A stretch of DNA of 64,000 bases, taken from NCBI GenBank assembly GCA_016401345.1, contig JAEACG010000003.1, positions 62,001-126,000 of the forward strand, in the 5' to 3' direction. The stretch's first letter is position 1; every line of letters begins with the position of its first letter. This document shows positions 1 to 64,000 of the stretch, one piece after another. Under the pieces are notes generated by a model. The model ran no database searches. It worked only from the letters and a program-made list of their open reading frames with translations, and was not told the origin of the DNA. This DNA comes from Fictibacillus nanhaiensis. GTDB lineage: Bacteria > Bacillota > Bacilli > Bacillales > Fictibacillaceae. The position numbers and the translations under genes are program-made.

Positions 1-1522
1 CTGCTTTTCCTTCTGAAAGCTCAGGGAATTTCAGTTTCTCGCCGAACGTTGTTTTTGTCTTGATGTTTAATCCAACGTTGATATCGCCCATTGTAGCGTC
101 GTTACCAACTAGTGTTACTTTGTAATCGTGTTTTGCGAAGTCTTTATCAAGGTTTTGGTCACCCGTGTGCTCGATCTCAAGCGTCATGTCTGGAAGTTCC
201 ATTGGAGAATCGCCAGCAGGAACAAGATTAGCCGTCCATTTTGACTTCTTATCTGTGCCTTCACCTTTAATTTGGAACCCGATACCTTCTGTTGTACCGT
301 TTTCAGTCATTTCGAATTTCGCCTTAATGTCACGCTTCTTACCGTCTTTTCCTTTTGGTTCGCTTTCCATCTTCACATCAACAAGCAATGTTTCGTTTTC
401 AGGACCTGCGTTAAGAACCCAAGAAGAGTTCGTTACGTCGCCCTTCGTCCAGCTTTCAGACTTGTAGTTCATCGGAACCGCTTCTTCACCGTTCGCACCA
501 ATCTTCATCGTCACGTTACGGCTTACTACTTTATCATCACCATCGATGATAACCACTTGCTTCATTCCACCTGGAACTTGCAAGTCATCTTTGATTCCTT
601 TTTTCGCATCAGCAAGAAGTGTCTTAATTTCTTTCTTCGCATCTGCTTTACTCATGTTGCCCGTTGGTGCCATCATGCCTGTTTGAAGTCCGCCTTGCAA
701 TGCTGATTGTTCAGCGATCGCATCTAGGATCTCATCGTCTTTTTCAATCTTTTCAACAAAGTTTACAAGCATTGTCTTTGTTTCTTTTTCAGAAAGAGAA
801 ACCGTTAACTCGCGAAGCTTCTCACCCTTAAAATCAACATCGTCTTTCATTTTTACGTTTTCATCTTTCACGCTGTCAGCATACACTTTTGCGAATTCTT
901 CAAACGCTTCATCGCGAGCGTCTTCACTTAGGTCGCCATCCACTGCTTTAAAGAAGTTTTCAAGCTTTTCCATACCTTGGTACGCTGGATCAAACTTACG
1001 CATCACGTCACCGAACTGACTGTTTTCAAAGTAAACGTTCTTATCGTAAGCTGCGGGTACATTTACAGCTGTTTGTTTGTTGTTTTGATAAAACTCAGCA
1101 TTCATTAAGTCTGCATCATTCATTCTTAAAGCCATTCCAACAGATCCTTCTTCTTTCTTAGGATCATGCTGTGTTGTTACTTTGAATTCGCTGTTTTGAA
1201 GAACAGAGCCGATCAAAGCCGCTTCCATTCCACCTGCTCCAAACATCGCCGGGTCAACATCTACCCCAACGCTCGCTTCAGACTTATACGCTTCTTCCAT
1301 CTGCTTTTCAGAAAGTGCTAGCGCATCTCCAAAGCTGTCTTCAAATGATTCGTTCAGTGCTTTAAATGTGTTCATCTCGGATTTTAAATACAATTCACGC
1401 GGAGATAGATCAACGAACATCGCATAAGCAGTTGCCCCGATTGCAAGCACTGCAATAATAGCTAGCCCAATGATTAAAGGTCTTTTCTTGTTTCCAGTAC
1501 TCTGATTAACTTGTGTTTCCAT
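1..1522 (-). CDS. Membrane-anchored secreted protein, partial (C-terminus off left edge)
   Basis: The reading frame runs without a stop from ATG at 1522 to the left edge, giving about 507 residues. The N-terminus is short and basic (NKKRP), then one hydrophobic segment at about residues 16-35, then a long hydrophilic, Lys/Glu/Asp-rich extracytoplasmic part. This looks like a signal anchor or uncleaved signal peptide. A GAGGGGG ribosome binding site lies upstream. I do not recognise the family with certainty; Bacillaceae genomes carry similar large single-pass proteins of unknown function (DUF6583-like is a guess). No catalytic motif is visible. Confidence 0.75.
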   Translation of the reverse strand, partial: METQVNQSTGNKKRPLIIGLAIIAVLAIGATAYAMFVDLSPRELYLKSEMNTFKALNESFEDSFGDALALSEKQMEEAYKSEASVGVDVDPAMFGAGGMEAALIGSVLQNSEFKVTTQHDPKKEEGSVGMALRMNDADLMNAEFYQNNKQTAVNVPAAYDKNVYFENSQFGDVMRKFDPAYQGMEKLENFFKAVDGDLSEDARDEAFEEFAKVYADSVKDENVKMKDDVDFKGEKLRELTVSLSEKETKTMLVNFVEKIEKDDEILDAIAEQSALQGGLQTGMMAPTGNMSKADAKKEIKTLLADAKKGIKDDLQVPGGMKQVVIIDGDDKVVSRNVTMKIGANGEEAVPMNYKSESWTKGDVTNSSWVLNAGPENETLLVDVKMESEPKGKDGKKRDIKAKFEMTENGTTEGIGFQIKGEGTDKKSKWTANLVPAGDSPMELPDMTLEIEHTGDQNLDKDFAKHDYKVTLVGNDATMGDINVGLNIKTKTTFGEKLKFPELSEGKA

Positions 1523-1717
1523 CGTTTAATTGTCCCCCTCTTAATAAATATATAAGCTTTGTCCTACCAACTTATTACACTGTTATTCTAAAAAAATAGC
1601 AGCTTATATCTCTATTGGCTTTTATGGGTAAAAAAGGAATTTTTTCGCCCACAGTTTTCTACTATACCCTAATTCTAGAATTATATCCATCAATTCACAT
1701 AGTAAGAAAGTTTGATT

Positions 1718-2218
1718 TTATTGGGTATTTAAAACTGTACGTAGTTTTTTAATTGCAGCCTTTCTCCATGACTTCACCGCATAAAGCGTGACCCCAAACG
1801 TTTTTGCAATTTCTGCCTCTGTGTTCATATGAAAGACTCGATGCACGACCCACCGTTGCTGATTTTCTGTTAGATGCATCAGATAGAGATTTAAAGTTTC
1901 ATCTTCCAAAAAAGGAATGTGGTCTTGATGGGAAAGGTGTTGAAACGTTAACGATTCATGAGGATCATGCGTGACCTCCGCCTCCTGCCTCTTCAGCTCG
2001 TTTCGCAACTCTTGTAAAATTCTGCCGCGAACATGGATAAAAGCAAATGACGAGAACTGTCCTTTTTCCGGGTTATATGTTTCGTAAGCTTTCCAGAGTC
2101 CGATTAAACCAGCTTGATAGTATTGATCGAAGTGGTTCGTGAGGTGGTAGCGTTTGATCTGGGATTTGATGAGTGGTTCGAACATGGCAACAACTTCTTC
2201 AAACGGCGTGTGTTTCAT
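1718..2218 (-). CDS. Sigma-70 family RNA polymerase sigma factor (small)
   Basis: 166 residues if started at ATG 2218 (MKHTPFEEVV), which has AAAGGA 9 nt upstream; the frame is open further upstream but that part does not look like protein. Residues about 15-80 match sigma region 2 (YYQAGLIGLWKAYETYNPEKG, then FSSFAFIHVRGRILQELR). Residues about 115-160 form a region 4 helix-turn-helix (EAEIAKTFGVTLYAVKSWRKA). Region 3 is missing, as in ECF-type and short sporulation/competence sigma factors. The gene stands alone, with no anti-sigma gene next to it. It probably steers RNA polymerase to a small regulon; the promoter class cannot be told from sequence. Confidence 0.8.
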   Translation of the reverse strand: MKHTPFEEVVAMFEPLIKSQIKRYHLTNHFDQYYQAGLIGLWKAYETYNPEKGQFSSFAFIHVRGRILQELRNELKRQEAEVTHDPHESLTFQHLSHQDHIPFLEDETLNLYLMHLTENQQRWVVHRVFHMNTEAEIAKTFGVTLYAVKSWRKAAIKKLRTVLNTQ

Positions 2219-2508
2219 GGGAATCGTTCCTTTTGGAATGTGCGCACATTCGGGGAATTCCGCGGTATCTTCACTATAGATGGGGAGAGTTTTGTAAAAC
2301 AAAGTGCAACTCTTGAAAAGTTGTATGGTAAACGATGCAAAACGACAAAAGTTGCCTGTTAACTTTTGAATAGTTATCCACAATGCGTGTGCAGAATTAC
2401 GGAAATTGATAGATTTTTTGTGTGAAATGCTGGATTTTGAAAGTTTTGGGTGTTGATTTTGAGTAAATGGAGGGGATTTGTGGATAACTCAGTGGAGCAT
2501 TTGTATGT

Positions 2509-2640
2509 AAGTTGATTTCCGTTTCAGGTTGCTCGCTTTCCGCGGGGCAGGCGGTGAGCCCCTTGCCGCTATGCGCCGTTAAGGATCTCACCTGACCGCT
2601 TGTCCCGCAGGAGTCTCGCACCTTGCACTCCAACCAACTT
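2509..2640. repeat. MITE-like intergenic repeat, copy A (short class)
   Basis: About 132 bp, clearly more GC-rich than its surroundings. It begins AGTTGATTTCCG, contains GCTCGCTTTCCGCGGGG and GTCCCGCAGGAGTCTCGC, and ends CACTCCAACCAACTT. Internal arms GTGAG/CTCAC and GGCGG/CCGCT can fold. Four further copies lie at 12742, 50178, 52814 and 57411. Short open frames inside are not believable genes. Confidence 0.8.
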
Positions 2641-2819
2641 ATCAATGTTGTTGTCGAGAGCAACATCTTTAGTTAGAAGGCACTCCACCTTCGTTAAATG
2701 ATTTTCTTCAATCCAAAGTAGGTTCTGAACAACACTCTAGTAATTTCAAAAATTTTGTTAGCCTCATGGCTCCTTTTCACTTCTTTCTGGAACTTATGAT
2801 GTGAAAGGAGGTGAGGCAC
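2641..2819. other. Gap between repeat A and DUF1659 gene
   Basis: No gene seen. GAGAGCAACATCTTTAG just after the repeat resembles the outer inverted arm of the long copies D and E. The last bases carry the AAAGGAGGTG ribosome binding site of the next gene. A promoter for the pair must lie here but no convincing -35/-10 was found. Confidence 0.4.
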
Positions 2820-3038
2820 ATGGCAACAGCAGCTTTAATTGATTCAGCAATGCGTTTGGAGCTTGATGGTGGATTGGATGCAGACAACAAACCGGTAGTG
2901 AAGTATAAGAACTTCGCTCATGTTAAGACTTCTTCAACACCTGACCAGCTTTATGCGGTAGCAAACGCATTATCAGGACTTCAAGTGTATCCGCTTGTGA
3001 TGATTAAGCGAAACGATTCCTTCGCGATTCACTCTTAA
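2820..3038 (+). CDS. DUF1659 family small protein
   Basis: 72 residues from ATG 2820, 7 nt after AAAGGAGGTG; the GTG at 2811 lies inside the ribosome binding site and is rejected. The sequence (MATAALIDSAMRLELDGG, then KYKNFAHVKT and ALSGLQVYPL) fits the DUF1659 family of about 70-residue Bacillaceae proteins of unknown function. It is followed 41 bp later by a DUF2922 gene on the same strand, and the two families are usually found as a pair. Probably one two-gene operon ending at the terminator near 3345. Confidence 0.85.
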   Translation: MATAALIDSAMRLELDGGLDADNKPVVKYKNFAHVKTSSTPDQLYAVANALSGLQVYPLVMIKRNDSFAIHS

Positions 3039-3079
3039 GAGTAGTAGCGAGGAAAATATAGAAGAAAGGAGGGATTTCA

Positions 3080-3295
3080 ATGGCCAAAGTGCTTGAATTG
3101 CAGTTTCTTAACCAAGAGAACAAAACGGTAACCATCCGTCTGGATGCTCCGATCGAACCGGTTGATCCTGCAGCTGTAAATGCAGCGATGGACACGGTAA
3201 TCGCACAAAACATCTTCACTTCTTCGGGCGGAAACTATACGAGCAAAAAAGGTGCGCGTATTGTTGATCGTGAAGTGAGCGAGATTGAACTATAA
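3080..3295 (+). CDS. DUF2922 family small protein
   Basis: 71 residues, ATG preceded by AAAGGAGGGATTTCA. It has the DUF2922 pattern: an N-terminal strand (MAKVLELQFLNQENKTVTI), the VDPAAVNAAMDTVIAQNIF helix, and a C-terminal GARIVDREVSEIEL. Function unknown. It forms a pair with the DUF1659 gene before it. Confidence 0.85.
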   Translation: MAKVLELQFLNQENKTVTIRLDAPIEPVDPAAVNAAMDTVIAQNIFTSSGGNYTSKKGARIVDREVSEIEL

Positions 3296-3326
3296 ATCAT
3301 AAAATAAGTGACTTCAGCGACCGTAA

Positions 3327-3367
3327 AAAACCGTCTTCTAACCAATTGGTTAGGAAACGGTTTTTTT
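3327..3367 (+). terminator. Rho-independent terminator after the DUF1659/DUF2922 pair
   Basis: Arms AACCGTCTTCTAACC and GGTTAGGAAACGGTT around an AATT loop, followed by seven T. Confidence 0.85.
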
Positions 3368-3404
3368 GAACTGTGGATATTGTTGATAATGTGGGTAAGT
3401 AATG

Positions 3405-3812
3405 CTATTTATACACATGTAGCATAAATCTACTTTTCGCTACCTGTGGATAAGTCGGGCTTGAAACAGTAATATCTATGGTAAATGACTCTTTTTCAAC
3501 AGATTCGATAGTTCCTTTTATACTGATCGTTTCCCCTACTAAAACAGGTGCTTTAAATTTCATCTCATATGTTTTTACCCAATAGCCTTTATCAAGATAG
3601 GGTTCCACGATATTGGATGCGATTGCCATCGAAAGCATACCGTGTATGATTTTAGCCGAAAATCCTTTTTCTTTTGAAGCACGATCATCAAAATGAATCG
3701 GATTAAAATCTCCAGACACTTCCCCATACTTCCTCACCAAATCTTCATTTACTTCTATTAGTAAAGGCTCGAGTGCATCGCCTAATTTTATGGCATGAGA
3801 AACCATTTTCAC
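3405..3812 (-). CDS. MaoC-like (R)-specific enoyl-CoA hydratase
   Basis: 135 residues. The hot-dog hydratase motif GDFNPIHFDD is present, with the catalytic pair Asp35 and His40 as in PhaJ/MaoC enzymes, which hydrate trans-2-enoyl-CoA or run the reverse dehydration. It is the last gene of the bioY operon, overlapping the stop of the gene before (GTGA at 3812). An ATG at 3806 is an equally possible start and is better spaced from AGGAGG. With the FAS1-like partner upstream it probably forms a two-subunit dehydratase like mycobacterial HadAB (inference). Confidence 0.8.
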   Translation of the reverse strand: MKMVSHAIKLGDALEPLLIEVNEDLVRKYGEVSGDFNPIHFDDRASKEKGFSAKIIHGMLSMAIASNIVEPYLDKGYWVKTYEMKFKAPVLVGETISIKGTIESVEKESFTIDITVSSPTYPQVAKSRFMLHVYK

Positions 3813-4186
3813 TCTGCCTCCTTTAAAAGAGTCGATTTTGCCGAAAATACCATTTTTCCGTGCACGTTTTTACCAATAAGCTCTTGATGCAAAACAAGAA
3901 ATTGACGTCTATTTTCTACGGAAATTAAGGAAACGGTACATTGAATCGTATCTCCGATCGAGATAGGATGTTCGTAATGAAACACTTGGTCTTTGTGAAT
4001 AAACGATTGTTCGTGAAACCATGGCACGTTGATATATTGATAAAAAATCATCGGTAGAGCTGGCGGAACGTAATCTATAGCACTTTTTCGATTACCTGAT
4101 GCCTCAAAATAAGCTTTAACAAGCGCTTCTGTTATCGTTATGGCAACCGGCTGCGTCACTGTCCCTTCATACTGTTTAAAATTCAT
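3809..4186 (-). CDS. FAS1-like / MaoC N-terminal-type dehydratase subunit
   Basis: 125 residues from ATG 4186, which overlaps the thiolase stop as ATGA and has GAAAGGTG 8 nt upstream. The sequence (ITEALVKAYFEASG, then ALPMIFYQYI, then HYEHPISIGDTI) fits the non-catalytic N-terminal hot-dog domain of two-subunit acyl-thioester dehydratases. It lacks the D-x4-H pair of MaoC, which the next gene has. The two genes overlap by 4 bp, supporting a heteromer. Confidence 0.75.
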   Translation of the reverse strand: MNFKQYEGTVTQPVAITITEALVKAYFEASGNRKSAIDYVPPALPMIFYQYINVPWFHEQSFIHKDQVFHYEHPISIGDTIQCTVSLISVENRRQFLVLHQELIGKNVHGKMVFSAKSTLLKEAE

Positions 4187-5289
4187 GGGTGCTCGCACCT
4201 TTCAAATAGTGTTGCAATTCCAAGTCCGCCGCCGATACCTAACGTGGCTATACCAAACCGGTCACCTGAGGTCATCTCCCTTAGCAGTGAAGTCACGAGA
4301 ACCGCTCCTGAGGCACCATAAGGATGTCCAAATGCAATTGCACCACCGCCTTTGTTCAGCTTGTCCCACGATATGTTAAGTTCTTGAGCGGAAGCAACGA
4401 CTTGGGACGCGAATGCCTCATTGAGTTCAAATACATCAATATCACTTATAGAAAGGTCCATTCTCTTTAAAAGTTTATTTACAGCTGGAACCGGTCCGAT
4501 TCCTGGCACATTTGGATCAACACCTGCCGTGACAGCATCGATAAATAGTAGTTTTGGAGCAAGTTTAAGCTCTTTCGCTTTTTCTTCACTCATGACAAGT
4601 ACGATAGATGCACCATCGTTTAAACCACATGAATTTGCGGCAGTAACTGTCCCATTTTCTTTAAATGCAGGTTTTGCACGTTTCATCAGTCTTTCGATCA
4701 CAGAAAGTCGCTTGATTCCTTCATCCATTAAGGGCACATCATTATACGCAACGAGTTCATTATTAAAGCGATTTTGTTCATTAGAATCTATCGTTCTCTT
4801 ATAGCTTAGAAGCGAATATTCATCCTGAATTGCACGTGTTATGCCGTATTTTTCAGCCACGTTCTCAGCTCCAACACCCATGTCAGGATCGCCTATAGAG
4901 TCTGGAGAAAAGCGAGCTCGTTGTGGAAACGTTGATGTACTAACGGATTCGGTGCCACCTGCTAAATATATGTCTCCTGCACCTGTTTGCACTAGCCGAC
5001 ATGCGAGATTTATCGCTTCAAGTCCAGAACCGCATTGACGATCAACTGTAAAACCTGGAACAGTCACTGGAAGACCTGCTGTTAAAGCAGATAAGCGTGC
5101 AATATTCCCACCAGGACCAACTGTATTCCCTAAAATCACATCCGACACCATATCAGGAGAAATGTTATTATCTTTTAAAATCTTTTGAATGACAGCAGCC
5201 GCTAGTTTTTCTGCTCCAACACCTTTAAAGTAGCCCGCTTTCTTTCCGATCACTGTACGTTTGGCATCGATAATAACAGCTTTTTTCAT
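4183..5289 (-). CDS. yhfS: Thiolase family protein (YhfS-like), second catalytic Cys replaced by Gly
   Basis: 368 residues. The acyl-accepting Cys86 is present (RQCGSG), as are NEAFA (about 290) and His322 in GHPYGASG. The usual C-terminal CxG motif is changed: TLGIGGGLG has Gly351 where degradative/biosynthetic thiolases have the proton-transfer Cys. The DNA codon is GGT where Cys would be TGT. Length is a little under the usual 390. It overlaps yhfT by 4 bp (ATGA). In B. subtilis yhfS belongs to the BirA-controlled bioY (yhfU)-yhfT-yhfS operon, the same order as here. The normal reaction is acetyl-CoA acyltransfer, but the Gly change makes full Claisen activity doubtful. Confidence 0.9.
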   Translation of the reverse strand: MKKAVIIDAKRTVIGKKAGYFKGVGAEKLAAAVIQKILKDNNISPDMVSDVILGNTVGPGGNIARLSALTAGLPVTVPGFTVDRQCGSGLEAINLACRLVQTGAGDIYLAGGTESVSTSTFPQRARFSPDSIGDPDMGVGAENVAEKYGITRAIQDEYSLLSYKRTIDSNEQNRFNNELVAYNDVPLMDEGIKRLSVIERLMKRAKPAFKENGTVTAANSCGLNDGASIVLVMSEEKAKELKLAPKLLFIDAVTAGVDPNVPGIGPVPAVNKLLKRMDLSISDIDVFELNEAFASQVVASAQELNISWDKLNKGGGAIAFGHPYGASGAVLVTSLLREMTSGDRFGIATLGIGGGLGIATLFERCEHP

Positions 5290-6764
5290 GAACAGAGTAC
5301 ACCTTTGCTATAAATCTCTTTTATCTTTGATCTTGCAATTTTTCCGCTCGACGTATAAGGAAACTCTTTTGTAAAAATAATGTGTTTAGGTACTTTGAAT
5401 GTCGAAAGATGCTCTCTACAAAAACGTTGTATATCACGAACAGTAAGGTTAGCATCTTCTTTTTGGATGATTGCTGCTGAAACCTTCTCTCCCCAATACG
5501 AATCTGGCATCCCAAAAACAACAGCTTCCTCAACTCCATCTAGTGAGTGCAATACTCTTTCGATTTCTTCAGGATAAACGTTTTGTCCTCCAGAGATTAT
5601 CATGTTGTTACTGCGTCCTATAATGAACAAATCTCCGTCATCATCTAGCTTAGCCAAGTCACCTACTGTCAGCCATCCATTGTCGTCCCAAACTTCTTTA
5701 TTCGCATCTGGCCGATTAATATAGTGTGAAAACAGCATCTCACTTTTTACAAAAAGAGTACCTATTTCTCCTTTTTCCACTTCGTATCCATCTTTTCGAA
5801 CAGACAGTTCTACATTATGAAAAGCGCGTCCTACCGATAACGGCTTTTGTAAGGCAGTTCGGTGATTAATAAAGCTTACAAAGCTTAATTCAGATGCACC
5901 ATAAAACTCGAAAAGCTCTGTTTTAGGAAACAGATTATTTATTTTCCTTTTAAGTCCAGGTTCCCATTTGGCCCCTGAAGATATTATTCTTTTTAGTCTT
6001 GGATCACCGTTCTGAGAATCCATTTCTTTAGTTAGTGCAGCAAGCATAGTAGGAACAGCATAAAGAGCTGAAACTTCGTCTGACTTGATCTCTTTTAAAG
6101 TTTGAGTAGCTGAAAACTTGGACAACAGTTTCACCTTTCCACCTAAATAAATCGTACTGATCGCTGCGTACAAAAATAACGAATGAACAAGTGGTCCAGG
6201 TACGAGTATTGCGTCACTCTCAGTAAGGCCAAAGTCTGTTTTACTGCATGCAAAGCTTTTAACCCAAGAACGATGGTTGCGTACAAAACATTTCGGAACA
6301 CCCGTTGAACCTGAAGTGAACCCCATATAAAACAATGAATCGTCTGCAACAGTACTTTTTACTTCTTCACTCTGGCTTAGGCTTACATCATCAATAGCAG
6401 AAATTAGAGTGATCTTTCCGTATTTCATTTTGCTCTGCCATTTTTCTGTAGTAATAACCAAATCCGGCTCACATTGTTTTAGCCTATCTTCCAGCTCCTT
6501 TTCTTTCCATTTCAAATCAAGGGGAATACAAATCCAGCCAGCAGAAATGGCTCCTAAGAAATATTGTAGAAAATCGATTCCGTTAGGCACATATAGCGCT
6601 GCTTTTCCTTGGGTTCCTTTAAAGGACTGCTTATGAAAATATGAAGCGATTTTCTTAACATTGCGGTCCAGTTCTTGATAGGTTATTTTATCTTCACCCT
6701 TTTGAATCGCTGTATTCTCAGGATGTAAAAGGGCACTTTGTTGAATCGTATCGGTAATTAGCAC
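5286..6764 (-). CDS. yhfT: Acyl-CoA synthetase / AMP-dependent fatty acid ligase (YhfT-like)
   Basis: 492 residues, GTG start 7 nt after GGGAGG. Adenylate-forming motifs are all visible: P-loop-like FTSGSTGVPK (about 150-160), FYGASELSF (A5), GWLTVGDLAKLDDDGDLFI and GRSNNMIISGGQNVYPEEIE (hinge), and the C-terminal Lys in SSGKIARSK. It should activate a carboxylic acid to acyl-AMP and then acyl-CoA. Sitting behind bioY under a BirA operator, it may make a biotin precursor such as pimeloyl-CoA (inference; the substrate is not shown). Confidence 0.9.
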   Translation of the reverse strand: MLITDTIQQSALLHPENTAIQKGEDKITYQELDRNVKKIASYFHKQSFKGTQGKAALYVPNGIDFLQYFLGAISAGWICIPLDLKWKEKELEDRLKQCEPDLVITTEKWQSKMKYGKITLISAIDDVSLSQSEEVKSTVADDSLFYMGFTSGSTGVPKCFVRNHRSWVKSFACSKTDFGLTESDAILVPGPLVHSLFLYAAISTIYLGGKVKLLSKFSATQTLKEIKSDEVSALYAVPTMLAALTKEMDSQNGDPRLKRIISSGAKWEPGLKRKINNLFPKTELFEFYGASELSFVSFINHRTALQKPLSVGRAFHNVELSVRKDGYEVEKGEIGTLFVKSEMLFSHYINRPDANKEVWDDNGWLTVGDLAKLDDDGDLFIIGRSNNMIISGGQNVYPEEIERVLHSLDGVEEAVVFGMPDSYWGEKVSAAIIQKEDANLTVRDIQRFCREHLSTFKVPKHIIFTKEFPYTSSGKIARSKIKEIYSKGVLCS

Positions 6765-6806
6765 AGAAGTCCTCCCTATAGAAAAAGACTGTCCGAAGAC
6801 AATCTA

Positions 6807-7379
6807 TTAATGGCTGATCGTATGATTTTGAGTAAGAGCAGTCTGATTTTTAAATAATCTTTGTCTTATTTTAACACCAAGTGCGGCTGCGATTGTAGCT
6901 TTTATCAAATCGCCTGGTAAGTAAGCTAAACCTGAAACGGCAGCTGTCTCCAAACTGATGTCCATTACAAATGCAACAACTGGAATACCGCATAGGTAAA
7001 CAAAGACGATTCCTGCGACGAAATTGTATATGAAGACCTTCCACACTTGAAGTGGCTGTCTTGCTTTTTCGATCAATAACCCTATTAAGAAAGCTGATAA
7101 TGGCCAGCTAAGAATATATCCAGCACTTGGTCCTACAAAAACACCTGCGCCACCGCGTCCACCAGCTAATCCTGGAACACCAGCTGCAATTACTAGTAAG
7201 AAAACAATCATACTTAATCCGCCTAGTCTGGCACCAAGCACCACACCTGCAAGCATTACACCAAGAGTTTGTGCTGTAATGGGAACTGGTGTAAAAGGCA
7301 AAACGATTGGGGGCAGGAATCCTAATACAATCATGATTGCTGCGAATAAAGCTACATACGTCATCTCTTTTGTTTTCAT
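6807..7379 (-). CDS. bioY: Biotin transporter S component BioY
   Basis: 190 residues from ATG 7379 (MKTKEMTYVALFA), preceded by GAGGTG; an upstream in-frame start at 7397 is not needed. It has about six membrane segments and the BioY signature (PITAQTLGVMLAGVVLGARLGG; GGRGGAGVFVGPSAGYI). BioY binds biotin with high affinity and works alone or with an ECF energising module; no EcfAT genes are in the window. It is the first gene of the operon, directly downstream of a BirA operator. Confidence 0.95.
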   Translation of the reverse strand: MKTKEMTYVALFAAIMIVLGFLPPIVLPFTPVPITAQTLGVMLAGVVLGARLGGLSMIVFLLVIAAGVPGLAGGRGGAGVFVGPSAGYILSWPLSAFLIGLLIEKARQPLQVWKVFIYNFVAGIVFVYLCGIPVVAFVMDISLETAAVSGLAYLPGDLIKATIAAALGVKIRQRLFKNQTALTQNHTISH

Positions 7380-7401
7380 GAAAAAACACCTCATCATAGT
7401 T

Positions 7402-7433
7402 ATGTCAACTTATATTAATTTTAAGTTAACATT
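7402..7433 (-). promoter_or_regulatory. BirA operator overlapping the bioY promoter
   Basis: The arms ATGTCAACTT and AAGTTAACAT are separated by about 12 A/T bases, matching the BirA site pattern TTAACTT-N-AAGTTAACA of Firmicutes with one mismatch. On the minus strand a -35 (TTGAAG, 7441-7446) and -10 (TAAAAT, 7418-7423) lie 17 bp apart, and the operator covers the -10. Biotin-loaded BirA should therefore repress the five-gene operon. Confidence 0.85.
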
Positions 7434-7567
7434 AAAAGCGCTTCAATAGCAATACGTAATTGATTCAGCTATAATACTTAACAAATAGAAGTTTTTAAAA
7501 ATAAAAGGAAAAATAGCCACAATTATGGTAAAATAGTACAAACATTAATTACGTTGGAGGAAAAGGC

Positions 7568-7747
7568 ATGGAATTTAAAATCGGTGATATTATTGAAACA
7601 TTCGACGGCTTAAAAGGAGAAATTACTTCGTTGTTGACCAACACCGCTGTTGTGGACTTTTCCGTAACAGAAAACTATTCGGAGCATTTTGAAGATGCGA
7701 AGCAAGTTGTACGTTTGAACGATATTAGACAAATCATAAATAGCTAA
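7568..7747 (+). CDS. DUF2187 family protein (YkvS-like)
   Basis: 59 residues, ATG preceded by GGAGG. The sequence MEFKIGDIIETFDGLKGEI, then VVDFSVTENYSEHFE and a basic-acidic end, fits the DUF2187/YkvS family of SH3/KOW-like small proteins. Function unknown. It is transcribed divergently from bioY and ends before a strong hairpin at 7832-7878. Confidence 0.8.
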   Translation: MEFKIGDIIETFDGLKGEITSLLTNTAVVDFSVTENYSEHFEDAKQVVRLNDIRQIINS

Positions 7748-7831
7748 ATCTTATATAGAAATAAACGACTTTTTAATGGAATGTAGCAGTTTTTTTCGCT
7801 CCAATCCATTTTCAATGATTTTCAACAATAC

Positions 7832-7878
7832 AAAAACAGCTCTCTGTGCAGCGAAACTGCGCAGAGAGCTGTTTTTTG
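7832..7878. terminator. Bidirectional terminator
   Basis: Arms AAACAGCTCTCTGTGCAG and CTGCGCAGAGAGCTGTTT, flanked by A- and T-runs on both sides. It serves the converging YkvS-like and YtxH-like genes. Confidence 0.9.
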
Positions 7879-7883
7879 TATAT

Positions 7884-8498
7884 TTATAAGTTTTTTCGAT
7901 TATTTTGTGAAGTCATACCTACTGAAACGACGTTTGAATCATTTTCTCTTGTGTAAGTCGTTTCTTGCGCTGATCCAGTGGAATAATCGTGCAACTTGTC
8001 ATTTCCGATCGGGTTATCAGCTAGTTCGGATCCTGCTTCTTTTAATTTTGAACCGATGCTGCCAAGCTCCCCTTTTGTTTCTTTAGCTGTCGATAACACA
8101 TCACTTGAGATCTCTTTTAGCGTATTAATGTTTCCAAAAACGTCTTTATTGAGACGCTCGTAGAGTGCTTGCGCGTCGTTGATCGCATCTTTTAAGGTGG
8201 TGCTAGCTGTTTTGAACTGGCTGATCATCTGATCTTTCACTTCACCTGGATTTTGTTTGACTTCCGTAATCATTTTGCTGGAACTATCCTTCAACCCTAC
8301 CGCAGTGTTCTTTACTTTTGACCGTGTATTATAATCAATCAAGGCAAGTGCCCCACCAACGATACCGCCAATTACGATTCCTGTTAGTAGCTTGCTTTTT
8401 TGCGGATCTGCCACTCTCTCTCGTTGCGCTGTACCGTAAGCATCTTCAGGATACATGCCGTTTTCATATCCGTTTGTAGTGTTTACACTCTGTACCAT
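7884..8498 (-). CDS. YtxH-type membrane-anchored protein
   Basis: 204 residues, ATG 7 nt after GAGGAGG. There is one Gly-rich transmembrane segment at about residues 37-55 (LLTGIVIGGIVGGALALI) followed by a long amphipathic helical region (about 60-165) and a Ser/Thr-rich tail. This is the layout of YtxH-domain general-stress proteins of Bacillus. Partners are unknown; a membrane or nucleoid-associated stress role is only an inference. Confidence 0.7.
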   Translation of the reverse strand: MVQSVNTTNGYENGMYPEDAYGTAQRERVADPQKSKLLTGIVIGGIVGGALALIDYNTRSKVKNTAVGLKDSSSKMITEVKQNPGEVKDQMISQFKTASTTLKDAINDAQALYERLNKDVFGNINTLKEISSDVLSTAKETKGELGSIGSKLKEAGSELADNPIGNDKLHDYSTGSAQETTYTRENDSNVVSVGMTSQNNRKNL

Positions 8499-8660
8499 TT
8501 TAAGTCCTCCTCGATTAATTTTTTTCGTAGTTAGGGGATTCCCTTTTCTCTAAAAGCTAAACGTTTGGGTAGGCTGTTTCAGGATATTTTCAGCTTTTAC
8601 ATAAAAGTTTCAGTTAGTCCTCATACTAATGAAAATCTGATGTGATTGGAGGGTTTCACT

Positions 8661-8801
8661 ATGGGAAAAGACAGACAGGAAAAGAAGTTGCGTGAATCTG
8701 GCCGAGTTGAATCTGACCGTGACCAAGATTTGAAATATTCTGGTGCTACTAAGATGGAAGGTCCAGATGAAGCGCGTGCACGCAACCATCAAGATCAATA
8801 A
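8661..8801 (+). CDS. YpzI-like small protein
   Basis: 46 residues, highly charged (MGKDRQEKKLRESGRVESD, then SGATKMEGPDEARARN), ATG preceded by TTGGAGGG. It closely resembles the short YpzI family of Bacillus, as I remember it; the function is unknown. A terminator follows within 12 bp. Confidence 0.75.
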   Translation: MGKDRQEKKLRESGRVESDRDQDLKYSGATKMEGPDEARARNHQDQ

Positions 8802-8812
8802 TCAAAAATGGA

Positions 8813-8845
8813 GCAGCTCACCAAAAGGTATGAGCTGCTTTATTA
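8813..8845 (+). terminator. Terminator after ypzI-like gene
   Basis: Arms GCAGCTCA and TGAGCTGC with a 10-nt loop, followed by TTTATTATTG. Confidence 0.75.
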
Positions 8846-8892
8846 TTGTTTCAGTAGTCGGTATGAGTCGAAAATTCGATAAAAAAATTTAT

Positions 8893-8966
8893 CCGTGAAA
8901 TTAAAATGATTTACCGTGAAATTATGGAGCTTATCCGTGAAATTAATTCACATTACCGAACTATGA
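8893..8966. repeat. 21-bp periodic array 1 (core CCGTGAAATTA)
   Basis: The core CCGTGAAATTA starts at 8893, 8914 and 8935, with a degenerate fourth copy (CCGAACTA) at 8956. Each start is exactly 21 bp from the last and the 10-bp spacers differ. Two other arrays with the same period but unrelated cores lie at 38916 and 56045. Confidence 0.85.
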
Positions 8967-9074
8967 TGAATAACTATCCTTATGCGGCGCACACATAGCT
9001 AGTATGTACTCTAGGAAAAGACACACTTCAAAAAAAGAGGACTCTACTTCTCCAAATGAAGTTCGTCCCCTTTT

Positions 9075-9572
9075 TTACTTCCATTTAATTGATCTTACGA
9101 TGAAAAAAGCGATGGATCCTGTGATTCCTATGATAAAAATGGGGAGTACCCACACACTTAATCCTTCACTTGTTCCATTGGCGACTTCTGCACAGGCCCA
9201 AGTCATATAGACGAAAAAGATCAAGATTTCATTTTTCATTACATTGATCATCATGCGCGCATTTTTATACTGTCTTTCTACGTTTTCTTCCGTTAAATTA
9301 AAATAATTGTAGATGTGCGGAAATTTTTCTAACACGGTAAGAAGTAACCACGTCACCGCTCCCATCACGATTAAAATCCATAGGTTGTTCTTACTTCCCC
9401 AGCCATCTGGTTCTCCGGCTGCATTAAAGTGGGTTGGCACGGTGTCCGGAATAGCAGCCCACTGTGAGATCAAGCTCACTGTTCCTATAACCAATAAGGT
9501 GATTGATGCGATATCTAAAAAGTTTTCAAACCATGTTCTTTGTATTTTAAGTTTTGGTCGGCCTTCATACAT
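9075..9572 (-). CDS. DUF1648 domain membrane protein
   Basis: 165 residues, ATG after AAGGAGG. Four or five membrane segments. The DUF1648 pattern AIPDTVPTHFNAAGEPDGWG lies between the first two, as in SdpI-related immunity proteins and many uncharacterised Bacillus proteins. It lacks the longer SdpI C-terminal half, so a true immunity role is not supported. Confidence 0.75.
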   Translation of the reverse strand: MYEGRPKLKIQRTWFENFLDIASITLLVIGTVSLISQWAAIPDTVPTHFNAAGEPDGWGSKNNLWILIVMGAVTWLLLTVLEKFPHIYNYFNLTEENVERQYKNARMMINVMKNEILIFFVYMTWACAEVANGTSEGLSVWVLPIFIIGITGSIAFFIVRSIKWK

Positions 9573-9699
9573 ATACTTTTCAACCTCCTTACCCTATGCT
9601 ATACGTTTTTTTTCGATGAAAAGTTTCGTCATGAATTGAATTGTAATCAGGGTAAAAGATATCTATAGTTAAATTATCAGATATTTTAAGGAGGATCTT

Positions 9700-10071
9700 A
9701 TGAAACTTGGTGCTTTTTCTGTGAGTTTAAGTGTAAAAGATATCCACCGTTCGAAAGCTTTTTATGAAAATTTAGGATTTGAATCTTTAGGTGGCAACAT
9801 CGAGCATAACTGGTTGATTATGAAGAATGAGGATACGGTTATCGGCTTGTTTCAAGGTATGTTTGAGCAAAACATTTTGACTTTCAACCCTGGATGGAAC
9901 CAAAATGCGAAAAATCTTGAAAATTTCACTGATATTCGAGAGCTTCAGAAACAGCTGAAAGAAAGAGGAATTTCGTTATCGACTGAAGCGGATGAAACGA
10001 GTGAGGGTCCTGCGAGTTTGACGATTGAAGATCCAGATGGAAACCTGATCCTGATCGACCAGCATAGATAA
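9700..10071 (+). CDS. VOC family (glyoxalase/bleomycin-resistance-like) protein
   Basis: 123 residues, ATG 6 nt after AAGGAGG. It has the two beta-alpha-beta3 modules of the vicinal oxygen chelate fold: FSVSLSVKDIHRSKAFYENLGF at the N-terminus and SLTIEDPDGNLILIDQH at the C-terminus. A metal-binding Glu/His set cannot be assigned fully, so the substrate is unknown. It is monocistronic with its own terminator. Confidence 0.85.
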   Translation: MKLGAFSVSLSVKDIHRSKAFYENLGFESLGGNIEHNWLIMKNEDTVIGLFQGMFEQNILTFNPGWNQNAKNLENFTDIRELQKQLKERGISLSTEADETSEGPASLTIEDPDGNLILIDQHR

Positions 10072-10078
10072 TACATAA

Positions 10079-10118
10079 AACAACGTCCAGATCGCATGCG
10101 TGATCTGGACGTTTTATT
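10079..10118. terminator. Bidirectional terminator
   Basis: Arms AACGTCCAGATC and GATCTGGACGTT around GCATGCGT, with a T-run on the plus side and an A-rich flank. Confidence 0.85.
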
Positions 10119-10120
10119 TG

Positions 10121-10564
10121 TTAATCGTTTAGTATTCCCATCGCGATAATAAACCAGTTGGCTCCGTTTTTGCTTCCGATTTGGAAGAATAGCGCAATGA
10201 TCTCTTCTTTTGAAAAATGTTTCGTGAGTCGGTTGTATAATTCATCTGGCAGTTGTCCGTGATAAGCCATGATGTGATCAGCGAGTTCGAGAGCTAGACT
10301 TTCACGTTCTGATAGTTCTGCGTTTCCTTGCTTCATCGCTGTTTTTCGTGAGGACTCATCCAGAGTCCCGTAGTCCATGCTTTGTCAGTAGTCGCACCCA
10401 TTGTTTGAGGCCGCTCGTAAGCGGAGCATCTCCATAAGTTCAGGCTCTAGTATGTCGTTCAGCGCTTTTTCCATCTGCTGAAAAGCATCTAGAATACCTG
10501 GTGCGTTAGCAAGGGATTTCTTAAAGGGTGTTCCTTCCACATCTACTTCTGGTAAACGTGCCAT
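10121..10564 (-). pseudogene. Carboxymuconolactone decarboxylase (AhpD-like) family gene with TGA at the second CxxC cysteine
   Basis: From ATG 10564 (after AGGAGGAGG) the frame reads MARLPEVDVEGTPFKKSLAN and on to NNGCDY, then TGA at codon 60, then QSMDYGTLDESSRKTA to a normal stop at 10121, 147 residues in all. Homologues carry CxYC here, so the TGA stands exactly at the second redox Cys. The rest of the gene shows no frameshift or other stop and keeps a good start site. Either this is a fresh TGC/TGT-to-TGA nonsense mutation (or read error), or the codon is decoded as selenocysteine. AhpD-like selenoproteins are known in other bacteria. A hairpin starts 16 nt after TGA (GGACTC-TGGAT-GAGTCC). 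Confidence 0.75.
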
Positions 10565-10899
10565 CTGTATTCCTCCTCCTCAAATAAAAAATTTCTTTTT
10601 TCTTTCCCTTTTACCTTACACCATTCTTCAAAGTAGTCCTATGTTTCTGTTTAAGGGGATGAGACTGAATGCGCTTTCTGTCGAATTTGAGTCTTATCAC
10701 CTACCCACTTTATATTTTAAGATAATAAATAGGTCATGCGGACCTAGAAGCTCTTGTAGTAATATCTTCTCTGTGATTGTAGTCTTTTGGTAAATAATCA
10801 TTATTTTCGAATAGTATTAAAGGGTTTTGTTGAAAATTGTTGAATTCCTTACCATCGGAGCCAAGCTTGCTTGGTAAATACAACAGAGGAGTGATTTTT
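10565..10899. other. Gap upstream of the subtilase
   Basis: No gene seen. It holds the ribosome binding site of the minus-strand CMD gene at its left and a small perfect hairpin CCAAGC-TT-GCTTGG at 10861-10874, just before the subtilase ribosome binding site (AGAGGAG). No confident promoter could be assigned. Confidence 0.4.
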
Positions 10900-12078
10900 A
10901 TGTTAAAGCGTTTCGTGGCGACTGCCGCAACATTACCACTACTTGTTTCATTAGCATTGCCAGCATCTGCTGCAAATTCGGAGGTGTCGAAAGCTTCCTT
11001 TACACCGGCTGCAACGAAAGCTGCTTCACAAGAAATTATTGTTCATTTTAAAGATTCTGTTTCAGCAGCAGCTAATACGAAAAACAAAGTTTCACAACTT
11101 GGCGGTAAAGTAGTTGAGGTTACAAAAGACTTTACAGTCGTAAAAGTAGACGGCAGTGTGACAGATGCGATCAAGAACTATGAAAATCTTGACTCTGTTG
11201 AGTATGCAGAACCTAATTTAACGTTCCATGCAAGCTATGTACCAAACGATCCTGCTTATCAAAGTCAGCAATATGCGCCACAAAAAGTAGGAGCTGAGCA
11301 AGCTTGGGATACTACCCAGAGCTCTTCCTCTGTAAAAATTGCTGTAATTGACACAGGCGTTGACTATAACCACCCAGACCTTGCTGGAAAAGTCATTAAA
11401 GGTGCCGACTATGTAGATGACGATAACGATCCATTGGATGAGAACGAGCACGGTACACACGTTGCCGGTATCGCTGCTGCGAACACAAATAACGGTGTGG
11501 GAATCGCAGGTCTTGCTCCAAAAGCTTCTATTCTAGCAGTTCGAGTACTTGATGCGAACGGCAGCGGATCTTTAGATGACGTCGCTCAAGGCATTCGTTA
11601 CGCAGCTGATCAAGGTGCGCAAGTTATCAATTTAAGTCTTGGTGGAGCAGGCGGCACTCAGACTCTTCAATCCGCAGTTGATTATGCGTGGGGCAAAGGT
11701 TCTGTAGTCATTGCTGCTGCAGGAAATGAGGGTGTATCTTCTCCTAGCTACCCTGCTTATTATACGAACGCGATCGCGGTTGCGGCTACTGATCAAAACG
11801 ACCGTAAAGCTTCATTCTCAAACTACGGTACGTGGGTGGATATCGCTGCACCAGGTGTTAACATCTATTCAACAACACCAAATAACCAGTATGCGAGTTT
11901 CTCAGGAACGTCTATGGCATCACCAGTTGTTGCGGGTGTAGCAGGACTTCTTGCGGCTCAAGGTAAGAGTGCTTCTCAAATCCGTGCAGCACTTGAAAAC
12001 ACAGCTGATCCTGTGTCAGGAACAGGCAGCCAGTTCCAAAACGGACGCGTAAATGCAGCGGCAGCTGTTCAGCAGTAA
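10900..12078 (+). CDS. Secreted subtilisin-like serine protease (S8A, thermitase-like)
   Basis: 392 residues from ATG 10900, 8 nt after AGAGGAG. Signal peptide at about 1-25 (ending LALPASAA), then an I9-type propeptide (EIIVHFKDSV to EYAEPNLTF, about 43-110), then the mature enzyme starting near YVPNDPAYQSQQY, as in thermitase. The catalytic triad is Asp151 (AVIDTGVDY), His184 (HGTHVAGI) and Ser338 (GTSMASP); the oxyanion Asn is in AAAGNEG. The mature part has about 280 residues, the thermitase length, with no extra C-terminal domain. It should be exported by Sec and self-cleaved. Monocistronic. Confidence 0.95.
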   Translation: MLKRFVATAATLPLLVSLALPASAANSEVSKASFTPAATKAASQEIIVHFKDSVSAAANTKNKVSQLGGKVVEVTKDFTVVKVDGSVTDAIKNYENLDSVEYAEPNLTFHASYVPNDPAYQSQQYAPQKVGAEQAWDTTQSSSSVKIAVIDTGVDYNHPDLAGKVIKGADYVDDDNDPLDENEHGTHVAGIAAANTNNGVGIAGLAPKASILAVRVLDANGSGSLDDVAQGIRYAADQGAQVINLSLGGAGGTQTLQSAVDYAWGKGSVVIAAAGNEGVSSPSYPAYYTNAIAVAATDQNDRKASFSNYGTWVDIAAPGVNIYSTTPNNQYASFSGTSMASPVVAGVAGLLAAQGKSASQIRAALENTADPVSGTGSQFQNGRVNAAAAVQQ

Positions 12079-12102
12079 TTGATATAAATAAAAATGTTCC
12101 CA

Positions 12103-12145
12103 AACCTCTAGAAGTTAGTGTTTATAACTTCTGGAGGTTTTTTAT
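12103..12145 (+). terminator. Terminator after the subtilase
   Basis: Arms AACCTCTAGAAGTTA and TAACTTCTGGAGGTT, followed by TTTTTATTTT. Confidence 0.85.
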
Positions 12146-12269
12146 TTTCGTTTTTTTATAGGTGACAACTTCAATTTCCTTCTATAAATGTAACGTGTAC
12201 GGTTTAAAACCTCCTCTTTCATGAAAAACTGTTAACAGAAACATCTGTAAGAAGCGGAGGATTTCAGCT

Positions 12270-12485
12270 ATGTTTGGTCTTGGTAAAGGTAGGCAAAAGA
12301 AAAAAACGTCTCAAGGCTCTGGCAAGAGTGAGTCGACTGATTCAGAAAAAAGGCAGAGTGAAAAAGAAGCGGAAGAAAAAATCGTGTACTTTTTCTTGAT
12401 CAGCACTGCGCTTTTTGGAGTGGTCGTTCTGTATCTAGGCATTTCTCGCGAGATGTCTTTTGTGGCTGATCTCATTTCAAGTTGA
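12270..12485 (+). CDS. Hypothetical single-pass membrane protein
   Basis: 71 residues, ATG preceded by GCGGAGG. The first 35 residues are hydrophilic and Lys/Ser-rich; residues about 38-57 form one transmembrane helix (IVYFFLISTALFGVVVLYLG). No family recognised. It lies between the subtilase and a SAM riboswitch on the same strand. Confidence 0.6.
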   Translation: MFGLGKGRQKKKTSQGSGKSESTDSEKRQSEKEAEEKIVYFFLISTALFGVVVLYLGISREMSFVADLISS

Positions 12486-12548
12486 TTTTTCATGTCCTGA
12501 ATGTATAATAGTTGTAACTTACATATCGTTTTTAAGCCGATTATTCGG

Positions 12549-12657
12549 TCTCTTATTTCGAGCAGGCGGAGGGAATTAGCCCTATGAAGCCCGGCAACCA
12601 CCTATTTTGTTAGGCACGGTGCTACATCTAACAGTTTTACAGACTGAAAGATAAGAG
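12549..12657 (+). ncRNA. SAM-I (S-box) riboswitch aptamer
   Basis: It has the conserved S-box elements in order: P1 5' arm TCTCTTAT, GGCGGAGGGA, GCCCTATGAAGCCCGGCAA (P2 and kink-turn), GGTGCTA, then GACTGAAAGATAAGAG closing P1. It binds S-adenosylmethionine and normally switches off methionine/cysteine genes. The first gene downstream is the YuiH-like molybdoenzyme at 12937, but a terminator and a repeat copy lie between them. Confidence 0.93.
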
Positions 12658-12711
12658 GATGTGAACACAACCATTCGTCCTCTTTTTTTATAAAAGAGGG
12701 CGTTTTTTGTT
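12652..12711 (+). terminator. S-box terminator, with a second A/T-rich hairpin
   Basis: AAGAGGA (the 3' part of riboswitch P1) pairs with TCCTCTT at about 12678-12686, followed by seven T, the expected SAM-bound OFF structure. A second hairpin (CCTCTTTT/AAAAGAGG, then TTTTTTG) follows at once. Confidence 0.8.
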
Positions 12712-12741
12712 TGGGTGCTGCTCTATCAATTACTTCATAGA

Positions 12742-12872
12742 TAGTTGATTGGAGCGCAAGGTGCGAGACTCCTGCGGGATCAGTGGGACAGGTGAGACTC
12801 TTAACAGCGCTTAGCGCTAAGAGGCTCACCGCACACCCCGCGGAAAGCGAGCAACCTGGAGTGGAAGTCAAC
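12742..12872. repeat. MITE-like intergenic repeat, copy B (short class, inverted relative to A)
   Basis: About 130 bp. AGTTGATTGGAGCGCAAGG and GCGAGACTCCTGCGGG at one end, CCCCGCGGAAAGCGAGCA and GTCAAC at the other; the central GCGCTTAGCGC can fold. It lies between the SAM riboswitch terminator and the start of the next gene. Confidence 0.85.
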
Positions 12873-12936
12873 CGCATTCAAAAACATCTAAAGAATCAGC
12901 AAAACCTTTTTAACTGCAAAGAAAGGATGTTCATGT

Positions 12937-13605
12937 ATGGACCTTAACAAAGCGAATCGCATTAAAAAGATGCGTGTCCCACAAGTCGATGAAAAACTAG
13001 AAAGCCGCTTGCCTCCGGGGCAGGTTGAAACAAAAAAATTCCCTATTCTTCATGAGGGGGACGTTCCTGTTTACGATATGAAAAAATGGTCGTTATCTGT
13101 AGAAGGACTCGTAGGAAAACGTGTCGAATTTAGTTTTGAAGACATCATGAAGATGCCTCAAACGACAGTAGTAAGAGATATTCACTGTGTGACGAGATGG
13201 TCACGGTTCGACAATGCGTTTGAAGGTGTTAAATTTACGGACTTTTTAAAGCACTTTGATGTGGATCCAAAAGCAAAGTTTGTGATGGTCCACGCTGATT
13301 ACGATTATACGACGAATGTTCCTCTCCAAGATTTGTTGCGAGACGATGTCATTCTTGCGCACTCTTTTGACTGCAAGCCGTTAACGGAAAAGCATGGATT
13401 TCCGCTTCGTCTCATCGTTCCGCATCTTTACTTTTGGAAAAGTGCAAAGTGGATTCGTAAGTTCGAGTTCTTAGAAGAGGATCAGCCAGGCTTTTGGGAG
13501 CAGAACGGCTTTCATATGTACGGCGACCCGTTTAAAGAAGAACGATTTTCGAGCGATGAATTTGAGATGCCTGAAGATGAGTGGAAAAAGAAAGAGTATG
13601 ATTGA
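12937..13605 (+). CDS. Sulfite oxidase-like molybdopterin oxidoreductase (YuiH-type)
   Basis: 222 residues, ATG after GAAAGGATG. It carries the Oxidored_molyb domain, with the Mo-coordinating Cys84 in DIHCVTRWSR and the cofactor region HGFPLRLIVPHLYFWKSAKW (about 152-171). No Tat signal and no C-terminal dimerisation domain, so it is a short cytoplasmic member related to MsrP/YuiH. A preceding S-box riboswitch hints at a link with sulfur or methionine metabolism (inference). Electron donor and substrate are unknown. Confidence 0.85.
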   Translation: MDLNKANRIKKMRVPQVDEKLESRLPPGQVETKKFPILHEGDVPVYDMKKWSLSVEGLVGKRVEFSFEDIMKMPQTTVVRDIHCVTRWSRFDNAFEGVKFTDFLKHFDVDPKAKFVMVHADYDYTTNVPLQDLLRDDVILAHSFDCKPLTEKHGFPLRLIVPHLYFWKSAKWIRKFEFLEEDQPGFWEQNGFHMYGDPFKEERFSSDEFEMPEDEWKKKEYD

Positions 13606-13619
13606 TCCCAAATGAAAAA

Positions 13620-13652
13620 TTAGGGGGAAGAACGTTTATTTTCTTCCCCTCA
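13620..13652. terminator. Bidirectional terminator
   Basis: Arms AGGGGGAAGAA and TTCTTCCCCT around CGTTTATT, between converging genes. Confidence 0.8.
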
Positions 13653-13926
13653 GCATTTTAATCTCATTTTTTAACGCTGTAATCTGATCTTGGATGTCTT
13701 TCATCTGAGCTTCTTGTTCTTGCTGGTCTTTTAGATCCTGCGCTTGATCGATGTACACTTGTCTGAGAGCGATCGCTGCACTGAACGTAGCTAGAAAATC
13801 CCCCGCGGTCACAAGCGTTGAGGCGAGTAAGGCGAGTTCTGCAGCAAACGTGGTACCATCTTTATTATTTGATAAATATTCTTCTTCTGCTTCTGCTAAA
13901 ATGACGTCTACTACACGTTGATTCAC
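13636..13926 (-). CDS. Hypothetical protein with C-terminal coiled coil
   Basis: About 96 residues from GTG 13926, which is 8 nt after GGAG; a GTG at 13944 is possible but poorly spaced. The first half is helical with small residues (AAELALLASTLVTAGDFLATFSAAIAL); the second half is a Gln/Glu/Lys-rich coiled coil (DQAQDLKDQQEQEAQMKDIQ). Family not recognised. Confidence 0.6.
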   Translation of the reverse strand: MNQRVVDVILAEAEEEYLSNNKDGTTFAAELALLASTLVTAGDFLATFSAAIALRQVYIDQAQDLKDQQEQEAQMKDIQDQITALKNEIKMLRGRK

Positions 13927-14103
13927 ATCATTCACTCCTAACACCTGAATTAGTAATACTATATGCGTTTGCCCTATTTACGGTGCCCGATGTTATCCTT
14001 CATATCCCGATTTTCGAACACATAAAAATTCGGCTTTTTTCTTGAATTGTTCTTAATGTATAGGCATTTTGTCCGATATTATCCTTACTAGGGAGGTTTG
14101 GCG

Positions 14104-14295
14104 ATGGAACAATGGCTGTCTTTTCGTATTCCGTTCGATATCATTTCCATTTACATCTTACTTGCCGCGATTATTGTGGTCGGCATATTTTCAAGCGTAC
14201 TTCGAACAGCCTTACCAGAATGGTCTGTTAGGATCTTTAGCTACACGGGGTTTGTTGGAGTAATCTTTGCTTGGCTGAAGCTGCTGGAATATTGA
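14104..14295 (+). CDS. Hypothetical two-helix membrane protein
   Basis: 63 residues from ATG 14104 with GGGAGG upstream (TTG at 14098 rejected on spacing). Two hydrophobic segments (about 14-36 and 44-60). No family recognised. It has its own terminator downstream. Confidence 0.6.
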   Translation: MEQWLSFRIPFDIISIYILLAAIIVVGIFSSVLRTALPEWSVRIFSYTGFVGVIFAWLKLLEY

Positions 14296-14304
14296 TACAT
14301 ACAT

Positions 14305-14345
14305 AAAAAAACGCCTCGGGGTTAACTACCCCAGGCGTTTTGGCG
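14305..14345. terminator. Bidirectional terminator
   Basis: Arms AAAACGCCTCGGGG and CCCCAGGCGTTTT with a short loop, between converging genes. Confidence 0.85.
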
Positions 14346-14347
14346 TT

Positions 14348-16279
14348 TTATAAAGATTTGAAAAGTAGCTTACGAAGTACGGGCATCAGATAGTCGACAA
14401 GCTCTGAAGCACTTGGCACAACTACATTTTGCGGACCATAGATGTTCTGCATCAACTTCTCTTCTTCCTCTGTAATCTCTCCGTTTGCGATGAACATACC
14501 GATCGTTTCGATCCCAAGCTTTCGTGTACGAGTGACCGCTTCATGTGTATCGAGTACGCCATGCGATTCATAATCGAAAGCCGCTGGTTCACCGTCTGAG
14601 AAAACGAGCAGAATCTTTTGCTGCTCTGGTCGTTTCGCCAGCTCTTCTCCCATACGTCTGATCGAATAGCCGTCACGGTTATCTTCTTGCGGCTCGAGCT
14701 GTATGATCGGCGCTCCCGATTGATGCAGAGAGTTACGATAGGAGATAACTTCATGAAAATAATTCGGCTGATCGTTAGTAGAAGCATCTGCTGCATCTTC
14801 CCAAAAGCCAACTACAGAATGTGGAATCCGAAGAGCTTTTAACGTTTCATGAAAAAGCACGATCCCCTTTTGCGTTTCTTCCATCTTGTTGAACATAGAC
14901 GCTGAACAGTCGACGAGGAGCGTGAAAGTCGTATCGAGTTCTTGTGGAGATTCCTGCTTTTTCCGGAAAAGCCTTGGATTCTTATCGGTTACGAGTCTCG
15001 TAAGCTTCTTTCCAAGTCTTCCAAAGTGCAGATCTTCTCTTGGTGCTGTTCGTTTGTGCTCCATCGTTTTTAAAAAGTTTTGTTTCAGCTGCGAAACGAA
15101 CGGCGCGATCTCTTGGTTATATTCGTCGTATTGAGCAATTTCGTCGAGTGTTGCAGGCTTCGCTGGCAAGAAATGCTCAGTTACGTTCTTGTTCACTTCT
15201 CCGTACGGGAAGTGGTTTGCAGAGTCAGAACCATTTTGGTTGTTGTCGGTTTCGGCTTCATGCTCGTTTTGGGTGTTAAAATCGTTGTTTTCTGTACTTT
15301 TTGCGCTCGTTTGAACCGATCCGAATACCGCGTCGCCACTTTCCGCTTCCCTCGCACCTTCTCCTAACAAATCCGTGTTTGTCCCTTGATCGAGATCCAT
15401 TTGTAAAAACGAATCCTGCGGGTCAGATGTTTCATCATGCCAAGAAGAATGAGACTCTTTTTCTTTATCGTCTTTGTCCTTATCTGAGTCTTCATCTTTC
15501 GTGATCGTTTTCTTCGTTTTCGTTTCATTGTTGCGAGTGAGGTCGTCGAAGTTTTGATCGGTCTCACCAGTTGTTTTGCTTTGCTGCGACTGATCGCTGA
15601 AACTGCGATATGCGGTTTTCATATCGTTTAAGTTTGTATGTTTTTGTGTGATAGCAGCCATTTCGCTGATGATAGCCGCTATATCTTCAGTCGATTTTGC
15701 CGTTGTAAGTTTTGTTAAATGAGATCGCAGTTCTTGATAGAGTTCCTGCGTTTCTTCTGGCACGGCTACAAATCGTTTGTTCGCTAAAAGGATGATATGG
15801 CAAAAAAGCGCATCAAGTGTACGTTTTTGCTGAATATGCTTTCGGTACTCACGGTTGTAATGAACCTGAAACGTTTCTTTTCGGAGCTTGAAAGCATGCT
15901 TCATCCCGGGTCGGTTCTTCACGCAAATCTGTTCTAATCGATAATCTTCTGCAAAAAGAAGGACTTGCTTTAGAAATTCACGGTGCGGATGAGACTTCAA
16001 TTGCTTCAAGGTATCCCAGATCACATGGTCATCCGTGTGAAACTGAGTACCATAGCTGCGCAAATAAACATCCGATTTCCAGCCTTCCAGCTGAATTTCG
16101 CGCGGGTACGGGTTCCAGAACTGGCTGACGTGTGTGATGCCGCTGTTTCGTTCCAGGTACGAGTGATACGAGAACGAAACGTCCATTTTATCCACTTTTG
16201 AGAGTGAGCGGGAAAGATCGATCAGTTGCATGTGAACAAAAGAATCGATCTTTGTATCCGCAAATACTAGGAATTTCAT
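14348..16279 (-). CDS. yojO: VWA domain protein (YojO / NorD-CobT type)
   Basis: 643 residues, ATG 9 nt after GGAGG. An N-terminal alpha-helical part (about 1-230), then a very acidic, low-complexity linker (about 235-370; Asp/Glu/Ser/Asn/Gln), then a von Willebrand factor A domain (about 455-640) with the MIDAS motif DCSAS near residue 462 and a second loop DGEPAA. Such proteins work with MoxR AAA+ ATPases as metal-dependent chaperone or insertion complexes (compare NorQ/NorD, CobN-S-T). Its partner is the gene just upstream; B. subtilis has the same yojN-yojO pair. A REP palindrome sits between the two genes. Confidence 0.88.
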   Translation of the reverse strand: MKFLVFADTKIDSFVHMQLIDLSRSLSKVDKMDVSFSYHSYLERNSGITHVSQFWNPYPREIQLEGWKSDVYLRSYGTQFHTDDHVIWDTLKQLKSHPHREFLKQVLLFAEDYRLEQICVKNRPGMKHAFKLRKETFQVHYNREYRKHIQQKRTLDALFCHIILLANKRFVAVPEETQELYQELRSHLTKLTTAKSTEDIAAIISEMAAITQKHTNLNDMKTAYRSFSDQSQQSKTTGETDQNFDDLTRNNETKTKKTITKDEDSDKDKDDKEKESHSSWHDETSDPQDSFLQMDLDQGTNTDLLGEGAREAESGDAVFGSVQTSAKSTENNDFNTQNEHEAETDNNQNGSDSANHFPYGEVNKNVTEHFLPAKPATLDEIAQYDEYNQEIAPFVSQLKQNFLKTMEHKRTAPREDLHFGRLGKKLTRLVTDKNPRLFRKKQESPQELDTTFTLLVDCSASMFNKMEETQKGIVLFHETLKALRIPHSVVGFWEDAADASTNDQPNYFHEVISYRNSLHQSGAPIIQLEPQEDNRDGYSIRRMGEELAKRPEQQKILLVFSDGEPAAFDYESHGVLDTHEAVTRTRKLGIETIGMFIANGEITEEEEKLMQNIYGPQNVVVPSASELVDYLMPVLRKLLFKSL

Positions 16280-16304
16280 CTAGGGAAAACCTCCAAAATC
16301 GTCG

Positions 16305-16342
16305 TGGGAAATAAATTGTATGGGGTCTGACCCCATTTCCCA
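16305..16342. repeat. REP palindrome R1 (between yojN and yojO)
   Basis: Outer arms TGGGAAAT/ATTTCCCA enclose TGGGGTCTGACCCCA. The sequence on the 5' side, AAATTGTA, recurs at the other REP copies. It lies in the 65-bp gap between the two operon genes, 2 bp from the yojN stop. Confidence 0.85.
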
Positions 16343-16344
16343 GC

Positions 16345-17229
16345 TTACGCGAACAGGGTTGCGGCCACGTTGGCAACGAGGGCGCGTTCGCGCGCATCTT
16401 CGAGCTTGTCTGCGATCGCGCGCTGAATGGCACGCTTCGCCGGCAAATAAACAGAGAGATCGGCTGCATCTAGCAACGCACGGATAGATGCAGCATCCTC
16501 AGACAGATGACCTGCTTTTGCTTGCCCGATCAAATCTGACGACAACTGAACAAACTTGGATAGTACCTCTTCGTCTTTTTGCTGAGATTGGTTTTTTAGC
16601 ATTTCTTTTAACGTATCACCTTGAATGTAAGGCACTTCAATCACGACAAAACGATTTTTCAGCGCTTCGTTCAACGGAACTGTTCCGATGTACCCTTCGT
16701 TGATCGCGGCAATGACATTGAAACCACGCTGCGCTTTTACCACTTCACCTGTGAAAGGATTGGCAATCGTACGGCGGTAATCGAGCATTCCGTTTAGAAT
16801 CGGCAGCGTTTCTGGTTTTGCGATGTTGATCTCATCAATATAGAGAAAATGTCCGTTCGCTGCCGCTCTCGTGACTGGTCCTGGAATGAACTCTATCTCT
16901 TGTTTGCCCTCGCTGTAGCTTAACGTCTTATGACCAAGCAGCGCTTCAGCATCAAGATCGACAGAAGCGTTGACTTGGTGCAGAGGTTGTCCGAACACAT
17001 TTGAAAGAAGCTCTGCAAGCTTTGTTTTCCCTGAACCCGTCGGTCCTTTCAACAATACATTTTTTCCGAGAGCAAGCGCGATCACTGCATCCTCAATCAA
17101 TGCTGCATCAGGCGCTGTATATCCCTGCTCCCCAATTAATTCTTTATATTCATTTGGTAGATTTTCTAGTCGTTTTGCTGCATCTTGCTGCAGTTTTTCT
17201 TTTATTTCAATCGGAAGTTGGAGATTCAT
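16345..17229 (-). CDS. yojN: MoxR-family AAA+ ATPase (YojN-type)
   Basis: 294 residues, ATG with AAAGGAAA upstream. Walker [10 protein letters not shown] (62-70), Walker [10 protein letters not shown] (127-135), sensor-1 region [11 protein letters not shown] and the arginine finger region [13 protein letters not shown] are all present. AAA_5/MoxR type, about 300 residues as usual. With the VWA protein encoded next it probably matures or activates another protein complex. The target is not encoded nearby. Confidence 0.88.
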
Positions 17230-17390
17230 ATCAAATTTCCTTTCTGTATCAGTGATCTTACCATTATTCTAGATCACTTCATCTATCAACAGTATTTCCA
17301 CTTATTTGCTGTGTAAAGCCTTACACAATGTAACATTGTAAGCTTTTTCAGTGCAAGTACGTTCTTTGTTAAACACTTTCTACTCAAAAG

Positions 17391-17430
17391 AAAGAACCGA
17401 CCATTTAGATTCGGTTCTCTTTTTTCGCTT
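17391..17430 (-). terminator. Terminator after the HAAS gene
   Basis: AGAACCGA pairs with TCGGTTCT; the stop codon of the minus-strand gene lies in the loop. The minus-strand 3' side TTCTTTCTTTT is T-rich. Confidence 0.6.
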
Positions 17431-18175
17431 TTTTAAACGTATACACGTTATAGATAATAAGTGTTACAAACAGCACACTTATTGTTAAGATGGCTTTCGT
17501 TTCTTTTTCGAATGAGGTCAGGCTGATTATAAATTCAGGTAGAAAAAGCATGGTTGGAATGACGATTGTGAACCAGGTTTTGCTCCATAATGAGATTCCA
17601 ATAAAGATGGCGATAGCAAGGAGTGCCGCGATAATGTTTCCTGTTGCTCCAAGCTTTATGACGACCGGAGTCTTATATGCATCGTTTGCAAACATAAGAC
17701 CTAAAAAGAACAAAATTGGTAAGATTCCTAAGGTCAATGTGGTGATGATCGTCTTTGTTTTAGAAAGCTTAGTGCTCGCTAAGAACTTAAACATTCTTAA
17801 ATAGAAAAGCACGAGGATGACACTAACGGCCGGATAACCGATCACTTGAAGCAACGTGTACTTCACGCCTCCTCTTATCGAATCACCAAGCAAAACATAG
17901 GCGAAAACACCGAGAACGATGATCGGCAAGTAAGAGAGCCATTTGAAATCAAATGACATTTCTTCTGAAAGCTGCTCCATATAAGCTTTTGGTGAATGGC
18001 CGATGATGTGAGATACTGATTTTCCACGCTTTTCCGCTTCAATCAGGTGGTCTTCCAACTCTTCTACGATCTCTTTCACCTCTTCATCTTTTTTTCCACT
18101 CGAAAACAAGTAAAGGCTTAGGTTATCTAAAAAATCCTGACTTTTCGCTGTTAACGTATGTTTGGGCGCATTCAT
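17405..18175 (-). CDS. HAAS-domain multi-pass membrane protein
   Basis: 256 residues from ATG 18175, which overlaps the PadR stop as ATGA (translational coupling). The N-terminal 70 residues (SQDFLDNLSLYLFSSGKKDE, then EEVKEIVEELEDHLIEAEKRGK) are the HAAS/DUF1700 helical signalling domain commonly found next to PadR regulators. Six or seven membrane helices follow. The PadR-HAAS pair is a known regulatory module; the signal it senses here is unknown. Confidence 0.8.
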   Translation of the reverse strand: MNAPKHTLTAKSQDFLDNLSLYLFSSGKKDEEVKEIVEELEDHLIEAEKRGKSVSHIIGHSPKAYMEQLSEEMSFDFKWLSYLPIIVLGVFAYVLLGDSIRGGVKYTLLQVIGYPAVSVILVLFYLRMFKFLASTKLSKTKTIITTLTLGILPILFFLGLMFANDAYKTPVVIKLGATGNIIAALLAIAIFIGISLWSKTWFTIVIPTMLFLPEFIISLTSFEKETKAILTISVLFVTLIIYNVYTFKKAKKENRI

Positions 18176-18504
18176 TTTCCGCTTCCTCTCTTTTGTAAAA
18201 TTTGATCGACCGAACGGCTTAAGTGATTCCATCTTTCAATAAATGCTTGAAGTTCTTCCTCGCCCTTTGAGGTAAGTGAATAATACTTCCGCCTTGGCCC
18301 CGCCGTTGATTTTTTTAGCGTCGTCGTAACAAGTTCTTCTTTTTGCATTCGTATTAATAGCGGATAGATCGTTCCCTCACTCGTCTGTTGAAATCCGTAT
18401 GACTCAAGCTTTTCAGCTAACTCATAGCCATAAACTTCTCCTTCGTTGATGATGGCTAAAAGGCAGCCGTCGAGAATTCCTTTTAACATTTGAGTGTTCG
18501 ACAT
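18172..18504 (-). CDS. PadR family transcriptional regulator
   Basis: 110 residues, ATG with GAGGTG upstream. Winged helix-turn-helix with the PadR pattern LKGILDGCLLAIINEGEVYG, GYELAEKLESYGF, SEGTIYPLLIRMQKEELV and the YYSLTSKGEEELQ wing. It is expected to dimerise through its C-terminal helix and repress its own operon; three matching palindromes lie directly upstream at 18527-18612. Confidence 0.92.
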   Translation of the reverse strand: MSNTQMLKGILDGCLLAIINEGEVYGYELAEKLESYGFQQTSEGTIYPLLIRMQKEELVTTTLKKSTAGPRRKYYSLTSKGEEELQAFIERWNHLSRSVDQILQKRGSGK

Positions 18505-18526
18505 GTGCTACACCTCATTTCACTAT

Positions 18527-18612
18527 CTTGTATTACAAGGGTTATAGATAAAAAAATGTCTTGCATAACAAGATATACCATTAGTATATGCGGCACTAAC
18601 TTGTAATGCAAG
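18527..18612 (-). promoter_or_regulatory. Three PadR operator-like palindromes
   Basis: CTTGTATTACAAG (18527), CTTGCATAACAAG (18560) and CTTGTAATGCAAG (18600) share CTTG-N5-CAAG and lie upstream of the padR start. Start-to-start distances are 33 and 40 bp. They most likely bind the PadR protein for autoregulation, and the third could also act on the small gene on the other side. Confidence 0.75.
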
Positions 18613-18638
18613 GTATTTGTGTTAATTTGTTCCAAAAA

Positions 18639-18815
18639 TTATTTTTCCTTATTCATGAGCTCCACTACATGAGGTTTGGGCTCCCAACAATTGAACTGAT
18701 AGTCTGGTTTCGTTTCATACCCTAAACGTACGCAGTGATATCGCATCCCTTGATTCGTTTTTTCAGGTTTAAAATTTATACAAGTCGCGCAGCAATGGTA
18801 TTTATTTTTGTTCAT
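18639..18815 (-). CDS. Small cysteine-rich hypothetical protein
   Basis: 58 residues, ATG 9 nt after GAGGAGG. Five Cys (KYHCCATCINF near residues 8-12, RYHCVRLGY near 29, FNCWEPK near 45) plus His suggest a metal-binding small protein. Family not recognised. The strong ribosome binding site and a complete frame support it as a real gene. Confidence 0.7.
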   Translation of the reverse strand: MNKNKYHCCATCINFKPEKTNQGMRYHCVRLGYETKPDYQFNCWEPKPHVVELMNKEK

Positions 18816-18830
18816 GGAAGCCGTCCTCCT

Positions 18831-19565
18831 CTATCTGTCAGTAAAATAACTTTTTATGATCGCCATATACTCTCTAACGTGAGCTTGTGGGACAGAAGAA
18901 ATTCTCAACGGTGAGCCTAGTCCCTCTGCCTCAATGCCAACACGCTTTGCGATCATCTTTGTTCGGAAAAGATGGAAGTCACTTGTTACGATAAGCAGTT
19001 GGTCGTTCGGTTGTATCATCTTTTTCGTATATAAAAGATTTTCGTATGTACTCGTTGCTTTTTCTTCAATCTGTATCCGGTTTGGTTCAATTCCATTTTC
19101 AACGAGATAATTTTTCATGATAGATCCTTCACTCTTCGTTTTACCGAAGCCAAGACCACCGCTTACGATGAAGGTAACATTTGGATGTTCCTTTGCGTAC
19201 GCGAGCGCTTGATCTAGCCGACCTTTCAGTACAGCACCCGGACGATTATTCTTTGTCCCGCCACCAAGTACGAGGATCGAATCTATCTTGGAGGAAACCT
19301 TCTCAGGATCAGTGTTGGCAGATGTAAGAATAAAAGTTTCTAGCGTTGCTGCAAAAAGAATGGTTGTAATCAGGACGGTCAGCGTCGTTTTTTTGTACGT
19401 TTTAAATAGTTTCATAGCTGTGTTGTAACGGAAGAAAAGGATGAAGAAAAAAGCACCTAACAAGAAGAAAACCGCAAGACCCATATCCATGTTGGTCGTT
19501 TGAAGCAGCATGGCCGTTGCGTATACTGCAAAGAGGATCCCAAGCGTTAGAAATAGTTTTTTCAT
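18831..19565 (-). CDS. YdcF/DUF218-type membrane protein
   Basis: 244 residues from ATG 19565 (MKKLFLTLGI), GGAG upstream; a start at 19583 is less likely. Three N-terminal membrane helices (about 1-90), then a DUF218 domain (IDSILVLGGG, VSGGLGFGKTKSEGSIMKNYL, IEEKATSTYENLL, LLIVTSDFHLFRTKMIAKR). The family includes SanA/YdcF proteins with roles in envelope biology; the substrate is unclear. The DUF218 domain should face outside. Confidence 0.82.
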   Translation of the reverse strand: MKKLFLTLGILFAVYATAMLLQTTNMDMGLAVFFLLGAFFFILFFRYNTAMKLFKTYKKTTLTVLITTILFAATLETFILTSANTDPEKVSSKIDSILVLGGGTKNNRPGAVLKGRLDQALAYAKEHPNVTFIVSGGLGFGKTKSEGSIMKNYLVENGIEPNRIQIEEKATSTYENLLYTKKMIQPNDQLLIVTSDFHLFRTKMIAKRVGIEAEGLGSPLRISSVPQAHVREYMAIIKSYFTDR

Positions 19566-19615
19566 AGTGTTGTCTCCGTTCATAGATTTTCTATATTCTA
19601 GGATATCAGAAAAAG

Positions 19616-19650
19616 GAAAAGAGCGGAGAATGAAGATTCCGCTCTTTTAA
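19616..19650. terminator. Terminator between 19658 gene and YdcF gene
   Basis: Arms AAAAGAGCGGA and TCCGCTCTTTT with a 10-nt loop. On the minus strand it follows the coiled-coil protein gene. Confidence 0.75.
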
Positions 19651-19657
19651 TAAGTTA

Positions 19658-20149
19658 TTATTTTTTATTTATATCAGACTCTTGAATTTCTTTTTGAATG
19701 GCTGAAGAAATGTCCGCTTTCTTTTGCTCGGAAGAACGTGTCGCATCCGTGCTCATGTTCTCTGTTTTTTTATTTACTGCTTCGTTCTTTCTTTTCGTTA
19801 TTTCTGCGAGTTCTTGTTTGTAATGCGTTTCAAGTTCTTTTTTCTTGTCTTGAATGATCTTTTCTTTGTTATTATCCAGATCTTTCTTTGCGTCAGCAAC
19901 GATTCCTTTTACTGCTACATTCACATTTTTAAGCAAATCATTCTTCTCTTTGTTTAACTCAGACTCGATCTCAGATTGGTACGTATACTCCATAATCTTA
20001 TTATATAAGTCGTTAGCAAGATTAGGATTTGCTGCGTACGCAGATGTAGTACCTACACCAAGTGCGATCGTAGTCGTTAGAACTATCTTCGGCCATTTCT
20101 TAGCTGTCTTTTTCTTCGTACTGAATTTTTCTTTACGTGAAATTTCCAT
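19658..20149 (-). CDS. Secreted coiled-coil hypothetical protein
   Basis: 163 residues, ATG with AAAGGGG upstream. A basic N-terminus, then a signal peptide (KIVLTTTIALGVGTTSAYAA, about 23-42), then a long Lys/Glu-rich coiled coil (about 55-160). Small, secreted and highly charged; no enzyme motif. Family not recognised. It is alone between terminators. Confidence 0.65.
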   Translation of the reverse strand: MEISRKEKFSTKKKTAKKWPKIVLTTTIALGVGTTSAYAANPNLANDLYNKIMEYTYQSEIESELNKEKNDLLKNVNVAVKGIVADAKKDLDNNKEKIIQDKKKELETHYKQELAEITKRKNEAVNKKTENMSTDATRSSEQKKADISSAIQKEIQESDINKK

Positions 20150-20398
20150 AATAAATACCCCTTTCTTTATCTAGAGAACAAATAAAGAAAGCGGTCGGTT
20201 GCGCTACTAGCTTCAGTTATTCCAAGCGCCCACATACAGAATAACCTTCACAGCTCCACACTTATCTAATTATATTCTGATATAAAATTACCACCAGCCA
20301 CATTCTCTGTAAATGGGTATTTAGTAAGATATTACTATAAATTGTTTTTTTAGTATTTTATTGTAGAAAAGAAGATGGTGCTGAGGGGGGAGAAATGA

Positions 20399-20437
20399 AA
20401 GAAGCCAATGTCCACCGAGTGTGGACATTGGCTTCTA
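20399..20437. terminator. Strong hairpin terminator after panF
   Basis: Perfect arms GAAGCCAATGTCCAC and GTGGACATTGGCTTC. It starts at the panF stop and is followed on the panF strand by TTTCATTTCTC. Confidence 0.75.
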
Positions 20438-21874
20438 GAATGTATTTGTATGGGGTCTGACCCCCTTTGTGAAACTCCCCACAATGTAGGCAACCAAGGA
20501 AAGTACGATCGGCAGCACTACTGTGTGCATGCCCCAAAGATTTGGATAGTTAAGATGTAAGAACATATAGGATCCTACCCCTACGATCAGAGAGGCAATC
20601 GCTCCGTTTGCGTTTCCTCTTTTCCAATATAGCCCCAATACGATTGGCCATATGAAGGCAGCTTCTAGTCCTCCGAAGGCAAACAGATTCAACCAGATCA
20701 ACAAGTCAGGCGGGTTAATCGCCATTGCGAATACGCTCAGTCCAACAACCGCTGTTATCCCAAAGCTCAATTTTTTTACAAATTGCTCTTCAGCATCTGG
20801 TTTAATGTAATTGATGTATACATCCTTAATAATTGCAGAACTTACGAGTAAGAGTACTGAGTCCACCGTCGACATGACCGCAGCTAAAGGCGCTGCCAAC
20901 ACGATACCGGCTAACCACCCTGGCAATACTTCGAGTGCTAGAAGCGGCATCACTTTATCCGGCACTTCAATTCCCGGTAGCACGACTCTTCCGAATACAC
21001 CAGCTAGATGCATACCTAGCATGATGAACCCCACAACGAACGTTCCGATGATCATCGCCCGATGCATCGCTTTTGCATTTCTATAGCTCATCGCTCTCAC
21101 CGATATTTGCGGTAAGCCTACGACCCCAACACCAACCAAGATCCAAAACGATGATACGTAGAGAGGAGTAAGCGATTGATCAGAACCATATGGTGTAATC
21201 AAGTTTGGGTTCTCCGCTCGTAACTCGCTCATGATGTTCTCGATACCTCCACCTGCGATAATCGTACCGGCCAATATGATGATGGTTCCGATTACCATGA
21301 CGACACCTTGTATTGCATCTGTTATTACAACCGCACGAAAGCCGCCGGCAATCACATACACGAGGACAGAGCCAGAGAAGATGAAAAGTGCTGTCGTATA
21401 GGAAACTCCGGTAAACGATTCGATCAGCCTTCCCCCGCCTACCCATTGAGCGGCCATTGCAGAAAATAGGAAGACCACAATGCTTATTGCAGATAAAATA
21501 ACGACCCACTTGCTTTCATATCGCGCTTTTAGAAAATCTATCAGTGTGACTGCGTTAATCTTTCGTGCAACGATAGCAAACTTTTTACCAAGCACAGCAA
21601 GGGTGAAGTATCCTGTCACAAGCTGCGCCATGGCAAGCAGCACCCAGCCAAGTCCTAATTGATAGGCTGCACCAGGTCCACCGATAAAACTCGAAGCACT
21701 TCCGTATGTCGCTACCATCGTCATCGCAAGAACAAACCCACCAAGTTCTCTACCTGCTAAAAAGTAATCTTGTAAAAATGACGATCCGCTTCTAATGTGC
21801 CGAGATGTATAAATCCCTACAAAGAACACTGAGATCAAAAAGATTACTAAAGGAAGAATCACATCCCAATTCAT
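20435..21874 (-). CDS. panF: Sodium/pantothenate symporter (SSS family)
   Basis: 479 residues with about 13 membrane helices. SSS-family landmarks: FFVGIYTSRH, DYFLAGRELGG, TYGSASSFIGGPGAAY, AVVITDAIQGVVMVIGTIII, PLAAVMSTVDSVLLLVSSA. It imports pantothenate (or a related carboxylate) with Na+. The start overlaps the yhdT stop (ATGA). The last ten codons (KGVRPHTNTF) are written by a REP palindrome that also supplies the stop codon. Confidence 0.9.
   Translation of the reverse strand: MNWDVILPLVIFLISVFFVGIYTSRHIRSGSSFLQDYFLAGRELGGFVLAMTMVATYGSASSFIGGPGAAYQLGLGWVLLAMAQLVTGYFTLAVLGKKFAIVARKINAVTLIDFLKARYESKWVVILSAISIVVFLFSAMAAQWVGGGRLIESFTGVSYTTALFIFSGSVLVYVIAGGFRAVVITDAIQGVVMVIGTIIILAGTIIAGGGIENIMSELRAENPNLITPYGSDQSLTPLYVSSFWILVGVGVVGLPQISVRAMSYRNAKAMHRAMIIGTFVVGFIMLGMHLAGVFGRVVLPGIEVPDKVMPLLALEVLPGWLAGIVLAAPLAAVMSTVDSVLLLVSSAIIKDVYINYIKPDAEEQFVKKLSFGITAVVGLSVFAMAINPPDLLIWLNLFAFGGLEAAFIWPIVLGLYWKRGNANGAIASLIVGVGSYMFLHLNYPNLWGMHTVVLPIVLSLVAYIVGSFTKGVRPHTNTF
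20446..20468. repeat. REP palindrome R2 (inside the 3' end of panF)
   Basis: GGGGTCTGACCCC at 20452-20464, with TATTTGTAT on the 5' side as in the other copies. It lies in the panF frame, encoding GVRP. Confidence 0.85.
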
Positions 21875-22164
21875 CCGACATCTCCCTCCTCATTCTCGTT
21901 CGTTTCATCAAGTTCAAACGGAACCTCTTTAAAGAAGAACTTCACCATAATCCAAACTAAAATCGTAAAAACAACAAATCCTACGATACAGCTATAAAAA
22001 AACCAAGATGGAAAGCCAAGTATGTATGTATATTCTTTTATAGGACGTCCGCCAAGGCCATAAGCGAACGCATACCACCAGATAAAGTTCAAAATGGCAA
22101 GCACTGTACCCATGATAGCTTCTCTATTCGATACTCGGTACCGCCAGTCTGTTCCCTTTTTCAT
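21871..22164 (-). CDS. yhdT: YhdT-like DUF997 small membrane protein
   Basis: 97 residues from ATG 22164 (MKKGTDWRYRVSNREAIMG), with two membrane helices (about 18-38 and 52-75). DUF997 proteins accompany panF in many bacteria (yhdT-panF in E. coli), probably as a small accessory subunit. The stop overlaps the panF ATG. Confidence 0.82.
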   Translation of the reverse strand: MKKGTDWRYRVSNREAIMGTVLAILNFIWWYAFAYGLGGRPIKEYTYILGFPSWFFYSCIVGFVVFTILVWIMVKFFFKEVPFELDETNENEEGDVG

Positions 22165-22306
22165 ATCCTTAACCCCCTGGAGTTTCAGTACAAAATATAA
22201 GTCCACTCATAACTATGGCAAATTCATTTCTCGTTGTCGAGTCCTTTCAGCTTTTATGAACTTTTCTATTTCTTTTCATAATATCCCTGTTTAAGTATGT
22301 TTAAAA

Positions 22307-22337
22307 ATAAAAACGAGCACCTTTATTGGGTACTCGT
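22307..22337 (-). terminator. Terminator after the coat protein gene
   Basis: On the minus strand ACGAGTACC and GGTGCTCGT pair and are followed by TTTTATTTTT. Confidence 0.75.
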
Positions 22338-22349
22338 CTAGGGGTCTTT

Positions 22350-23015
22350 TTATTGAAGAGGTGGCTGTGTTTGAGTAGACGGAGCGTATGCACCAAGCAT
22401 ACTCGTCATATCTTGTTGGTTCAGTTGAGGAATTTGGTAGTAATGATTTTTATTCTGCCAGATAGACAATTCGTATGCCATCTCGATCCAGTTCGGAATT
22501 CCATCTGCTAATACGCGTCTAAGCACTGGGTTTGTAACTTCAAGTGTAGCCATACCTCTTAGAGAAGCATTCGATTTTAAAGTTCCTAGAATTAAAGTCG
22601 AAACGGATTGATCGTTTAATTCTGTAACGCTTTGAATAGGTTTAACCGGTTGCGCAGGTTTCAAACCATATACAAAATCATTATCTTGAGCCATCTTGTA
22701 TGATTCTGTTCGCATTGCTGGGTCTTTTCCTGTCTGAAAAGCTTGTACACACGCGTTATATTCTTTTGTAATGTGTTGATAATGACGATCGAGCATCGTT
22801 TTGAGCTCAGGATCCTGAACATGTCCTTTACAAAGTGTATATAAATTTAGTGTTCCAACGATGCCGCTTAGCATCTCATGAAGATCAAACATCTCATGTC
22901 CCCCATGGTTCAGTTGAGCAGGTACCTGGCCGGTCTGCATGTTTACATGGTTGAATTCAGGATTGCTGTTCCCTGTTTGCGGATTCATGTTAGGTTGATT
23001 TTGGTTCTGATTCAA
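22350..23015 (-). CDS. yhcQ: CotF-family spore coat-like protein (YhcQ-like)
   Basis: 221 residues. An Asn/Gln/Pro-rich N-terminal tail (1-30), then NHGGHEMFDLHEMLSG and a four-helix CotF domain with TLEVTNPVLRRVLAD and IEMAYELSIWQNKNHYYQIPQL, then a Gln-rich tail. This matches B. subtilis YhcQ as I remember it. CotF-type proteins sit in the spore coat, which supports a spore-forming host. Monocistronic; start after GGAGG. Confidence 0.85.
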   Translation of the reverse strand: MNQNQNQPNMNPQTGNSNPEFNHVNMQTGQVPAQLNHGGHEMFDLHEMLSGIVGTLNLYTLCKGHVQDPELKTMLDRHYQHITKEYNACVQAFQTGKDPAMRTESYKMAQDNDFVYGLKPAQPVKPIQSVTELNDQSVSTLILGTLKSNASLRGMATLEVTNPVLRRVLADGIPNWIEMAYELSIWQNKNHYYQIPQLNQQDMTSMLGAYAPSTQTQPPLQ

Positions 23016-23244
23016 ATGACATACCTCCGTTAAATAAAAATACGGGGTTATTTTATGTAGAATGGAAAACTCTATTCCCTTTCCTATGAATAATTTCCGG
23101 GGAAATTTGATAAAAAGATCGTTTAATGGATTAAATTCGACATTTTTTTATAGGAATTCCGCTAAAAAAGATAACTTCTTGAAAAGAGAAGTTTCGAACC
23201 GGTTGCATTCCAAAACTGATATAAAGGTTTTGCTTGAAAACAAC

Positions 23245-23284
23245 GGGGGAAATAAATTTTTTGGGGTCAGTCCCCATTTCCCAG
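23245..23284. repeat. REP palindrome R3 (upstream of the RAYT)
   Basis: GGGAAAT/ATTTCCC outer arms with the imperfect core GGGGTCAGTCCCC. It matches R1 over the whole length and lies 45 bp before the transposase gene. Confidence 0.85.
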
Positions 23285-23335
23285 ATTCACTTGCAAGACG
23301 TATAATGTAAATACGATTGAAAGGAGGTGAAAAAC

Positions 23336-23887
23336 ATTCCTAGATCCCCTCGCATTTGGTATCCTGATGCTGTTTATCACGTGACTACCCGCGGAAATCG
23401 CAGGGAACCTCTTTTTTATTCCCACTTAGATTTCCACCGCTATTTAAAGATCTTAAGTCATTGTGTTAAAAAGCATGCTGTTGAGCTCTTCTCGTATTGC
23501 CTCATGACAAACCACACTCACTTACAAATTTTGTGCAGCAAATCACCACCTGGAGATTTCATGAAAGAATTAAATGAAACGTACGCTATGTATTTCAACA
23601 AGAAATACGAACTGACTGGCCATGTGTTTCAAGGTCGATACGGAGCAGAATTAATCGAAGATCGGTCACATTTGTTAGACACGAGTCGCTATATTCATTT
23701 GAATCCCGTTTCTGCTGACCTGGTCATGTACCCCTTAGAATATCAATGGAGCAGTTACCGCTATTATGTAACCCCATCGGTGTGCCCTTTTGTACACACC
23801 TCAACCCTTCTTGAGCAGTTTAGCAATTCGAAATCTCAATATCGAGATTATGTTGAGAGCAAGATTACCCCTGTAGTAGAGCTTTAA
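23336..23887 (+). CDS. REP-associated tyrosine transposase (RAYT, Y1/HUH family)
   Basis: About 183 residues. IWYPDAVYHVTTRGNRREPL at the start, the HUH motif in LMTNHTHLQIL, the tyrosine helix region ETYAMYFNKKY, GHVFQGRYGAELIED and RYIHLNPV are all diagnostic of RAYTs (Transposase_17/IS200-like). Homologues begin MPR; here the matching codon is ATT (23336), 8 nt after AAGGAGG. The only standard in-frame start, GTG 23327, overlaps the ribosome binding site. So it either uses ATT or has lost its start. RAYTs act on REP palindromes; copies flank it at 23245 and 24005. Confidence 0.88.
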   Translation: MPRSPRIWYPDAVYHVTTRGNRREPLFYSHLDFHRYLKILSHCVKKHAVELFSYCLMTNHTHLQILCSKSPPGDFMKELNETYAMYFNKKYELTGHVFQGRYGAELIEDRSHLLDTSRYIHLNPVSADLVMYPLEYQWSSYRYYVTPSVCPFVHTSTLLEQFSNSKSQYRDYVESKITPVVEL

Positions 23888-23953
23888 ACCCTTTTAGTTC
23901 AGATGTAAAAGTACACTCTTTCCTTTTTCAAAAAGTCAGTCGTATCAAAGAAA

Positions 23954-23992
23954 AAGCCGTTTTTGTCTTTTTGAAAAAGACAAAAACGGCAC
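23954..23992. terminator. Hairpin terminator
   Basis: Arms GCCGTTTTTGTCTTTTT and AAAAAGACAAAAACGGC, 17 bp perfect. It lies between the RAYT and chemoreceptor genes and serves either strand. Confidence 0.8.
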
Positions 23993-24002
23993 TAATGTAA
24001 TT

Positions 24003-24021
24003 GTGTGGGGTCAGACCCCTA
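24003..24021. repeat. REP palindrome R4 (abutting the chemoreceptor stop)
   Basis: GGGGTCAGACCCC at 24007-24019, preceded by ATTGTGT. Its first base pair on the minus strand shares the TAG stop of the chemoreceptor gene. Confidence 0.85.
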
Positions 24022-25992
24022 AAATGTAAACCGCTGGACGTGGGTACGCATTTGTTCCGCATACTGCTCAAGCTGATCCGCTAAGTGGTTCAACTGCTCC
24101 ATCGACACGGATTGCTGTTCTGCTGATGCGGAAACCTCTTCTGTTCCAGCCGCTGTTTCTTGAGTGATCGCCAAGATATGCGACGCATTCTCAAGGAGAA
24201 CATCCTTTTGCTTCGTCATTTCATCCACTGACTGAATCACATCTTTTAATGCTTCTGCATTACCTTTAACGGCACTGGAAATCGCGGTAAAGCTTTGCTC
24301 TGTCTCTTCAACCGCTTCGCTTTGTGAAAGAATGAGAGCTGCTGCTTCTTGAACTTGTCCGACGGTGTTTTCGGTTACTTGCTGCATATCCGTAATCAAT
24401 GCGCTAATATCTTTCAAAGATAGTTCAGTCTGCTCTGCAAGTTTTCTAACTTCATCTGCAACGACCGCAAACCCTCTTCCAGATTCTCCTGCTCTAGCCG
24501 CCTCGATTGCTGCGTTTAGCGCCAATAAGTTCGTTTGGTTTGCTATATCGCTTATCGTTAGAACGATTTGTTGAACGCTGCCAGATGTTTCATCAAGTTT
24601 TTTAATAGAAGAAATCATCTCTTTTGTCATTTCTGTTGTCATCAGAGACTTCTCTTTTAGCATGCTCACCTTTTTTACACCGGTCAATGATTCTTCATTC
24701 ATTTGCTGTGTCGCTTTTTCGATCGTCTCGCCATGCGCATGAACTTGACTGATTCGCTCAGCTAGTACGTTCGCAGCTTTTGCATTCTCATCCATCAACT
24801 CTGCTTGATGAGAAGAGCCCGCTGCGATCTGCTGCATCGTCGTTGAAACTTCTTGCGCGGATGCTGAATTTTCTTCCGCACTCGCAACGACCGTTTGAGA
24901 CGCATCTGTCACATGATCGGTAATCTGAGCCATTTCGGCAATCAACGTCCGCATCTGATTAGACATCTCATCAAAGCTTGAAGCTAGTTCACCGATCTCA
25001 TCTTTTCTTTGTATAGAGACGCTTGTCTGCAGATTTCCATTCTTGATTTCATGCATCGCATCCTTTAATTGATTCACAGGCACCGTAATTCTTCTTGAAA
25101 CAAACAGCGAGATGACTGCCGCTACTAAAAGAGTGACTAATAAAGCAATCCCAATCGGTAAAAGAATGACAGTAGCTTTTTGTTCAAACTCACTAAGTGC
25201 TACAGTTCCTGCTAATTTCCAACCAGTTGTGTCGTTCTTTGTGTAGCTGACCACTCTTTCTTCACCGTTGATGTCGGTCGTGATCGTTCCATTTTTTTTC
25301 GTGATACCTTTATAAAATGATTCTTTTGTTGCGCTTTTCCCCAGCATCTTTGTATCAGGATGCACCATATAATTCCCCGAATTATCGATGAGAAGAGCAT
25401 AACCAGTGTCCCCGATTTTCACATTTTGCATAAGTGTTAAGATATCATTTACGGCGATATCAATTGCCGTTACACCCACGACTTTCCCGCTGTATTCAAC
25501 CGCTTTTACGGCTTTTACTACCGGGCGGTCTGTCGCTTCGTCAATAAACGGATCTGTCCAGAAGACTTGAGTAGGATTCTTTGTTGCTTGTTGGTACCAC
25601 GGCGTTAACGTCATGTCCTCAACTGGTGATGCAGGTATAGGATACATGACCACTTCTTTGCTTTCAGAAATGAAATAGCTGTTCATGATTGCTTCATTTG
25701 CTAGATGATAGTCTTCGAACTTAGAAATAATATAGTCTGGGCTATCTCCTTTTGCATGGAGCTTGATCGTTGCCGAATCTGCATAAGCAGAAACGAAATT
25801 GGCATTGTCTTTTAAAAATCCGTTGAGTGTCTCATCCAGATCATGCATGCGTTCTGATGTGTTCTTCGATGAATTATCAACGGTTGTTTGCTTACTAAAC
25901 ATATAACTAACTCCGCTCACTACGAAACCAGTCATCACAATAAGTAATAGAAAAGGCACAAGAATTTGCCTCTGTAGACTTTTTTTAATCAT
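24019..25992 (-). CDS. Methyl-accepting chemotaxis protein
   Basis: 657 residues, ATG after GCAGGAGGAAG. TM1 about 10-32; a dCache sensor domain about 35-270 (with [48 protein letters not shown]); TM2 about 275-298; HAMP about 300-352; a cytoplasmic signalling domain to the end, with the hairpin tip [17 protein letters not shown] near residue 500. It is like B. subtilis McpA/McpB/TlpA, which sense amino acids and sugars through dCache. The ligand is unknown. No other chemotaxis genes nearby. Confidence 0.93.
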
Positions 25993-26118
25993 TTCTTCCT
26001 CCTGCAGTTACTTTTTACTAAGCAGCAAAAAGTATATCGACAGAAAGCAACAAAGTTTTACAGGAAAAAAAGCACATTTTGTCTACTGGAGTAGTACAAA
26101 ATGTGTAAAAGTGTAATT

Positions 26119-26139
26119 GTAGGGGGTCTGTCCCCCTAT
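26119..26139. repeat. REP palindrome R5
   Basis: AGGGGGTCTGTCCCCCT, an extended variant of the core, preceded by GTAATTGT as in R4. It lies between the divergent chemoreceptor and Spo0E-like genes. Confidence 0.8.
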
Positions 26140-26160
26140 ATGTGTAAAAAAATAATAGAC

Positions 26161-26189
26161 TTGACACAAAATATGGTATATAATATTTA
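26161..26189 (+). promoter_or_regulatory. Possible sigma-A promoter of the Spo0E-like gene
   Basis: TTGACA at 26161-26166 is a perfect -35; TATTTA at 26184 is a weak -10 at 17 bp. TATAAT/TAATAT lie closer (12-14 bp), so the exact -10 is uncertain. Confidence 0.4.
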
Positions 26190-26248
26190 CAAGATTTACC
26201 GATATTAATGGTGCAGAAGTGGTTATTATATTAGAGGGGGAATGGACC

Positions 26249-26419
26249 ATGAGCCGAAGCAATGCTCTTGTCTTAACTACAGAGATAGACGCCATTCGCA
26301 CGACCATGTATGAGGTAAGTAAAAAGGTTAATAGTCTTGCAGATCCGCTTCTTGTTCAGTTGAGCCAAATACTAGACGAAAAGCTAAACAAACTAGATCA
26401 AATTAAAAATTGCGCTTAA
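26249..26419 (+). CDS. Spo0E-like aspartyl-phosphate phosphatase
   Basis: 56 residues from ATG 26249, with GAGGGGGAATGG upstream. Two helices; the second holds the family motif SQILDEKLNKL (consensus SQxLD). These proteins dephosphorylate Spo0A~P and so delay sporulation. Length fits the short YisI/YnzD type. It has its own terminator. Confidence 0.75.
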   Translation: MSRSNALVLTTEIDAIRTTMYEVSKKVNSLADPLLVQLSQILDEKLNKLDQIKNCA

Positions 26420-26446
26420 TCACATAAAACGGCACTTAAAGTTCGA

Positions 26447-26484
26447 CCGGGGTTCGTACGTTTCGTAGAATCACCGGTTTTTTA
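26447..26484 (+). terminator. Terminator after the Spo0E-like gene
   Basis: ACCGG/CCGGT outer arms with a partly paired inside, followed by TTTTTTA. Confidence 0.65.
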
Positions 26485-26568
26485 TTATGATGCCGTTTCT
26501 ACCCTTTCCTCGTTCTCTTAAAACGATCTTAAAAACCCCTAACTTCCTTCCACAATTCTAAACTAACA

Positions 26569-27516
26569 CTATGAAAATGTCTCACCCGTCATAATACTCA
26601 TAAAATCTCGGAAGAAATAGCTATAATCAAAATCAAACGCGATTCGGTGTCGTTTTTCATCATCTGCAAACTGTGCATACGGCCGAACATCGGCAATACT
26701 TTGACCTCTTGCCGTATTGCCATTTTGAATCACAATATGTACCGGCAGCGACTTAAACGTGAACATATCTTCTCTTATGCAGGCCATCAACGTAATGGCA
26801 TCGTGAACAGGACTTCCGAGTATTTCTGGGTTTCTGCTTTTGTAAAAGTTGTAATAAAAGTCTAGCATCGGTTTTAGGATCGGAACCTTGCCTTTGTAAT
26901 CAATATAATTAACCATCTCCGGAGTAACAACTGCCCTATCCGTCACATTCAACGGGATGATCGTTACGTTTTCTGCGTACGTTAACACGATTCTGACCGC
27001 GATCGGATCACCGTAAAAGTTCGCCTCTGACACTGCCGTCACGTTTCCCGGCACCCAGAACGCTCCCCCCATAATATAGTACGCTTTTACTTTTTTCATA
27101 AGTGACTGAAACAAAATAAACATCGTTGCAAGAGACGTCAACCTACCCGCATTCACGATGATTAGATCATCTTGATACTGTTCAATCACATTCACGATCT
27201 CAAAAAAGTTCTCAATAAATCCTTCTGGTACGCCCGGTTCGATCGGACCTAACCCGTAAACACCATGAACATCTGGATAAAAGGTAGGCTGTTCCCCAGT
27301 CATCGGAACTTCTGCTCCACCGATGATCCTAACATCCTGTGGAAAATTAAATGTTTTAGCAATATATTTTACATTCGCTACTGTTTGTTCTCTCGATACG
27401 TTGCCATAGTCCGCCACAACACCAACGATATCAATTTCATCACTTAAAAACGCATAAGCTAAGGCAATCGTATCGTCTATTCCAGCGTCACCGAAGAACA
27501 GAACTTTTTGTCCCAT
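26569..27516 (-). CDS. Nucleoside hydrolase (IunH family), variant active site
   Basis: 315 residues from ATG 27516 (MGQKVLFFG), AAAGGGG upstream. The fold matches inosine-uridine nucleoside hydrolases: N-terminal Ca-binding loop, INAGRLTSLA, and HDAITLMA with the catalytic His. The N-terminal motif is FGDAGIDD rather than the usual DxDPGxDD, so the first conserved Asp and the Pro are changed while Asp-Gly-x-Asp-Asp remains. It should cleave N-ribosides, but specificity is unclear. Confidence 0.85.
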   Translation of the reverse strand: MGQKVLFFGDAGIDDTIALAYAFLSDEIDIVGVVADYGNVSREQTVANVKYIAKTFNFPQDVRIIGGAEVPMTGEQPTFYPDVHGVYGLGPIEPGVPEGFIENFFEIVNVIEQYQDDLIIVNAGRLTSLATMFILFQSLMKKVKAYYIMGGAFWVPGNVTAVSEANFYGDPIAVRIVLTYAENVTIIPLNVTDRAVVTPEMVNYIDYKGKVPILKPMLDFYYNFYKSRNPEILGSPVHDAITLMACIREDMFTFKSLPVHIVIQNGNTARGQSIADVRPYAQFADDEKRHRIAFDFDYSYFFRDFMSIMTGETFS

Positions 27517-27592
27517 CGTGCAGTTCCCCTTTATAGGCATTTGTTCTATCTTATTAGGCGATCTGCGCACTTATGAAGTTTGGTCGTGAAAA

Positions 27593-28009
27593 CTATTGCA
27601 AAAACCTATTTCGAAGGTCAGGTGCCGGGATCATACAACTCTCTTTTTGCCCAAACCATCGGTATCGATTATTGGCGATCTTTTTATAGAAAGCGTTGCG
27701 AATCGGCCGTGGAACAATCTTTAGATATTGGCCTAGGCTGTATGGAAATCTAAGGAACAGAGAGGTTGCCGCTACCGCATCCGATTCTGTATAGATCTTT
27801 CCATCTTTAACTAAAATAACGGAATTCATTTGTGCGGGATCCATGTTGTAATGTGAAAGCAGCTTCTGCCCAGCTTGTGACTGTATGGCTGAGAACTTTA
27901 ACTCGTTACTTTTTTCATGTTTGAGTATAAATTGCACGCTCCCATTACAAAGATTACAAACTCCATCAAAAAGAAGTACAGCACCATTTACCTCATCAAA
28001 TTTCTGCAC
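27593..28009 (-). CDS. DCC-family thiol-disulfide oxidoreductase (DUF393, YuxK-like)
   Basis: 138 residues from GTG 28009, 7 nt after AAAGGGAGG; the frame is open further upstream without a good ribosome binding site. The signature LLFDGVCNLCNGSVQFI gives the DxxCxxC motif for which the family is named, and RWFGQKESCMIP is near the end. A thioredoxin-like role is inferred in the family, but substrates are unknown. Confidence 0.85.
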   Translation of the reverse strand: MQKFDEVNGAVLLFDGVCNLCNGSVQFILKHEKSNELKFSAIQSQAGQKLLSHYNMDPAQMNSVILVKDGKIYTESDAVAATSLFLRFPYSLGQYLKIVPRPIRNAFYKKIANNRYRWFGQKESCMIPAPDLRNRFLQ

Positions 28010-28137
28010 ATCCAAACCTCCCTTTTCAAAACAAAACATACTTTCCTCTAGTCTACTATTAATTTTCATGAAAACGCATCTTTCCGCCTTCTAAACCGTA
28101 GTATAAAGATAGGACAACTTCAGAAAGGTGATACATC

Positions 28138-28800
28138 ATGAAAAATAAAGAAATCAAACAGCATGCCCGGCTTCAACTTAAAGGACAATGGGGCACAGCA
28201 GCGTTATTCACGTTGTTGTTCTCGAGTATCTATTACCTCATCCCACTAATCATTGAAGTGAATTTGAGTGGTGGTTGGAATGCTTGGTTGAATCAACCCG
28301 CCGACGAACTTAACGAACCAACGTCCAGCACGTTCATCATCACCCTCGTTTTACTGCCTTTATATATTGGATATTTGTGGACTTTTTTATCTGTGATCCG
28401 AACAGGTGAGAAAATAAACGTTTCAAGCCTATTTCAAGCATTTTCTGAGATCAGTACGTATGTAAAAATACTCGGCACCTATCTCGTGATGATGGTGTAC
28501 TTGATTCTGTGGTCTCTTCTTTTACTGATCCCTGGAATCATTAAAGCATTCAGTTATTCACAAACGTACTTTGTTCTAAAAGATCATCCGGGTATCGGCA
28601 TTAACGCTGCGATCAAGAAAAGCCGGCAGTTGATGGACGGCTATAAGTGGAAATTTTTCGTTTTACAATTAAGCTTTCTAGGTTGGGGAGTTCTTTGCAT
28701 TTTATCACTTGGTATTGGTTTCTTTTGGCTCGCTCCATATATGAGCGCTTCGTATGCTGCGTTTTATAACGATCGCGTTGAGAATTACCAAAGAGATTAA
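28138..28800 (+). CDS. DUF975 family membrane protein
   Basis: 220 residues, ATG after AAAGGTGAT. N-terminal EIKQHARLQLKGQWGTAALF, then about five membrane helices, with LLLIPGIIKAFSYSQTYFVL and IGINAAIKKSRQLMDGYKWK typical of DUF975. Function unknown; Bacillaceae usually carry several. Confidence 0.85.
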   Translation: MKNKEIKQHARLQLKGQWGTAALFTLLFSSIYYLIPLIIEVNLSGGWNAWLNQPADELNEPTSSTFIITLVLLPLYIGYLWTFLSVIRTGEKINVSSLFQAFSEISTYVKILGTYLVMMVYLILWSLLLLIPGIIKAFSYSQTYFVLKDHPGIGINAAIKKSRQLMDGYKWKFFVLQLSFLGWGVLCILSLGIGFFWLAPYMSASYAAFYNDRVENYQRD

Positions 28801-28859
28801 GAGCACACCTGGCGTCAAGATTAATTTCTTTCCTTTGAAAAAAATTAACCTCAAAAACT

Positions 28860-28906
28860 CTCCCCCTGAAATGTCCATCTTGAATGGACATTTCAGGGGG
28901 TTTTGT
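28860..28906 (+). terminator. Terminator after the DUF975 gene
   Basis: Arms CCCCCTGAAATGTCCAT and ATGGACATTTCAGGGGG followed by TTTTGT. Confidence 0.9.
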
Positions 28907-28909
28907 ATT

Positions 28910-28932
28910 TGTTTGGGGCCAGACCCCATTTC
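28910..28932. repeat. REP palindrome R6
   Basis: Imperfect core GGGGCCAGACCCC with TATTTGTTT before and ATTTCC after, as in R1. It directly follows the terminator hairpin, the same arrangement as R2 and R4. Confidence 0.8.
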
Positions 28933-29003
28933 CTAAAATATTTCCCGACAGTAGGACATATCTATCAATATAGGACAGTCAGACAAGACATCTAAGGGGT
29001 GGC

Positions 29004-30629
29004 ATGATGGATCAACTTACTTTAATCGTCGTCGGGGTCATTGGGTTTCTCGTGTTTATGGGGATTGTGGGTCATACACAAACCGCTTATCACTTTCGCA
29101 AATGGAACAAAGAGCTTCAACAGCTGGAAACGAATAAAGAGCAGCAGCCTTATTCCCATTGGCTACAACGTGTTACGGCCGATTACAAACAGTTTCATCT
29201 TGCAGGTGTACCACAGCTCAACACGCAAGCACTGATCGAAAAACATCTATACAACGAACGCATTCCGCTGCTAGGCGTTTTGCGAGTACCAGTCGGTAAT
29301 ATCCAAAAGCTGCTCAACCAGCTTCCATCCTTCACCATTATTCTTGGTGTACTCGGAACGTTCGTAGGACTTACACTCTCCCTTTTATCCATGCAAGATA
29401 CGCTCATGACGCTTGGGACGCAGCCTGCTGATTCAAACCTTACGCTTAATTCGATCATCTCCTCCCTTACCGCACCATTTGAAGGGATGAGTGTTGCCTT
29501 TTATACGAGTATTGCCGGGATCGGAGCTGCACTTCTGCTCAATTCCATTCAGTCAGGCTTCTTCTCGCAAGGAACATCACTGTCTTACATGCAGAACAAA
29601 CTTTTAGCTGATTGTGAAGTGTATCTCGATCACAACATCAACAGCGATCTGATCAACGACAAGCCACAAGATTCAGTTGAGCGCCTTCTTGATCGCCTGG
29701 CCTCCCGCGTAGAGTCATCGTTTGACAAAACGCTCGGTGAGTTCGCATCACAGATGGTTAATTTTACAGCAGGTCTTCAAAAAGCGATGGAAGACGTGAA
29801 TGGCATATTTGAAGCGCAGCGCGAGCACGCAGAGAAGTTCGGTGCATCCGCTACACAGCTTGATCAGTTCGGACAGCGGTTCAACGAGACAACCAAAGAA
29901 CTCGGAACCATTCAAAAAACGGTCGACACGAGTATTAACGCGCTCGCTAAGAACATCTCTTCGTTCGAGCAACAGCTAAAAACGAGCAACGACCGTCACA
30001 CACAAGGTCAGCAGAAGTTTGAACAGCTCATTCAGCGCTCTGATAAAATGCTGCAAGAAGCACAGCGCCGGTCCGAAGAACATGCACAATCGATGCTCCG
30101 CGGCATGCAAGAACAGCTGCAGCACTATCAAAATCAGCATGACGCACTCGAGAACCGTCTCGCGCAAAAGCAAGACGAATGGCATTACCGCTATGCTGAA
30201 AAACAAGGCGAATACGGCCGGGCAGCGGCTGACTTCGCTTCAAGCGTCGGACAGCTCGAAAAAGGATTTTACGCTTCGGTCGAGCATATCAAACGAGATT
30301 TTACAGATCAGGTTCGAAACATCATGGACAGTCAGAGCCGACAGCTGGCTTCTGCCCTAAACAACTCACAAAATCAAAACAGAAGCGATGACGATATGCG
30401 CGAGCTCGCACGAACGCTTGAAAACCTGCACCACGGCTTAACGCGAAGCATCACCGACAACAATCGTACGCTCTCTGACATGTACCACCTCATGCAGCGC
30501 ATCTATCAAGCTGCCATGAACCAATCATCCAACCAAGTGATCTATGAAACACGCAGTCCTCGCGCACCCGAATACGTAGAAGATGAACGCATGCCAGAAG
30601 TTTCGCCGCAAAATTTTAGGAGACGGTGA
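29004..30629 (+). CDS. MotA/TolQ/ExbB-type channel protein with long coiled-coil tail (ZorA-like)
   Basis: 541 residues, ATG after AAGGGGTGG. TM1 about 5-25; a cytoplasmic part; TM2 about 108-128 (SFTIILGVLGTFVGLTLSLL); TM3 about 160-182 (FEGMSVAFYTSIAGIGAALL). The TM2/TM3 pair is the MotA/TolQ/ExbB proton-channel core. Residues about 215-520 are one long Gln/Glu-rich coiled coil, much longer than TolQ or MotA and reminiscent of ZorA. The next gene encodes the OmpA/MotB-type partner, overlapping or within 6 bp, so this is an ion-driven motor pair. No ZorC, ZorD or ZorE follows. Confidence 0.8.
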   Translation: MMDQLTLIVVGVIGFLVFMGIVGHTQTAYHFRKWNKELQQLETNKEQQPYSHWLQRVTADYKQFHLAGVPQLNTQALIEKHLYNERIPLLGVLRVPVGNIQKLLNQLPSFTIILGVLGTFVGLTLSLLSMQDTLMTLGTQPADSNLTLNSIISSLTAPFEGMSVAFYTSIAGIGAALLLNSIQSGFFSQGTSLSYMQNKLLADCEVYLDHNINSDLINDKPQDSVERLLDRLASRVESSFDKTLGEFASQMVNFTAGLQKAMEDVNGIFEAQREHAEKFGASATQLDQFGQRFNETTKELGTIQKTVDTSINALAKNISSFEQQLKTSNDRHTQGQQKFEQLIQRSDKMLQEAQRRSEEHAQSMLRGMQEQLQHYQNQHDALENRLAQKQDEWHYRYAEKQGEYGRAAADFASSVGQLEKGFYASVEHIKRDFTDQVRNIMDSQSRQLASALNNSQNQNRSDDDMRELARTLENLHHGLTRSITDNNRTLSDMYHLMQRIYQAAMNQSSNQVIYETRSPRAPEYVEDERMPEVSPQNFRRR

Positions 30630-30634
30630 TCGGT

Positions 30635-31330
30635 ATGAAGGCGCGCAAATCTTACTACAACGACGACAGCCAAGAAACAAAAGAAATCTTCTGGCCAAGT
30701 TTTACCGATATGATGGCGATGATGGTGCTCGTTATGGTCTTTATCGCGATTCTCGCTTATGTGCAGAGCATCTATAACGCGTATGATCAAGCTCAGATCA
30801 AACGCGAACTTGGGCAGGTGGCAGAGGTAAAGAAGCACATTTCTGACCTTATTCAAAAACAGCTAGAAGAAAACGTTGGAAAAGATAAGATCATCCGTGG
30901 ACCGAACAACACGATCTCAGTTGAAGGCAACATCCTTTTTGATACCGGAAGTGCAGATATTTCAGCAAAAGGAAAGCAAGTACTCGACCCGCTCGCTGAC
31001 GCACTCGCTGCAATCATCGAGGAAAAAGACATGAGTCAGTATCTGTACATCATTCTGATCGAAGGCCATACAGATTCCGTTCCATATGACAACTGGTCGC
31101 TCTCCACTCAGCGTGCGGTTGCAGTCGTTGATTATCTTGGAAAAGCAAACCCGAAACTCGCTAAAAAAGAGTACGCTCAATACCTTGCCGCAACAGGATA
31201 TAGTGAATATAAGCCGATCGCAAAAGGTAACTCTGCTGACGCCCTACAAAAAAACCGCCGCATCTCGTTTCAGATCATTTTAGACGACGACAAATGGCAG
31301 AGCAAGCTCAAGGAAATTGTTGAGCAATAA
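30635..31330 (+). CDS. OmpA/MotB-domain motor partner (ZorB-like)
   Basis: 231 residues from ATG 30635; GTG 30626 overlapping the previous stop is an alternative. One N-terminal helix (about 28-48) is preceded by IFWPSFTDMMAMMV, in which Asp25 is the ion-carrying residue expected of MotB/ZorB. A linker, then an OmpA-like peptidoglycan-binding domain (about 85-225: ILFDTGSADISAKGKQVL, EGHTDSVPYDNWSLSTQRA, NRRISFQI). It should be anchored to cell wall peptidoglycan and form a stator with the gene before it. Confidence 0.85.
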   Translation: MKARKSYYNDDSQETKEIFWPSFTDMMAMMVLVMVFIAILAYVQSIYNAYDQAQIKRELGQVAEVKKHISDLIQKQLEENVGKDKIIRGPNNTISVEGNILFDTGSADISAKGKQVLDPLADALAAIIEEKDMSQYLYIILIEGHTDSVPYDNWSLSTQRAVAVVDYLGKANPKLAKKEYAQYLAATGYSEYKPIAKGNSADALQKNRRISFQIILDDDKWQSKLKEIVEQ

Positions 31331-31350
31331 CATCATCTAAAAGCACAAAA

Positions 31351-31378
31351 AAACGAGCGGAACACTTCGCTCGTTTTC
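31351..31378. terminator. Bidirectional terminator
   Basis: Arms AACGAGCGG and TCGCTCGTT, with A-run before and TTTTC after. Confidence 0.8.
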
Positions 31379-31386
31379 TTCTGCTA

Positions 31387-31869
31387 TTATGCTTCCTTTT
31401 TACGCAACTGACGCTTGAAATATAAAAAGATCGGAAGTGGAATGAGTATAAATCCAGAACTTTTTACAATATTATTCATCTCATTCCTTTTCTCCTGCAA
31501 CTTGTCGTTTTCAATCATCATCTCGTAGTCTTTCCGCATCTCTTCTTCCGTTTTCTTACTAGGCAACGGCTTTCCGTTTTCATCATATTCTACTTCCGCT
31601 AAACCGAGTTTATAATCTGCAAAACTAGCTTGATACGTATCCGGACTCACAATATCGGCCACGCTCATAAATACGCTAATACTTCCTCCTATCGTTAGCA
31701 AAAGGGTCGTAAACAATACCAAATATATATACAAATATCTAAACATCTTCTCTTCCCCCTTCTCATCGTAAGCTGTTTTTGACTTCACTGCTGCAATCGC
31801 CACTCCGACAAATAACAATAATACGACCACTGCAAAGTACACCAAGTAATCTAGATCAAAATTAAACAT
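31387..31869 (-). CDS. Hypothetical membrane protein
   Basis: 160 residues, ATG with AGGTGA upstream. Helices at about 8-27, 43-70 and 138-150 and a charged region between (KTEEEMRKDYEMMIENDKLQ). Family not recognised. It converges on the motor pair; no functional link is shown. Confidence 0.6.
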   Translation of the reverse strand: MFNFDLDYLVYFAVVVLLLFVGVAIAAVKSKTAYDEKGEEKMFRYLYIYLVLFTTLLLTIGGSISVFMSVADIVSPDTYQASFADYKLGLAEVEYDENGKPLPSKKTEEEMRKDYEMMIENDKLQEKRNEMNNIVKSSGFILIPLPIFLYFKRQLRKKEA

Positions 31870-32085
31870 ACATTCACCTAGCTTTCTATTTAAATCGCTT
31901 TATGAACAGAGCTACTCTTCTATAGTTCTTCTTTTATTTGCTATAACTATTTAATTCTCCTTTAACCCCTAAATGATTCTATAATAAAAAATGGAAATAT
32001 TTTTATAAAAAGTAAAACTATTTATCTTTTATATACGAATATATGAGCAAGACAACCTTTTTAGTCTGGAAGTGAAGACAAAATC

Positions 32086-32631
32086 ATGATGATGCAGAAA
32101 AGATGGATCAGCTCTGTTCAAAAAAAAGGCGATCAACATGCCGCAAACGAGCTGATCTCTCATTACTATCAATCTATTTATGCCTATGTTTATAAACAAA
32201 CGCTGAACAAAGAACTGTCGCTTGATCTAACACAAGATATCTTTATTAGCATGCTTCAATCCATCCAGCAGTTTGATGAGAAAAAAGCATCTTTCAAAAC
32301 GTGGCTATACCGAATCGCAACATACAAACTCGTAGATTATTTTAGGTCTAAAAACTATACATATGATCGTTCCACAGACTCGATAGAAGGTGTTGATGTG
32401 GCTACAACTTCAGATTTCACGCTCGAATTGGAATGGAGAGAAGATATCGAAAAGGTAGCACAGCTCATAAACACTTTCTCGATCATCGATCAGCAGGTTT
32501 TGCGGCTCAAATTGTTCGGGGAGCAAACGTTTATCGAAATAGCAAGTTCTCTCGAAATGCCTGAGTCATCTATTAAAACAAAGTATTATGCTGCGATAAA
32601 AAAAGTGAAGCAACGAATGGAGGCTGAATAA
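32086..32631 (+). CDS. ECF-type RNA polymerase sigma factor
   Basis: 181 residues. Region 2 (HYYQSIYAYVYKQTLNKELS, DLTQDIFISMLQSIQQFDEK, FKTWLYRIATYKLVDYFRSK) and region 4 (INTFSIIDQQVLRLKLFGEQ, IEIASSLEMPESSIKTKYYA) are clear. It heads a five-gene operon with a membrane protein and an ABC exporter, the general plan of the B. subtilis sigY operon. Autoregulation is likely. The start is one of three ATGs in a row, 32086 being first. Confidence 0.9.
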   Translation: MMMQKRWISSVQKKGDQHAANELISHYYQSIYAYVYKQTLNKELSLDLTQDIFISMLQSIQQFDEKKASFKTWLYRIATYKLVDYFRSKNYTYDRSTDSIEGVDVATTSDFTLELEWREDIEKVAQLINTFSIIDQQVLRLKLFGEQTFIEIASSLEMPESSIKTKYYAAIKKVKQRMEAE

Positions 32632-33387
32632 ATGGAGAAACAAAAATTCCACATCGAATATCCCACGGATCTTGAAAGAAGAAACCAGATCTCATCTATC
32701 GTATCTGCCGGTCTAACTAAACCCAAATCGTTTCCATCTTATCTTCTTGAAATGTATCAACAGCTCGGCTTTCGCTATTTATTTCGAGATGCTACTGAAA
32801 TTCTTTTTACGACCTGTTTAGCGCTAGCTGTAATGCTGTACGGCATATTTTCACTGAAATCATCTATAGACACACAAGATTTGTACTCTTTCATCTTTAC
32901 GCTTTCTCCTATTTTTTACTTTGCTCTATCCTCTCTATTTTTAGTACGTGCTTTAATGAAAGACACTTTTTCAGTAGAGATGACCTGTAAGTACCATGTG
33001 TTTCAGCTAGCCGCTTTTCGTATGTTCATTTTCAGTATGCTAACAATGCTCATAAATATCACATTGATTATCGTTCTATCGTTCTTGTTTCAATCGATTC
33101 AAATCCTGGATGCACTGCTGTTATCATGCAGCTCGTTAAGCCTATTTTCGGTCCTTTACCTGTACGCCTTACGCTATGCAAAAGGGCCGTACGCCACTTA
33201 TCTAATGATGGCAAGCTGGCTGTTAGTGAATGTTCTGCCAGCCACCTTAAATCAGAACATGTACAGTATGTTTTTACGTCATGTACCTGCGTATGTGTAT
33301 GGCATCGTACTCATCATCAGCATCATGCTCTATGTAAAAACGTTAAAAAAACTAATCGCATTTCGAGGCGCAGAAGGAGTTTTATAA
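32632..33387 (+). CDS. Six-helix membrane protein of the sigma operon
   Basis: 251 residues, ATG directly after the sigma stop, with GGAGG inside the sigma gene end. A hydrophilic N-terminus of about 55 residues precedes six membrane helices. It holds no zinc-binding HxxxCxxC, so it is not a standard ZAS anti-sigma factor, but its position right after an ECF gene and its cytoplasmic N-tail fit an anti-sigma role (inference). It could instead be a further ABC-linked membrane subunit. Confidence 0.7.
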   Translation: MEKQKFHIEYPTDLERRNQISSIVSAGLTKPKSFPSYLLEMYQQLGFRYLFRDATEILFTTCLALAVMLYGIFSLKSSIDTQDLYSFIFTLSPIFYFALSSLFLVRALMKDTFSVEMTCKYHVFQLAAFRMFIFSMLTMLINITLIIVLSFLFQSIQILDALLLSCSSLSLFSVLYLYALRYAKGPYATYLMMASWLLVNVLPATLNQNMYSMFLRHVPAYVYGIVLIISIMLYVKTLKKLIAFRGAEGVL

Positions 33388-34272
33388 ATGTTAATCGTTG
33401 AAGACGTTACAAAGAATTTTGGTCAGTTTCATGCACTAAAAAATATTAACCTAGAGTTTCATAACGGCGTGTATGGATTGTTGGCACCGAATGGAGCGGG
33501 TAAGACAACACTGATCAAGATGCTGACGACGCTTTTGTTTCCGACGAGGGGAAGCATCCGTTATGACGGAGAAGATATTATTAAAATGGATGAAAGATAC
33601 CGGGAGATGATCGGTTATCTTCCTCAGGAGTTTGGTTATTACAAAAATTATTCGCCTACCTCCTATCTGCTTTACCTCGCGGCATTAAAAGGAATACACC
33701 GAAAAACGGCAATTACTCGTGTTGAAGAACTGCTTAAAACCGTAGCACTGGATCATGTGGCAAACAAAAAGATGAAGAAGTTTTCAGGCGGGATGATTCA
33801 ACGTGTCGGGATCGCTCAGGCCATGCTGAACGACCCAAAAATTCTGATCCTAGATGAACCAACAGCTGGCTTAGATCCTAAAGAAAGAGTTCGTTTTCGT
33901 AACCTGCTTACAAACCTGGCACGCGATCGTATTGTTATTTTATCCACGCATATCGTTTCAGATGTAGAATCGATCGCAAACGAAATCATAATGATTAAGA
34001 ATCAAGAAGTGTTATACAAAGATACCGTTTCTAACATCTGCCGCAAAATTGATGGACTTGTTTACGAGACTGAAGTGAGTTATGAACAAACAGAACAATT
34101 TCGTACGACTTACCTTAGCTTGTCTGAAAAACAAGAAAACGGAAGCATGTACATGCGGTTTTTAACAGAAGACACAGCGAAACCAGAGTGGAAATCGGTA
34201 CACCCTAACTTAGAAGATGTCTTTTTATATATCTATCAAGATGGAGTACGTTCTGATGATCAAACGGCTTGA
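33388..34272 (+). CDS. ABC transporter ATP-binding protein
   Basis: 294 residues, ATG after AAGGAG. Walker A APNGAGKTT (about 35-43, Ala in place of the usual first Gly), Q-loop YLPQEFGYY, signature FSGGMIQRVGIAQAML, Walker B ILILDEPTAGLDP, switch His STHIVSDVES. The CcmA/NatA-type exporter ATPase with a C-terminal extension of about 75 residues. It should power the two permeases encoded next. Confidence 0.92.
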   Translation: MLIVEDVTKNFGQFHALKNINLEFHNGVYGLLAPNGAGKTTLIKMLTTLLFPTRGSIRYDGEDIIKMDERYREMIGYLPQEFGYYKNYSPTSYLLYLAALKGIHRKTAITRVEELLKTVALDHVANKKMKKFSGGMIQRVGIAQAMLNDPKILILDEPTAGLDPKERVRFRNLLTNLARDRIVILSTHIVSDVESIANEIIMIKNQEVLYKDTVSNICRKIDGLVYETEVSYEQTEQFRTTYLSLSEKQENGSMYMRFLTEDTAKPEWKSVHPNLEDVFLYIYQDGVRSDDQTA

Positions 34273-35524
34273 ATTTAAAAAAATTATCTCGTCCCCTATT
34301 ATTCTAGGATTGTTCGTACTGTTTCTTTTGTTCAACTGCTTTCTCATTTATGAGCAATCATCCATTCGAAATGATATGAAATCACTTCAACCAATCGTGA
34401 AAGAAACTGGAACACTAATGGATGATGAGGGAAGTAAAAAGCTGCAAATCTCTCATGAAGAAGATTTAAATACTTGGAATCAGCTCGCAGAGAGCAAAAC
34501 CGGAGACACTTATCAAAACGCATCGGACTTTTATAAACCAGAGCTCTACTATAGTTTGATTGAATCAAAAATTTATTCAGAAAAAGAATTGCAAGACATC
34601 AATGAACTAGCGATAAAAGAAACGTATCTAAACTCTATTCAGGATATTGAAACGAAGTACAGCACTTTAAATGTCATGGAAAATGCAGAAGAAGGCATCC
34701 GCCTTTTCGGCTTGAAAGGTGCAGCTGCTGAAAAAGTTCGGGAGCAATACACTGTATTAAAACCACGTGTAGAAGAGCTAATCCAAAACAAAGAACATCT
34801 TCATCTTTTCTTTCATGGAAAAATGTTTGGTACACATTCTTTTCTTTTTAAAACGTTATTTGGGTTTATGCTTTTTCAAGCGATGATCTTAATCGTTCTG
34901 TTTACCGCTTTTATCGTGAATTATGAGTTTGAACATAGAACAGCTTTAGTCACTTATGCAACAAAACGTGGCAGAAGATTGATGTGGGATAAGCTTCTTG
35001 TGTCCACCTTCGCATCAACACTTGTAACTGTCGCTCTTCTCGCTATAACATTGTCTGTTTATTTTATAGTGTTTGATTATTCTGGCATGTGGAACGTACC
35101 GATTAGTACAGGGTTCTTAATCGAATTAAACAAAATACCTTTTATTAGCTGGTGGAACGTCACATTTATCCAATATCTATTCATGTCATGTGGTTTAGTC
35201 GTAATCTGCCAAATACTATTTGTGCTGATCACGTTTTGTCTCTCCATGCTCATAAGGAACAGTTACATCGTTTTCACTCTTTTCGGTGTTATCTTTTTGG
35301 CAGGTCTTTATATTCCGAGCCTCATGCCAAAGGACAGCACGATGCTTTTATACACGCACTTCTCTCCTTTTATTCTTGTAATGAACGTGAAGAAATGGTG
35401 GATGGAAAGCGGCGTTTTTACGACGTTCAAATATTATGAAATCCTTACCGTCACAGGATGGTTAATCGTTTTACTGCTCACAGCATGGCTGTTAATCAAA
35501 CGTTTTGCCAGAGAAAATATATAG
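34256..35524 (+). CDS. ABC-2 type permease subunit
   Basis: 422 residues from ATG 34256 (MIKRLEFKKIISS), overlapping the ATPase gene by 17 bp. One N-terminal helix (about 9-28), a large extracytoplasmic domain of about 170 residues, then six C-terminal helices: the ABC-2 layout with an extended outer loop. Substrate unknown. Confidence 0.8.
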   Translation: MIKRLEFKKIISSPIILGLFVLFLLFNCFLIYEQSSIRNDMKSLQPIVKETGTLMDDEGSKKLQISHEEDLNTWNQLAESKTGDTYQNASDFYKPELYYSLIESKIYSEKELQDINELAIKETYLNSIQDIETKYSTLNVMENAEEGIRLFGLKGAAAEKVREQYTVLKPRVEELIQNKEHLHLFFHGKMFGTHSFLFKTLFGFMLFQAMILIVLFTAFIVNYEFEHRTALVTYATKRGRRLMWDKLLVSTFASTLVTVALLAITLSVYFIVFDYSGMWNVPISTGFLIELNKIPFISWWNVTFIQYLFMSCGLVVICQILFVLITFCLSMLIRNSYIVFTLFGVIFLAGLYIPSLMPKDSTMLLYTHFSPFILVMNVKKWWMESGVFTTFKYYEILTVTGWLIVLLLTAWLLIKRFARENI

Positions 35525-35539
35525 ATAGGACGCGAACAT

Positions 35540-36670
35540 ATGAGAATCTTATTTAATGAGGTAAGAAAGCTGTTTTCGGTAAAAATAATCTTCCTGCTTC
35601 TTTTAGTTAGCTTTTTTGTGTACCAACAGTTTATTATGTTTGAATTTAAGCATTTTCCTAACGGCAGACCACTGTTAGATGATTTCCGTGCTACGCAAAA
35701 AATGCTAGTTGATTATGGCGAATCTATGGATAGTGAGGAATTCCAAGATTTTAAAGAGATAAAGGAACAACGAATAGCTGAAGCGACAGAGTATCTTAAG
35801 TCACAGAAAGAAATGGTTGCTGCAGGCATTGATACGTATGAGGAATTTAGCAACATGGATCTAGAAAACGTAAAACTAGCTGCGCTGCACAGCAAAATTG
35901 TTTTTGAAGACTATGTAGATGTTTTTTGGGAGATTCAGGCCCGCGATTGGATCATTGACAGATATGAGCACCCTGAGCGTTTTAATGAGCATGAACTAAC
36001 TCAGGAACAAAATGCACGCATGGATGAATTGGTTGAAAGTGGAGCAACTGAGGCGATATTCACGGATATGGTGTTTGAAAACTACAATGTCTTAATGAAA
36101 TATGTAGCCATTCTTATCTTTCTAAATATTATGATTATCCTTATGCCACTATACATTCGGGACAAGCGAAATCACGTACAGCTTCTGCAGTATACATCAA
36201 AAACAGGACGCAAACTTTTCTCTCAAAAGCTCCTTACTGGCTTGACTGCATCCTTAATCATTATTACCGCCCAGCTCGCTTTTTTCTTTTTCATGTATAG
36301 GGGCAATGATACGAGCATGTTCTTTCCGCTATCGATCAACTCTATATTTAATTTCTTTGTTTCATGGTATGATCTAACCTTTTTTCAATACATAATTCTT
36401 ACTGTTCTATGTGTCTATCTGTTAGGAATCGCGTTGGTATTGGTCGGAGCTTGGATATCAAGCATCGCTCCCAATTATATGACGAGTGTAGGTCTCCATG
36501 TTCCGCTAGCATTTTTGCTATTTGGTACAGGTACTACCTATCTTGTTCAGAACCTGACTACAATCTATTTAAATCCTTATCTCGTACCTATTTCTTTTGC
36601 TATCATTCTAGTTCTTAGTTCGCTATTGTTCCTGTGGCGTTATCGGAGAGAAAAAGTGAAGAATATCTAA
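35540..36670 (+). CDS. ABC-2 type permease subunit
   Basis: 376 residues, ATG with ATAGGA upstream, 15 bp after the previous gene. Same layout: helix at about 11-27, an outer acidic loop to about 175, then six helices. It probably forms a heterodimer with the gene before. The operon ends at a hairpin near 36695. Confidence 0.8.
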   Translation: MRILFNEVRKLFSVKIIFLLLLVSFFVYQQFIMFEFKHFPNGRPLLDDFRATQKMLVDYGESMDSEEFQDFKEIKEQRIAEATEYLKSQKEMVAAGIDTYEEFSNMDLENVKLAALHSKIVFEDYVDVFWEIQARDWIIDRYEHPERFNEHELTQEQNARMDELVESGATEAIFTDMVFENYNVLMKYVAILIFLNIMIILMPLYIRDKRNHVQLLQYTSKTGRKLFSQKLLTGLTASLIIITAQLAFFFFMYRGNDTSMFFPLSINSIFNFFVSWYDLTFFQYIILTVLCVYLLGIALVLVGAWISSIAPNYMTSVGLHVPLAFLLFGTGTTYLVQNLTTIYLNPYLVPISFAIILVLSSLLFLWRYRREKVKNI

Positions 36671-36677
36671 TGGAGAG

Positions 36678-36713
36678 GAGCAGCATCGGCTAATATAGTA
36701 GATGCTGCTTTGT
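36678..36713 (+). terminator. Terminator of the sigma/ABC operon
   Basis: Arms AGCAGCATC and GATGCTGCT, followed by TTGTTAAA; the T-run is weak. Confidence 0.6.
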
Positions 36714-36758
36714 TAAAAAAACACCGGCCACTTAGCCGATGCTTCCCATACTACTGCA

Positions 36759-37628
36759 TTATTTTTTCTTAACCGGCACCCAAATCTCACTTCTAAATGT
36801 AGGTGACGTCGTATCTTTGTCCGCGTTCCAAAGTATCTCTGGTCCTTCTGTTTGTTCGTACGACGATGAAGGAAACCACTCTGAATAGATGCGTCCCCAC
36901 ACGTTCTGCAGCGTTTCTGGAAACGGGCCGACCGCTTCAAAGACTGCCCATGTGGATGCTTCCACCTTTAGTTGGGACATACTCTCGGGACATTCGTTGG
37001 TTGTTGCTGCCCCAATATAATGATCAAGCTCACTGTTCTCCGTCGTCCTCTCCGAAAAGTTCGTTGACGCACTGATTAAGCCACTTGGCTTTATATTTGA
37101 TAACTTCTTCAGCTCACTAATCAATTCAGGTGTGAGGCTCTGCCACATCGCGGCGATCTCCGGATTTACCCCTTCAAAAACAAGCGGAACTCGTTTTTTT
37201 AGACCCACAATAGAAAATGCCTCTTTTTCAACGATACGATAGTTCATTTCACTTCCTCCTTTTACCGATAATTGAAAGGACATGCGCGGAAAGGCTTTGA
37301 GTGATTGACCGTTTTTACGTGCTTCTGATGGCGTAATGCCGTGCATCTGTTGAAATGCTTTTGTAAAAGAATCGGGTGAAGAGTAGCCATATTTCACTGC
37401 CACATCAATTACTTTTATGTCGCTGTTCTGCAACTCAAAAGCCGCCAGAGTCAGCCGTCTGCGCCGAACGTATTCTGACAGTGGAATACCTGCCAAAAAG
37501 GAAAACATCCTTTTAAAATGATACTCTGAACAATACGCACGTCTCGCTACTTCTGCAAAGTCGACCTCATCCTGCAGATGCTCCTCTATATACTCTAACG
37601 CATCGTTCATGCTCTTAAGCGAATCCAT
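36759..37628 (-). CDS. AraC-family regulator with GyrI-like effector domain
   Basis: 289 residues from ATG 37628, 8 nt after AAGGAGG. The two AraC helix-turn-helix motifs lie at about 8-105 ([40 protein letters not shown]). Residues about 125-289 are a GyrI/Rob-type small-molecule-binding domain. This is the Rob/BltR-like layout that senses drugs or hydrophobic ligands. It stands alone; the divergent sigma/ABC operon ends toward it, so its targets are not obvious. Confidence 0.9.
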
Positions 37629-37726
37629 CGACAACGCCTCCTTTCAAGTAAAGAATAACAAGGGGAAGATGATGACACCCGACAATCTCTGTATACAGTT
37701 TAACGGATTTGGCATCTTTATCGCAC

Positions 37727-37770
37727 AAAAAAACAACCGCTGCTACGGGCAACGGCTGTTCCAAATTACT
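37727..37770 (-). terminator. Terminator after the EmrE-like gene
   Basis: On the minus strand AACAGCCGTTGCCCGTAGCAGCGG is one hairpin (AACAGCCGTTGC with GCAGCGGTTGTT, internal CCGTA loop) followed by seven T. Confidence 0.8.
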
Positions 37771-37822
37771 ATTTAAAAAGGGGGGGTAGTACTACTATTC
37801 CCAGCTCACATATTTTTATTCA

Positions 37823-38785
37823 TCATTTTGCAAGTTTCATAGATTTTTTTTGCACGACTTCAGTTTTTCCGAAATAACTGTGTAAAAACATGCCCAGCAT
37901 GATGATGAGAACGCCCATCATAGAAAGGAACGTTGGGCTTGCGATCGATAACAGCCACATCTCGCCAGCTAATACAAAAATAATCTCAGCTGATTGCGTT
38001 GCTTCTACTCCTGCCAGTTTCACAGGATTGTTCGCACAAAGATCAGTCGCTTGGAAAAAGAGTACCGTTGCGATAACCCCTGATGAGATCGCGACTAAAA
38101 ACGTCTGCCACAACTGATCGTTCGTTGGAGGTCCGCTCTCCACCCATCCGATTACGGCGAGAACAATCCACCACGGTAGTGAAGCGATCGTCATGCCGAA
38201 TGCTCGCTGAAAAGCATCGAGGCGTTTGTTTGTCACAACCATCATTTTTCGATTGCCGAGTGGATAGGCAATCGCCGCAATCAGAACAGGTAACACAACG
38301 TTCAACCAAGCGGAGCCGTTCACACCACTTGCTTCCTGCACTTGAACGAGCGCGACACCTCCCAATATGATCAGCGAAAAGCCTAATCCTTTAAAAGGAA
38401 TTCTTTGGCGTGTGGCTCCTTCCGCTTTGTTCCCTTCATAAAAGAAGGGCACGAGAAGAGAGCCTGCAACGATCGTAATCTGCCAAGTCGCTGCCACTAA
38501 CCACGCCTCTCCAAAACCTGCTGCATATGTAATCGGTGCATAAAAGAGCACAAAGCCTACTGAACTCCATAAAAACCATGTGCCAAACCGTTTCTTAAGT
38601 TCTTGGAACACAGGACGCACGTTGCCACGCATCCACACGATGATCCACAATAACGGAACCATGTAAAAAAAGCGAAGGGCTGCACTCCAATGCCAGCTTC
38701 CGCCTGATAAGTCCATAGAACGATTCAATATGAACGTGACGCCAAAGAAAAAGGCTGCCGCGATCCCAAGCCATATCGGTCTCAT
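37823..38785 (-). CDS. EmrE-type (DMT superfamily) transporter
   Basis: 320 residues from ATG 38785 (MRPIWLGIAAAFFFGVTFIL), ACGGAGGAC upstream. Ten membrane helices; it resembles the multidrug-resistance-efflux EmrE family (Pfam PF13536) of Firmicutes. Substrate unknown. 21-bp array 2 lies about 130 bp upstream of the start. Confidence 0.8.
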   Translation of the reverse strand: MRPIWLGIAAAFFFGVTFILNRSMDLSGGSWHWSAALRFFYMVPLLWIIVWMRGNVRPVFQELKKRFGTWFLWSSVGFVLFYAPITYAAGFGEAWLVAATWQITIVAGSLLVPFFYEGNKAEGATRQRIPFKGLGFSLIILGGVALVQVQEASGVNGSAWLNVVLPVLIAAIAYPLGNRKMMVVTNKRLDAFQRAFGMTIASLPWWIVLAVIGWVESGPPTNDQLWQTFLVAISSGVIATVLFFQATDLCANNPVKLAGVEATQSAEIIFVLAGEMWLLSIASPTFLSMMGVLIIMLGMFLHSYFGKTEVVQKKSMKLAK

Positions 38786-38915
38786 GTTAAGTCCTCCGTT
38801 TCCCTTTAAAAAGTATGCATCTGCCTTGTACAACATGCTTATGTTTTTTTATTATCTTACCATATGGTTGTATGAATTTGGGAAGACACTTTGATTGGGT
38901 AATGAGGTCGTTCAT

Positions 38916-38989
38916 TACGTGGTAATTCACTTTTTTTACGAGGTAATCCGTATTTTATACGAGGTAAATTGCCATTTATACGAGGTAAT
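38916..38989. repeat. 21-bp periodic array 2 (core TACGAGGTAAT)
   Basis: Cores start at 38916 (TACGTGGTAAT), 38937, 38958 (TACGAGGTAAA) and 38979, exactly 21 bp apart, with unlike 10-bp spacers. A shifted, degenerate unit (TTGGGTAAT) precedes them. Read on the minus strand it gives a 7-residue LPR repeat, which I take as a by-product of the period. Confidence 0.85.
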
Positions 38990-39037
38990 CTAAGATTTAT
39001 CCAATTTCCGACCATAATCGACAACTCTGCAACAAAC

Positions 39038-39072
39038 AAAAAAAGCGAAACCTCAATGAAGTTCCGCTTCCC
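39038..39072 (-). terminator. Terminator after the chromate transporter operon
   Basis: On the minus strand AAGCGGAAC and GTTTCGCTT pair (one G-T/mismatch) and are followed by seven T. Confidence 0.8.
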
Positions 39073-39078
39073 TCTAAC

Positions 39079-39609
39079 CTAAGCTAAAAACACCGCTCCA
39101 TACCCGAGTGATCCAATAATGACAAACACCGGGGACACTTTCAGCTTCTCCATCAACAAGAAACTGGCAGCCGCTAAAAACAGCGTGTGCATCCAACCGA
39201 CGCTTATATAAGATTCGGCAAAGAACTGATACGCCATGATGCCAAGAAGTACAGCAATTGTCGGCTTTACATAGGTGCTCATGTTCTTTACTCGTGGTGA
39301 GTCTTTAAATTTGTAGACGAGACCTAGAAACGCGACCATCAATAAAAGGGAAGGCGCAACGGTTGCAAACACGCCAACAAACGCCCCGAACCAGCCTCCT
39401 TCTTGAAATCCAATATAGCCTGCCATCTTTGTCGCGATCGGACCAGGAAGTGCATTACCAAGCGCCAACACTTCTGTAAATTCATTAACAGATAGCCATT
39501 CATAGCGGTCAACGACTTCGTTTTCAATCAAGGGAATTGACGCTGGGCCACCGCCGTACCCTAAGATTCCGGGTATAAAAAAGGCGAGAAAGATATGCCA
39601 AAAAGTCAT
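39079..39609 (-). CDS. Chromate transporter half-size subunit (ChrA N/C type 2)
   Basis: 176 residues; start ATGA overlap with the gene before. ChrA signature PGILGYGGGPASIPLIENEVV near the N-terminus and GNALPGPIATKMAGYIGF. Five or six membrane helices. Short-chain CHR proteins work as pairs. B. subtilis has an equivalent ywrA/ywrB pair. CHR proteins export chromate, but physiological substrates are often unclear. Confidence 0.88.
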   Translation of the reverse strand: MTFWHIFLAFFIPGILGYGGGPASIPLIENEVVDRYEWLSVNEFTEVLALGNALPGPIATKMAGYIGFQEGGWFGAFVGVFATVAPSLLLMVAFLGLVYKFKDSPRVKNMSTYVKPTIAVLLGIMAYQFFAESYISVGWMHTLFLAAASFLLMEKLKVSPVFVIIGSLGYGAVFLA

Positions 39610-40187
39610 CCTGTCTTCTCTCCTTCCCGCACGTTTACTGTCTGTTTATTCTTTCCCTTTAAAGGTCCAAAGAGAGCGAAAGCCAATAATGCACCAATGA
39701 TGATGCCAGGGTGAACACCGAGAAATTGAAGAAGGACCACGCCCGCAAAGATGTGAAGAAGGCTAAGTTTTAAACCTAATCCTTTTTTGGAGCTATCAAA
39801 GAACTGCCACGTTAGGACAGCGAGCATCACAGCGACAACGGGAATGACGCCTTTTGTCATGCCTTGTACCCATGGCTGATCCTTAAATTCACGGAGTGAG
39901 GTTAATAGAAGTATCATGAGAATAATGGTCGGCAGAATTGTCGCTAATAACGCAATGAAAAGACCGAGAATGCCCGCTACACGATATCCGATATAACCTG
40001 CCATTTTGGTTGCAATCGGCCCAGGCAGCGTGTTTCCTAGCGCCAACACATCTCCAAATTCTTCGTCGTTCATCCATTTGTATTTTCCGACTACTTCTTT
40101 ATGAACTAACGGGATGGAAGAAGGACCTCCCCCATACCCCAGCATGCCCGACCGAAAGAAGGCAAGAAACAAGTTGAGATACGTCAT
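39606..40187 (-). CDS. Chromate transporter half-size subunit (partner)
   Basis: 193 residues, AAAGGACT upstream. The same signature (SGMLGYGGGPSSIPLVHKEVV, GNTLPGPIATKMAGYIGYRV) as the next gene, to which it is clearly paralogous. It lies 37 bp after the gamma-glutamyltransferase gene and is probably co-transcribed with the oligopeptide transporter operon upstream. Confidence 0.88.
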   Translation of the reverse strand: MTYLNLFLAFFRSGMLGYGGGPSSIPLVHKEVVGKYKWMNDEEFGDVLALGNTLPGPIATKMAGYIGYRVAGILGLFIALLATILPTIILMILLLTSLREFKDQPWVQGMTKGVIPVVAVMLAVLTWQFFDSSKKGLGLKLSLLHIFAGVVLLQFLGVHPGIIIGALLAFALFGPLKGKNKQTVNVREGEKTG

Positions 40188-40223
40188 ATGATCAGTCCTT
40201 TATTCTTAGTTGAGTTTAGTAGG

Positions 40224-41867
40224 TTACCATGCAGCGATCGAGCCATCTGTTCTTCCTTCCGTTCCACCTGCTAATACACCAGTCTCTGGGTCTTTCCAAA
40301 TGATCTGTCCTCGACCAAAGTTCCCTGAATCTGCGGCCACTTGAACGTCATGACCTCTTCTCGCTAGATCATCAACAATATGCGACGGAAGTGAGCGTTC
40401 GACTAGAACTTTCTTGTCCTCCATCCATTGCCAGCGTGGCGCATCTAGCGCGGCTTGCGGGTTCAGATGAAAATCAACCGTGTTCATCACAACCTGCACG
40501 TGACCTTGAGGCTGCATGTAGCCTCCCATCACACCGAAAGGACCAACGGCTTTTCCGCTCTTCGTTAAGAAGCCAGGAATAATCGTATGATACGTCTTTT
40601 TACCTGGAGCGAGTGCGTTATCGTGATTTGGATCTAGCGAGAAATCATGTCCTCTATTCTGCAGTCCGATTCCTGTTTCAGGAACGACTACTCCAGAACC
40701 GAACCCCATGTAGTTGCTCTGAATGAACGAGACCATATTGCCTTCTTCGTCTGCCGTTGCAAGATATACCGTCCCACCACTTGGCGGTGTGCCGGGTTCT
40801 GGCTGAAGAGCTTCATTATCGATCAGGTCTCTTCGTTTTGCAGCATAGCTCTCCGACAACAATCCTCCAACAGATACATTCATCCTGAGTGGGTCTGTTA
40901 CATATTTTTTCGCATCCACAAAGGCTAGTTTGATGGCTTCGATCTGTTTATGATACGTTTCGGCTGATTCTTTTTCGGTAAATTCATACCCTTTTAGCGT
41001 GTTGAGTGCCAGAAGTGCAACGATGCCTTGACCGTTCGGTGGAATTTCCCAAACGTCGTATCCTCTGTAGTTCACGCTGATCGGTTTTACCCACTCGGGA
41101 TAAAAAGTTGCTAGATCTTCACTTCGGAGAAATCCGCCGTGCGCTTCTGACGCCTCGCTTATTTTCTGTGCGAGTGCTCCTCTATAAAAGGATTCTGATT
41201 TCGTTTCTGCGATATCTCGTAATGTACTAGCATGGTGAGGTGAGCGCCAAATCTCACCAACTTCTGGAGCACGTCCGTCTGGTGCAAAGGTTTGGAACCA
41301 GCTCTCGAACTCCTCACCTTTTAATTCACGCTTGTACGTTTCATACGCTTTACGCCAATACTTACCGAGAATGGGCGTCAATGGGTAGCCTTCCTCGGCA
41401 TAAGAGATTGCGGGTTGCAGCACTTCCTTAAACGGTAATTTACCGAATCGGTTTGATAATTCTGCCCAAGCTGCTGGTGCACCTGGAACCGTAACCGGTA
41501 GCCAGCCGAATTTAGGCATATGATCATGCCCCGCTTTCTTTACTTCTTCAATGGAGATGCTTCTCGGTGCGGGACCACTCGCGTTCAATCCATGCAGTTC
41601 ACCATTCATCCAGACGATGGCGAACGCATCCCCACCGATCCCGTTCGATGTTGGCTCAACGACCGTTAGACAAGCTGCGGTAGCAATGGCTGCGTCAACT
41701 GCATTCCCACCCTTTTTTAACATATCAAGCCCCGCTTGTGCGGCGAGGGGCTGACTCGTCGCAACCATCCCTTTTTTCGAAAAAACGCTCATCCGATCTG
41801 AATGATAAGGGTTATGAAGCGCATTGTACTGAAGTTTCTGTTGTGTATCCTGTATCGTTTGATTCAT
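40224..41867 (-). CDS. ywrD: Gamma-glutamyltransferase family protein (YwrD-like)
   Basis: 547 residues from ATG 41867, overlapping nothing but 6 bp after the OppF stop. Ntn-hydrolase of the GGT family: GGNAVDAAIATAACLTVVEP, PAAWAELSNRFGKLPF, and the self-cleavage Thr366 in PSGGTVYLATAD; the glutamate-binding region PFGVMGGYMQPQGHVQV follows. There is no signal peptide, so it should act in the cytoplasm, unlike secreted Ggt. Coupling to a peptide importer suggests hydrolysis of imported gamma-glutamyl compounds such as glutathione (inference). Confidence 0.9.
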   Translation of the reverse strand: MNQTIQDTQQKLQYNALHNPYHSDRMSVFSKKGMVATSQPLAAQAGLDMLKKGGNAVDAAIATAACLTVVEPTSNGIGGDAFAIVWMNGELHGLNASGPAPRSISIEEVKKAGHDHMPKFGWLPVTVPGAPAAWAELSNRFGKLPFKEVLQPAISYAEEGYPLTPILGKYWRKAYETYKRELKGEEFESWFQTFAPDGRAPEVGEIWRSPHHASTLRDIAETKSESFYRGALAQKISEASEAHGGFLRSEDLATFYPEWVKPISVNYRGYDVWEIPPNGQGIVALLALNTLKGYEFTEKESAETYHKQIEAIKLAFVDAKKYVTDPLRMNVSVGGLLSESYAAKRRDLIDNEALQPEPGTPPSGGTVYLATADEEGNMVSFIQSNYMGFGSGVVVPETGIGLQNRGHDFSLDPNHDNALAPGKKTYHTIIPGFLTKSGKAVGPFGVMGGYMQPQGHVQVVMNTVDFHLNPQAALDAPRWQWMEDKKVLVERSLPSHIVDDLARRGHDVQVAADSGNFGRGQIIWKDPETGVLAGGTEGRTDGSIAAW

Positions 41868-41872
41868 GATTC

Positions 41873-42847
41873 TCACCTTTCGTGGCAGGCGATAAAATGA
41901 CCTTCATCAATTTCGCGCCATGCGGGTTTTTCTGTTGAACACTGTTCTTTAGCGATAGGACAACGCGTATGGAACGGACATCCGGTTGGTGGATTGGAGG
42001 GACTAGGCAGATCGCCTTTTAACCGGATACGTTCTCTCTTTCTCCCAACAGTCGGTCTTGGTATGGCAGACAATAACGCCTCCGTGTATGGATGTGTCGG
42101 ATTTTCATACAGCTTATGAACAGGCGCGAGTTCCACCATCTGACCGAGATACATAACGAGTACTCGGTTGCAGAGGTGACGCACTACACCAAGGTCATGC
42201 GACACAAATAGATAGGTTAAGCCATGCTTTTCTTGGAGATCACGTAAAAGTTTGATCACTTGTGCTTGAACGGAAACATCTAATGCTGACACAGGTTCAT
42301 CACATACGATAAAGGATGGATTGATCGAGATCGCACGGGCTATCCCGATTCGCTGGCGCTGACCGCCGCTAAATTCGTGCGGATAGCGCTCATAGTGTTC
42401 TTCTTTCAAACCAACCTCTTTTAACAGTTGAAGGACCTTTTCTCTCCGTTCTAAAGAGGATAGATTCGTATGGATGATGAGCGCTTCTTCTAGAGCATCA
42501 CCAATCCGCTGTTTTGGGTTAAGTGAGGCATACGGATCCTGAAAAATCATCTGCATCTCTTTTTTATAAGGCTTTAACTGTCTCGATGAATAGTTACTAA
42601 TGTTATTCCCGTTAAAGACGAGTTCTCCTTCTGTCAGCGATTCAAGTCCAAGGATCGTTCTTCCGAGCGTCGATTTGCCGCAGCCGGATTCACCAACAAC
42701 ACCTAGTGTCTCTCCTTTATAAATATCAAGCGTGATTCCGTCAACTGCCTTCACATGGTTCTTTACCCGCTGCAGGATGCCGCCTCGCACAGGAAAGTGC
42801 TTTTTTACATTTTTTACGCTATAAAGAACTTGCTCGTCTACCGCCAT
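41873..42847 (-). CDS. Oligopeptide ABC transporter ATP-binding protein (OppF/DppF)
   Basis: 324 residues. Walker [12 protein letters not shown], signature FSGGQRQRIGIARAI, Walker B FIVCDEPVSALD, switch His FVSHDLGVV, and the C-terminal peptide-family Cys cluster (GCPFHTRCPIAKEQC), which in relatives can bind an Fe-S cluster. The start overlaps the OppD gene end by 29 bp. Confidence 0.92.
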   Translation of the reverse strand: MAVDEQVLYSVKNVKKHFPVRGGILQRVKNHVKAVDGITLDIYKGETLGVVGESGCGKSTLGRTILGLESLTEGELVFNGNNISNYSSRQLKPYKKEMQMIFQDPYASLNPKQRIGDALEEALIIHTNLSSLERREKVLQLLKEVGLKEEHYERYPHEFSGGQRQRIGIARAISINPSFIVCDEPVSALDVSVQAQVIKLLRDLQEKHGLTYLFVSHDLGVVRHLCNRVLVMYLGQMVELAPVHKLYENPTHPYTEALLSAIPRPTVGRKRERIRLKGDLPSPSNPPTGCPFHTRCPIAKEQCSTEKPAWREIDEGHFIACHER

Positions 42848-43829
42848 TCTGTTCGACCCCCTCTTCTTGCAGCCAGCATCTTACACTCTGTTTATCTGTA
42901 ACGTAAAATGTTTTTGGAGATTGTTCCATACATTTATCAAAAGCATACGGACACCGCGGATGAAAACGGCATCCCGAGATCTGCTCATTTAGCATCGGCA
43001 TCGATCCTGCAATCGGCTTCAGATCAAATTCAGGATCATCAACATTAGGTACAGAAGCTAACAATCCTTTTGTATAAGGATGCTGTGGATTTTCAAAGAT
43101 TTCTTCCACACGGCCTTCTTCAATTATTTCTCCTGCATACATCACGATCACTCGATCAGCAATCTCGGCGACAACTCCCATATCATGCGTGATCATAATC
43201 ATGCTCATGTCGAGTTGTTCTTTCAAATCGTTCAGAAGGTCGATGATTTGAGCCTGAATGGTCACATCAAGTGCTGTTGTCGGTTCGTCAGCAATCAACA
43301 GAGACGGGTTGCATGATAGTGCGATCGCGATCATGACGCGCTGCCTCATCCCTCCGCTCAACTCATGCGGAAATTGATTCATCCGTTCGACAGGCGAAGG
43401 AATCCCAACCATCTTTAAGAGCTCAATTCCTCTCATATGTGCTTGTTTTTTTGATAGCTTCAAATGGATCATCAATGGTTCACGAATCTGAAAACCTACC
43501 GTAAATACTGGATTTAAAGCTGTCATCGGTTCCTGAAAAATCATAGATACTTCGTTTCCGCGCACCTTTTGCATCTGTTTTGGTGACATCTCAGCAAGGT
43601 TTCTTTGATTAAAGAAGATCGATCCGTCTGCTATCATTCCGTTTGATGGAAGAAGTCCCATGATAGAAAGAGCTGTGATACTTTTACCACAGCCCGATTC
43701 TCCAACGATACAGAGTGTTTCTCCTTTTTTCACCGAAAAAGAAGCGCCCCGGACAGCCGGCAATGGACCGTCCGCTGATTTAAACGTTGTCACTAAATCT
43801 TTCACCTCTAAAACAGTCTCTTTCATCAT
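42819..43829 (-). CDS. Oligopeptide ABC transporter ATP-binding protein (OppD/DppD)
   Basis: 336 residues. Walker [14 protein letters not shown], signature [15 protein letters not shown], Walker [13 protein letters not shown], switch [11 protein letters not shown]-terminal Cys motif [15 protein letters not shown]. Forms a heterodimer with the next gene product. Start after AGGGATGG. Confidence 0.92.
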
Positions 43830-43835
43830 CCATCC

Positions 43836-45368
43836 CTACTCTCTATAAACGCCGTATAATGACCACTGTCCTGTAGGTTCCATCTCAAAGCCTTTAACAG
43901 ACTTATCGTAGGCAGCTGATGCGATGCCATGGTAAATCGGCAGAACCGGAAGCTGTGTCATCACATATTCATCTGCTTTGGTTAAGATTTCCTTACGCTG
44001 TTCTTGATCTACAACAGAACGAGATTGATCGACCAGCTTATCGAACTCAGCATCTTTATAACGGCTTAAGTTTGTTGCATCAATGTTTGCAGAATGAAGT
44101 CGTGGAAACAATAATTCACTTCCATCTCCTGTAACGTTCGACCAGCCGGCAATCGTAATATCAAAGTCACCTTTTTTCGAAACATCCAGGTAAGTACCCC
44201 ACTCGATCGTCTCGATGTTTGCGTTTATCCCTGCTTCTTTTAACTGTGACTGAATGACTTCAGCCATGTTCATGTACTGACTTGTATTAGCAGCTAGTAT
44301 TTTAATCTCTTTTTTATCAAACCCGTTATCTTTCACAAGTTTCTTCGCTTCTGCCTGATCAAATTTTGGTCCCTTATCACTGCTTTCGTTATGCCCAAAA
44401 ACCTCTGGTCCGATGAAGCTGTTCGAGTAAACTCCGAGACCATTTAACTTTTTCAAGTATCCTTCACGATTGATCGCTTGAGAAACCGCTTGTCTGAACT
44501 TCAAGTCGTTCATCGGTGCTTTTTCCATGTTAAAAGCCAAGTAGTAAACGGGTGTTCCATCTTTTTTCTGAATATCAACGTTCTTAATCTTCTCTAGACG
44601 TGGCATCAGCTCAGGTGCAAGCCCATCGATCAACTGAACTTTTCCTGTCTGCAGCATAGAGATCGCGGTTGATACTTCAGGAACGACTGTAAACGTTAGC
44701 TTTTCGAGTTTGGCCGGCTTCTGCCAATAGTCCTTGTTCTTCACGAGTACGATGTCATCGCCGTTTACTTTTTCAGAGAATGTAAATGGTCCTGTTCCTA
44801 CTGGATCTTTCATAAGATCTTGCTTTTGATCAGCTGTTGGAGATACGATGGCCGCATTTGAGTGTGTTAAGGCCGCAAGCATCGGTCCATAGGGCTTCTC
44901 TGTTTTTAAAACAACCGTATGTTCGTCCTGAACTTCGATGGATGATACTGGTGCTAAAAGTGATGCACGGGGTGCTGCCGTCTTTGGATCTTTTAATTTA
45001 TCAAACGTGTATTTAACAGATTCTGCGTTGAACGGAGTCCCATCGTGAAATTTTATATCTTTCTTCAACTTGATCACCCACGTATTTTCGTCTGGGTTCT
45101 CATAGGATTCTGCAAGGTGTGGAACGATTTCGCCTTTATTATCTCGAACAAATAACGTTTCATAGATCTGTTCGATCACTGTAGATGAAACAGAATCATT
45201 TGTTAGGATTGGTGATAGACCTACCACTTTAGAAGTCGTTGCATAGGTTAGCTCTTGTTCAGCTTTCCCTGCACTTCCGCCTGATGAAGAATTGCTGCTG
45301 CAACCTACTAAAGCCAATGACAATACAATAAGAACCGTTAGCAAACTAGCAAACCACTTTTTTCCCAT
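43836..45368 (-). CDS. Peptide ABC transporter substrate-binding lipoprotein
   Basis: 510 residues. Signal peptide with lipobox LALVGC (Cys23), then SBP_bac_5 fold (LTYATTSKVVGLSPILTNDS, FHDGTPFNAESVKYTFDKLK, RQAVSQAINREGYLKKLNG). Anchored outside the membrane, delivering peptides to the permease. The gene lies between permease and ATPase genes in one operon. The ligand class (dipeptide, glutathione or longer) cannot be read off. Confidence 0.92.
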   Translation of the reverse strand: MGKKWFASLLTVLIVLSLALVGCSSNSSSGGSAGKAEQELTYATTSKVVGLSPILTNDSVSSTVIEQIYETLFVRDNKGEIVPHLAESYENPDENTWVIKLKKDIKFHDGTPFNAESVKYTFDKLKDPKTAAPRASLLAPVSSIEVQDEHTVVLKTEKPYGPMLAALTHSNAAIVSPTADQKQDLMKDPVGTGPFTFSEKVNGDDIVLVKNKDYWQKPAKLEKLTFTVVPEVSTAISMLQTGKVQLIDGLAPELMPRLEKIKNVDIQKKDGTPVYYLAFNMEKAPMNDLKFRQAVSQAINREGYLKKLNGLGVYSNSFIGPEVFGHNESSDKGPKFDQAEAKKLVKDNGFDKKEIKILAANTSQYMNMAEVIQSQLKEAGINANIETIEWGTYLDVSKKGDFDITIAGWSNVTGDGSELLFPRLHSANIDATNLSRYKDAEFDKLVDQSRSVVDQEQRKEILTKADEYVMTQLPVLPIYHGIASAAYDKSVKGFEMEPTGQWSLYGVYRE

Positions 45369-45384
45369 TTGTCATATCCCCCTC

Positions 45385-46281
45385 TTATTTGTCTAAACTC
45401 ATTCCTTGATCTAATGCGTCACGAAGCGCATCACCGACAACATTAAACGCAAACACAACTAGCATGATGGCAATACCCGGAATCACGATCATATGAGGTG
45501 ATGTCCACATGTACTCCTGTCCTGCAGCAATCATTGCACCCCATTCAGGCGTTGGCGGCTGTGCCCCTAAGCCTAGGAAACTTAATGATGCCGTTGATAG
45601 AATCGCAGTTGCCATCCTCATCGTCGCAAAGACGATAATAGGAGCCATACAATTTGGCAGGACATGCCTGACCATGATACGAAGGTCACTTGCTCCAAGT
45701 GATCGCATCGCGATAATGTACTCTTGCTTCTTAATGGAGAGAACACTTCCTCGCACGATACGTGCACACGTTGGAATCGACCAGATACTAATCGCAATTA
45801 CGACGTTCACAAGGCTTGTCCCTAAGATTGCGATGATCAGCATAGCTAGCAGAATACCAGGAAAAGCAAACATTAAATCTACGAACCTCATAATGATGCC
45901 GTCAAGTCTTCTATAGTAACCAGATAGCAAACCAAGTACGACTCCGCCCACTAAACCAAGACTTACAGCACCTATCCCTACTAACAACGAGATCCGCGCG
46001 CCATATACGATTCTGCTCCAGATATCTCGTCCATAATTATCCGTTCCTAGCCAATGTCCTTCTGTGCCAATAGGCAGTTCACTCAGTTCCAAGTTCTGTT
46101 TGTTAGGATCCACTCCTACGATGACTGGAGCTGCAAGAGCCATAAACAGCTGAAGAGCAATGATGACGAGACCGACGATAGCCATCTTATTCTTGATGAG
46201 CCGTTTCCACGTTTTGAAAAGCGCAAACTCTTTCTTTTTCTTATGTGACGGTAACTGCTGTGTTACTACTTCCGTTGACAT
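45385..46281 (-). CDS. Peptide ABC transporter permease (OppC/DppC)
   Basis: 298 residues, ATG after AAGGGGGG. N-terminal OppC_N helix, LGTDNYGRDIWSRIVYGARI, then six helices with the ATPase-contact loop AMRSLGASDLRIMVRHVLPN. Pairs with the upstream OppB-type permease. Confidence 0.93.
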   Translation of the reverse strand: MSTEVVTQQLPSHKKKKEFALFKTWKRLIKNKMAIVGLVIIALQLFMALAAPVIVGVDPNKQNLELSELPIGTEGHWLGTDNYGRDIWSRIVYGARISLLVGIGAVSLGLVGGVVLGLLSGYYRRLDGIIMRFVDLMFAFPGILLAMLIIAILGTSLVNVVIAISIWSIPTCARIVRGSVLSIKKQEYIIAMRSLGASDLRIMVRHVLPNCMAPIIVFATMRMATAILSTASLSFLGLGAQPPTPEWGAMIAAGQEYMWTSPHMIVIPGIAIMLVVFAFNVVGDALRDALDQGMSLDK

Positions 46282-46299
46282 GTTATCCCCCCTTCGCGT

Positions 46300-47241
46300 T
46301 TATTCGTAACTGATTCTTGGATCAATAAAGGCGTATACAATATCGACAATTAAGTTCACTAAGACGAACAGTGTGGCTACAAGAAGCACAGATCCTTGAA
46401 CCATTGGGAAATCACGAGCTGCAATAGACTCAATCATAAGCCTGCCAACCCCGTTGATGGCAAAAACAGATTCTGTAATGATGGTGCCTCCAAGTAAGAA
46501 ACCAAAATTCAAGCCGATCACTGTAATCACAGGGATCATTGCGTTTCGAAGACAATGCATCATGATGACTGTTTTTTCACGAACGCCTTTCGCCCTAGCC
46601 GTTCTTACATAATCTGCTCGGATAACTTCCAACATGGCCGATCGACTCATTCTGGCGATCATGGCGGCTGAGCCTGTCCCAAGAGTAATAGCAGGAAGTG
46701 CGAGTTGTTTCATTCCTTCGATGGTCCAGAACGGTTCGGTTAATCCTCCCACAGGAAACCATTGAAGGTTAACGGCGAAAATAAGGATTAATATGGCACC
46801 TAACCAAAAGTTAGGAATGGAGATTCCCCCGAGAGCAATAATGGTACTCAATCCGTCAAACCAGGTGTTATGCTTTAACGCTGATATAATTCCTGCCGTT
46901 ACACCGATTACAATCGCAACAATAATACTTGCGATAGCCAGGTTCAGTGTATTAGGGAAACGGTCGATAATCGCTTCTGACACAGCTTGTTTTGTCTGAT
47001 AAGAGAACCCTAAGTCACCTGCAAAAATGCCTTTTAAGTAATCAAAATATTGAGCGAGCAACGGCTCATTTAGTCCAAGATTTTCTCTGATCGCTTCAAC
47101 GTCTTCTTGAGTCGCTGTCGGTCCGCCGATAATACTTGCCGGATCACCTGGCGCAATATGCATACTCATAAAAACAATGAATGAAATACCGATTAATAAG
47201 AGCACTAGCTGAAAAACACGCCTTACAATTAAACCTGCCAT
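46300..47241 (-). CDS. Peptide ABC transporter permease (OppB/DppB)
   Basis: 313 residues, ATG after GAGGTGAAG. Six helices; MHIAPGDPASIIGG near the start and the contact loop RTARAKGVREKTVIMMHCLR. First gene of the operon oppB-oppC-oppA-oppD-oppF-GGT-chrA-chrA. Confidence 0.93.
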   Translation of the reverse strand: MAGLIVRRVFQLVLLLIGISFIVFMSMHIAPGDPASIIGGPTATQEDVEAIRENLGLNEPLLAQYFDYLKGIFAGDLGFSYQTKQAVSEAIIDRFPNTLNLAIASIIVAIVIGVTAGIISALKHNTWFDGLSTIIALGGISIPNFWLGAILILIFAVNLQWFPVGGLTEPFWTIEGMKQLALPAITLGTGSAAMIARMSRSAMLEVIRADYVRTARAKGVREKTVIMMHCLRNAMIPVITVIGLNFGFLLGGTIITESVFAINGVGRLMIESIAARDFPMVQGSVLLVATLFVLVNLIVDIVYAFIDPRISYE

Positions 47242-47363
47242 TTTCTCTTCACCTCTCCCCTTTTTTCACTTTTTCGGTACAATTAAGTAGAAATGACCTC
47301 CGTTTGTTAACCAAAACTCAAATATAAACTAACAAACGTTTTATATTGTTTCTGATTATAAAA

Positions 47364-47378
47364 TATATTCAGAATATT
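47364..47378. promoter_or_regulatory. Possible CodY box upstream of the opp operon
   Basis: TATATTCAGAATATT matches the CodY consensus AATTTTCWGAAAATT with three mismatches. It lies about 125 bp before oppB. Peptide importers are common CodY targets; in such A/T-rich DNA a chance match is possible. Confidence 0.35.
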
Positions 47379-47508
47379 TTCTATATAAAATCATAATTTG
47401 GTTCTTTGTTCCCGTACCTATGTAAGTAGACATAAACCAATGCACTACTAAACGTTTTTGAGATAGGAAGATGCACCTAGTTGATATAATTGCTTCACTA
47501 GAATAATA

Positions 47509-47553
47509 AAAGAGGATTCGAAATGGATAGCTGTCCATTCGAATCCTCTTTGT
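47509..47553. terminator. Terminator after the Lrp-type gene
   Basis: Arms AAAGAGGATTCGAAATGGA and TCCATTCGAATCCTCTTT with one bulge, A/T-runs on both sides. Confidence 0.85.
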
Positions 47554-47558
47554 ATTCT

Positions 47559-48008
47559 TTATAGTTTTAGCCCTGATCGGCTCTTGAATCTTCTGAGTAG
47601 AATATGTGATTCTACTCTCGAAATACCTTTGATGCCATACAGTTCATTATTGATAAACTTCTCTAGCGAAGGAAAATCTTCTACCAATACGTGCATATGT
47701 AATGTGCTTGGCCCAGTCATCTGGTAGCAGCTTGCGACACTTGGATTATTCACGAGTTTCTCTGCTACTTTTACTAAATAGGCTGGTTCACAGTCCACTT
47801 CAAAGAAAGCTGAAACGGTCTTTCCTGCTGCTTCTGAGTCAATCACCACACTGAACTTTTCTATTACTCCCGCTTTTCTCATCTGATTAACACGTTCGCG
47901 AACAGATACACGGGAAAGGCTTAATTCCTTACCGATCTCTGCATAAGACATTCTACCGTCTTGTGTTAGCAGCTCTAATATTTTTCGATCTGTATCATCT
48001 ATTTTCAA
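47559..48008 (-). CDS. ywrC: Lrp/AsnC family transcriptional regulator (YwrC-like)
   Basis: About 150 residues from TTG 48008 (KIDDTDRKILELLTQDGRMS follows). The frame is open to an ATG at 48068, but that would place a long palindrome (48020-48049) inside the gene, so the short start is preferred. N-terminal helix-turn-helix (YAEIGKELSLSRVSVRERVN), C-terminal RAM domain (STLHMHVLVEDFPSLEKFIN). B. subtilis groups ywrC with the chromate transporter and ywrD genes, as here, so it likely senses an amino acid and controls the neighbouring transport operon (inference). Confidence 0.85.
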   Translation of the reverse strand: MKIDDTDRKILELLTQDGRMSYAEIGKELSLSRVSVRERVNQMRKAGVIEKFSVVIDSEAAGKTVSAFFEVDCEPAYLVKVAEKLVNNPSVASCYQMTGPSTLHMHVLVEDFPSLEKFINNELYGIKGISRVESHILLRRFKSRSGLKL

Positions 48009-48019
48009 ATCAATCACCA

Positions 48020-48049
48020 CGCTTACATTGAATGAATTCATTGTAAGCG
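48020..48049 (-). promoter_or_regulatory. Palindromic operator just upstream of the Lrp-type gene
   Basis: Outer arms CGCTTACA and TGTAAGCG are perfect, 14 bp apart, and overlap a second palindrome AATGAATTCATT. The position directly before the start suggests autoregulation. Confidence 0.6.
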
Positions 48050-48217
48050 TTATTTTCTCAAAATTCAAATAAGGACTAAAAATGCAATGTGTTCACCCTG
48101 TATTACAACAGTTTTAAAATATTTAACACATTCTCAGAAACCCCGTCATATCAAGGATAAACAGTTGGACAGATGACTCAATTTTATAAAAAAAAAGAAA
48201 ATGTTATAAAACAGGTG

Positions 48218-48246
48218 TTGCAAAAAATAAACTGTTATAATACAAT
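48218..48246 (+). promoter_or_regulatory. Sigma-A-like promoter of the small zinc-ribbon gene / glyoxylate genes
   Basis: TTGCAA (48218-48223), 17 bp, TACAAT (48241-48246). A 13-bp element CTGTTATAATACA (48232-48244) overlapping the -10 is an inverted copy, with one mismatch, of TGTATTACAACAG at 48099-48111, a possible operator pair. Confidence 0.6.
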
Positions 48247-48287
48247 GCATTATAATCAAATCAAAAACAAAACAGGAGGAATTTAAA

Positions 48288-48419
48288 ATGAAAAATTACT
48301 TGGAGCTTCACCGTAATATTCCTAAGAAGACGTGTTCAGAATGTGGGTGTGTAATCGAAGAACAACACGAATCTTATCTTTATGAGTGCGAGCGCTGCAT
48401 GGGAAAACACGAGAGGTAA
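48288..48419 (+). CDS. YhfH-like small zinc-ribbon protein
   Basis: 43 residues, ATG 7 nt after AGGAGG. Two CxxC knuckles, CSECGC and CERC, with His between, as in the short YhfH family of Bacillus. Function unknown. It is 84 bp upstream of aceB on the same strand and may share its promoter. Confidence 0.7.
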   Translation: MKNYLELHRNIPKKTCSECGCVIEEQHESYLYECERCMGKHER

Positions 48420-48502
48420 ATTTTTTTACCTCTTCTGTTATATAACAATAATATTTTAAGTGCATCTGTTTAATAACATGTTCAGAAAGGACTGTGTAAT
48501 AA

Positions 48503-50092
48503 GTGACGATTGAAACTACTAATCTACAAGTGTTAGGCGACATTACCCCAGAGTATGAAAAAATATTAACACCAGGTAGCATTCTTTTCTTAAAATCATT
48601 GCACCATCACTTTAATAACACCCGCAAAGAACTTCTGAAACAACGTAAAGCGAGGCAAAGTGAGATTGATGCTGGGATTATGCCCACCTTTTTACCGGAA
48701 ACCGAACATATCCGTAACAGTGATTGGACCATCTCACCGCTTCCCCAAGATCTTCAAGACCGACGAGTAGAAATTACAGGTCCTGTTGACCGCAAGATGG
48801 TGATCAACGCGCTTAACTCAGGAGCTAGGCTTTTTATGGCAGATCTCGAAGATTCCAACTCTCCTACTTGGGAGAACACGATTGATGGTCAGATCAACTT
48901 AAAGGATGCCGTTAACCGCTCCATTTCTTTTGATAATGGAAACGGAAAAACGTATACATTGAACGAAAAGACCGCCACGCTCATCGTACGTCCACGTGGC
49001 TGGCATCTTGAAGAAAAACATATTGTTGTCGACAGCGAACCGATGTCTGGTAGCTTAGTAGATTTTGGCCTTTATTTTTACCACAATGCAAAGACACTAA
49101 TCGAAAATGGATCTGGACCGTATTTCTATCTTCCTAAAATGGAAAGTCATAAAGAAGCTCGCCTTTGGAACGATGTGTTTATTTACGCCCAAGAACAGCT
49201 TGGAATTCCAAGAGGTACCATTAAGGCAACTGTACTAATCGAAACTATTGTCGCGGCTTTTGAGATGGACGAAATTTTATATGAGCTTCGTGAACATTCC
49301 GCAGGTGTAAACTGTGGCAGATGGGATTATATTTTCAGCTATATTAAGAAGTTCCGTAATCAGCCACACGTGATTCTCCCTGATCGTTCGCTCGTTACCA
49401 TGACTGTTCCGTTCATGAGATCCTATTCTCTTTTGGCCATAAAAACATGCCATAAACGAAACGCCCCTGCGATCGGTGGGATGGCTGCACAGATTCCGAT
49501 AAAAAATGATGAAGCTGCGAATGCCGCTGCTTTTGAAAAAGTGCGTGCTGATAAAGAGCGCGAGGCTTCTGACGGTCATGACGGGACATGGGTTGCCCAT
49601 CCGGGACTCGTGCCTGTTGCTATGGAAGTATTTGACCGCATCATGCCAACGCCTAATCAGATCGATCGAAAACGTGAAGATGTAGTCGTAACGGCTGATG
49701 ATTTAGTGGCTGTACCAGAAGGCGAAATCACAGAAGAAGGTTTGCGCGTCAACATTAGTGTGGGCATTCAATACATTGCTTCTTGGCTGAGAGGTAAAGG
49801 AGCTGCACCGATCAACCATCTCATGGAAGATGCAGCTACGGCAGAAATCTCACGTGCTCAAGTATGGCAATGGATCCGACACCCTAAAGGCATTTTACGT
49901 GACGGCCGCAAAGTGACGTTCGAGCTGGTAGAGGAACTAAAGTTGCAGGAAGTTCAAAAGTTGAAGCAAGGAATGAATGAGGCATCATTCAATTCTGGTC
50001 GTTTTATGGAAGCAGTTGCGTTGTTTGATGAGCTGATTCGTAATGATGAGTTTCAAGATTTCTTGACCAATCGTGGTTATGAGGTGTTGTAG
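48503..50092 (+). CDS. aceB: Malate synthase A
   Basis: 529 residues, GTG start after AAAGGACT. Malate synthase A features: [88 protein letters not shown], and the C-terminal catalytic Asp region [19 protein letters not shown]. It condenses glyoxylate with acetyl-CoA to malate. Isocitrate lyase follows 300 bp later, so both glyoxylate shunt enzymes are present. Confidence 0.97.
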
Positions 50093-50177
50093 TGCTAATC
50101 CTTGTTGTCCTCGAGAGTGGTTGATTTCCGCCCCACTCATTAGCTATCCGTTTTTTCTAAAGAAGCATCATTGAATA

Positions 50178-50308
50178 GTTAATCGGAGTGTAAGGTGGGA
50201 GACTCCTGGGGGATCAGCGGGACAGGTGAAACACCTAAGGACGCATAGCGTTAAGGTGGTTCACCGCACGCCCCCCGGAAAGCGAGCACCTGAAACGGAG
50301 ATTAACCA
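50178..50308. repeat. MITE-like intergenic repeat, copy C (between aceB and aceA)
   Basis: Same orientation as B: AGTTAATCGGAGTGTAAGG, GAGACTCCTGGGGGATCAGC, then CCGGAAAGCGAGCACCTG and GATTAACC at the end. It fills most of the space between the two glyoxylate shunt genes; its hairpins could lower aceA transcription relative to aceB. Confidence 0.85.
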
Positions 50309-50391
50309 CCACAAGAACAACTTGAGTTAACTTTACCCTACCCACTTTTCAACAATAAAAACTAAAATATAAATCCTAAGGAGAGAGATTA

Positions 50392-51678
50392 ATGAATCAA
50401 TCACGTGTGGAAAAATTACAGGATATGTGGCAAAACGAAGAGCGCTGGTCGGGAGTTCAGCGTCCTTATACAGCAGAAGAGGTTATTCGCTTACGCGGGT
50501 CCATCGATATCGAGCATACACTTGCTAAAAAGGGCTCCGAAAAATTTTGGGATCTCCTTCAAAACGAAACATATGTAAACGCTTTAGGAGCACTAACGGG
50601 CAATCAGGCGGTTCAGCAAGCAAAGGCAGGTCTGAAAGCCGTATACTTAAGCGGTTGGCAGGTCGCAGCAGATGCCAACCTTTCTGGAAACATGTATCCT
50701 GACCAAAGTTTATATCCAGCAAACTCTGTGCCACACGTGGTAAAACGCATCAACTCTGCTCTTCAGCGCGCTGATCAGATTCAGCACATGGAAGGTGGAA
50801 ACGAAGTCGATTACTTCCTTCCGATCGTTGCCGATGCTGAAGCTGGTTTTGGTGGACAACTGAACGTTTTTGAGCTGATGAAAGGCATGATTGAGTCTGG
50901 AGCGTCGGCTGTTCACTTTGAAGATCAGTTATCTTCTGAGAAAAAGTGCGGACATCTAGGTGGAAAAGTACTATTGCCGACGATGACGGCTGTACGTAAC
51001 TTAATCTCAGCTCGTCTGGCGGCAGATGTGATGGGAACACCAACAATTTTGATCGCACGTACTGATGCAGATGCTGCAGATTTGATCACGAGTGACATCG
51101 ACCCGGTCGACCGCGCGTTTATTACGGGTGAGCGAACTGCTGAAGGCTTTTACCGTACGAATGCGGGCCTCGATCAAGCGATTGCACGCGGACTTGCCTA
51201 TGCACCTTACGCGGATTTGATCTGGTGCGAAACGAGTGAACCGAACCTAGAACAAGCGCAGCGTTTTGCAGATGCGATTCACGAACAGTTCCCTGGTAAA
51301 CTATTAGCTTACAACTGTTCTCCCTCTTTTAACTGGAAAAAGAAACTGGATGACGCAACAATTGAAACGTTCCAGCAGCAGCTTGCCGCGATGGGCTATA
51401 AGTTCCAGTTCGTAACGTTGGCTGGTTTCCACGCACTGAACCATAGCATGTTCGAGCTAGCAAAAGGCTATAAAGCGAGAGGCATGGGTGCTTATTCTGA
51501 GTTGCAGCAAAGAGAGTTTGATAGTGAGATCGATGGCTATACGGCAACGCGCCACCAGCGTGAAGTAGGAACAGGCTATTTTGATGAAGTCACACAGCTC
51601 GTTTCGGGTGGTACAGCTTCAACAACAGCTCTAAAAGGATCTACAGAAGAAGATCAATTTCAGTCACAAAAAGCGTAG
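50392..51678 (+). CDS. aceA: Isocitrate lyase
   Basis: 428 residues, ATG after AAGGAGAGAG. The active-site motif [10 protein letters not shown] with Cys186 is present, as are [17 protein letters not shown] (Mg site), RTDADAAD and [16 protein letters not shown]. It splits isocitrate to succinate and glyoxylate for growth on acetate or fatty acids. Confidence 0.97.
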
Positions 51679-51710
51679 AGACAGAGTTATTGGATAGGAG
51701 ATATATAGAA

Positions 51711-51747
51711 GAAAGGACAGGAGCAGTTGCCCTTGTCCTTTTTTAGA
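51711..51747. terminator. Terminator after aceA
   Basis: AAAGGACA and TGTCCTTT arms with GGAGCAGTTGCCC loop, followed by six T. Confidence 0.8.
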
Positions 51748-51749
51748 GT

Positions 51750-52196
51750 CTAATTTACAAATGTATTGTGAACGCGCCACGATTTCTTTGCATACGTGGA
51801 CCAGATGAAAAACGCCAATAACGCAGAAGCTGAGTTTACAAAAGGCGTTCCTGTATTCACTTCATCTACAAACAGAAGCAGAATATCTGTTAGAACCGCA
51901 AAGATTAACGTGATCTGAAGCAAAAATATCCACGTCTTTACGAACGATTTCTTCTTCGTAAAAAATAGATAGAGAAGATATATATTTAATCCAATCAATC
52001 CAATATTAAAGATTAATTCTCCATATACAACGTATTTTAATAATAACGAATTGAATTTATAACCTTGGATCGCATCAAATCCCACTTGTACAGCATTTAG
52101 TTTAAACGGCAACGCTAAAAGTAGTCCCGCTCCTACTAATAGCAGCCATCCTCCTAAACCTTTTAAATCTTCTTTTTGTTTTGGTTGTGTTTCCAA
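51750..52196 (-). CDS. DUF2569 family membrane protein
   Basis: About 148 residues from TTG 52196, 8 nt after GAAGGGAG; GTG 52232 is an alternative. DKLGGW-type start (KGLGGWLLLVGAGLLLALPF) and four membrane helices fit DUF2569. Function unknown. Confidence 0.75.
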   Translation of the reverse strand: METQPKQKEDLKGLGGWLLLVGAGLLLALPFKLNAVQVGFDAIQGYKFNSLLLKYVVYGELIFNIGLIGLNIYLLYLFFTKKKSFVKTWIFLLQITLIFAVLTDILLLFVDEVNTGTPFVNSASALLAFFIWSTYAKKSWRVHNTFVN

Positions 52197-52308
52197 TGTC
52201 TGTCTCCCTTCTGATGTATGTCTTTTCTGCACTCATGTTTTCCATGAAGGATAAAGTGACTCTATACGGAATATTATATCTAAAATTAATCATGTCAGGA
52301 GTCATGTT

Positions 52309-52779
52309 ATGGAAATGATTAAAAAAGCTACTGTTCTTGATGCCGCTGATATACATGCGTTACAAAAATTGGCTTATGTGAGTGAGGCTGAACTTTACGG
52401 CAATTATGATATTCAACCTCTTACACAATCGGTTGCTGATGTAGAAGAAAGCATAAGAACTCACCACGTACTAAAGTATCTATTTAACGGTAACATTATT
52501 GGCTCTGTCAAAGCCCATGAAGCCGGAGGAACATGTTATATAGGTAAGCTCATGGTCCATCCTGATTTTCAGAACAGAGGAATCGGAAGAAAGTTAGTAG
52601 AGAAGATTGAGCAACTGTTTGCTGGATATCGTTACGAATTATACACCGGCAGCAAAAGCGTTAAGAATATCTCTTTTTATGAAAAGCTAGGTTACAAGGC
52701 GTTTAAAACCCAAAAATTAGACTTTGAAGAAACCATCTTTGTTTTTATGGAAAAGCAGCCTGTATTGTTAAAAAAATAA
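52309..52779 (+). CDS. GNAT family N-acetyltransferase
   Basis: 156 residues, ATG after AGGAG. Acetyl-CoA-binding motif A VHPDFQNRGIGRKLVEKIEQ (about 83-102) and a C-terminal NISFYEKLGYKAFKTQKLDF. Substrate unknown. Confidence 0.88.
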   Translation: MEMIKKATVLDAADIHALQKLAYVSEAELYGNYDIQPLTQSVADVEESIRTHHVLKYLFNGNIIGSVKAHEAGGTCYIGKLMVHPDFQNRGIGRKLVEKIEQLFAGYRYELYTGSKSVKNISFYEKLGYKAFKTQKLDFEETIFVFMEKQPVLLKK

Positions 52780-52782
52780 GGC

Positions 52783-53070
52783 TGTTTTCGTAAACTTTGT
52801 TGCTTTTGGAAGTGTTGATTTCCGTTCTAGGTTGCTCGCTTTCCACGGGGCAGGCGCTGAGCCACATTCGTACGTTTCACTCTTAACTGTCTCAGCTGCC
52901 CGCCTTAAGAAGTTCCTTGCTCCTGCGTCTACAAGTGATGCTTCGTAGTAAGCTTCCTCGTCGCATGCCTTGCAAGGAGTATCTCATGTGGTAGGCACGC
53001 ACCTTCCACTACAATCAATTGTCAATGGTGACATGGGTACAAAGCAACAATCTTTTAGAAAAGAGCGAAA
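52783..53070. repeat. MITE-like intergenic repeat, copy D (long class)
   Basis: The core at 52814-53020 starts GTTGATTTCCG and holds GCTCGCTTTCCACGGGG like A, but carries about 75 bp extra (CTCCTGCGTCTACAAGTGAT to GCATGCCTTGCAAGGAG). Outer flanks TTGTTGCTTTT on the left and AAAGCAACAA on the right form terminal inverted repeats. Confidence 0.8.
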
Positions 53071-53074
53071 AGTA

Positions 53075-53110
53075 AAGAAAAGAGGCTGATACGAGAGTCA
53101 GCCTCTTACT
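53075..53110. terminator. Terminator after the ABC-2 permease gene
   Basis: Arms AAGAGGCTGA and TCAGCCTCTT around TACGAGAG. Confidence 0.75.
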
Positions 53111-53117
53111 CGTTCTA

Positions 53118-54077
53118 TTAAGCTTTTACATCGCGCTTTTGGAAAACCGTAAACGTAATCGCAAGCATGATCACCGTGTATACCGCGAGCACACTAATAG
53201 AGAACGGCAGCGTTAAATCCTTAACCATCTGGTTCTGTCCATCGATCAATACACTAAGATCCATATTGGCGAACAATGTGTAGATCACCCAATCTTTTGT
53301 AGCAAGAAGTGCAACAATCGTATTTCCTGCAAACATTGTAAACAGTGCCACACCGATTGCGACCGAGTTACTCATGAACAGAGTTGAGATCATGAATGAC
53401 ATGGCTACGAGTGCTGTTAATTCGATAAATTCTACTCCAATGTTAGCAAACACGTACTCCACAATCAGCCTTTCTTTCACTTGCCCATCTTCTGCTGTGA
53501 TCAAATACGACTGATCCATGCCTCCAAATCCATAGGCAAGGCCACCAACGAGCCATGTCACTAAGATGACAACGAGCCACATCAAGAACGCAAAGCCAAG
53601 CGTTGCAACGAATTTAGATAAAAGAATCTTCCACCTGCTATAAGGGCGGATCAGAAGCATCTTGATCGTCCCTTTTGCAAATTCATTCGATACGATATCA
53701 CTAGCCACTACGATTACAAACAATCCGATAAAGATTGAGATCCAAGCCATGTCTTTCATGAACTGCCATGCAGTTGTTTCATAAGGAGAGATATCATTAG
53801 CGATGGCGTATTCGTTCTGCTTGATGTTTGATTCTAACATATCGATATAGATTTCATTATCGTTGTTTTTCTTTGCTTCATCCAGCGCTTTTTGGTCATC
53901 CTTAACAGTTTGCGTCAGTTCTTGCTTCCAATTTTCATTCACTTCAACATCTGTTGTTGCTTTGTCATAAACAGCGATACCGATAATGATAACGATTGGA
54001 ATGGCAAGGAAGATCCATGTGCGCATACGGCTAAAGATCTTAATCCACTCATTCGTTAACAGGGATAGCCACTTCAT
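53118..54077 (-). CDS. ABC-2 type permease
   Basis: 319 residues, ATG 8 nt after AAGGGGGAG. N-terminal helix (about 19-37), extracytoplasmic loop to about 110, then five helices; NEFAKGTIKMLLIRPYSRWK is the typical ABC-2 coupling region. Together with the ATPase upstream it resembles the YhcH/YhcI or bacitracin-type exporters of Bacillus. Substrate unknown. Confidence 0.87.
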   Translation of the reverse strand: MKWLSLLTNEWIKIFSRMRTWIFLAIPIVIIIGIAVYDKATTDVEVNENWKQELTQTVKDDQKALDEAKKNNDNEIYIDMLESNIKQNEYAIANDISPYETTAWQFMKDMAWISIFIGLFVIVVASDIVSNEFAKGTIKMLLIRPYSRWKILLSKFVATLGFAFLMWLVVILVTWLVGGLAYGFGGMDQSYLITAEDGQVKERLIVEYVFANIGVEFIELTALVAMSFMISTLFMSNSVAIGVALFTMFAGNTIVALLATKDWVIYTLFANMDLSVLIDGQNQMVKDLTLPFSISVLAVYTVIMLAITFTVFQKRDVKA

Positions 54078-54999
54078 TCAGATCTCCCCCTTTCTTTGTC
54101 ATTTCTAAGAATCGTTCTTCGAGCGTCTTCGTTTTGCGTTGGATACCAACAACGAGCACGCCTGCTAGAACAAGTTGTTTATTAAGTTCTGCAATGGATC
54201 GTACGTCCGATGTTTGAACAATTAGTTCCTGTCCCGACTCTGTGACGTTCAGCTCTTCGTTCATTTTGATAAGTAATTGTTTTGCCTGCGAAACGTCGCC
54301 TTCGATTTGGAAGTGAACCTTCACATCGGCTTCGTCTTCCTGGTTTAGAATTTCATCGATACGGACCAGTTTTCCATTTTGAATAATGGCCACACGGTCG
54401 CACATCATCTGCATCTCAGCAAGCATGTGTGAAGATACGATTACAGAAGTTCCATTGTTTGCTAGCAGACGCAAATAGTTACGAAGATCATATATTCCTT
54501 GTGGATCGAGTCCGTTCGTCGGTTCGTCCAGGATTAACACGTTCGGCTTATGTAAAAGTGCCTGAGCTACACCCAGTCGCTGTCTCATACCAAGCGAGTA
54601 TGTTTTTACTTTATCGTGAATCGCGTACTTCAGATCAACGAGTTCAATGACTTCGTCAATTCTTTCCTTTGTCACATCCGGCATGATCCTCGCATATTGC
54701 ATGAGGTTTTTGTAGCCTGTCATATAATCGTACAGCTGCGGGTTTTCAACGATTGCACCAACGCGTTCCATCGCTTTTTCAAAGTTACCTCGAATGTTGT
54801 CACCGTTGATCAGAACGTCTCCGTCCGTGATAGAGATCAGCCCAACGATCATTCGAATCGTTGTCGTCTTACCCGCTCCGTTCGGACCGAGCAGACCGAA
54901 AATCTCACCTTCTCTTACAGAAAACGATAGATCATCCACAATGGTCTTGCCTTTGATCTTTTTCGTTAAGTTCTTAAGTTCTAACGTATGTGTTGTCAT
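54049..54999 (-). CDS. ABC transporter ATP-binding protein
   Basis: 316 residues from ATG 54999 (MTTHTLELKN). Walker A GPNGAGKTTT, signature YSLGMRQRLGVAQALL (LG-M type as in BcrA-like ATPases), Walker B VLILDEPTNGLDP, switch SSHMLAEMQM. It overlaps the permease gene by 29 bp. Confidence 0.92.
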   Translation of the reverse strand: MTTHTLELKNLTKKIKGKTIVDDLSFSVREGEIFGLLGPNGAGKTTTIRMIVGLISITDGDVLINGDNIRGNFEKAMERVGAIVENPQLYDYMTGYKNLMQYARIMPDVTKERIDEVIELVDLKYAIHDKVKTYSLGMRQRLGVAQALLHKPNVLILDEPTNGLDPQGIYDLRNYLRLLANNGTSVIVSSHMLAEMQMMCDRVAIIQNGKLVRIDEILNQEDEADVKVHFQIEGDVSQAKQLLIKMNEELNVTESGQELIVQTSDVRSIAELNKQLVLAGVLVVGIQRKTKTLEERFLEMTKKGGDLNEVAIPVNE

Positions 55000-55086
55000 G
55001 TGCTCCCCAATTCCTCCTATCATAACTCTCTCTTTTCACATTCTAATACGAGTGAATCATAAGAAAAGTTTCGTAAATTTTGTAAA

Positions 55087-56019
55087 TTATTTACTTATCA
55101 CTTTAACGCTTCTACCTGCCTTTTGTATATGCTTCTCTTTTTTTATAACGCGTGTTGAGATAAAAACACCCAGTATAACGAGCACACCTCCAGCTACTTG
55201 ATACCATGCGAGCGTTTCGTCGATAAAAAGAACAGCAAAGATCGCAGCAAACACAGGGATCAAGTTCAAAAAGACTCCGGCTTTACTCGGCCCGACTCGC
55301 TCAACCGCTGTATTCCAGGACATGAACGCAACGATCGATGCAAAGATTCCTGTATAAAGAATGGTTGCGATAGTAGCTAATGACCATACAATTTCTTTCG
55401 TTTGCATCTCTACTATTGAAAATGGCAGCAAGATGAGGATGCCAAGAAATGCCGTTACAACAAACGTGCTGTATGTAGGAAGAATTCCCGCATATCTTCG
55501 AATAAGAAGCGAATAAATACTCCAGCAGATAACAGCCCCAATCACGATCAAGTCACCTTTATTAAACGACAGCTGCAGTAAAACAGCGAGTGAGCCTTTA
55601 GAGATAATAAATAGAAGTCCAACGAGCGAAAGTAACGCTCCTGCCACCTGTTTGGTGTTAAGCTTCTCTTTGAGAAAAATAAACGACAATAGGAAGAGCA
55701 GAATCGGTGTTGACGTGTTAACAATGGATGCATTTATTGACGTCGTATAGTGCAGGGCAATGTATAAAAGCGTGTTAAAGCCCGTGATCCCAGTGATCGA
55801 TAAGATAAGGACGACTTGCCACTGCTTTTTTAGCATCGGCCACTCTTTTCGTAAAAATGGGACGGCGAACGGAAGAAAAATGAGAAATGCGGTGCACCAT
55901 CGCAAAAAAGAGAGTGTTACTGGCGGTAAACTGCTCGCTATCGCACGTCCAATCACAAAATTCCCGCCCCATATTAAGTTTGCGATCACTAAAAGTACAT
56001 ACGGATTAACTCTTTGCAT
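55087..56019 (-). CDS. EamA-family (DMT) transporter
   Basis: 310 residues from ATG 56019, GAGGTGATCC upstream. Ten helices as two EamA repeats (ANLIWGGNFVIGRAIA; GAVICWSIYSLLIRRYAG). Probably a metabolite exporter; substrate unknown. Divergent from a second EamA gene, with 21-bp array 3 between them. Confidence 0.87.
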   Translation of the reverse strand: MQRVNPYVLLVIANLIWGGNFVIGRAIASSLPPVTLSFLRWCTAFLIFLPFAVPFLRKEWPMLKKQWQVVLILSITGITGFNTLLYIALHYTTSINASIVNTSTPILLFLLSFIFLKEKLNTKQVAGALLSLVGLLFIISKGSLAVLLQLSFNKGDLIVIGAVICWSIYSLLIRRYAGILPTYSTFVVTAFLGILILLPFSIVEMQTKEIVWSLATIATILYTGIFASIVAFMSWNTAVERVGPSKAGVFLNLIPVFAAIFAVLFIDETLAWYQVAGGVLVILGVFISTRVIKKEKHIQKAGRSVKVISK

Positions 56020-56044
56020 GGTGAGGATCACCTCTTTTTTAGAG

Positions 56045-56139
56045 ATTAAGTCGTTTTGGGGTTCAATTAAGTCGTTTTCATAGCAGATTAAGTCTAATCA
56101 GCCACACATTAAGTCTAAACAGCTCCCAATTAAGTCTAA
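56045..56139. repeat. 21-bp periodic array 3 (core ATTAAGTCTAA)
   Basis: Five cores ATTAAGTC start at 56045, 56066, 56087, 56108 and 56129, each exactly 21 bp after the last. The first two continue GTT, the last three TAA; the rest of each unit varies. It begins 26 bp upstream of the EamA start. Confidence 0.9.
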
Positions 56140-56379
56140 AATCAAAAATAAAGGCGATTCGACAAAATGTAACCTGACAGACCCTTTATCAACAACTTCA
56201 AAATCTTTTTCTCCCACTATAGCAGACTACCTTTTAAAGTAGATATGGTCATTTCGCCTCAATCTAAAATTTGTAAGCTTTTTTCCTGTAAATCCACCTT
56301 GAATGCTGTACAATGGAAATTAAAATCATTGAAATACTTTACTTTATGAAGTAAAAAGCAGAAGAAAGAAGATGACATA
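56140..56379. other. Intergenic region between divergent EamA genes
   Basis: No gene seen apart from the array to its left. The right part must hold the promoter of the plus-strand EamA gene; none was assigned. Confidence 0.4.
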
Positions 56380-57300
56380 ATGAAAGCGTATCGGACGTAT
56401 GTGATTTTATTCCTGGTGATGGTGGTGTGGGGGTTAAACGTAACCGCAACGAAAATTCTAGTTACGAACTTTTTGCCTGTTACAATCACTGGAATTCGTG
56501 TTCTAACTGCGGGCTTAACCGTATTTCTGCTTCTCTCTATAATAAAAAAAGTTCGGTGGCTTACGAAAAAAGAGTTTTGGTATGTCTTTCTGGCGTCGAT
56601 CTTTAATGTTGTTGCGCATCACTATTTTCTATCCATCGGCTTAACCGAAACAACAGCCACGAACGGCGGGTTGATCATGGGTATGTCGCCACTTCTAACG
56701 ACTATTCTTGCCATCTCGTTTTTAGGAACACCTCTTACGCTCTTAAAATCGATCGGACTTCTTCTCGGGTTCTCAGGTGTTGCATTCATCGTTTTAGAAG
56801 GAAACAGTCAGGTAGCAGGGATCTCGTTCGGTGATGGATACATTTTATTATCTGTACTCACGCAAGCTGTAAGCTTTATCCTCATCAAGCGCGTGGCGCA
56901 CACGTTAGATCCTCGACTCATGACCGGCTATATGATGGTGATCGGTTCACTGTTCCTGATCGTGATCGGATTGATCGAAGAGCCACAAGGATTTGCAGGT
57001 GTTGTTGAAAATTCGACCGTTTCGCTATGGCTGATCTATTTTGCTTCAGCTTGTATCGCTACAGCTGTTGGTCATATGCTCTATAATGAGGCGATCGGTA
57101 AAATCGGAGCGTCAGAAGCTTCAATCTTTATTAATTTGAATCCATTCTTTGCTCTCGTTGGCGCCTACCTCTTTTTAGGTGAACAGATCTTGTTTCAGCA
57201 CATCTTCGGATTCCTGCTCATTATCACCGGTGTCCTCTTAGGCTCTGGTGCAGTTGAGGAGATACGGAACAAAAGATTGCGCAAAAAACACGCGGCTTAG
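56380..57300 (+). CDS. EamA-family (DMT) transporter
   Basis: 306 residues, ATG with AGAAAGAAGATG upstream (weak ribosome binding site). Ten helices in two EamA halves (VMVVWGLNVTATKILV; SLWLIYFASACIATAVGHML). Distinct from the divergent neighbour at 55087. Substrate unknown. Confidence 0.87.
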   Translation: MKAYRTYVILFLVMVVWGLNVTATKILVTNFLPVTITGIRVLTAGLTVFLLLSIIKKVRWLTKKEFWYVFLASIFNVVAHHYFLSIGLTETTATNGGLIMGMSPLLTTILAISFLGTPLTLLKSIGLLLGFSGVAFIVLEGNSQVAGISFGDGYILLSVLTQAVSFILIKRVAHTLDPRLMTGYMMVIGSLFLIVIGLIEEPQGFAGVVENSTVSLWLIYFASACIATAVGHMLYNEAIGKIGASEASIFINLNPFFALVGAYLFLGEQILFQHIFGFLLIITGVLLGSGAVEEIRNKRLRKKHAA

Positions 57301-57316
57301 GATGATTTATTGAACA

Positions 57317-57356
57317 TAAAAAACGATCAGAGATTAAAGATCTGGTCGTTTTCCTT
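57317..57356 (+). terminator. Terminator after the EamA gene
   Basis: Arms AAACGATCAGA and TCTGGTCGTTT (one G-T pair), then TTCC. Confidence 0.75.
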
Positions 57357-57645
57357 AGGCTGTTTTCTAAAAAATGTTGCTTTTAAATCTTTTATTTCCT
57401 TCTTTGACTTTTGATTGGAGTGGAAGATGCGTGCCTACCACATGAGATACTTCTTGCAAGGCATGCGACGAGGAAGCTTACTACGTAGTATTAACTTGTA
57501 GACGCAGGAGCAAGAAACCTCTAAAGGCGGGCAGGTGAGACACTTATACGGAAACGTACAAATGTGGCTCACCGTCTGCCCCGCGGAAAGCGAGCATCTG
57601 GAACGGAAATCAACTACTTTCAAAAGCAACAAGGAATACGAAAAC
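57357..57645. repeat. MITE-like intergenic repeat, copy E (long class)
   Basis: The core at 57411-57615 is the inverse of copy D, including the extra segment (GCATGCGACGAGGAAGCTTA and GACGCAGGAGCAAG). Both flanks carry the inverted arm: TGTTGCTTTT on the left, AAAAGCAACAA on the right followed by GGAATACGAAAAC. Confidence 0.85.
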
Positions 57646-57650
57646 ATTTA

Positions 57651-58400
57651 TTACAAACTAGCAGAAGCTGCTTTCTTCTTCCGTTTCTGCAGCACAACAT
57701 TTTGAATCGTTAAAAACACATTCCCGACCATCCAATAAAGAGGCAGAACAGCGGCCAGCTTCCATGCCGAAAACAGGATAATGATCGGCATCACGTAACC
57801 CATCATTTTGATTTGCGGATTTGAAGCAGCGAGCTCCGTTGTACTCATTTTATATTGGATAAACGTTGTTAAAGCCGCTAACACCGGAAGCAGATGCAGA
57901 GGATCTGCGGTGCCTAAGTTAAACCAAAGAAAGTTGTGCAATGCGATCTCTTTCGTTTTGATGATTGCATAATAAAACGCAAACAGAATCGGCATCTGAA
58001 TCAAGAGGGGCAAACACCCCATCGATAACGGGTTAACTTCATGTTTTTTATAAACAGCCATCAGTTCATTCTGTAATTGCAGTTGAGATTCTTGATCTTT
58101 CCCCTTGTGTTTTTCACGAAGCTGTTGGATCTCAGGCTGGATCTCTTTCATCTTTTCCTGATTTTTCGTTTGTTTCAACGTTAACGGCATGATCAGGAAT
58201 CGTATCACAATCGTTAAGAGGATGATCGCAATCCCATAGCTATCGTTAAACAGATACGCCACATATTGAATGAGCTTTGAAAACGGGTAGATGAAAAAAT
58301 GGTTCCACACACCCGGGCTTTCTGCTGTAATCGGTGTGTTATTGCAGCCGGATAATAGAAAAATAGCAAGTAATGAAAGAATGGATACATATTTCTTCAA
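57651..58400 (-). CDS. YidC/OxaA membrane protein insertase (YidC2-type lipoprotein)
   Basis: 249 residues, TTG start at 58400 after AAGGAGG. Lipobox LLSGC near residue 18; then five helices with the YidC core (YGIAIILLTIVIRFLIMPLT, with the groove Arg in VIRFL; MGCLPLLIQMPILFAFYYAI). It inserts membrane proteins with or after SecYEG. Its ribosome binding site is locked in a hairpin formed with the end of a MifM-like leader gene, pointing to the YqjG-type inducible paralogue. Confidence 0.92.
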   Translation of the reverse strand: MKKYVSILSLLAIFLLSGCNNTPITAESPGVWNHFFIYPFSKLIQYVAYLFNDSYGIAIILLTIVIRFLIMPLTLKQTKNQEKMKEIQPEIQQLREKHKGKDQESQLQLQNELMAVYKKHEVNPLSMGCLPLLIQMPILFAFYYAIIKTKEIALHNFLWFNLGTADPLHLLPVLAALTTFIQYKMSTTELAASNPQIKMMGYVMPIIILFSAWKLAAVLPLYWMVGNVFLTIQNVVLQKRKKKAASASL

Positions 58401-58410
58401 TCTTTGTTCC

Positions 58411-58444
58411 TCCTTGTTTTTAAAAAAATCTAAGCAAACAAGGA
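58411..58444 (-). promoter_or_regulatory. SD-sequestering hairpin between the MifM-like leader and yidC2
   Basis: On the minus strand TCCTTGTTT (codons 90-92 of the leader) pairs perfectly with AAACAAGGA, covering most of the AAGGAGG ribosome binding site of yidC2. A ribosome stalled near the leader's end would melt it. Confidence 0.88.
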
Positions 58445-58711
58445 GTAAACGTGCCCTTCTTTATCATCTGGTGTTTCTTTTCTAAACATTGTCCGTGCGA
58501 TCTCGTCTCGAATAAAGCAATAGTTTTGAACGAGGTGAGAATCGGTCATCCTCTTCTCGTAACATAGCCTGTCCTGCTTCACATGGTGATTTGATCTATG
58601 AACAAGAGATCGATGAACGACCGAAAGCTGCTTAGCTATAATGAACGTTAGTGCGATACTAATGGATAAAACTAATGCGTCCGTTTGATACAGCAGATCA
58701 AAAAACTCCAT
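58430..58711 (-). CDS. MifM-like translation-arrest leader peptide
   Basis: 93 residues, ATG after AGGAGG. One N-terminal helix (about 10-30) and then a hydrophilic part, as in B. subtilis MifM (95 residues), which is inserted by YidC and otherwise stalls the ribosome. The C-terminus IARTMFRKETPDDKEG parallels the MifM arrest region (hydrophobic/Arg stretch followed by an acidic cluster), in a diverged form. It directly precedes the YidC2 gene with the hairpin described at 58411. The arrest activity itself is inferred. Confidence 0.82.
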   Translation of the reverse strand: MEFFDLLYQTDALVLSISIALTFIIAKQLSVVHRSLVHRSNHHVKQDRLCYEKRMTDSHLVQNYCFIRDEIARTMFRKETPDDKEGHVYSLFA

Positions 58712-58749
58712 AAATCAAATCACCTCCTATACTTCATTATACAAAATTC

Positions 58750-59766
58750 TTACCCTATAAATCTATGATACAGAGATTTCGCTTCTGCCGTATTCTTCGT
58801 TCCATGAACAAGTGCACGTCCATCTTTAAAAAGAACGAGGCGGTGACTGCCACTTTGAAGCTCCAGTAAATAAGGATTACAGCGAACGTCACCATGTGGC
58901 AATAATCTTTTCTCCATCTTTTCTAAATCAATCTCGATCGTATGAGCGGGACGGATTTGAACAGTATCCCGACCGCAAAGAACAGCTGTTTTTAACGCAG
59001 CGCCTTTTTCTAAATAAGGATATGTTGGGTTAGCTCCGCAAGATGGACAATCTACCTTCTTCGCTTTTCCCATCCCTAATTGGACATGCTGATTGGTCCA
59101 CGTATCAAATGTTACAATCTTCTTCCTGATGGATGCATAGTCTTCAACTAAAATCTTTAACGCCTCTGCTGTTTGATAAGCGGTGACCATCTGAACAGCT
59201 GGAGAGATAATTCCTGCCGTATCGCATGTTTGGCCGTTCGCTGGAATCTTATCAAGCAAACAGTTCAAACACGGTCCATCTCCAGGTAAAATCGTGTAAG
59301 AAATTCCGTAGCTTCCTACACACGCTCCATAAATCCACGGAACTTTATATTTCTGCGCCAAATCGTTAATCAACAACCGCGTCTCAAAATTATCGGTCGC
59401 ATCCATGATCAGATCGATGCCAGAGATTAATTCTTCTGCTTCCTCAATCCCCATGTCCATCACTTGTGCCTGAATTTCTACTTCAGAATTAATCTGATTC
59501 AATCTATTTTTTGCAGCGACTACTTTTGGCAGCTGTTTTCTCGCATCTTCTTCCGAATAGAGCTGCTGACGCTGAAGGTTCGTCCAATCCACGTAATCGC
59601 GGTCAACAAGAACAATCCGTTTTACCCCTGCACGTGTAAGAGCTTCAGCACTCCCCGCACCTAGCGCGCCAGCGCCAACGATCAGCACGCTTTTTGTCCG
59701 TATTTTTGCTTGCCCCTCTATACCGATCGGGCTAAATAATTCCTGTCTTGAATAACGTTCATTCAC
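58750..59766 (-). CDS. thiF: ThiF: ThiS adenylyltransferase
   Basis: 338 residues, GTG start overlapping the thiG stop (GTGA). Rossmann ATP site [36 protein letters not shown], Asp in [10 protein letters not shown], Cys in GQTCDTAG, and two zinc CxxC pairs (CLNC, CPSC). It adenylates the ThiS C-terminus. MoeB-type activity is also possible, but the operon favours ThiF. Confidence 0.93.
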
Positions 59767-60530
59767 TTCACACTCAACCCTTCTAAAGGACTGCTCGCTG
59801 TTGCCGTTTCTTTTCTCGGGATTCTTCCCGCTTCATACCCTAGCTTTCCAGCTTCTACAGCCATTTTCATCGCGAGGGCCATCTTCACAGGATCCTTCGC
59901 ACCTGCAACGGCTGTGTTTAACAGCACACCGTCTGCTCCAAGTTCCATCGCGATCATCGCGTCACTAGCACTGCCGATACCGGCATCAACAATAACCGGA
60001 ACCTTCGTTTGCTCGATAATAAATTTTAAGTAGAGCGGGTTAATGATTCCTTGCCCGGAACCGATTGGAGAAGCGGCAGGCATGATTGCATGTGAACCGA
60101 GTTCTTCTAATCGTCTAGCAAGGACCACATCATCTGACGTATAAGGAAGCACGATGAACCCTTCTTTTAATAGCTCTTCTGTTGCTTTTAACGTTTCCAC
60201 TGGATCCGGCAGCAGCGTTTTATCGCATCCGATGACTTCTACTTTTACCATATCACATAATCCCGATGCTTTCGCCAGTTTTGCAATGCGTACCGCTTCT
60301 GCTGCCGTTTTCGCACCTGCTGTGTTCGGTAACAATGTGTATTTTTTCAGATCAAGCATCTCTAAAAAGTTTGGCTGGCTTTCTTCAAAGATGTTCATCC
60401 TACGAACCGCAAACGTCAAAATCTCTGAACCAGAAGCTTCTACCGCTTCTTTTTGTGTTTTAAAGTCCGGGTATTTGCCTGTACCTAAAAGTAATCGAGA
60501 TGAAAAGGAATAGTGTCCAATGTTTAACAT
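59763..60530 (-). CDS. thiG: ThiG: thiazole synthase
   Basis: 255 residues from ATG 60530, 8 nt after GGAGG; this start lies 5 bp before the thiS stop. Schiff-base Lys in MVKVEVIGC, and [58 protein letters not shown]. It makes the thiazole phosphate from DXP, dehydroglycine and ThiS thiocarboxylate. Confidence 0.96.
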
Positions 60531-60534
60531 ACAA

Positions 60535-60738
60535 TCAACCTCCGCCAACAAATCGAACAAGTTCGATCTTGTCGTTTTCTTTTATTTGAGTTTCACTTTG
60601 TTTTTGATTATTGATGATCTCTTCGTTCACTTCTGCAATCACAACTTGGTCATGTAAGTTAAGGTGCTTCAGCAGATCTGTGATCGACTGCAAAGTGTCT
60701 GGCACCATGACCGTTTCTCCATTTATCATAAGTTTCAC
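60535..60738 (-). CDS. thiS: ThiS: sulfur carrier protein
   Basis: 67 residues; start GTG 60738 overlaps the thiO stop (GTGA), with ATG three codons later as an alternative. Ubiquitin-like fold ending in VRFVGGG; the terminal Gly is adenylated by ThiF and thiocarboxylated. Confidence 0.94.
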
Positions 60739-61802
60739 GAATGATATACCTCGCTTTCAATATGGTCGGCAATCCTTTTTCCAGTTATAGCAGAAAGCAG
60801 AATGCCATTTCGATAGTGCCCCGTTGCAAGAATGAGCCCCTCTTTATGTGGAGAAGGACCGATATAGGGTTGACCGGATAGCGTTTGGGGCCTGATGCCT
60901 CCCCATGCTTTTTCAAAAACAGCACCACTTAGTTCAGGAACGATTTGTTTTGCCTTCTCCATCAATTCAAATAGACCTGAAAATGTAACCTCTTCATTAA
61001 AGACGTGTGGTGTACTTGTCGCGCCAACAAAAATTCGATCTTCTCGCTTTGGAACGAGGTAACAGTTTTTGTATTTTACAGTACCTGTGAGTAGTGGACG
61101 CTTCGTTTTAAAGGAAAGACATTCCCCTTTTACTGGCACCATTTTTAGTGAAGGCTCTATATCCGAGCTCCACACCCCACAAGCTACTATGATGGAATCA
61201 GCATGAAACGTTTCCTTCGTTGTTACGACACCTGTCACCCTGTTGCCAGTTTGGAGAAGCTGAACCACACTGGTATGCTCTCTAACTTCGGCACCGAGAA
61301 TTTTTGCGGACTGATAAAGGGCGCGAGTGAGCTTAACAGGTGACACTTGAGCATCTTTTTCAAAATAGAGAGCTCCCTTTACAAGTGGCGACAACGCAGG
61401 TTCTTTCCTAAGCAGGTCGTGTGCCGGGAGCCAGAAAACTGCTTCACCTTGATCTCGACGCTTGGTCGCTTCTCTTTTTAAATCAACCGCTTCTTCCTCT
61501 GTAAACGCGAGTTCATAAATCCCCTTCTGGATCAGTTCAATATCTATCCTACAAACATCAAAAAGCTCCTGTGATAAAGGGGTAAAAGAGTCCCGACTTT
61601 CTTTTGCGAGCACATAGAGTGGATGATCGGTCTCAAACTCCATCTCTGCACCGAGCATGCCGGCTGCTGCACTCGACGCCTTACTTCCTACTGTTTCTTT
61701 TTCAAGAAGCAGCACACGTTTGTTTCGTTTACAAAGCTCATAGGCGATGGAACAGCCGATCACGCCGCCTCCAATAATGATGGCATCATACGTTGTGCGC
61801 AT
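60735..61802 (-). CDS. thiO: ThiO: glycine oxidase
   Basis: 355 residues, ATG after GGAGG. FAD-binding AIIIGGGVIGCSIAYEL, then SKASSAAAGMLGAEMEF, and the DAO C-terminus (KAWGGIRPQTLSGQPYIGPS; LATGHYRNGILLSAITGKRI). It oxidises glycine to dehydroglycine for thiazole synthesis. It overlaps the end of tenI by 17 bp. Confidence 0.95.
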   Translation of the reverse strand: MRTTYDAIIIGGGVIGCSIAYELCKRNKRVLLLEKETVGSKASSAAAGMLGAEMEFETDHPLYVLAKESRDSFTPLSQELFDVCRIDIELIQKGIYELAFTEEEAVDLKREATKRRDQGEAVFWLPAHDLLRKEPALSPLVKGALYFEKDAQVSPVKLTRALYQSAKILGAEVREHTSVVQLLQTGNRVTGVVTTKETFHADSIIVACGVWSSDIEPSLKMVPVKGECLSFKTKRPLLTGTVKYKNCYLVPKREDRIFVGATSTPHVFNEEVTFSGLFELMEKAKQIVPELSGAVFEKAWGGIRPQTLSGQPYIGPSPHKEGLILATGHYRNGILLSAITGKRIADHIESEVYHS

Positions 61803-62406
61803 CCCACACCTCCAGTTGTTGTTTGTACAGCTTCACCGCTTGTAGTGGTGATTTTGCTTCTAAAATGCCTGACATCACGGCGATTCCAGATGCACCTGTT
61901 TCGATGACATTCCGTACGTTTTCTGGTGTAATGCCTCCGATCGCGATGACCGGAATTGTGATTTGATCTACCACACGTTGGAGCTGATCTAACCCTCTTG
62001 GCTCCGCATCACGTTTGGAAGAAGTCTTAAAAATATGACCATACATGATGAAGTCGGCGCCGTTTTGTTCAGCATCCTGTGCTTCTGAAACAGAATGGAC
62101 TGAGCAGCCGAGCATCATTTCAGGCAGAGCTCTTCGCACTTGTGACACATCTAAACTGTGGTGTGTCAGCTGAACACCTTTTACACCTGTACAAAGCGCT
62201 ACATCCACTCGATCATTTGCGATGATTTTAGAGGGAGGCACTCCAGCTTTCTGCAGAAGATGGATAAGATGACTGAGTTCTTTCGCAGACTTTGTTTTTT
62301 CTCGTACATGCAGCGCCGTGATGTACGGATGAATGAGTTTCGCTATCCTAACCAACTCTTCATCACTTTGCCTTCCCGTAGTAATTACATGAAGCTGTTT
62401 TTCCAT
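61786..62406 (-). CDS. tenI: TenI/ThiE-family thiazole tautomerase
   Basis: 206 residues. TIM barrel with ALHVREKTKSAKELSHLIHL, KIIANDRVDVAL, GVQLTHHSLDVSQVR, DFIMYGHIFKTSSK and PVIAIGGITPENV. His in LTHHS and the lack of full ThiE phosphate/pyrimidine residues favour TenI (thiazole tautomerase) over ThiE. The position in front of thiO matches B. subtilis tenI-thiO-thiS-thiG-thiF. Confidence 0.9.
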   Translation of the reverse strand: MEKQLHVITTGRQSDEELVRIAKLIHPYITALHVREKTKSAKELSHLIHLLQKAGVPPSKIIANDRVDVALCTGVKGVQLTHHSLDVSQVRRALPEMMLGCSVHSVSEAQDAEQNGADFIMYGHIFKTSSKRDAEPRGLDQLQRVVDQITIPVIAIGGITPENVRNVIETGASGIAVMSGILEAKSPLQAVKLYKQQLEVWDAHNV

Positions 62407-62410
62407 AATA

Positions 62411-62448
62411 AAAAACCACCTCCTTTATGCAGCAAAGAGGTGGTTTCA
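62411..62448 (-). terminator. Riboswitch-controlled terminator overlapping the tenI ribosome binding site
   Basis: Arms AAACCACCTC and GAGGTGGTTT, then six T, 7 bp before the tenI ATG. The second arm contains GGAGGTGG, the only ribosome binding site for tenI, so the same hairpin can stop both transcription and translation. Confidence 0.88.
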
Positions 62449-62486
62449 CAGTTTTTAATATTTATAGCGAAGTATCTGATCCACAC

Positions 62487-62578
62487 ACCACTTCCCTACG
62501 CTGGTTCTAACCAAATCAGGTTCCAAGGGTCTTAAAGTTCACTTTAATCTCAGCCTTAACAAAGGCACCCCTAGTGGT
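62487..62578 (-). ncRNA. TPP riboswitch (THI element)
   Basis: On the minus strand: P1 ACCACT/AGTGGT, then AGGGGTGCC, GCTGAGA, ACCCTTGGAACCTGATTTGG and CCAGCGTAGGGAAGT, all THI-box landmarks in order. TPP binding should turn off tenI-thiO-thiS-thiG-thiF. Confidence 0.97.
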
Positions 62579-62605
62579 AATGACTATTTAGTTTTCTATA
62601 CTACT

Positions 62606-62634
62606 ATTCTATCGATAAAGGGCTTTCATCACAA
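62606..62634 (-). promoter_or_regulatory. Promoter of the thiamine operon
   Basis: On the minus strand TTGTGA (62634-62629) and TAGAAT (62611-62606) are 17 bp apart and place the start about 25 bp before the riboswitch. Confidence 0.65.
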
Positions 62635-62656
62635 CCCGTTGGAGAAAATAAGGTAC

Positions 62657-62693
62657 AAAAAACCAGCCAAAGTATGATACTCTGACTGGTGTT
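62657..62693 (-). terminator. Terminator after the Ig-repeat protein gene
   Basis: On the minus strand ACCAGTCAGAGTATC and its partner (GATACTTTGGCTGGT region) pair with a short mismatch, followed by six T. Confidence 0.8.
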
Positions 62694-62696
62694 TAT

Positions 62697-64000
62697 CTAT
62701 TTTCTAGCTTCCTTTATATAAACCTCTACCCTATCACTTTTGTTTTCAGCAGCATCCGCTGCATTTAAAAACAAAATGGCATGATTTTTTTGTTTGATAA
62801 ACTTAACCACAAAGCTTCCCTTTTCATCTGCTTTAGAGGAACCAATCACATTTCCGACTTTATCAGTAACTGTAACTGTTGATTGCGGTTCTGCCATACC
62901 TGCAATCGTTTCCTTTGTCACTTTAACAACGGTTGGAGCTTTAGGCGCTGTTTTATCTAAAACTGTAATTGTAATAGCATCTGACTCGTTGCCCGCTGCA
63001 TCAGCAGAGCTTACTGTTAATAATGTGCCCACTTTTTGTGATGGGATTTCAATGGTAAAGGTACCATCTTTGGTCGCCTTGCCTTTTGCCAAAAACTCTC
63101 CATCTGCTAAAACAGTGATTGTTGAAAGCGGCTCCGCATTGCCCGTTATTATAGCAGTATTATCGCTAACTTCATTAACAAAAGGGATGCTTGGAGCAAT
63201 CTTATCGTTGTTTACAAAAAGCTTACCAAATTCAGCTGGATAGTCATCACTACTGTATGAATAATTCGCTTCGTTTCCAGCTAAATCTATAACTCTTATA
63301 TGTTTCACAAGCCAATCTCCATACTCAGCATCATTAGGTATTGGTATTGAGATGTGCATCAATCCGCTTTCATCCAAATAATCAGAGCTTCCTTTTAACA
63401 TATGAGTACCACTTGGACTCACTAATTCAACTTCAATATAAGCTGGTACGGTTTGAGAATCTTCAGCGTAAATTGTTAGTTTTGCTTCTTCGTTACCTTT
63501 TACTTCTGGTGTTTGGAAAATTACTTTATTAATTGTTGGAGGTGTAAAATCAAATTCCGTGTTTTCTACAGAAAACGTATCAAATGTATTTGGATAGTTT
63601 TCTGCTGAATACCTATTATCTAAAACATTACCTGCAAAGTCTTTAGCGATAATTTTAGAAACTCTCCATTCACCTGGTTCAGTGTAAGGCGGAATTGTAA
63701 ACTCTCCTATAAAGATGCCTTCATCGTTAGGAAAAAGGGCTGTGCTCGTTTCTCCTTTACCGGTAGGGCTCGTCATGTAAATCTCAATACTTTCGATACC
63801 ACTGTTATCGTCACTTGCCGCAACTCTTACTGTATTTGAATCTTCAGTAACCATTGAATCTTTTTCAAATGTTACACTTTCAATCATTGGTGCATTCACA
63901 TCGTCGTTCTCGTTTATAACCAAAAATGTATCAAATCCAACTGGATACTCTTCTTCATAATACTGATGATCAACATTTCCTGCATTGTCCTGTGTGTATA
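62697..64000 (-). CDS. Bacterial Ig-like repeat surface protein, partial (N-terminus off right edge)
   Basis: The frame is open from the right edge to the stop at 62697, at least 434 residues. At least two and a half long repeats of about 115 residues each (pattern: VAASDDNSGIESIEIYMTSP, then IPPYTEPGEWRVSKIIAKD, then YPNTFDTFSVEN) precede two shorter Ig-like domains (APSIPFVNEVSDNTAIITGN and APTVVKVTKETIAGMAEPQS). This is an extracellular beta-sandwich protein such as an adhesin or cell-wall protein. No LPxTG motif at the end, so attachment must be through the missing N-terminus or it is secreted. Confidence 0.85.
   Translation of the reverse strand, partial: YTQDNAGNVDHQYYEEEYPVGFDTFLVINENDDVNAPMIESVTFEKDSMVTEDSNTVRVAASDDNSGIESIEIYMTSPTGKGETSTALFPNDEGIFIGEFTIPPYTEPGEWRVSKIIAKDFAGNVLDNRYSAENYPNTFDTFSVENTEFDFTPPTINKVIFQTPEVKGNEEAKLTIYAEDSQTVPAYIEVELVSPSGTHMLKGSSDYLDESGLMHISIPIPNDAEYGDWLVKHIRVIDLAGNEANYSYSSDDYPAEFGKLFVNNDKIAPSIPFVNEVSDNTAIITGNAEPLSTITVLADGEFLAKGKATKDGTFTIEIPSQKVGTLLTVSSADAAGNESDAITITVLDKTAPKAPTVVKVTKETIAGMAEPQSTVTVTDKVGNVIGSSKADEKGSFVVKFIKQKNHAILFLNAADAAENKSDRVEVYIKEARK

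Follow-up and report, generated by a model that had tools for sequence, protein, structure and literature searches.

A predicted selenocysteine-containing AhpD-like protein in Fictibacillus, with a conserved SECIS-like hairpin after its in-frame TGA

Introduction

CMD-like and AhpD-like selenoproteins with a CxxU motif, in which U is selenocysteine (Sec), have been listed since 2005, according to the sections consulted of PMC1088965, PMC13188914 and PMC9312934. The set from the Sargasso Sea includes a CMD-like family (PF02627, CxxU) and an AhpD-like family (TIGR01926/COG2128, CxxU), as given in Table 1 of PMC13188914 and in the consulted part of PMC1088965. For the Bacillales, a survey of 2006 counted three selenoprotein families with three selenoproteins (PMC1794560, in the portion available), and a selenocysteine synthase was noted in Aneurinibacillus tyrosinisolvens in a paper of 2021 (PMC7996765, likewise in part), in agreement with the selA that we saw in our own scan of this genome. 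The available part of PMC5029168 makes no mention of the AhpD-like gene described here, and our search, beyond whose reach most subscription journals lie, returned no literature on Fictibacillus and selenocysteine.

A structurally characterized protein of this fold is PA0269 of Pseudomonas aeruginosa, which is AhpD-like and a weak peroxidase; the entry 7xw1 is titled AhpD from P. aeruginosa. The relay of PA0269 is formed by Glu36, Cys48, Tyr50, Cys51 and His55 (PMC3141380, in the sections consulted). Here, we analyze a 64-kb stretch of Fictibacillus DNA (the window), part of a 4.28-Mb genome designated G000, in which an AhpD-like gene is interrupted by a single TGA at the position of the second Cys of the CxxC motif.

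Results

The AhpD-like (CMD) gene occupies positions 10121..10564 on the minus strand of the window and would encode 147 residues with the TGA read as Sec. Its frame runs from ATG at 10564 to TAA at 10123-10121 and is broken by one in-frame stop only, the TGA of codon 60 (10385..10387, minus strand), in the context NNGCDY-TGA-QSMD, as a first-pass annotation of this DNA had correctly described. The Cys codon 57 (10394..10396, minus strand), which provides the first residue of the putative CxxU, is invariant both in the wider alignment (13/13) and in the genus alignment (17/17). Direct reading of the sequence places a Shine-Dalgarno-like stretch, AGGAGGAGGA, upstream of the ATG (10571..10580, minus strand); the start codon is ATG in 14 and GTG in 3 of the 17 genus sequences, and a purine-rich stretch is found 5' of the start in the 14 that begin with ATG. 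Directly 3' of the stop codon, at 10082..10113 of the minus strand, a likely intrinsic terminator was recognized by eye as AACGTCCAGATC...GATCTGGACGTT followed by GTTTT. This strong hairpin with a T-rich flank lies between the AhpD-like gene and a convergent glyoxalase-like gene (9700-10071), and it is probably a terminator common to both. ARAGORN found no tRNA gene within the 64-kb window. Standard gene callers are expected to end the gene at codon 59 or to label it a pseudogene.

The read-through protein was searched against 120 relatives and gave matches at E <= 1e-10 in 23 genomes. Seventeen of the 18 genus genomes match, each with exactly one internal stop, which is TGA in every case, and all these TGAs fall in a single alignment column (17/17). 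Apart from its own genome (99% identity), the 16 other genus orthologues are 73-92% identical to the window protein. Comparison of orthologues at codon 60 had been suggested as a check in the first-pass annotation, and the presence of TGA in all 17 found among the 18 genomes supports Sec. Pooled over all pairs in the genus, pN/pS is 0.10 before the TGA and 0.16 after it, the latter value indicating that the part 3' of the TGA is under selection as protein. In the remaining genus genome, G012, which carries the full Sec machinery (see below), nothing matched the gene at E <= 1e-10, and the gene is thus dispensable there. The neighborhood of the gene is retained at 9 of 10 Fictibacillus loci of the named collection, with an upstream neighbor that we take to be subtilisin-like (9/10 loci) and a downstream neighbor that is presumably DUF1648-like (8/10 loci), and at the F. 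aquaticus locus 0 of 10 tested neighbors matched. The plasmids searched at E 1e-10 gave no match to the gene.

The SECIS-like hairpin is located at 10352..10368 on the minus strand and is composed of a 6-bp stem, GGACTC (10368-10363) and GAGTCC (10357-10352), closing the loop TGGAT (10362-10358). The stem begins 16 nt and the loop 22 nt after the TGA, and loop position 2 is G; sequence, spacing and loop G are all as first noted for this locus. The proposal that this is a SECIS-like element gained considerably from comparison, as all 6 pairs form in 22/22 TGA sequences (100% of cells; 19 of the 22 are distinct, and identical rows were counted once in the covariation set) and two-sided changes occur at 4 of the 6 stem pairs. 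Within the genus, GGACTC/GAGTCC is changed to GGATTC/GAATCC; outside it, the variants TTGCTC/GAGCAA and CTGCTC/GAGCAG are found. Covariation of the stem scores 0.481, compared with 0.170 on average after shuffling, and 0/500 shuffles came as high; controls with a slid partner gave covariation of 0.003-0.221 and 34-47% of cells paired. Two of the five measures were less extreme, 24/500 shuffles being as high for the number of pairs with two-sided changes and 42/500 for further pair types. When 390 offsets (-150 to +239) were tested, only offset 0 gave 6/6 pairs enclosing a loop of 5 nt in 17/17 genus sequences, the runner-up being offset +215 with 10/17. The hairpin after the TGA is not a product of chance. 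Furthermore, the six hairpin codons are the minimum of synonymous variation among 136 windows in the genus (pS 0.21, median 0.62). The loop also codes for Leu-Asp-Glu, which is partly retained in the Cys forms described below, so that loop conservation alone is weak evidence; the stem is broken in these Cys relatives, with 4/6 pairs in one (G269) and 2/6 in the other.

A search of the same genome for sel genes, another check suggested in the first-pass annotation, also came out in favor of Sec. In G000, selA (540.3 bits), selB (361.6 bits), selD (404.5 bits) and tRNA-Sec (58 bits) all score above curated cut-offs and all lie within 8.7 kb of contig C1: selA at 244732-246078, selD, with one internal TGA, at 246498-247430, selB at 251006-252868, and tRNA-Sec, to which ARAGORN assigns the anticodon UCA, at 253291-253383. 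The same four genes exceed the cut-offs in 18/18 genus genomes, G012 included. Within the sel cluster of contig C1 (locus L119), a PhnC/PhnE/PhnD-like ABC transporter is encoded at 6570-8983 on the minus strand, whose binding protein also reaches 185 bits against a putative selenate-binding model (cut-off 250); this transporter is a candidate selenium uptake system. A family 4 glycosyltransferase (L119 9002-9997, minus strand) adjoins selB and scores 56.8 of the 300 bits required for SenB (selenosugar synthase) and 226 of 400 for the GPMC-system model.

At least three Sec-type TGA genes were found in G000, encoding SelD, a SelW-like protein and the AhpD-like protein. In the genes of both SelD and the SelW-like protein, the frame contains a TGA with a paired hairpin 3' of it. 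The SelW-like CxxU gene (L119 5151-5384, minus strand, contig C1) is directly upstream of selA, with its TGA and a 6-bp hairpin, and its 78-residue product scores 73.5 bits against PF10262, 57 bits against TIGR02174, which is above the cut-off, and 81.4 bits against NF041051, below the cut-off of 88. Other genomes, G012 among them, likewise have SelW-like genes close to selA or selD. Among the loci compared, the hairpin is 6/6 paired in 20/20 SelW-like sequences and in 29/30 SelD sequences, the remaining one having 2/6, and two-sided changes are visible by eye in both stems. Counted from the TGA, the loop starts at position 26 in the SelW-like and AhpD-like genes and at position 37 in SelD. 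Formate dehydrogenase was considered as a further Sec user and rejected, no internal stop being present in any listed match from the 18 genus genomes; G000 itself has two formate dehydrogenases above the cut-off, both stop-free.

We then looked at relatives outside the genus. A scan of named genomes revealed TGA in the homologues of Melghirimyces profundicolus (78% identity) and A. tyrosinisolvens (61% identity). Among 398 Bacilli genomes, 71 have a match at E <= 1e-8 and 9 a match above 130 bits; the codon classes given here cover these nine, all other matches scoring 63 bits or less. Two of the nine belong to the genus, five others have one TGA (G293, G289, G259, G279 and G270; 47-79% identity) and two have no stop. 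The sequences of G293 and G289 are those of the Melghirimyces and Aneurinibacillus records, and each was counted once. In the stop-free relatives the Sec column holds TGC (G269) or TGT (G364). A search of the phylum (398 genomes, E <= 1e-15) returned, apart from G000 itself, only two distant homologues, both in G114, and one of the family of G289 (11 genomes, E <= 1e-25) only the two known genes. A more distant CMD homologue, G210:C1:3635635-3636039 (39.7 bits), has one internal TGA in a genome with selA, and it could be a further selenoprotein of the CMD fold or a broken gene.

The Sec machinery tracks the codon, with selA and tRNA-Sec in 5/5 TGA genomes outside the genus and in 0/2 Cys genomes. 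In the former, selA scores 576-605 bits and tRNA-Sec, with anticodon UCA, 63-68 bits. In G269 and G364, selA matches stay below the cut-off, at 19-20 bits. The top RF01852 hit of each was discarded as tRNA-Sec because ARAGORN identifies it as tRNA-Ser(UGA); this includes the hit of 48.6 bits in G269, which slightly exceeds the Rfam cut-off of 47. The DNA of the G269 Cys form (L137) still has its 4 stem pairs around a TGGAT loop and is possibly a decayed SECIS left after a Sec-to-Cys change.

A tree was built from 6 of the 17 genus sequences, the 5 other TGA sequences, the 2 Cys sequences and 6 distant homologues, the last all with CxxC (6/6). In this tree G270 and G364, both on long branches, come together, and the Melghirimyces gene falls within Fictibacillus with modest support (83/73). 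The latter gene is carried on a 6.2-kb contig together with an ORF that is recombinase-like by eye; this setting and the placement inside Fictibacillus suggest that the Melghirimyces gene was horizontally transferred.

That the product belongs to the AhpD-like/CMD proteins and has a site of the CxxC type, as the first-pass annotation had proposed, is borne out by its family, profile and fold matches, although its similarity to known families is weak. The window protein narrowly passes the gathering score of PF02627 (24.1 bits against 23), and two relatives reach 27.3 and 26.1 bits. It reaches the cut-off of no NCBIfam model. The top NCBIfam match, over residues 22-142, is NF053654 (GroundWater_YciW, 'YciW-related (seleno)protein'), with 36.9 bits where 310 are required, which marks the protein as related to that family and not a member of it; 17/17 genus members match this model at E <= 1. 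Against TIGR01926 (peroxidase-related enzyme) it scores 14.7 bits, below the cut-off of 81.8, and the best E-value of a genus member (n = 17) is 1.3e-4. A profile of 13 relatives matches PA0269 (2ijc, 2o4d) at E 4.5e-16. An AlphaFold2 model computed from 13 sequences, with Sec entered as Cys, is of moderate confidence (pLDDT 75.1, pTM 0.71), and its top Foldseek matches are the P. aeruginosa AhpD-like structures 7xw1 and 2ijc (E 4.6e-4, TM ~0.6).

By sequence, Glu36, Cys48, Tyr50 and Cys51 of PA0269 correspond to Glu45, Cys57, Tyr59 and Sec60 of the window protein, whereas the relay His55 corresponds to Asp64, so that 4 of the 5 relay residues are represented, the second Cys by Sec. Asp64 is found in the genus and Melghirimyces rows (7/13), and Gln, Arg or Glu takes its place in the other six; Tyr59 is replaced by Phe in one Cys form. 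The six distant CxxC outgroup homologues all retain His at the relay position (6/6). As the relay His is absent, peroxidase activity through a relay of the PA0269/AhpD type is not assured.

Discussion

TGA is one base away from TGC and TGT, and two close relatives among the Bacilli carry one or the other of these codons, as would be expected if the in-frame stop were a recent TGC/TGT-to-TGA nonsense mutation, or a read error, in what is now a pseudogene of this strain. The first-pass annotation had left Sec and mutation side by side and had taken mutation to be the simpler on the ground that Sec machinery is absent from most Bacillaceae; the Sec half of that proposal has stood, and the preference for mutation has not, given that here the sel genes are present and the TGA is shared by the genus. 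Indeed, the conservation of TGA at the same codon in 17/17 orthologues refutes a strain-specific event, to which the pN/pS of 0.16 after the TGA and the covarying hairpin are also contrary, and we give this explanation practically no credence. It is very improbable, too, that the TGA ends a 59-residue product and that a second product of 85 residues starts at ATG 10378, even though this ATG, which begins 9 nt downstream of the T of the TGA, opens an 85-aa frame and is invariant in the genus (17/17) and present in the Melghirimyces gene. No Shine-Dalgarno-like stretch can be read in the sequence 5' of it, the short helix 58-62 of the structural model would be severed, and the codon is GTC, GTT, GTT or GCC in the distant TGA relatives L132, L138, L139 and L141. 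Since these four lack the start but keep both the TGA and the hairpin, a restart at Met63 is rejected.

If a suppressor tRNA inserted Cys or Trp at the UGA in place of Sec, this would fit with the Cys found here in both relatives without TGA, yet TGA terminates 11 of the 41 window ORFs of at least 200 aa (ORFs delimited mechanically), which speaks against a general reassignment of TGA, and at ten loci chosen for their tRNA-Sec matches ARAGORN found UCA anticodons only in tRNA-Sec; we see very little chance that such a suppressor is at work. The reading of codon 60 as Sec is the one that we favor, and we hold it to be very probable, on comparative sequence grounds, that this TGA is a Sec codon and that the gene encodes a selenoprotein.

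According to this model of Sec insertion, tRNA-Sec(UCA), SelA, SelD and SelB, whose genes are present, would supply Sec, and the hairpin that begins 16 nt after the UGA would serve as a bacterial SECIS recruiting SelB, as its covariation suggests. The UGA of codon 60 would be decoded as Sec, and translation would continue to the TAA at 10121. By homology, the resulting 147-residue AhpD-like/CMD-fold redox protein would have a Cys57-Asp-Tyr-Sec60 center, in which Sec60 would stand where PA0269 has Cys51, the second of the two motif cysteines. Sec60 would probably attack a peroxide or other oxidised substrate and may form a selenenylsulfide with Cys57, to be resolved by a thiol reductant. Extrapolating from AhpD, we consider it likely that the protein has an AhpD-like redox role in which Sec60, the second residue of CxxU, is the nucleophile.

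The small number of Sec-type TGA genes found, together with the stop-free formate dehydrogenases, makes the AhpD-like enzyme a plausible reason for which the genus keeps its Sec machinery, although G012 has the machinery without the gene. Related Bacilli carry the protein in a Sec or a Cys form, and 4/6 hairpin pairs remain in one of the Cys forms, which provides a compact system in which to study Sec/Cys exchange. More speculatively, and in our view rather unlikely to hold in full, these proteins may represent a branch, within the Bacilli, of AhpD-fold enzymes with Sec in which the relay His has been abandoned and Glu45-Cys57-Tyr59-Sec60, together with the invariant His102 (MAYHG), serves a reaction other than simple peroxide reduction, for example reductive dehalogenation. 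In this view, Sec and Cys forms would have replaced each other, and the gene would have passed from one genus to another, in parallel with the Sec machinery. The AhpD-fold debrominase Bmp8 (6ohj) is a weak Foldseek match to our model (E 0.026).

In conclusion, the window gene resembles the CMD-like and AhpD-like selenoproteins of the Sargasso Sea, as far as the sources consulted describe them, in its family, in the predicted position of Sec as second residue of CxxU, and in having, 3' of the UGA, a stem-loop whose apical loop contains a G. Unlike that set, with which it was compared as listed in those sources and against whose TIGR01926 model its score stays below the cut-off, it belongs to the Bacilli. 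As CxxU selenoproteins of the CMD-like and AhpD-like type have long been listed, the kind of protein predicted here is already known, and the Bacilli branch is what this locus adds to it.
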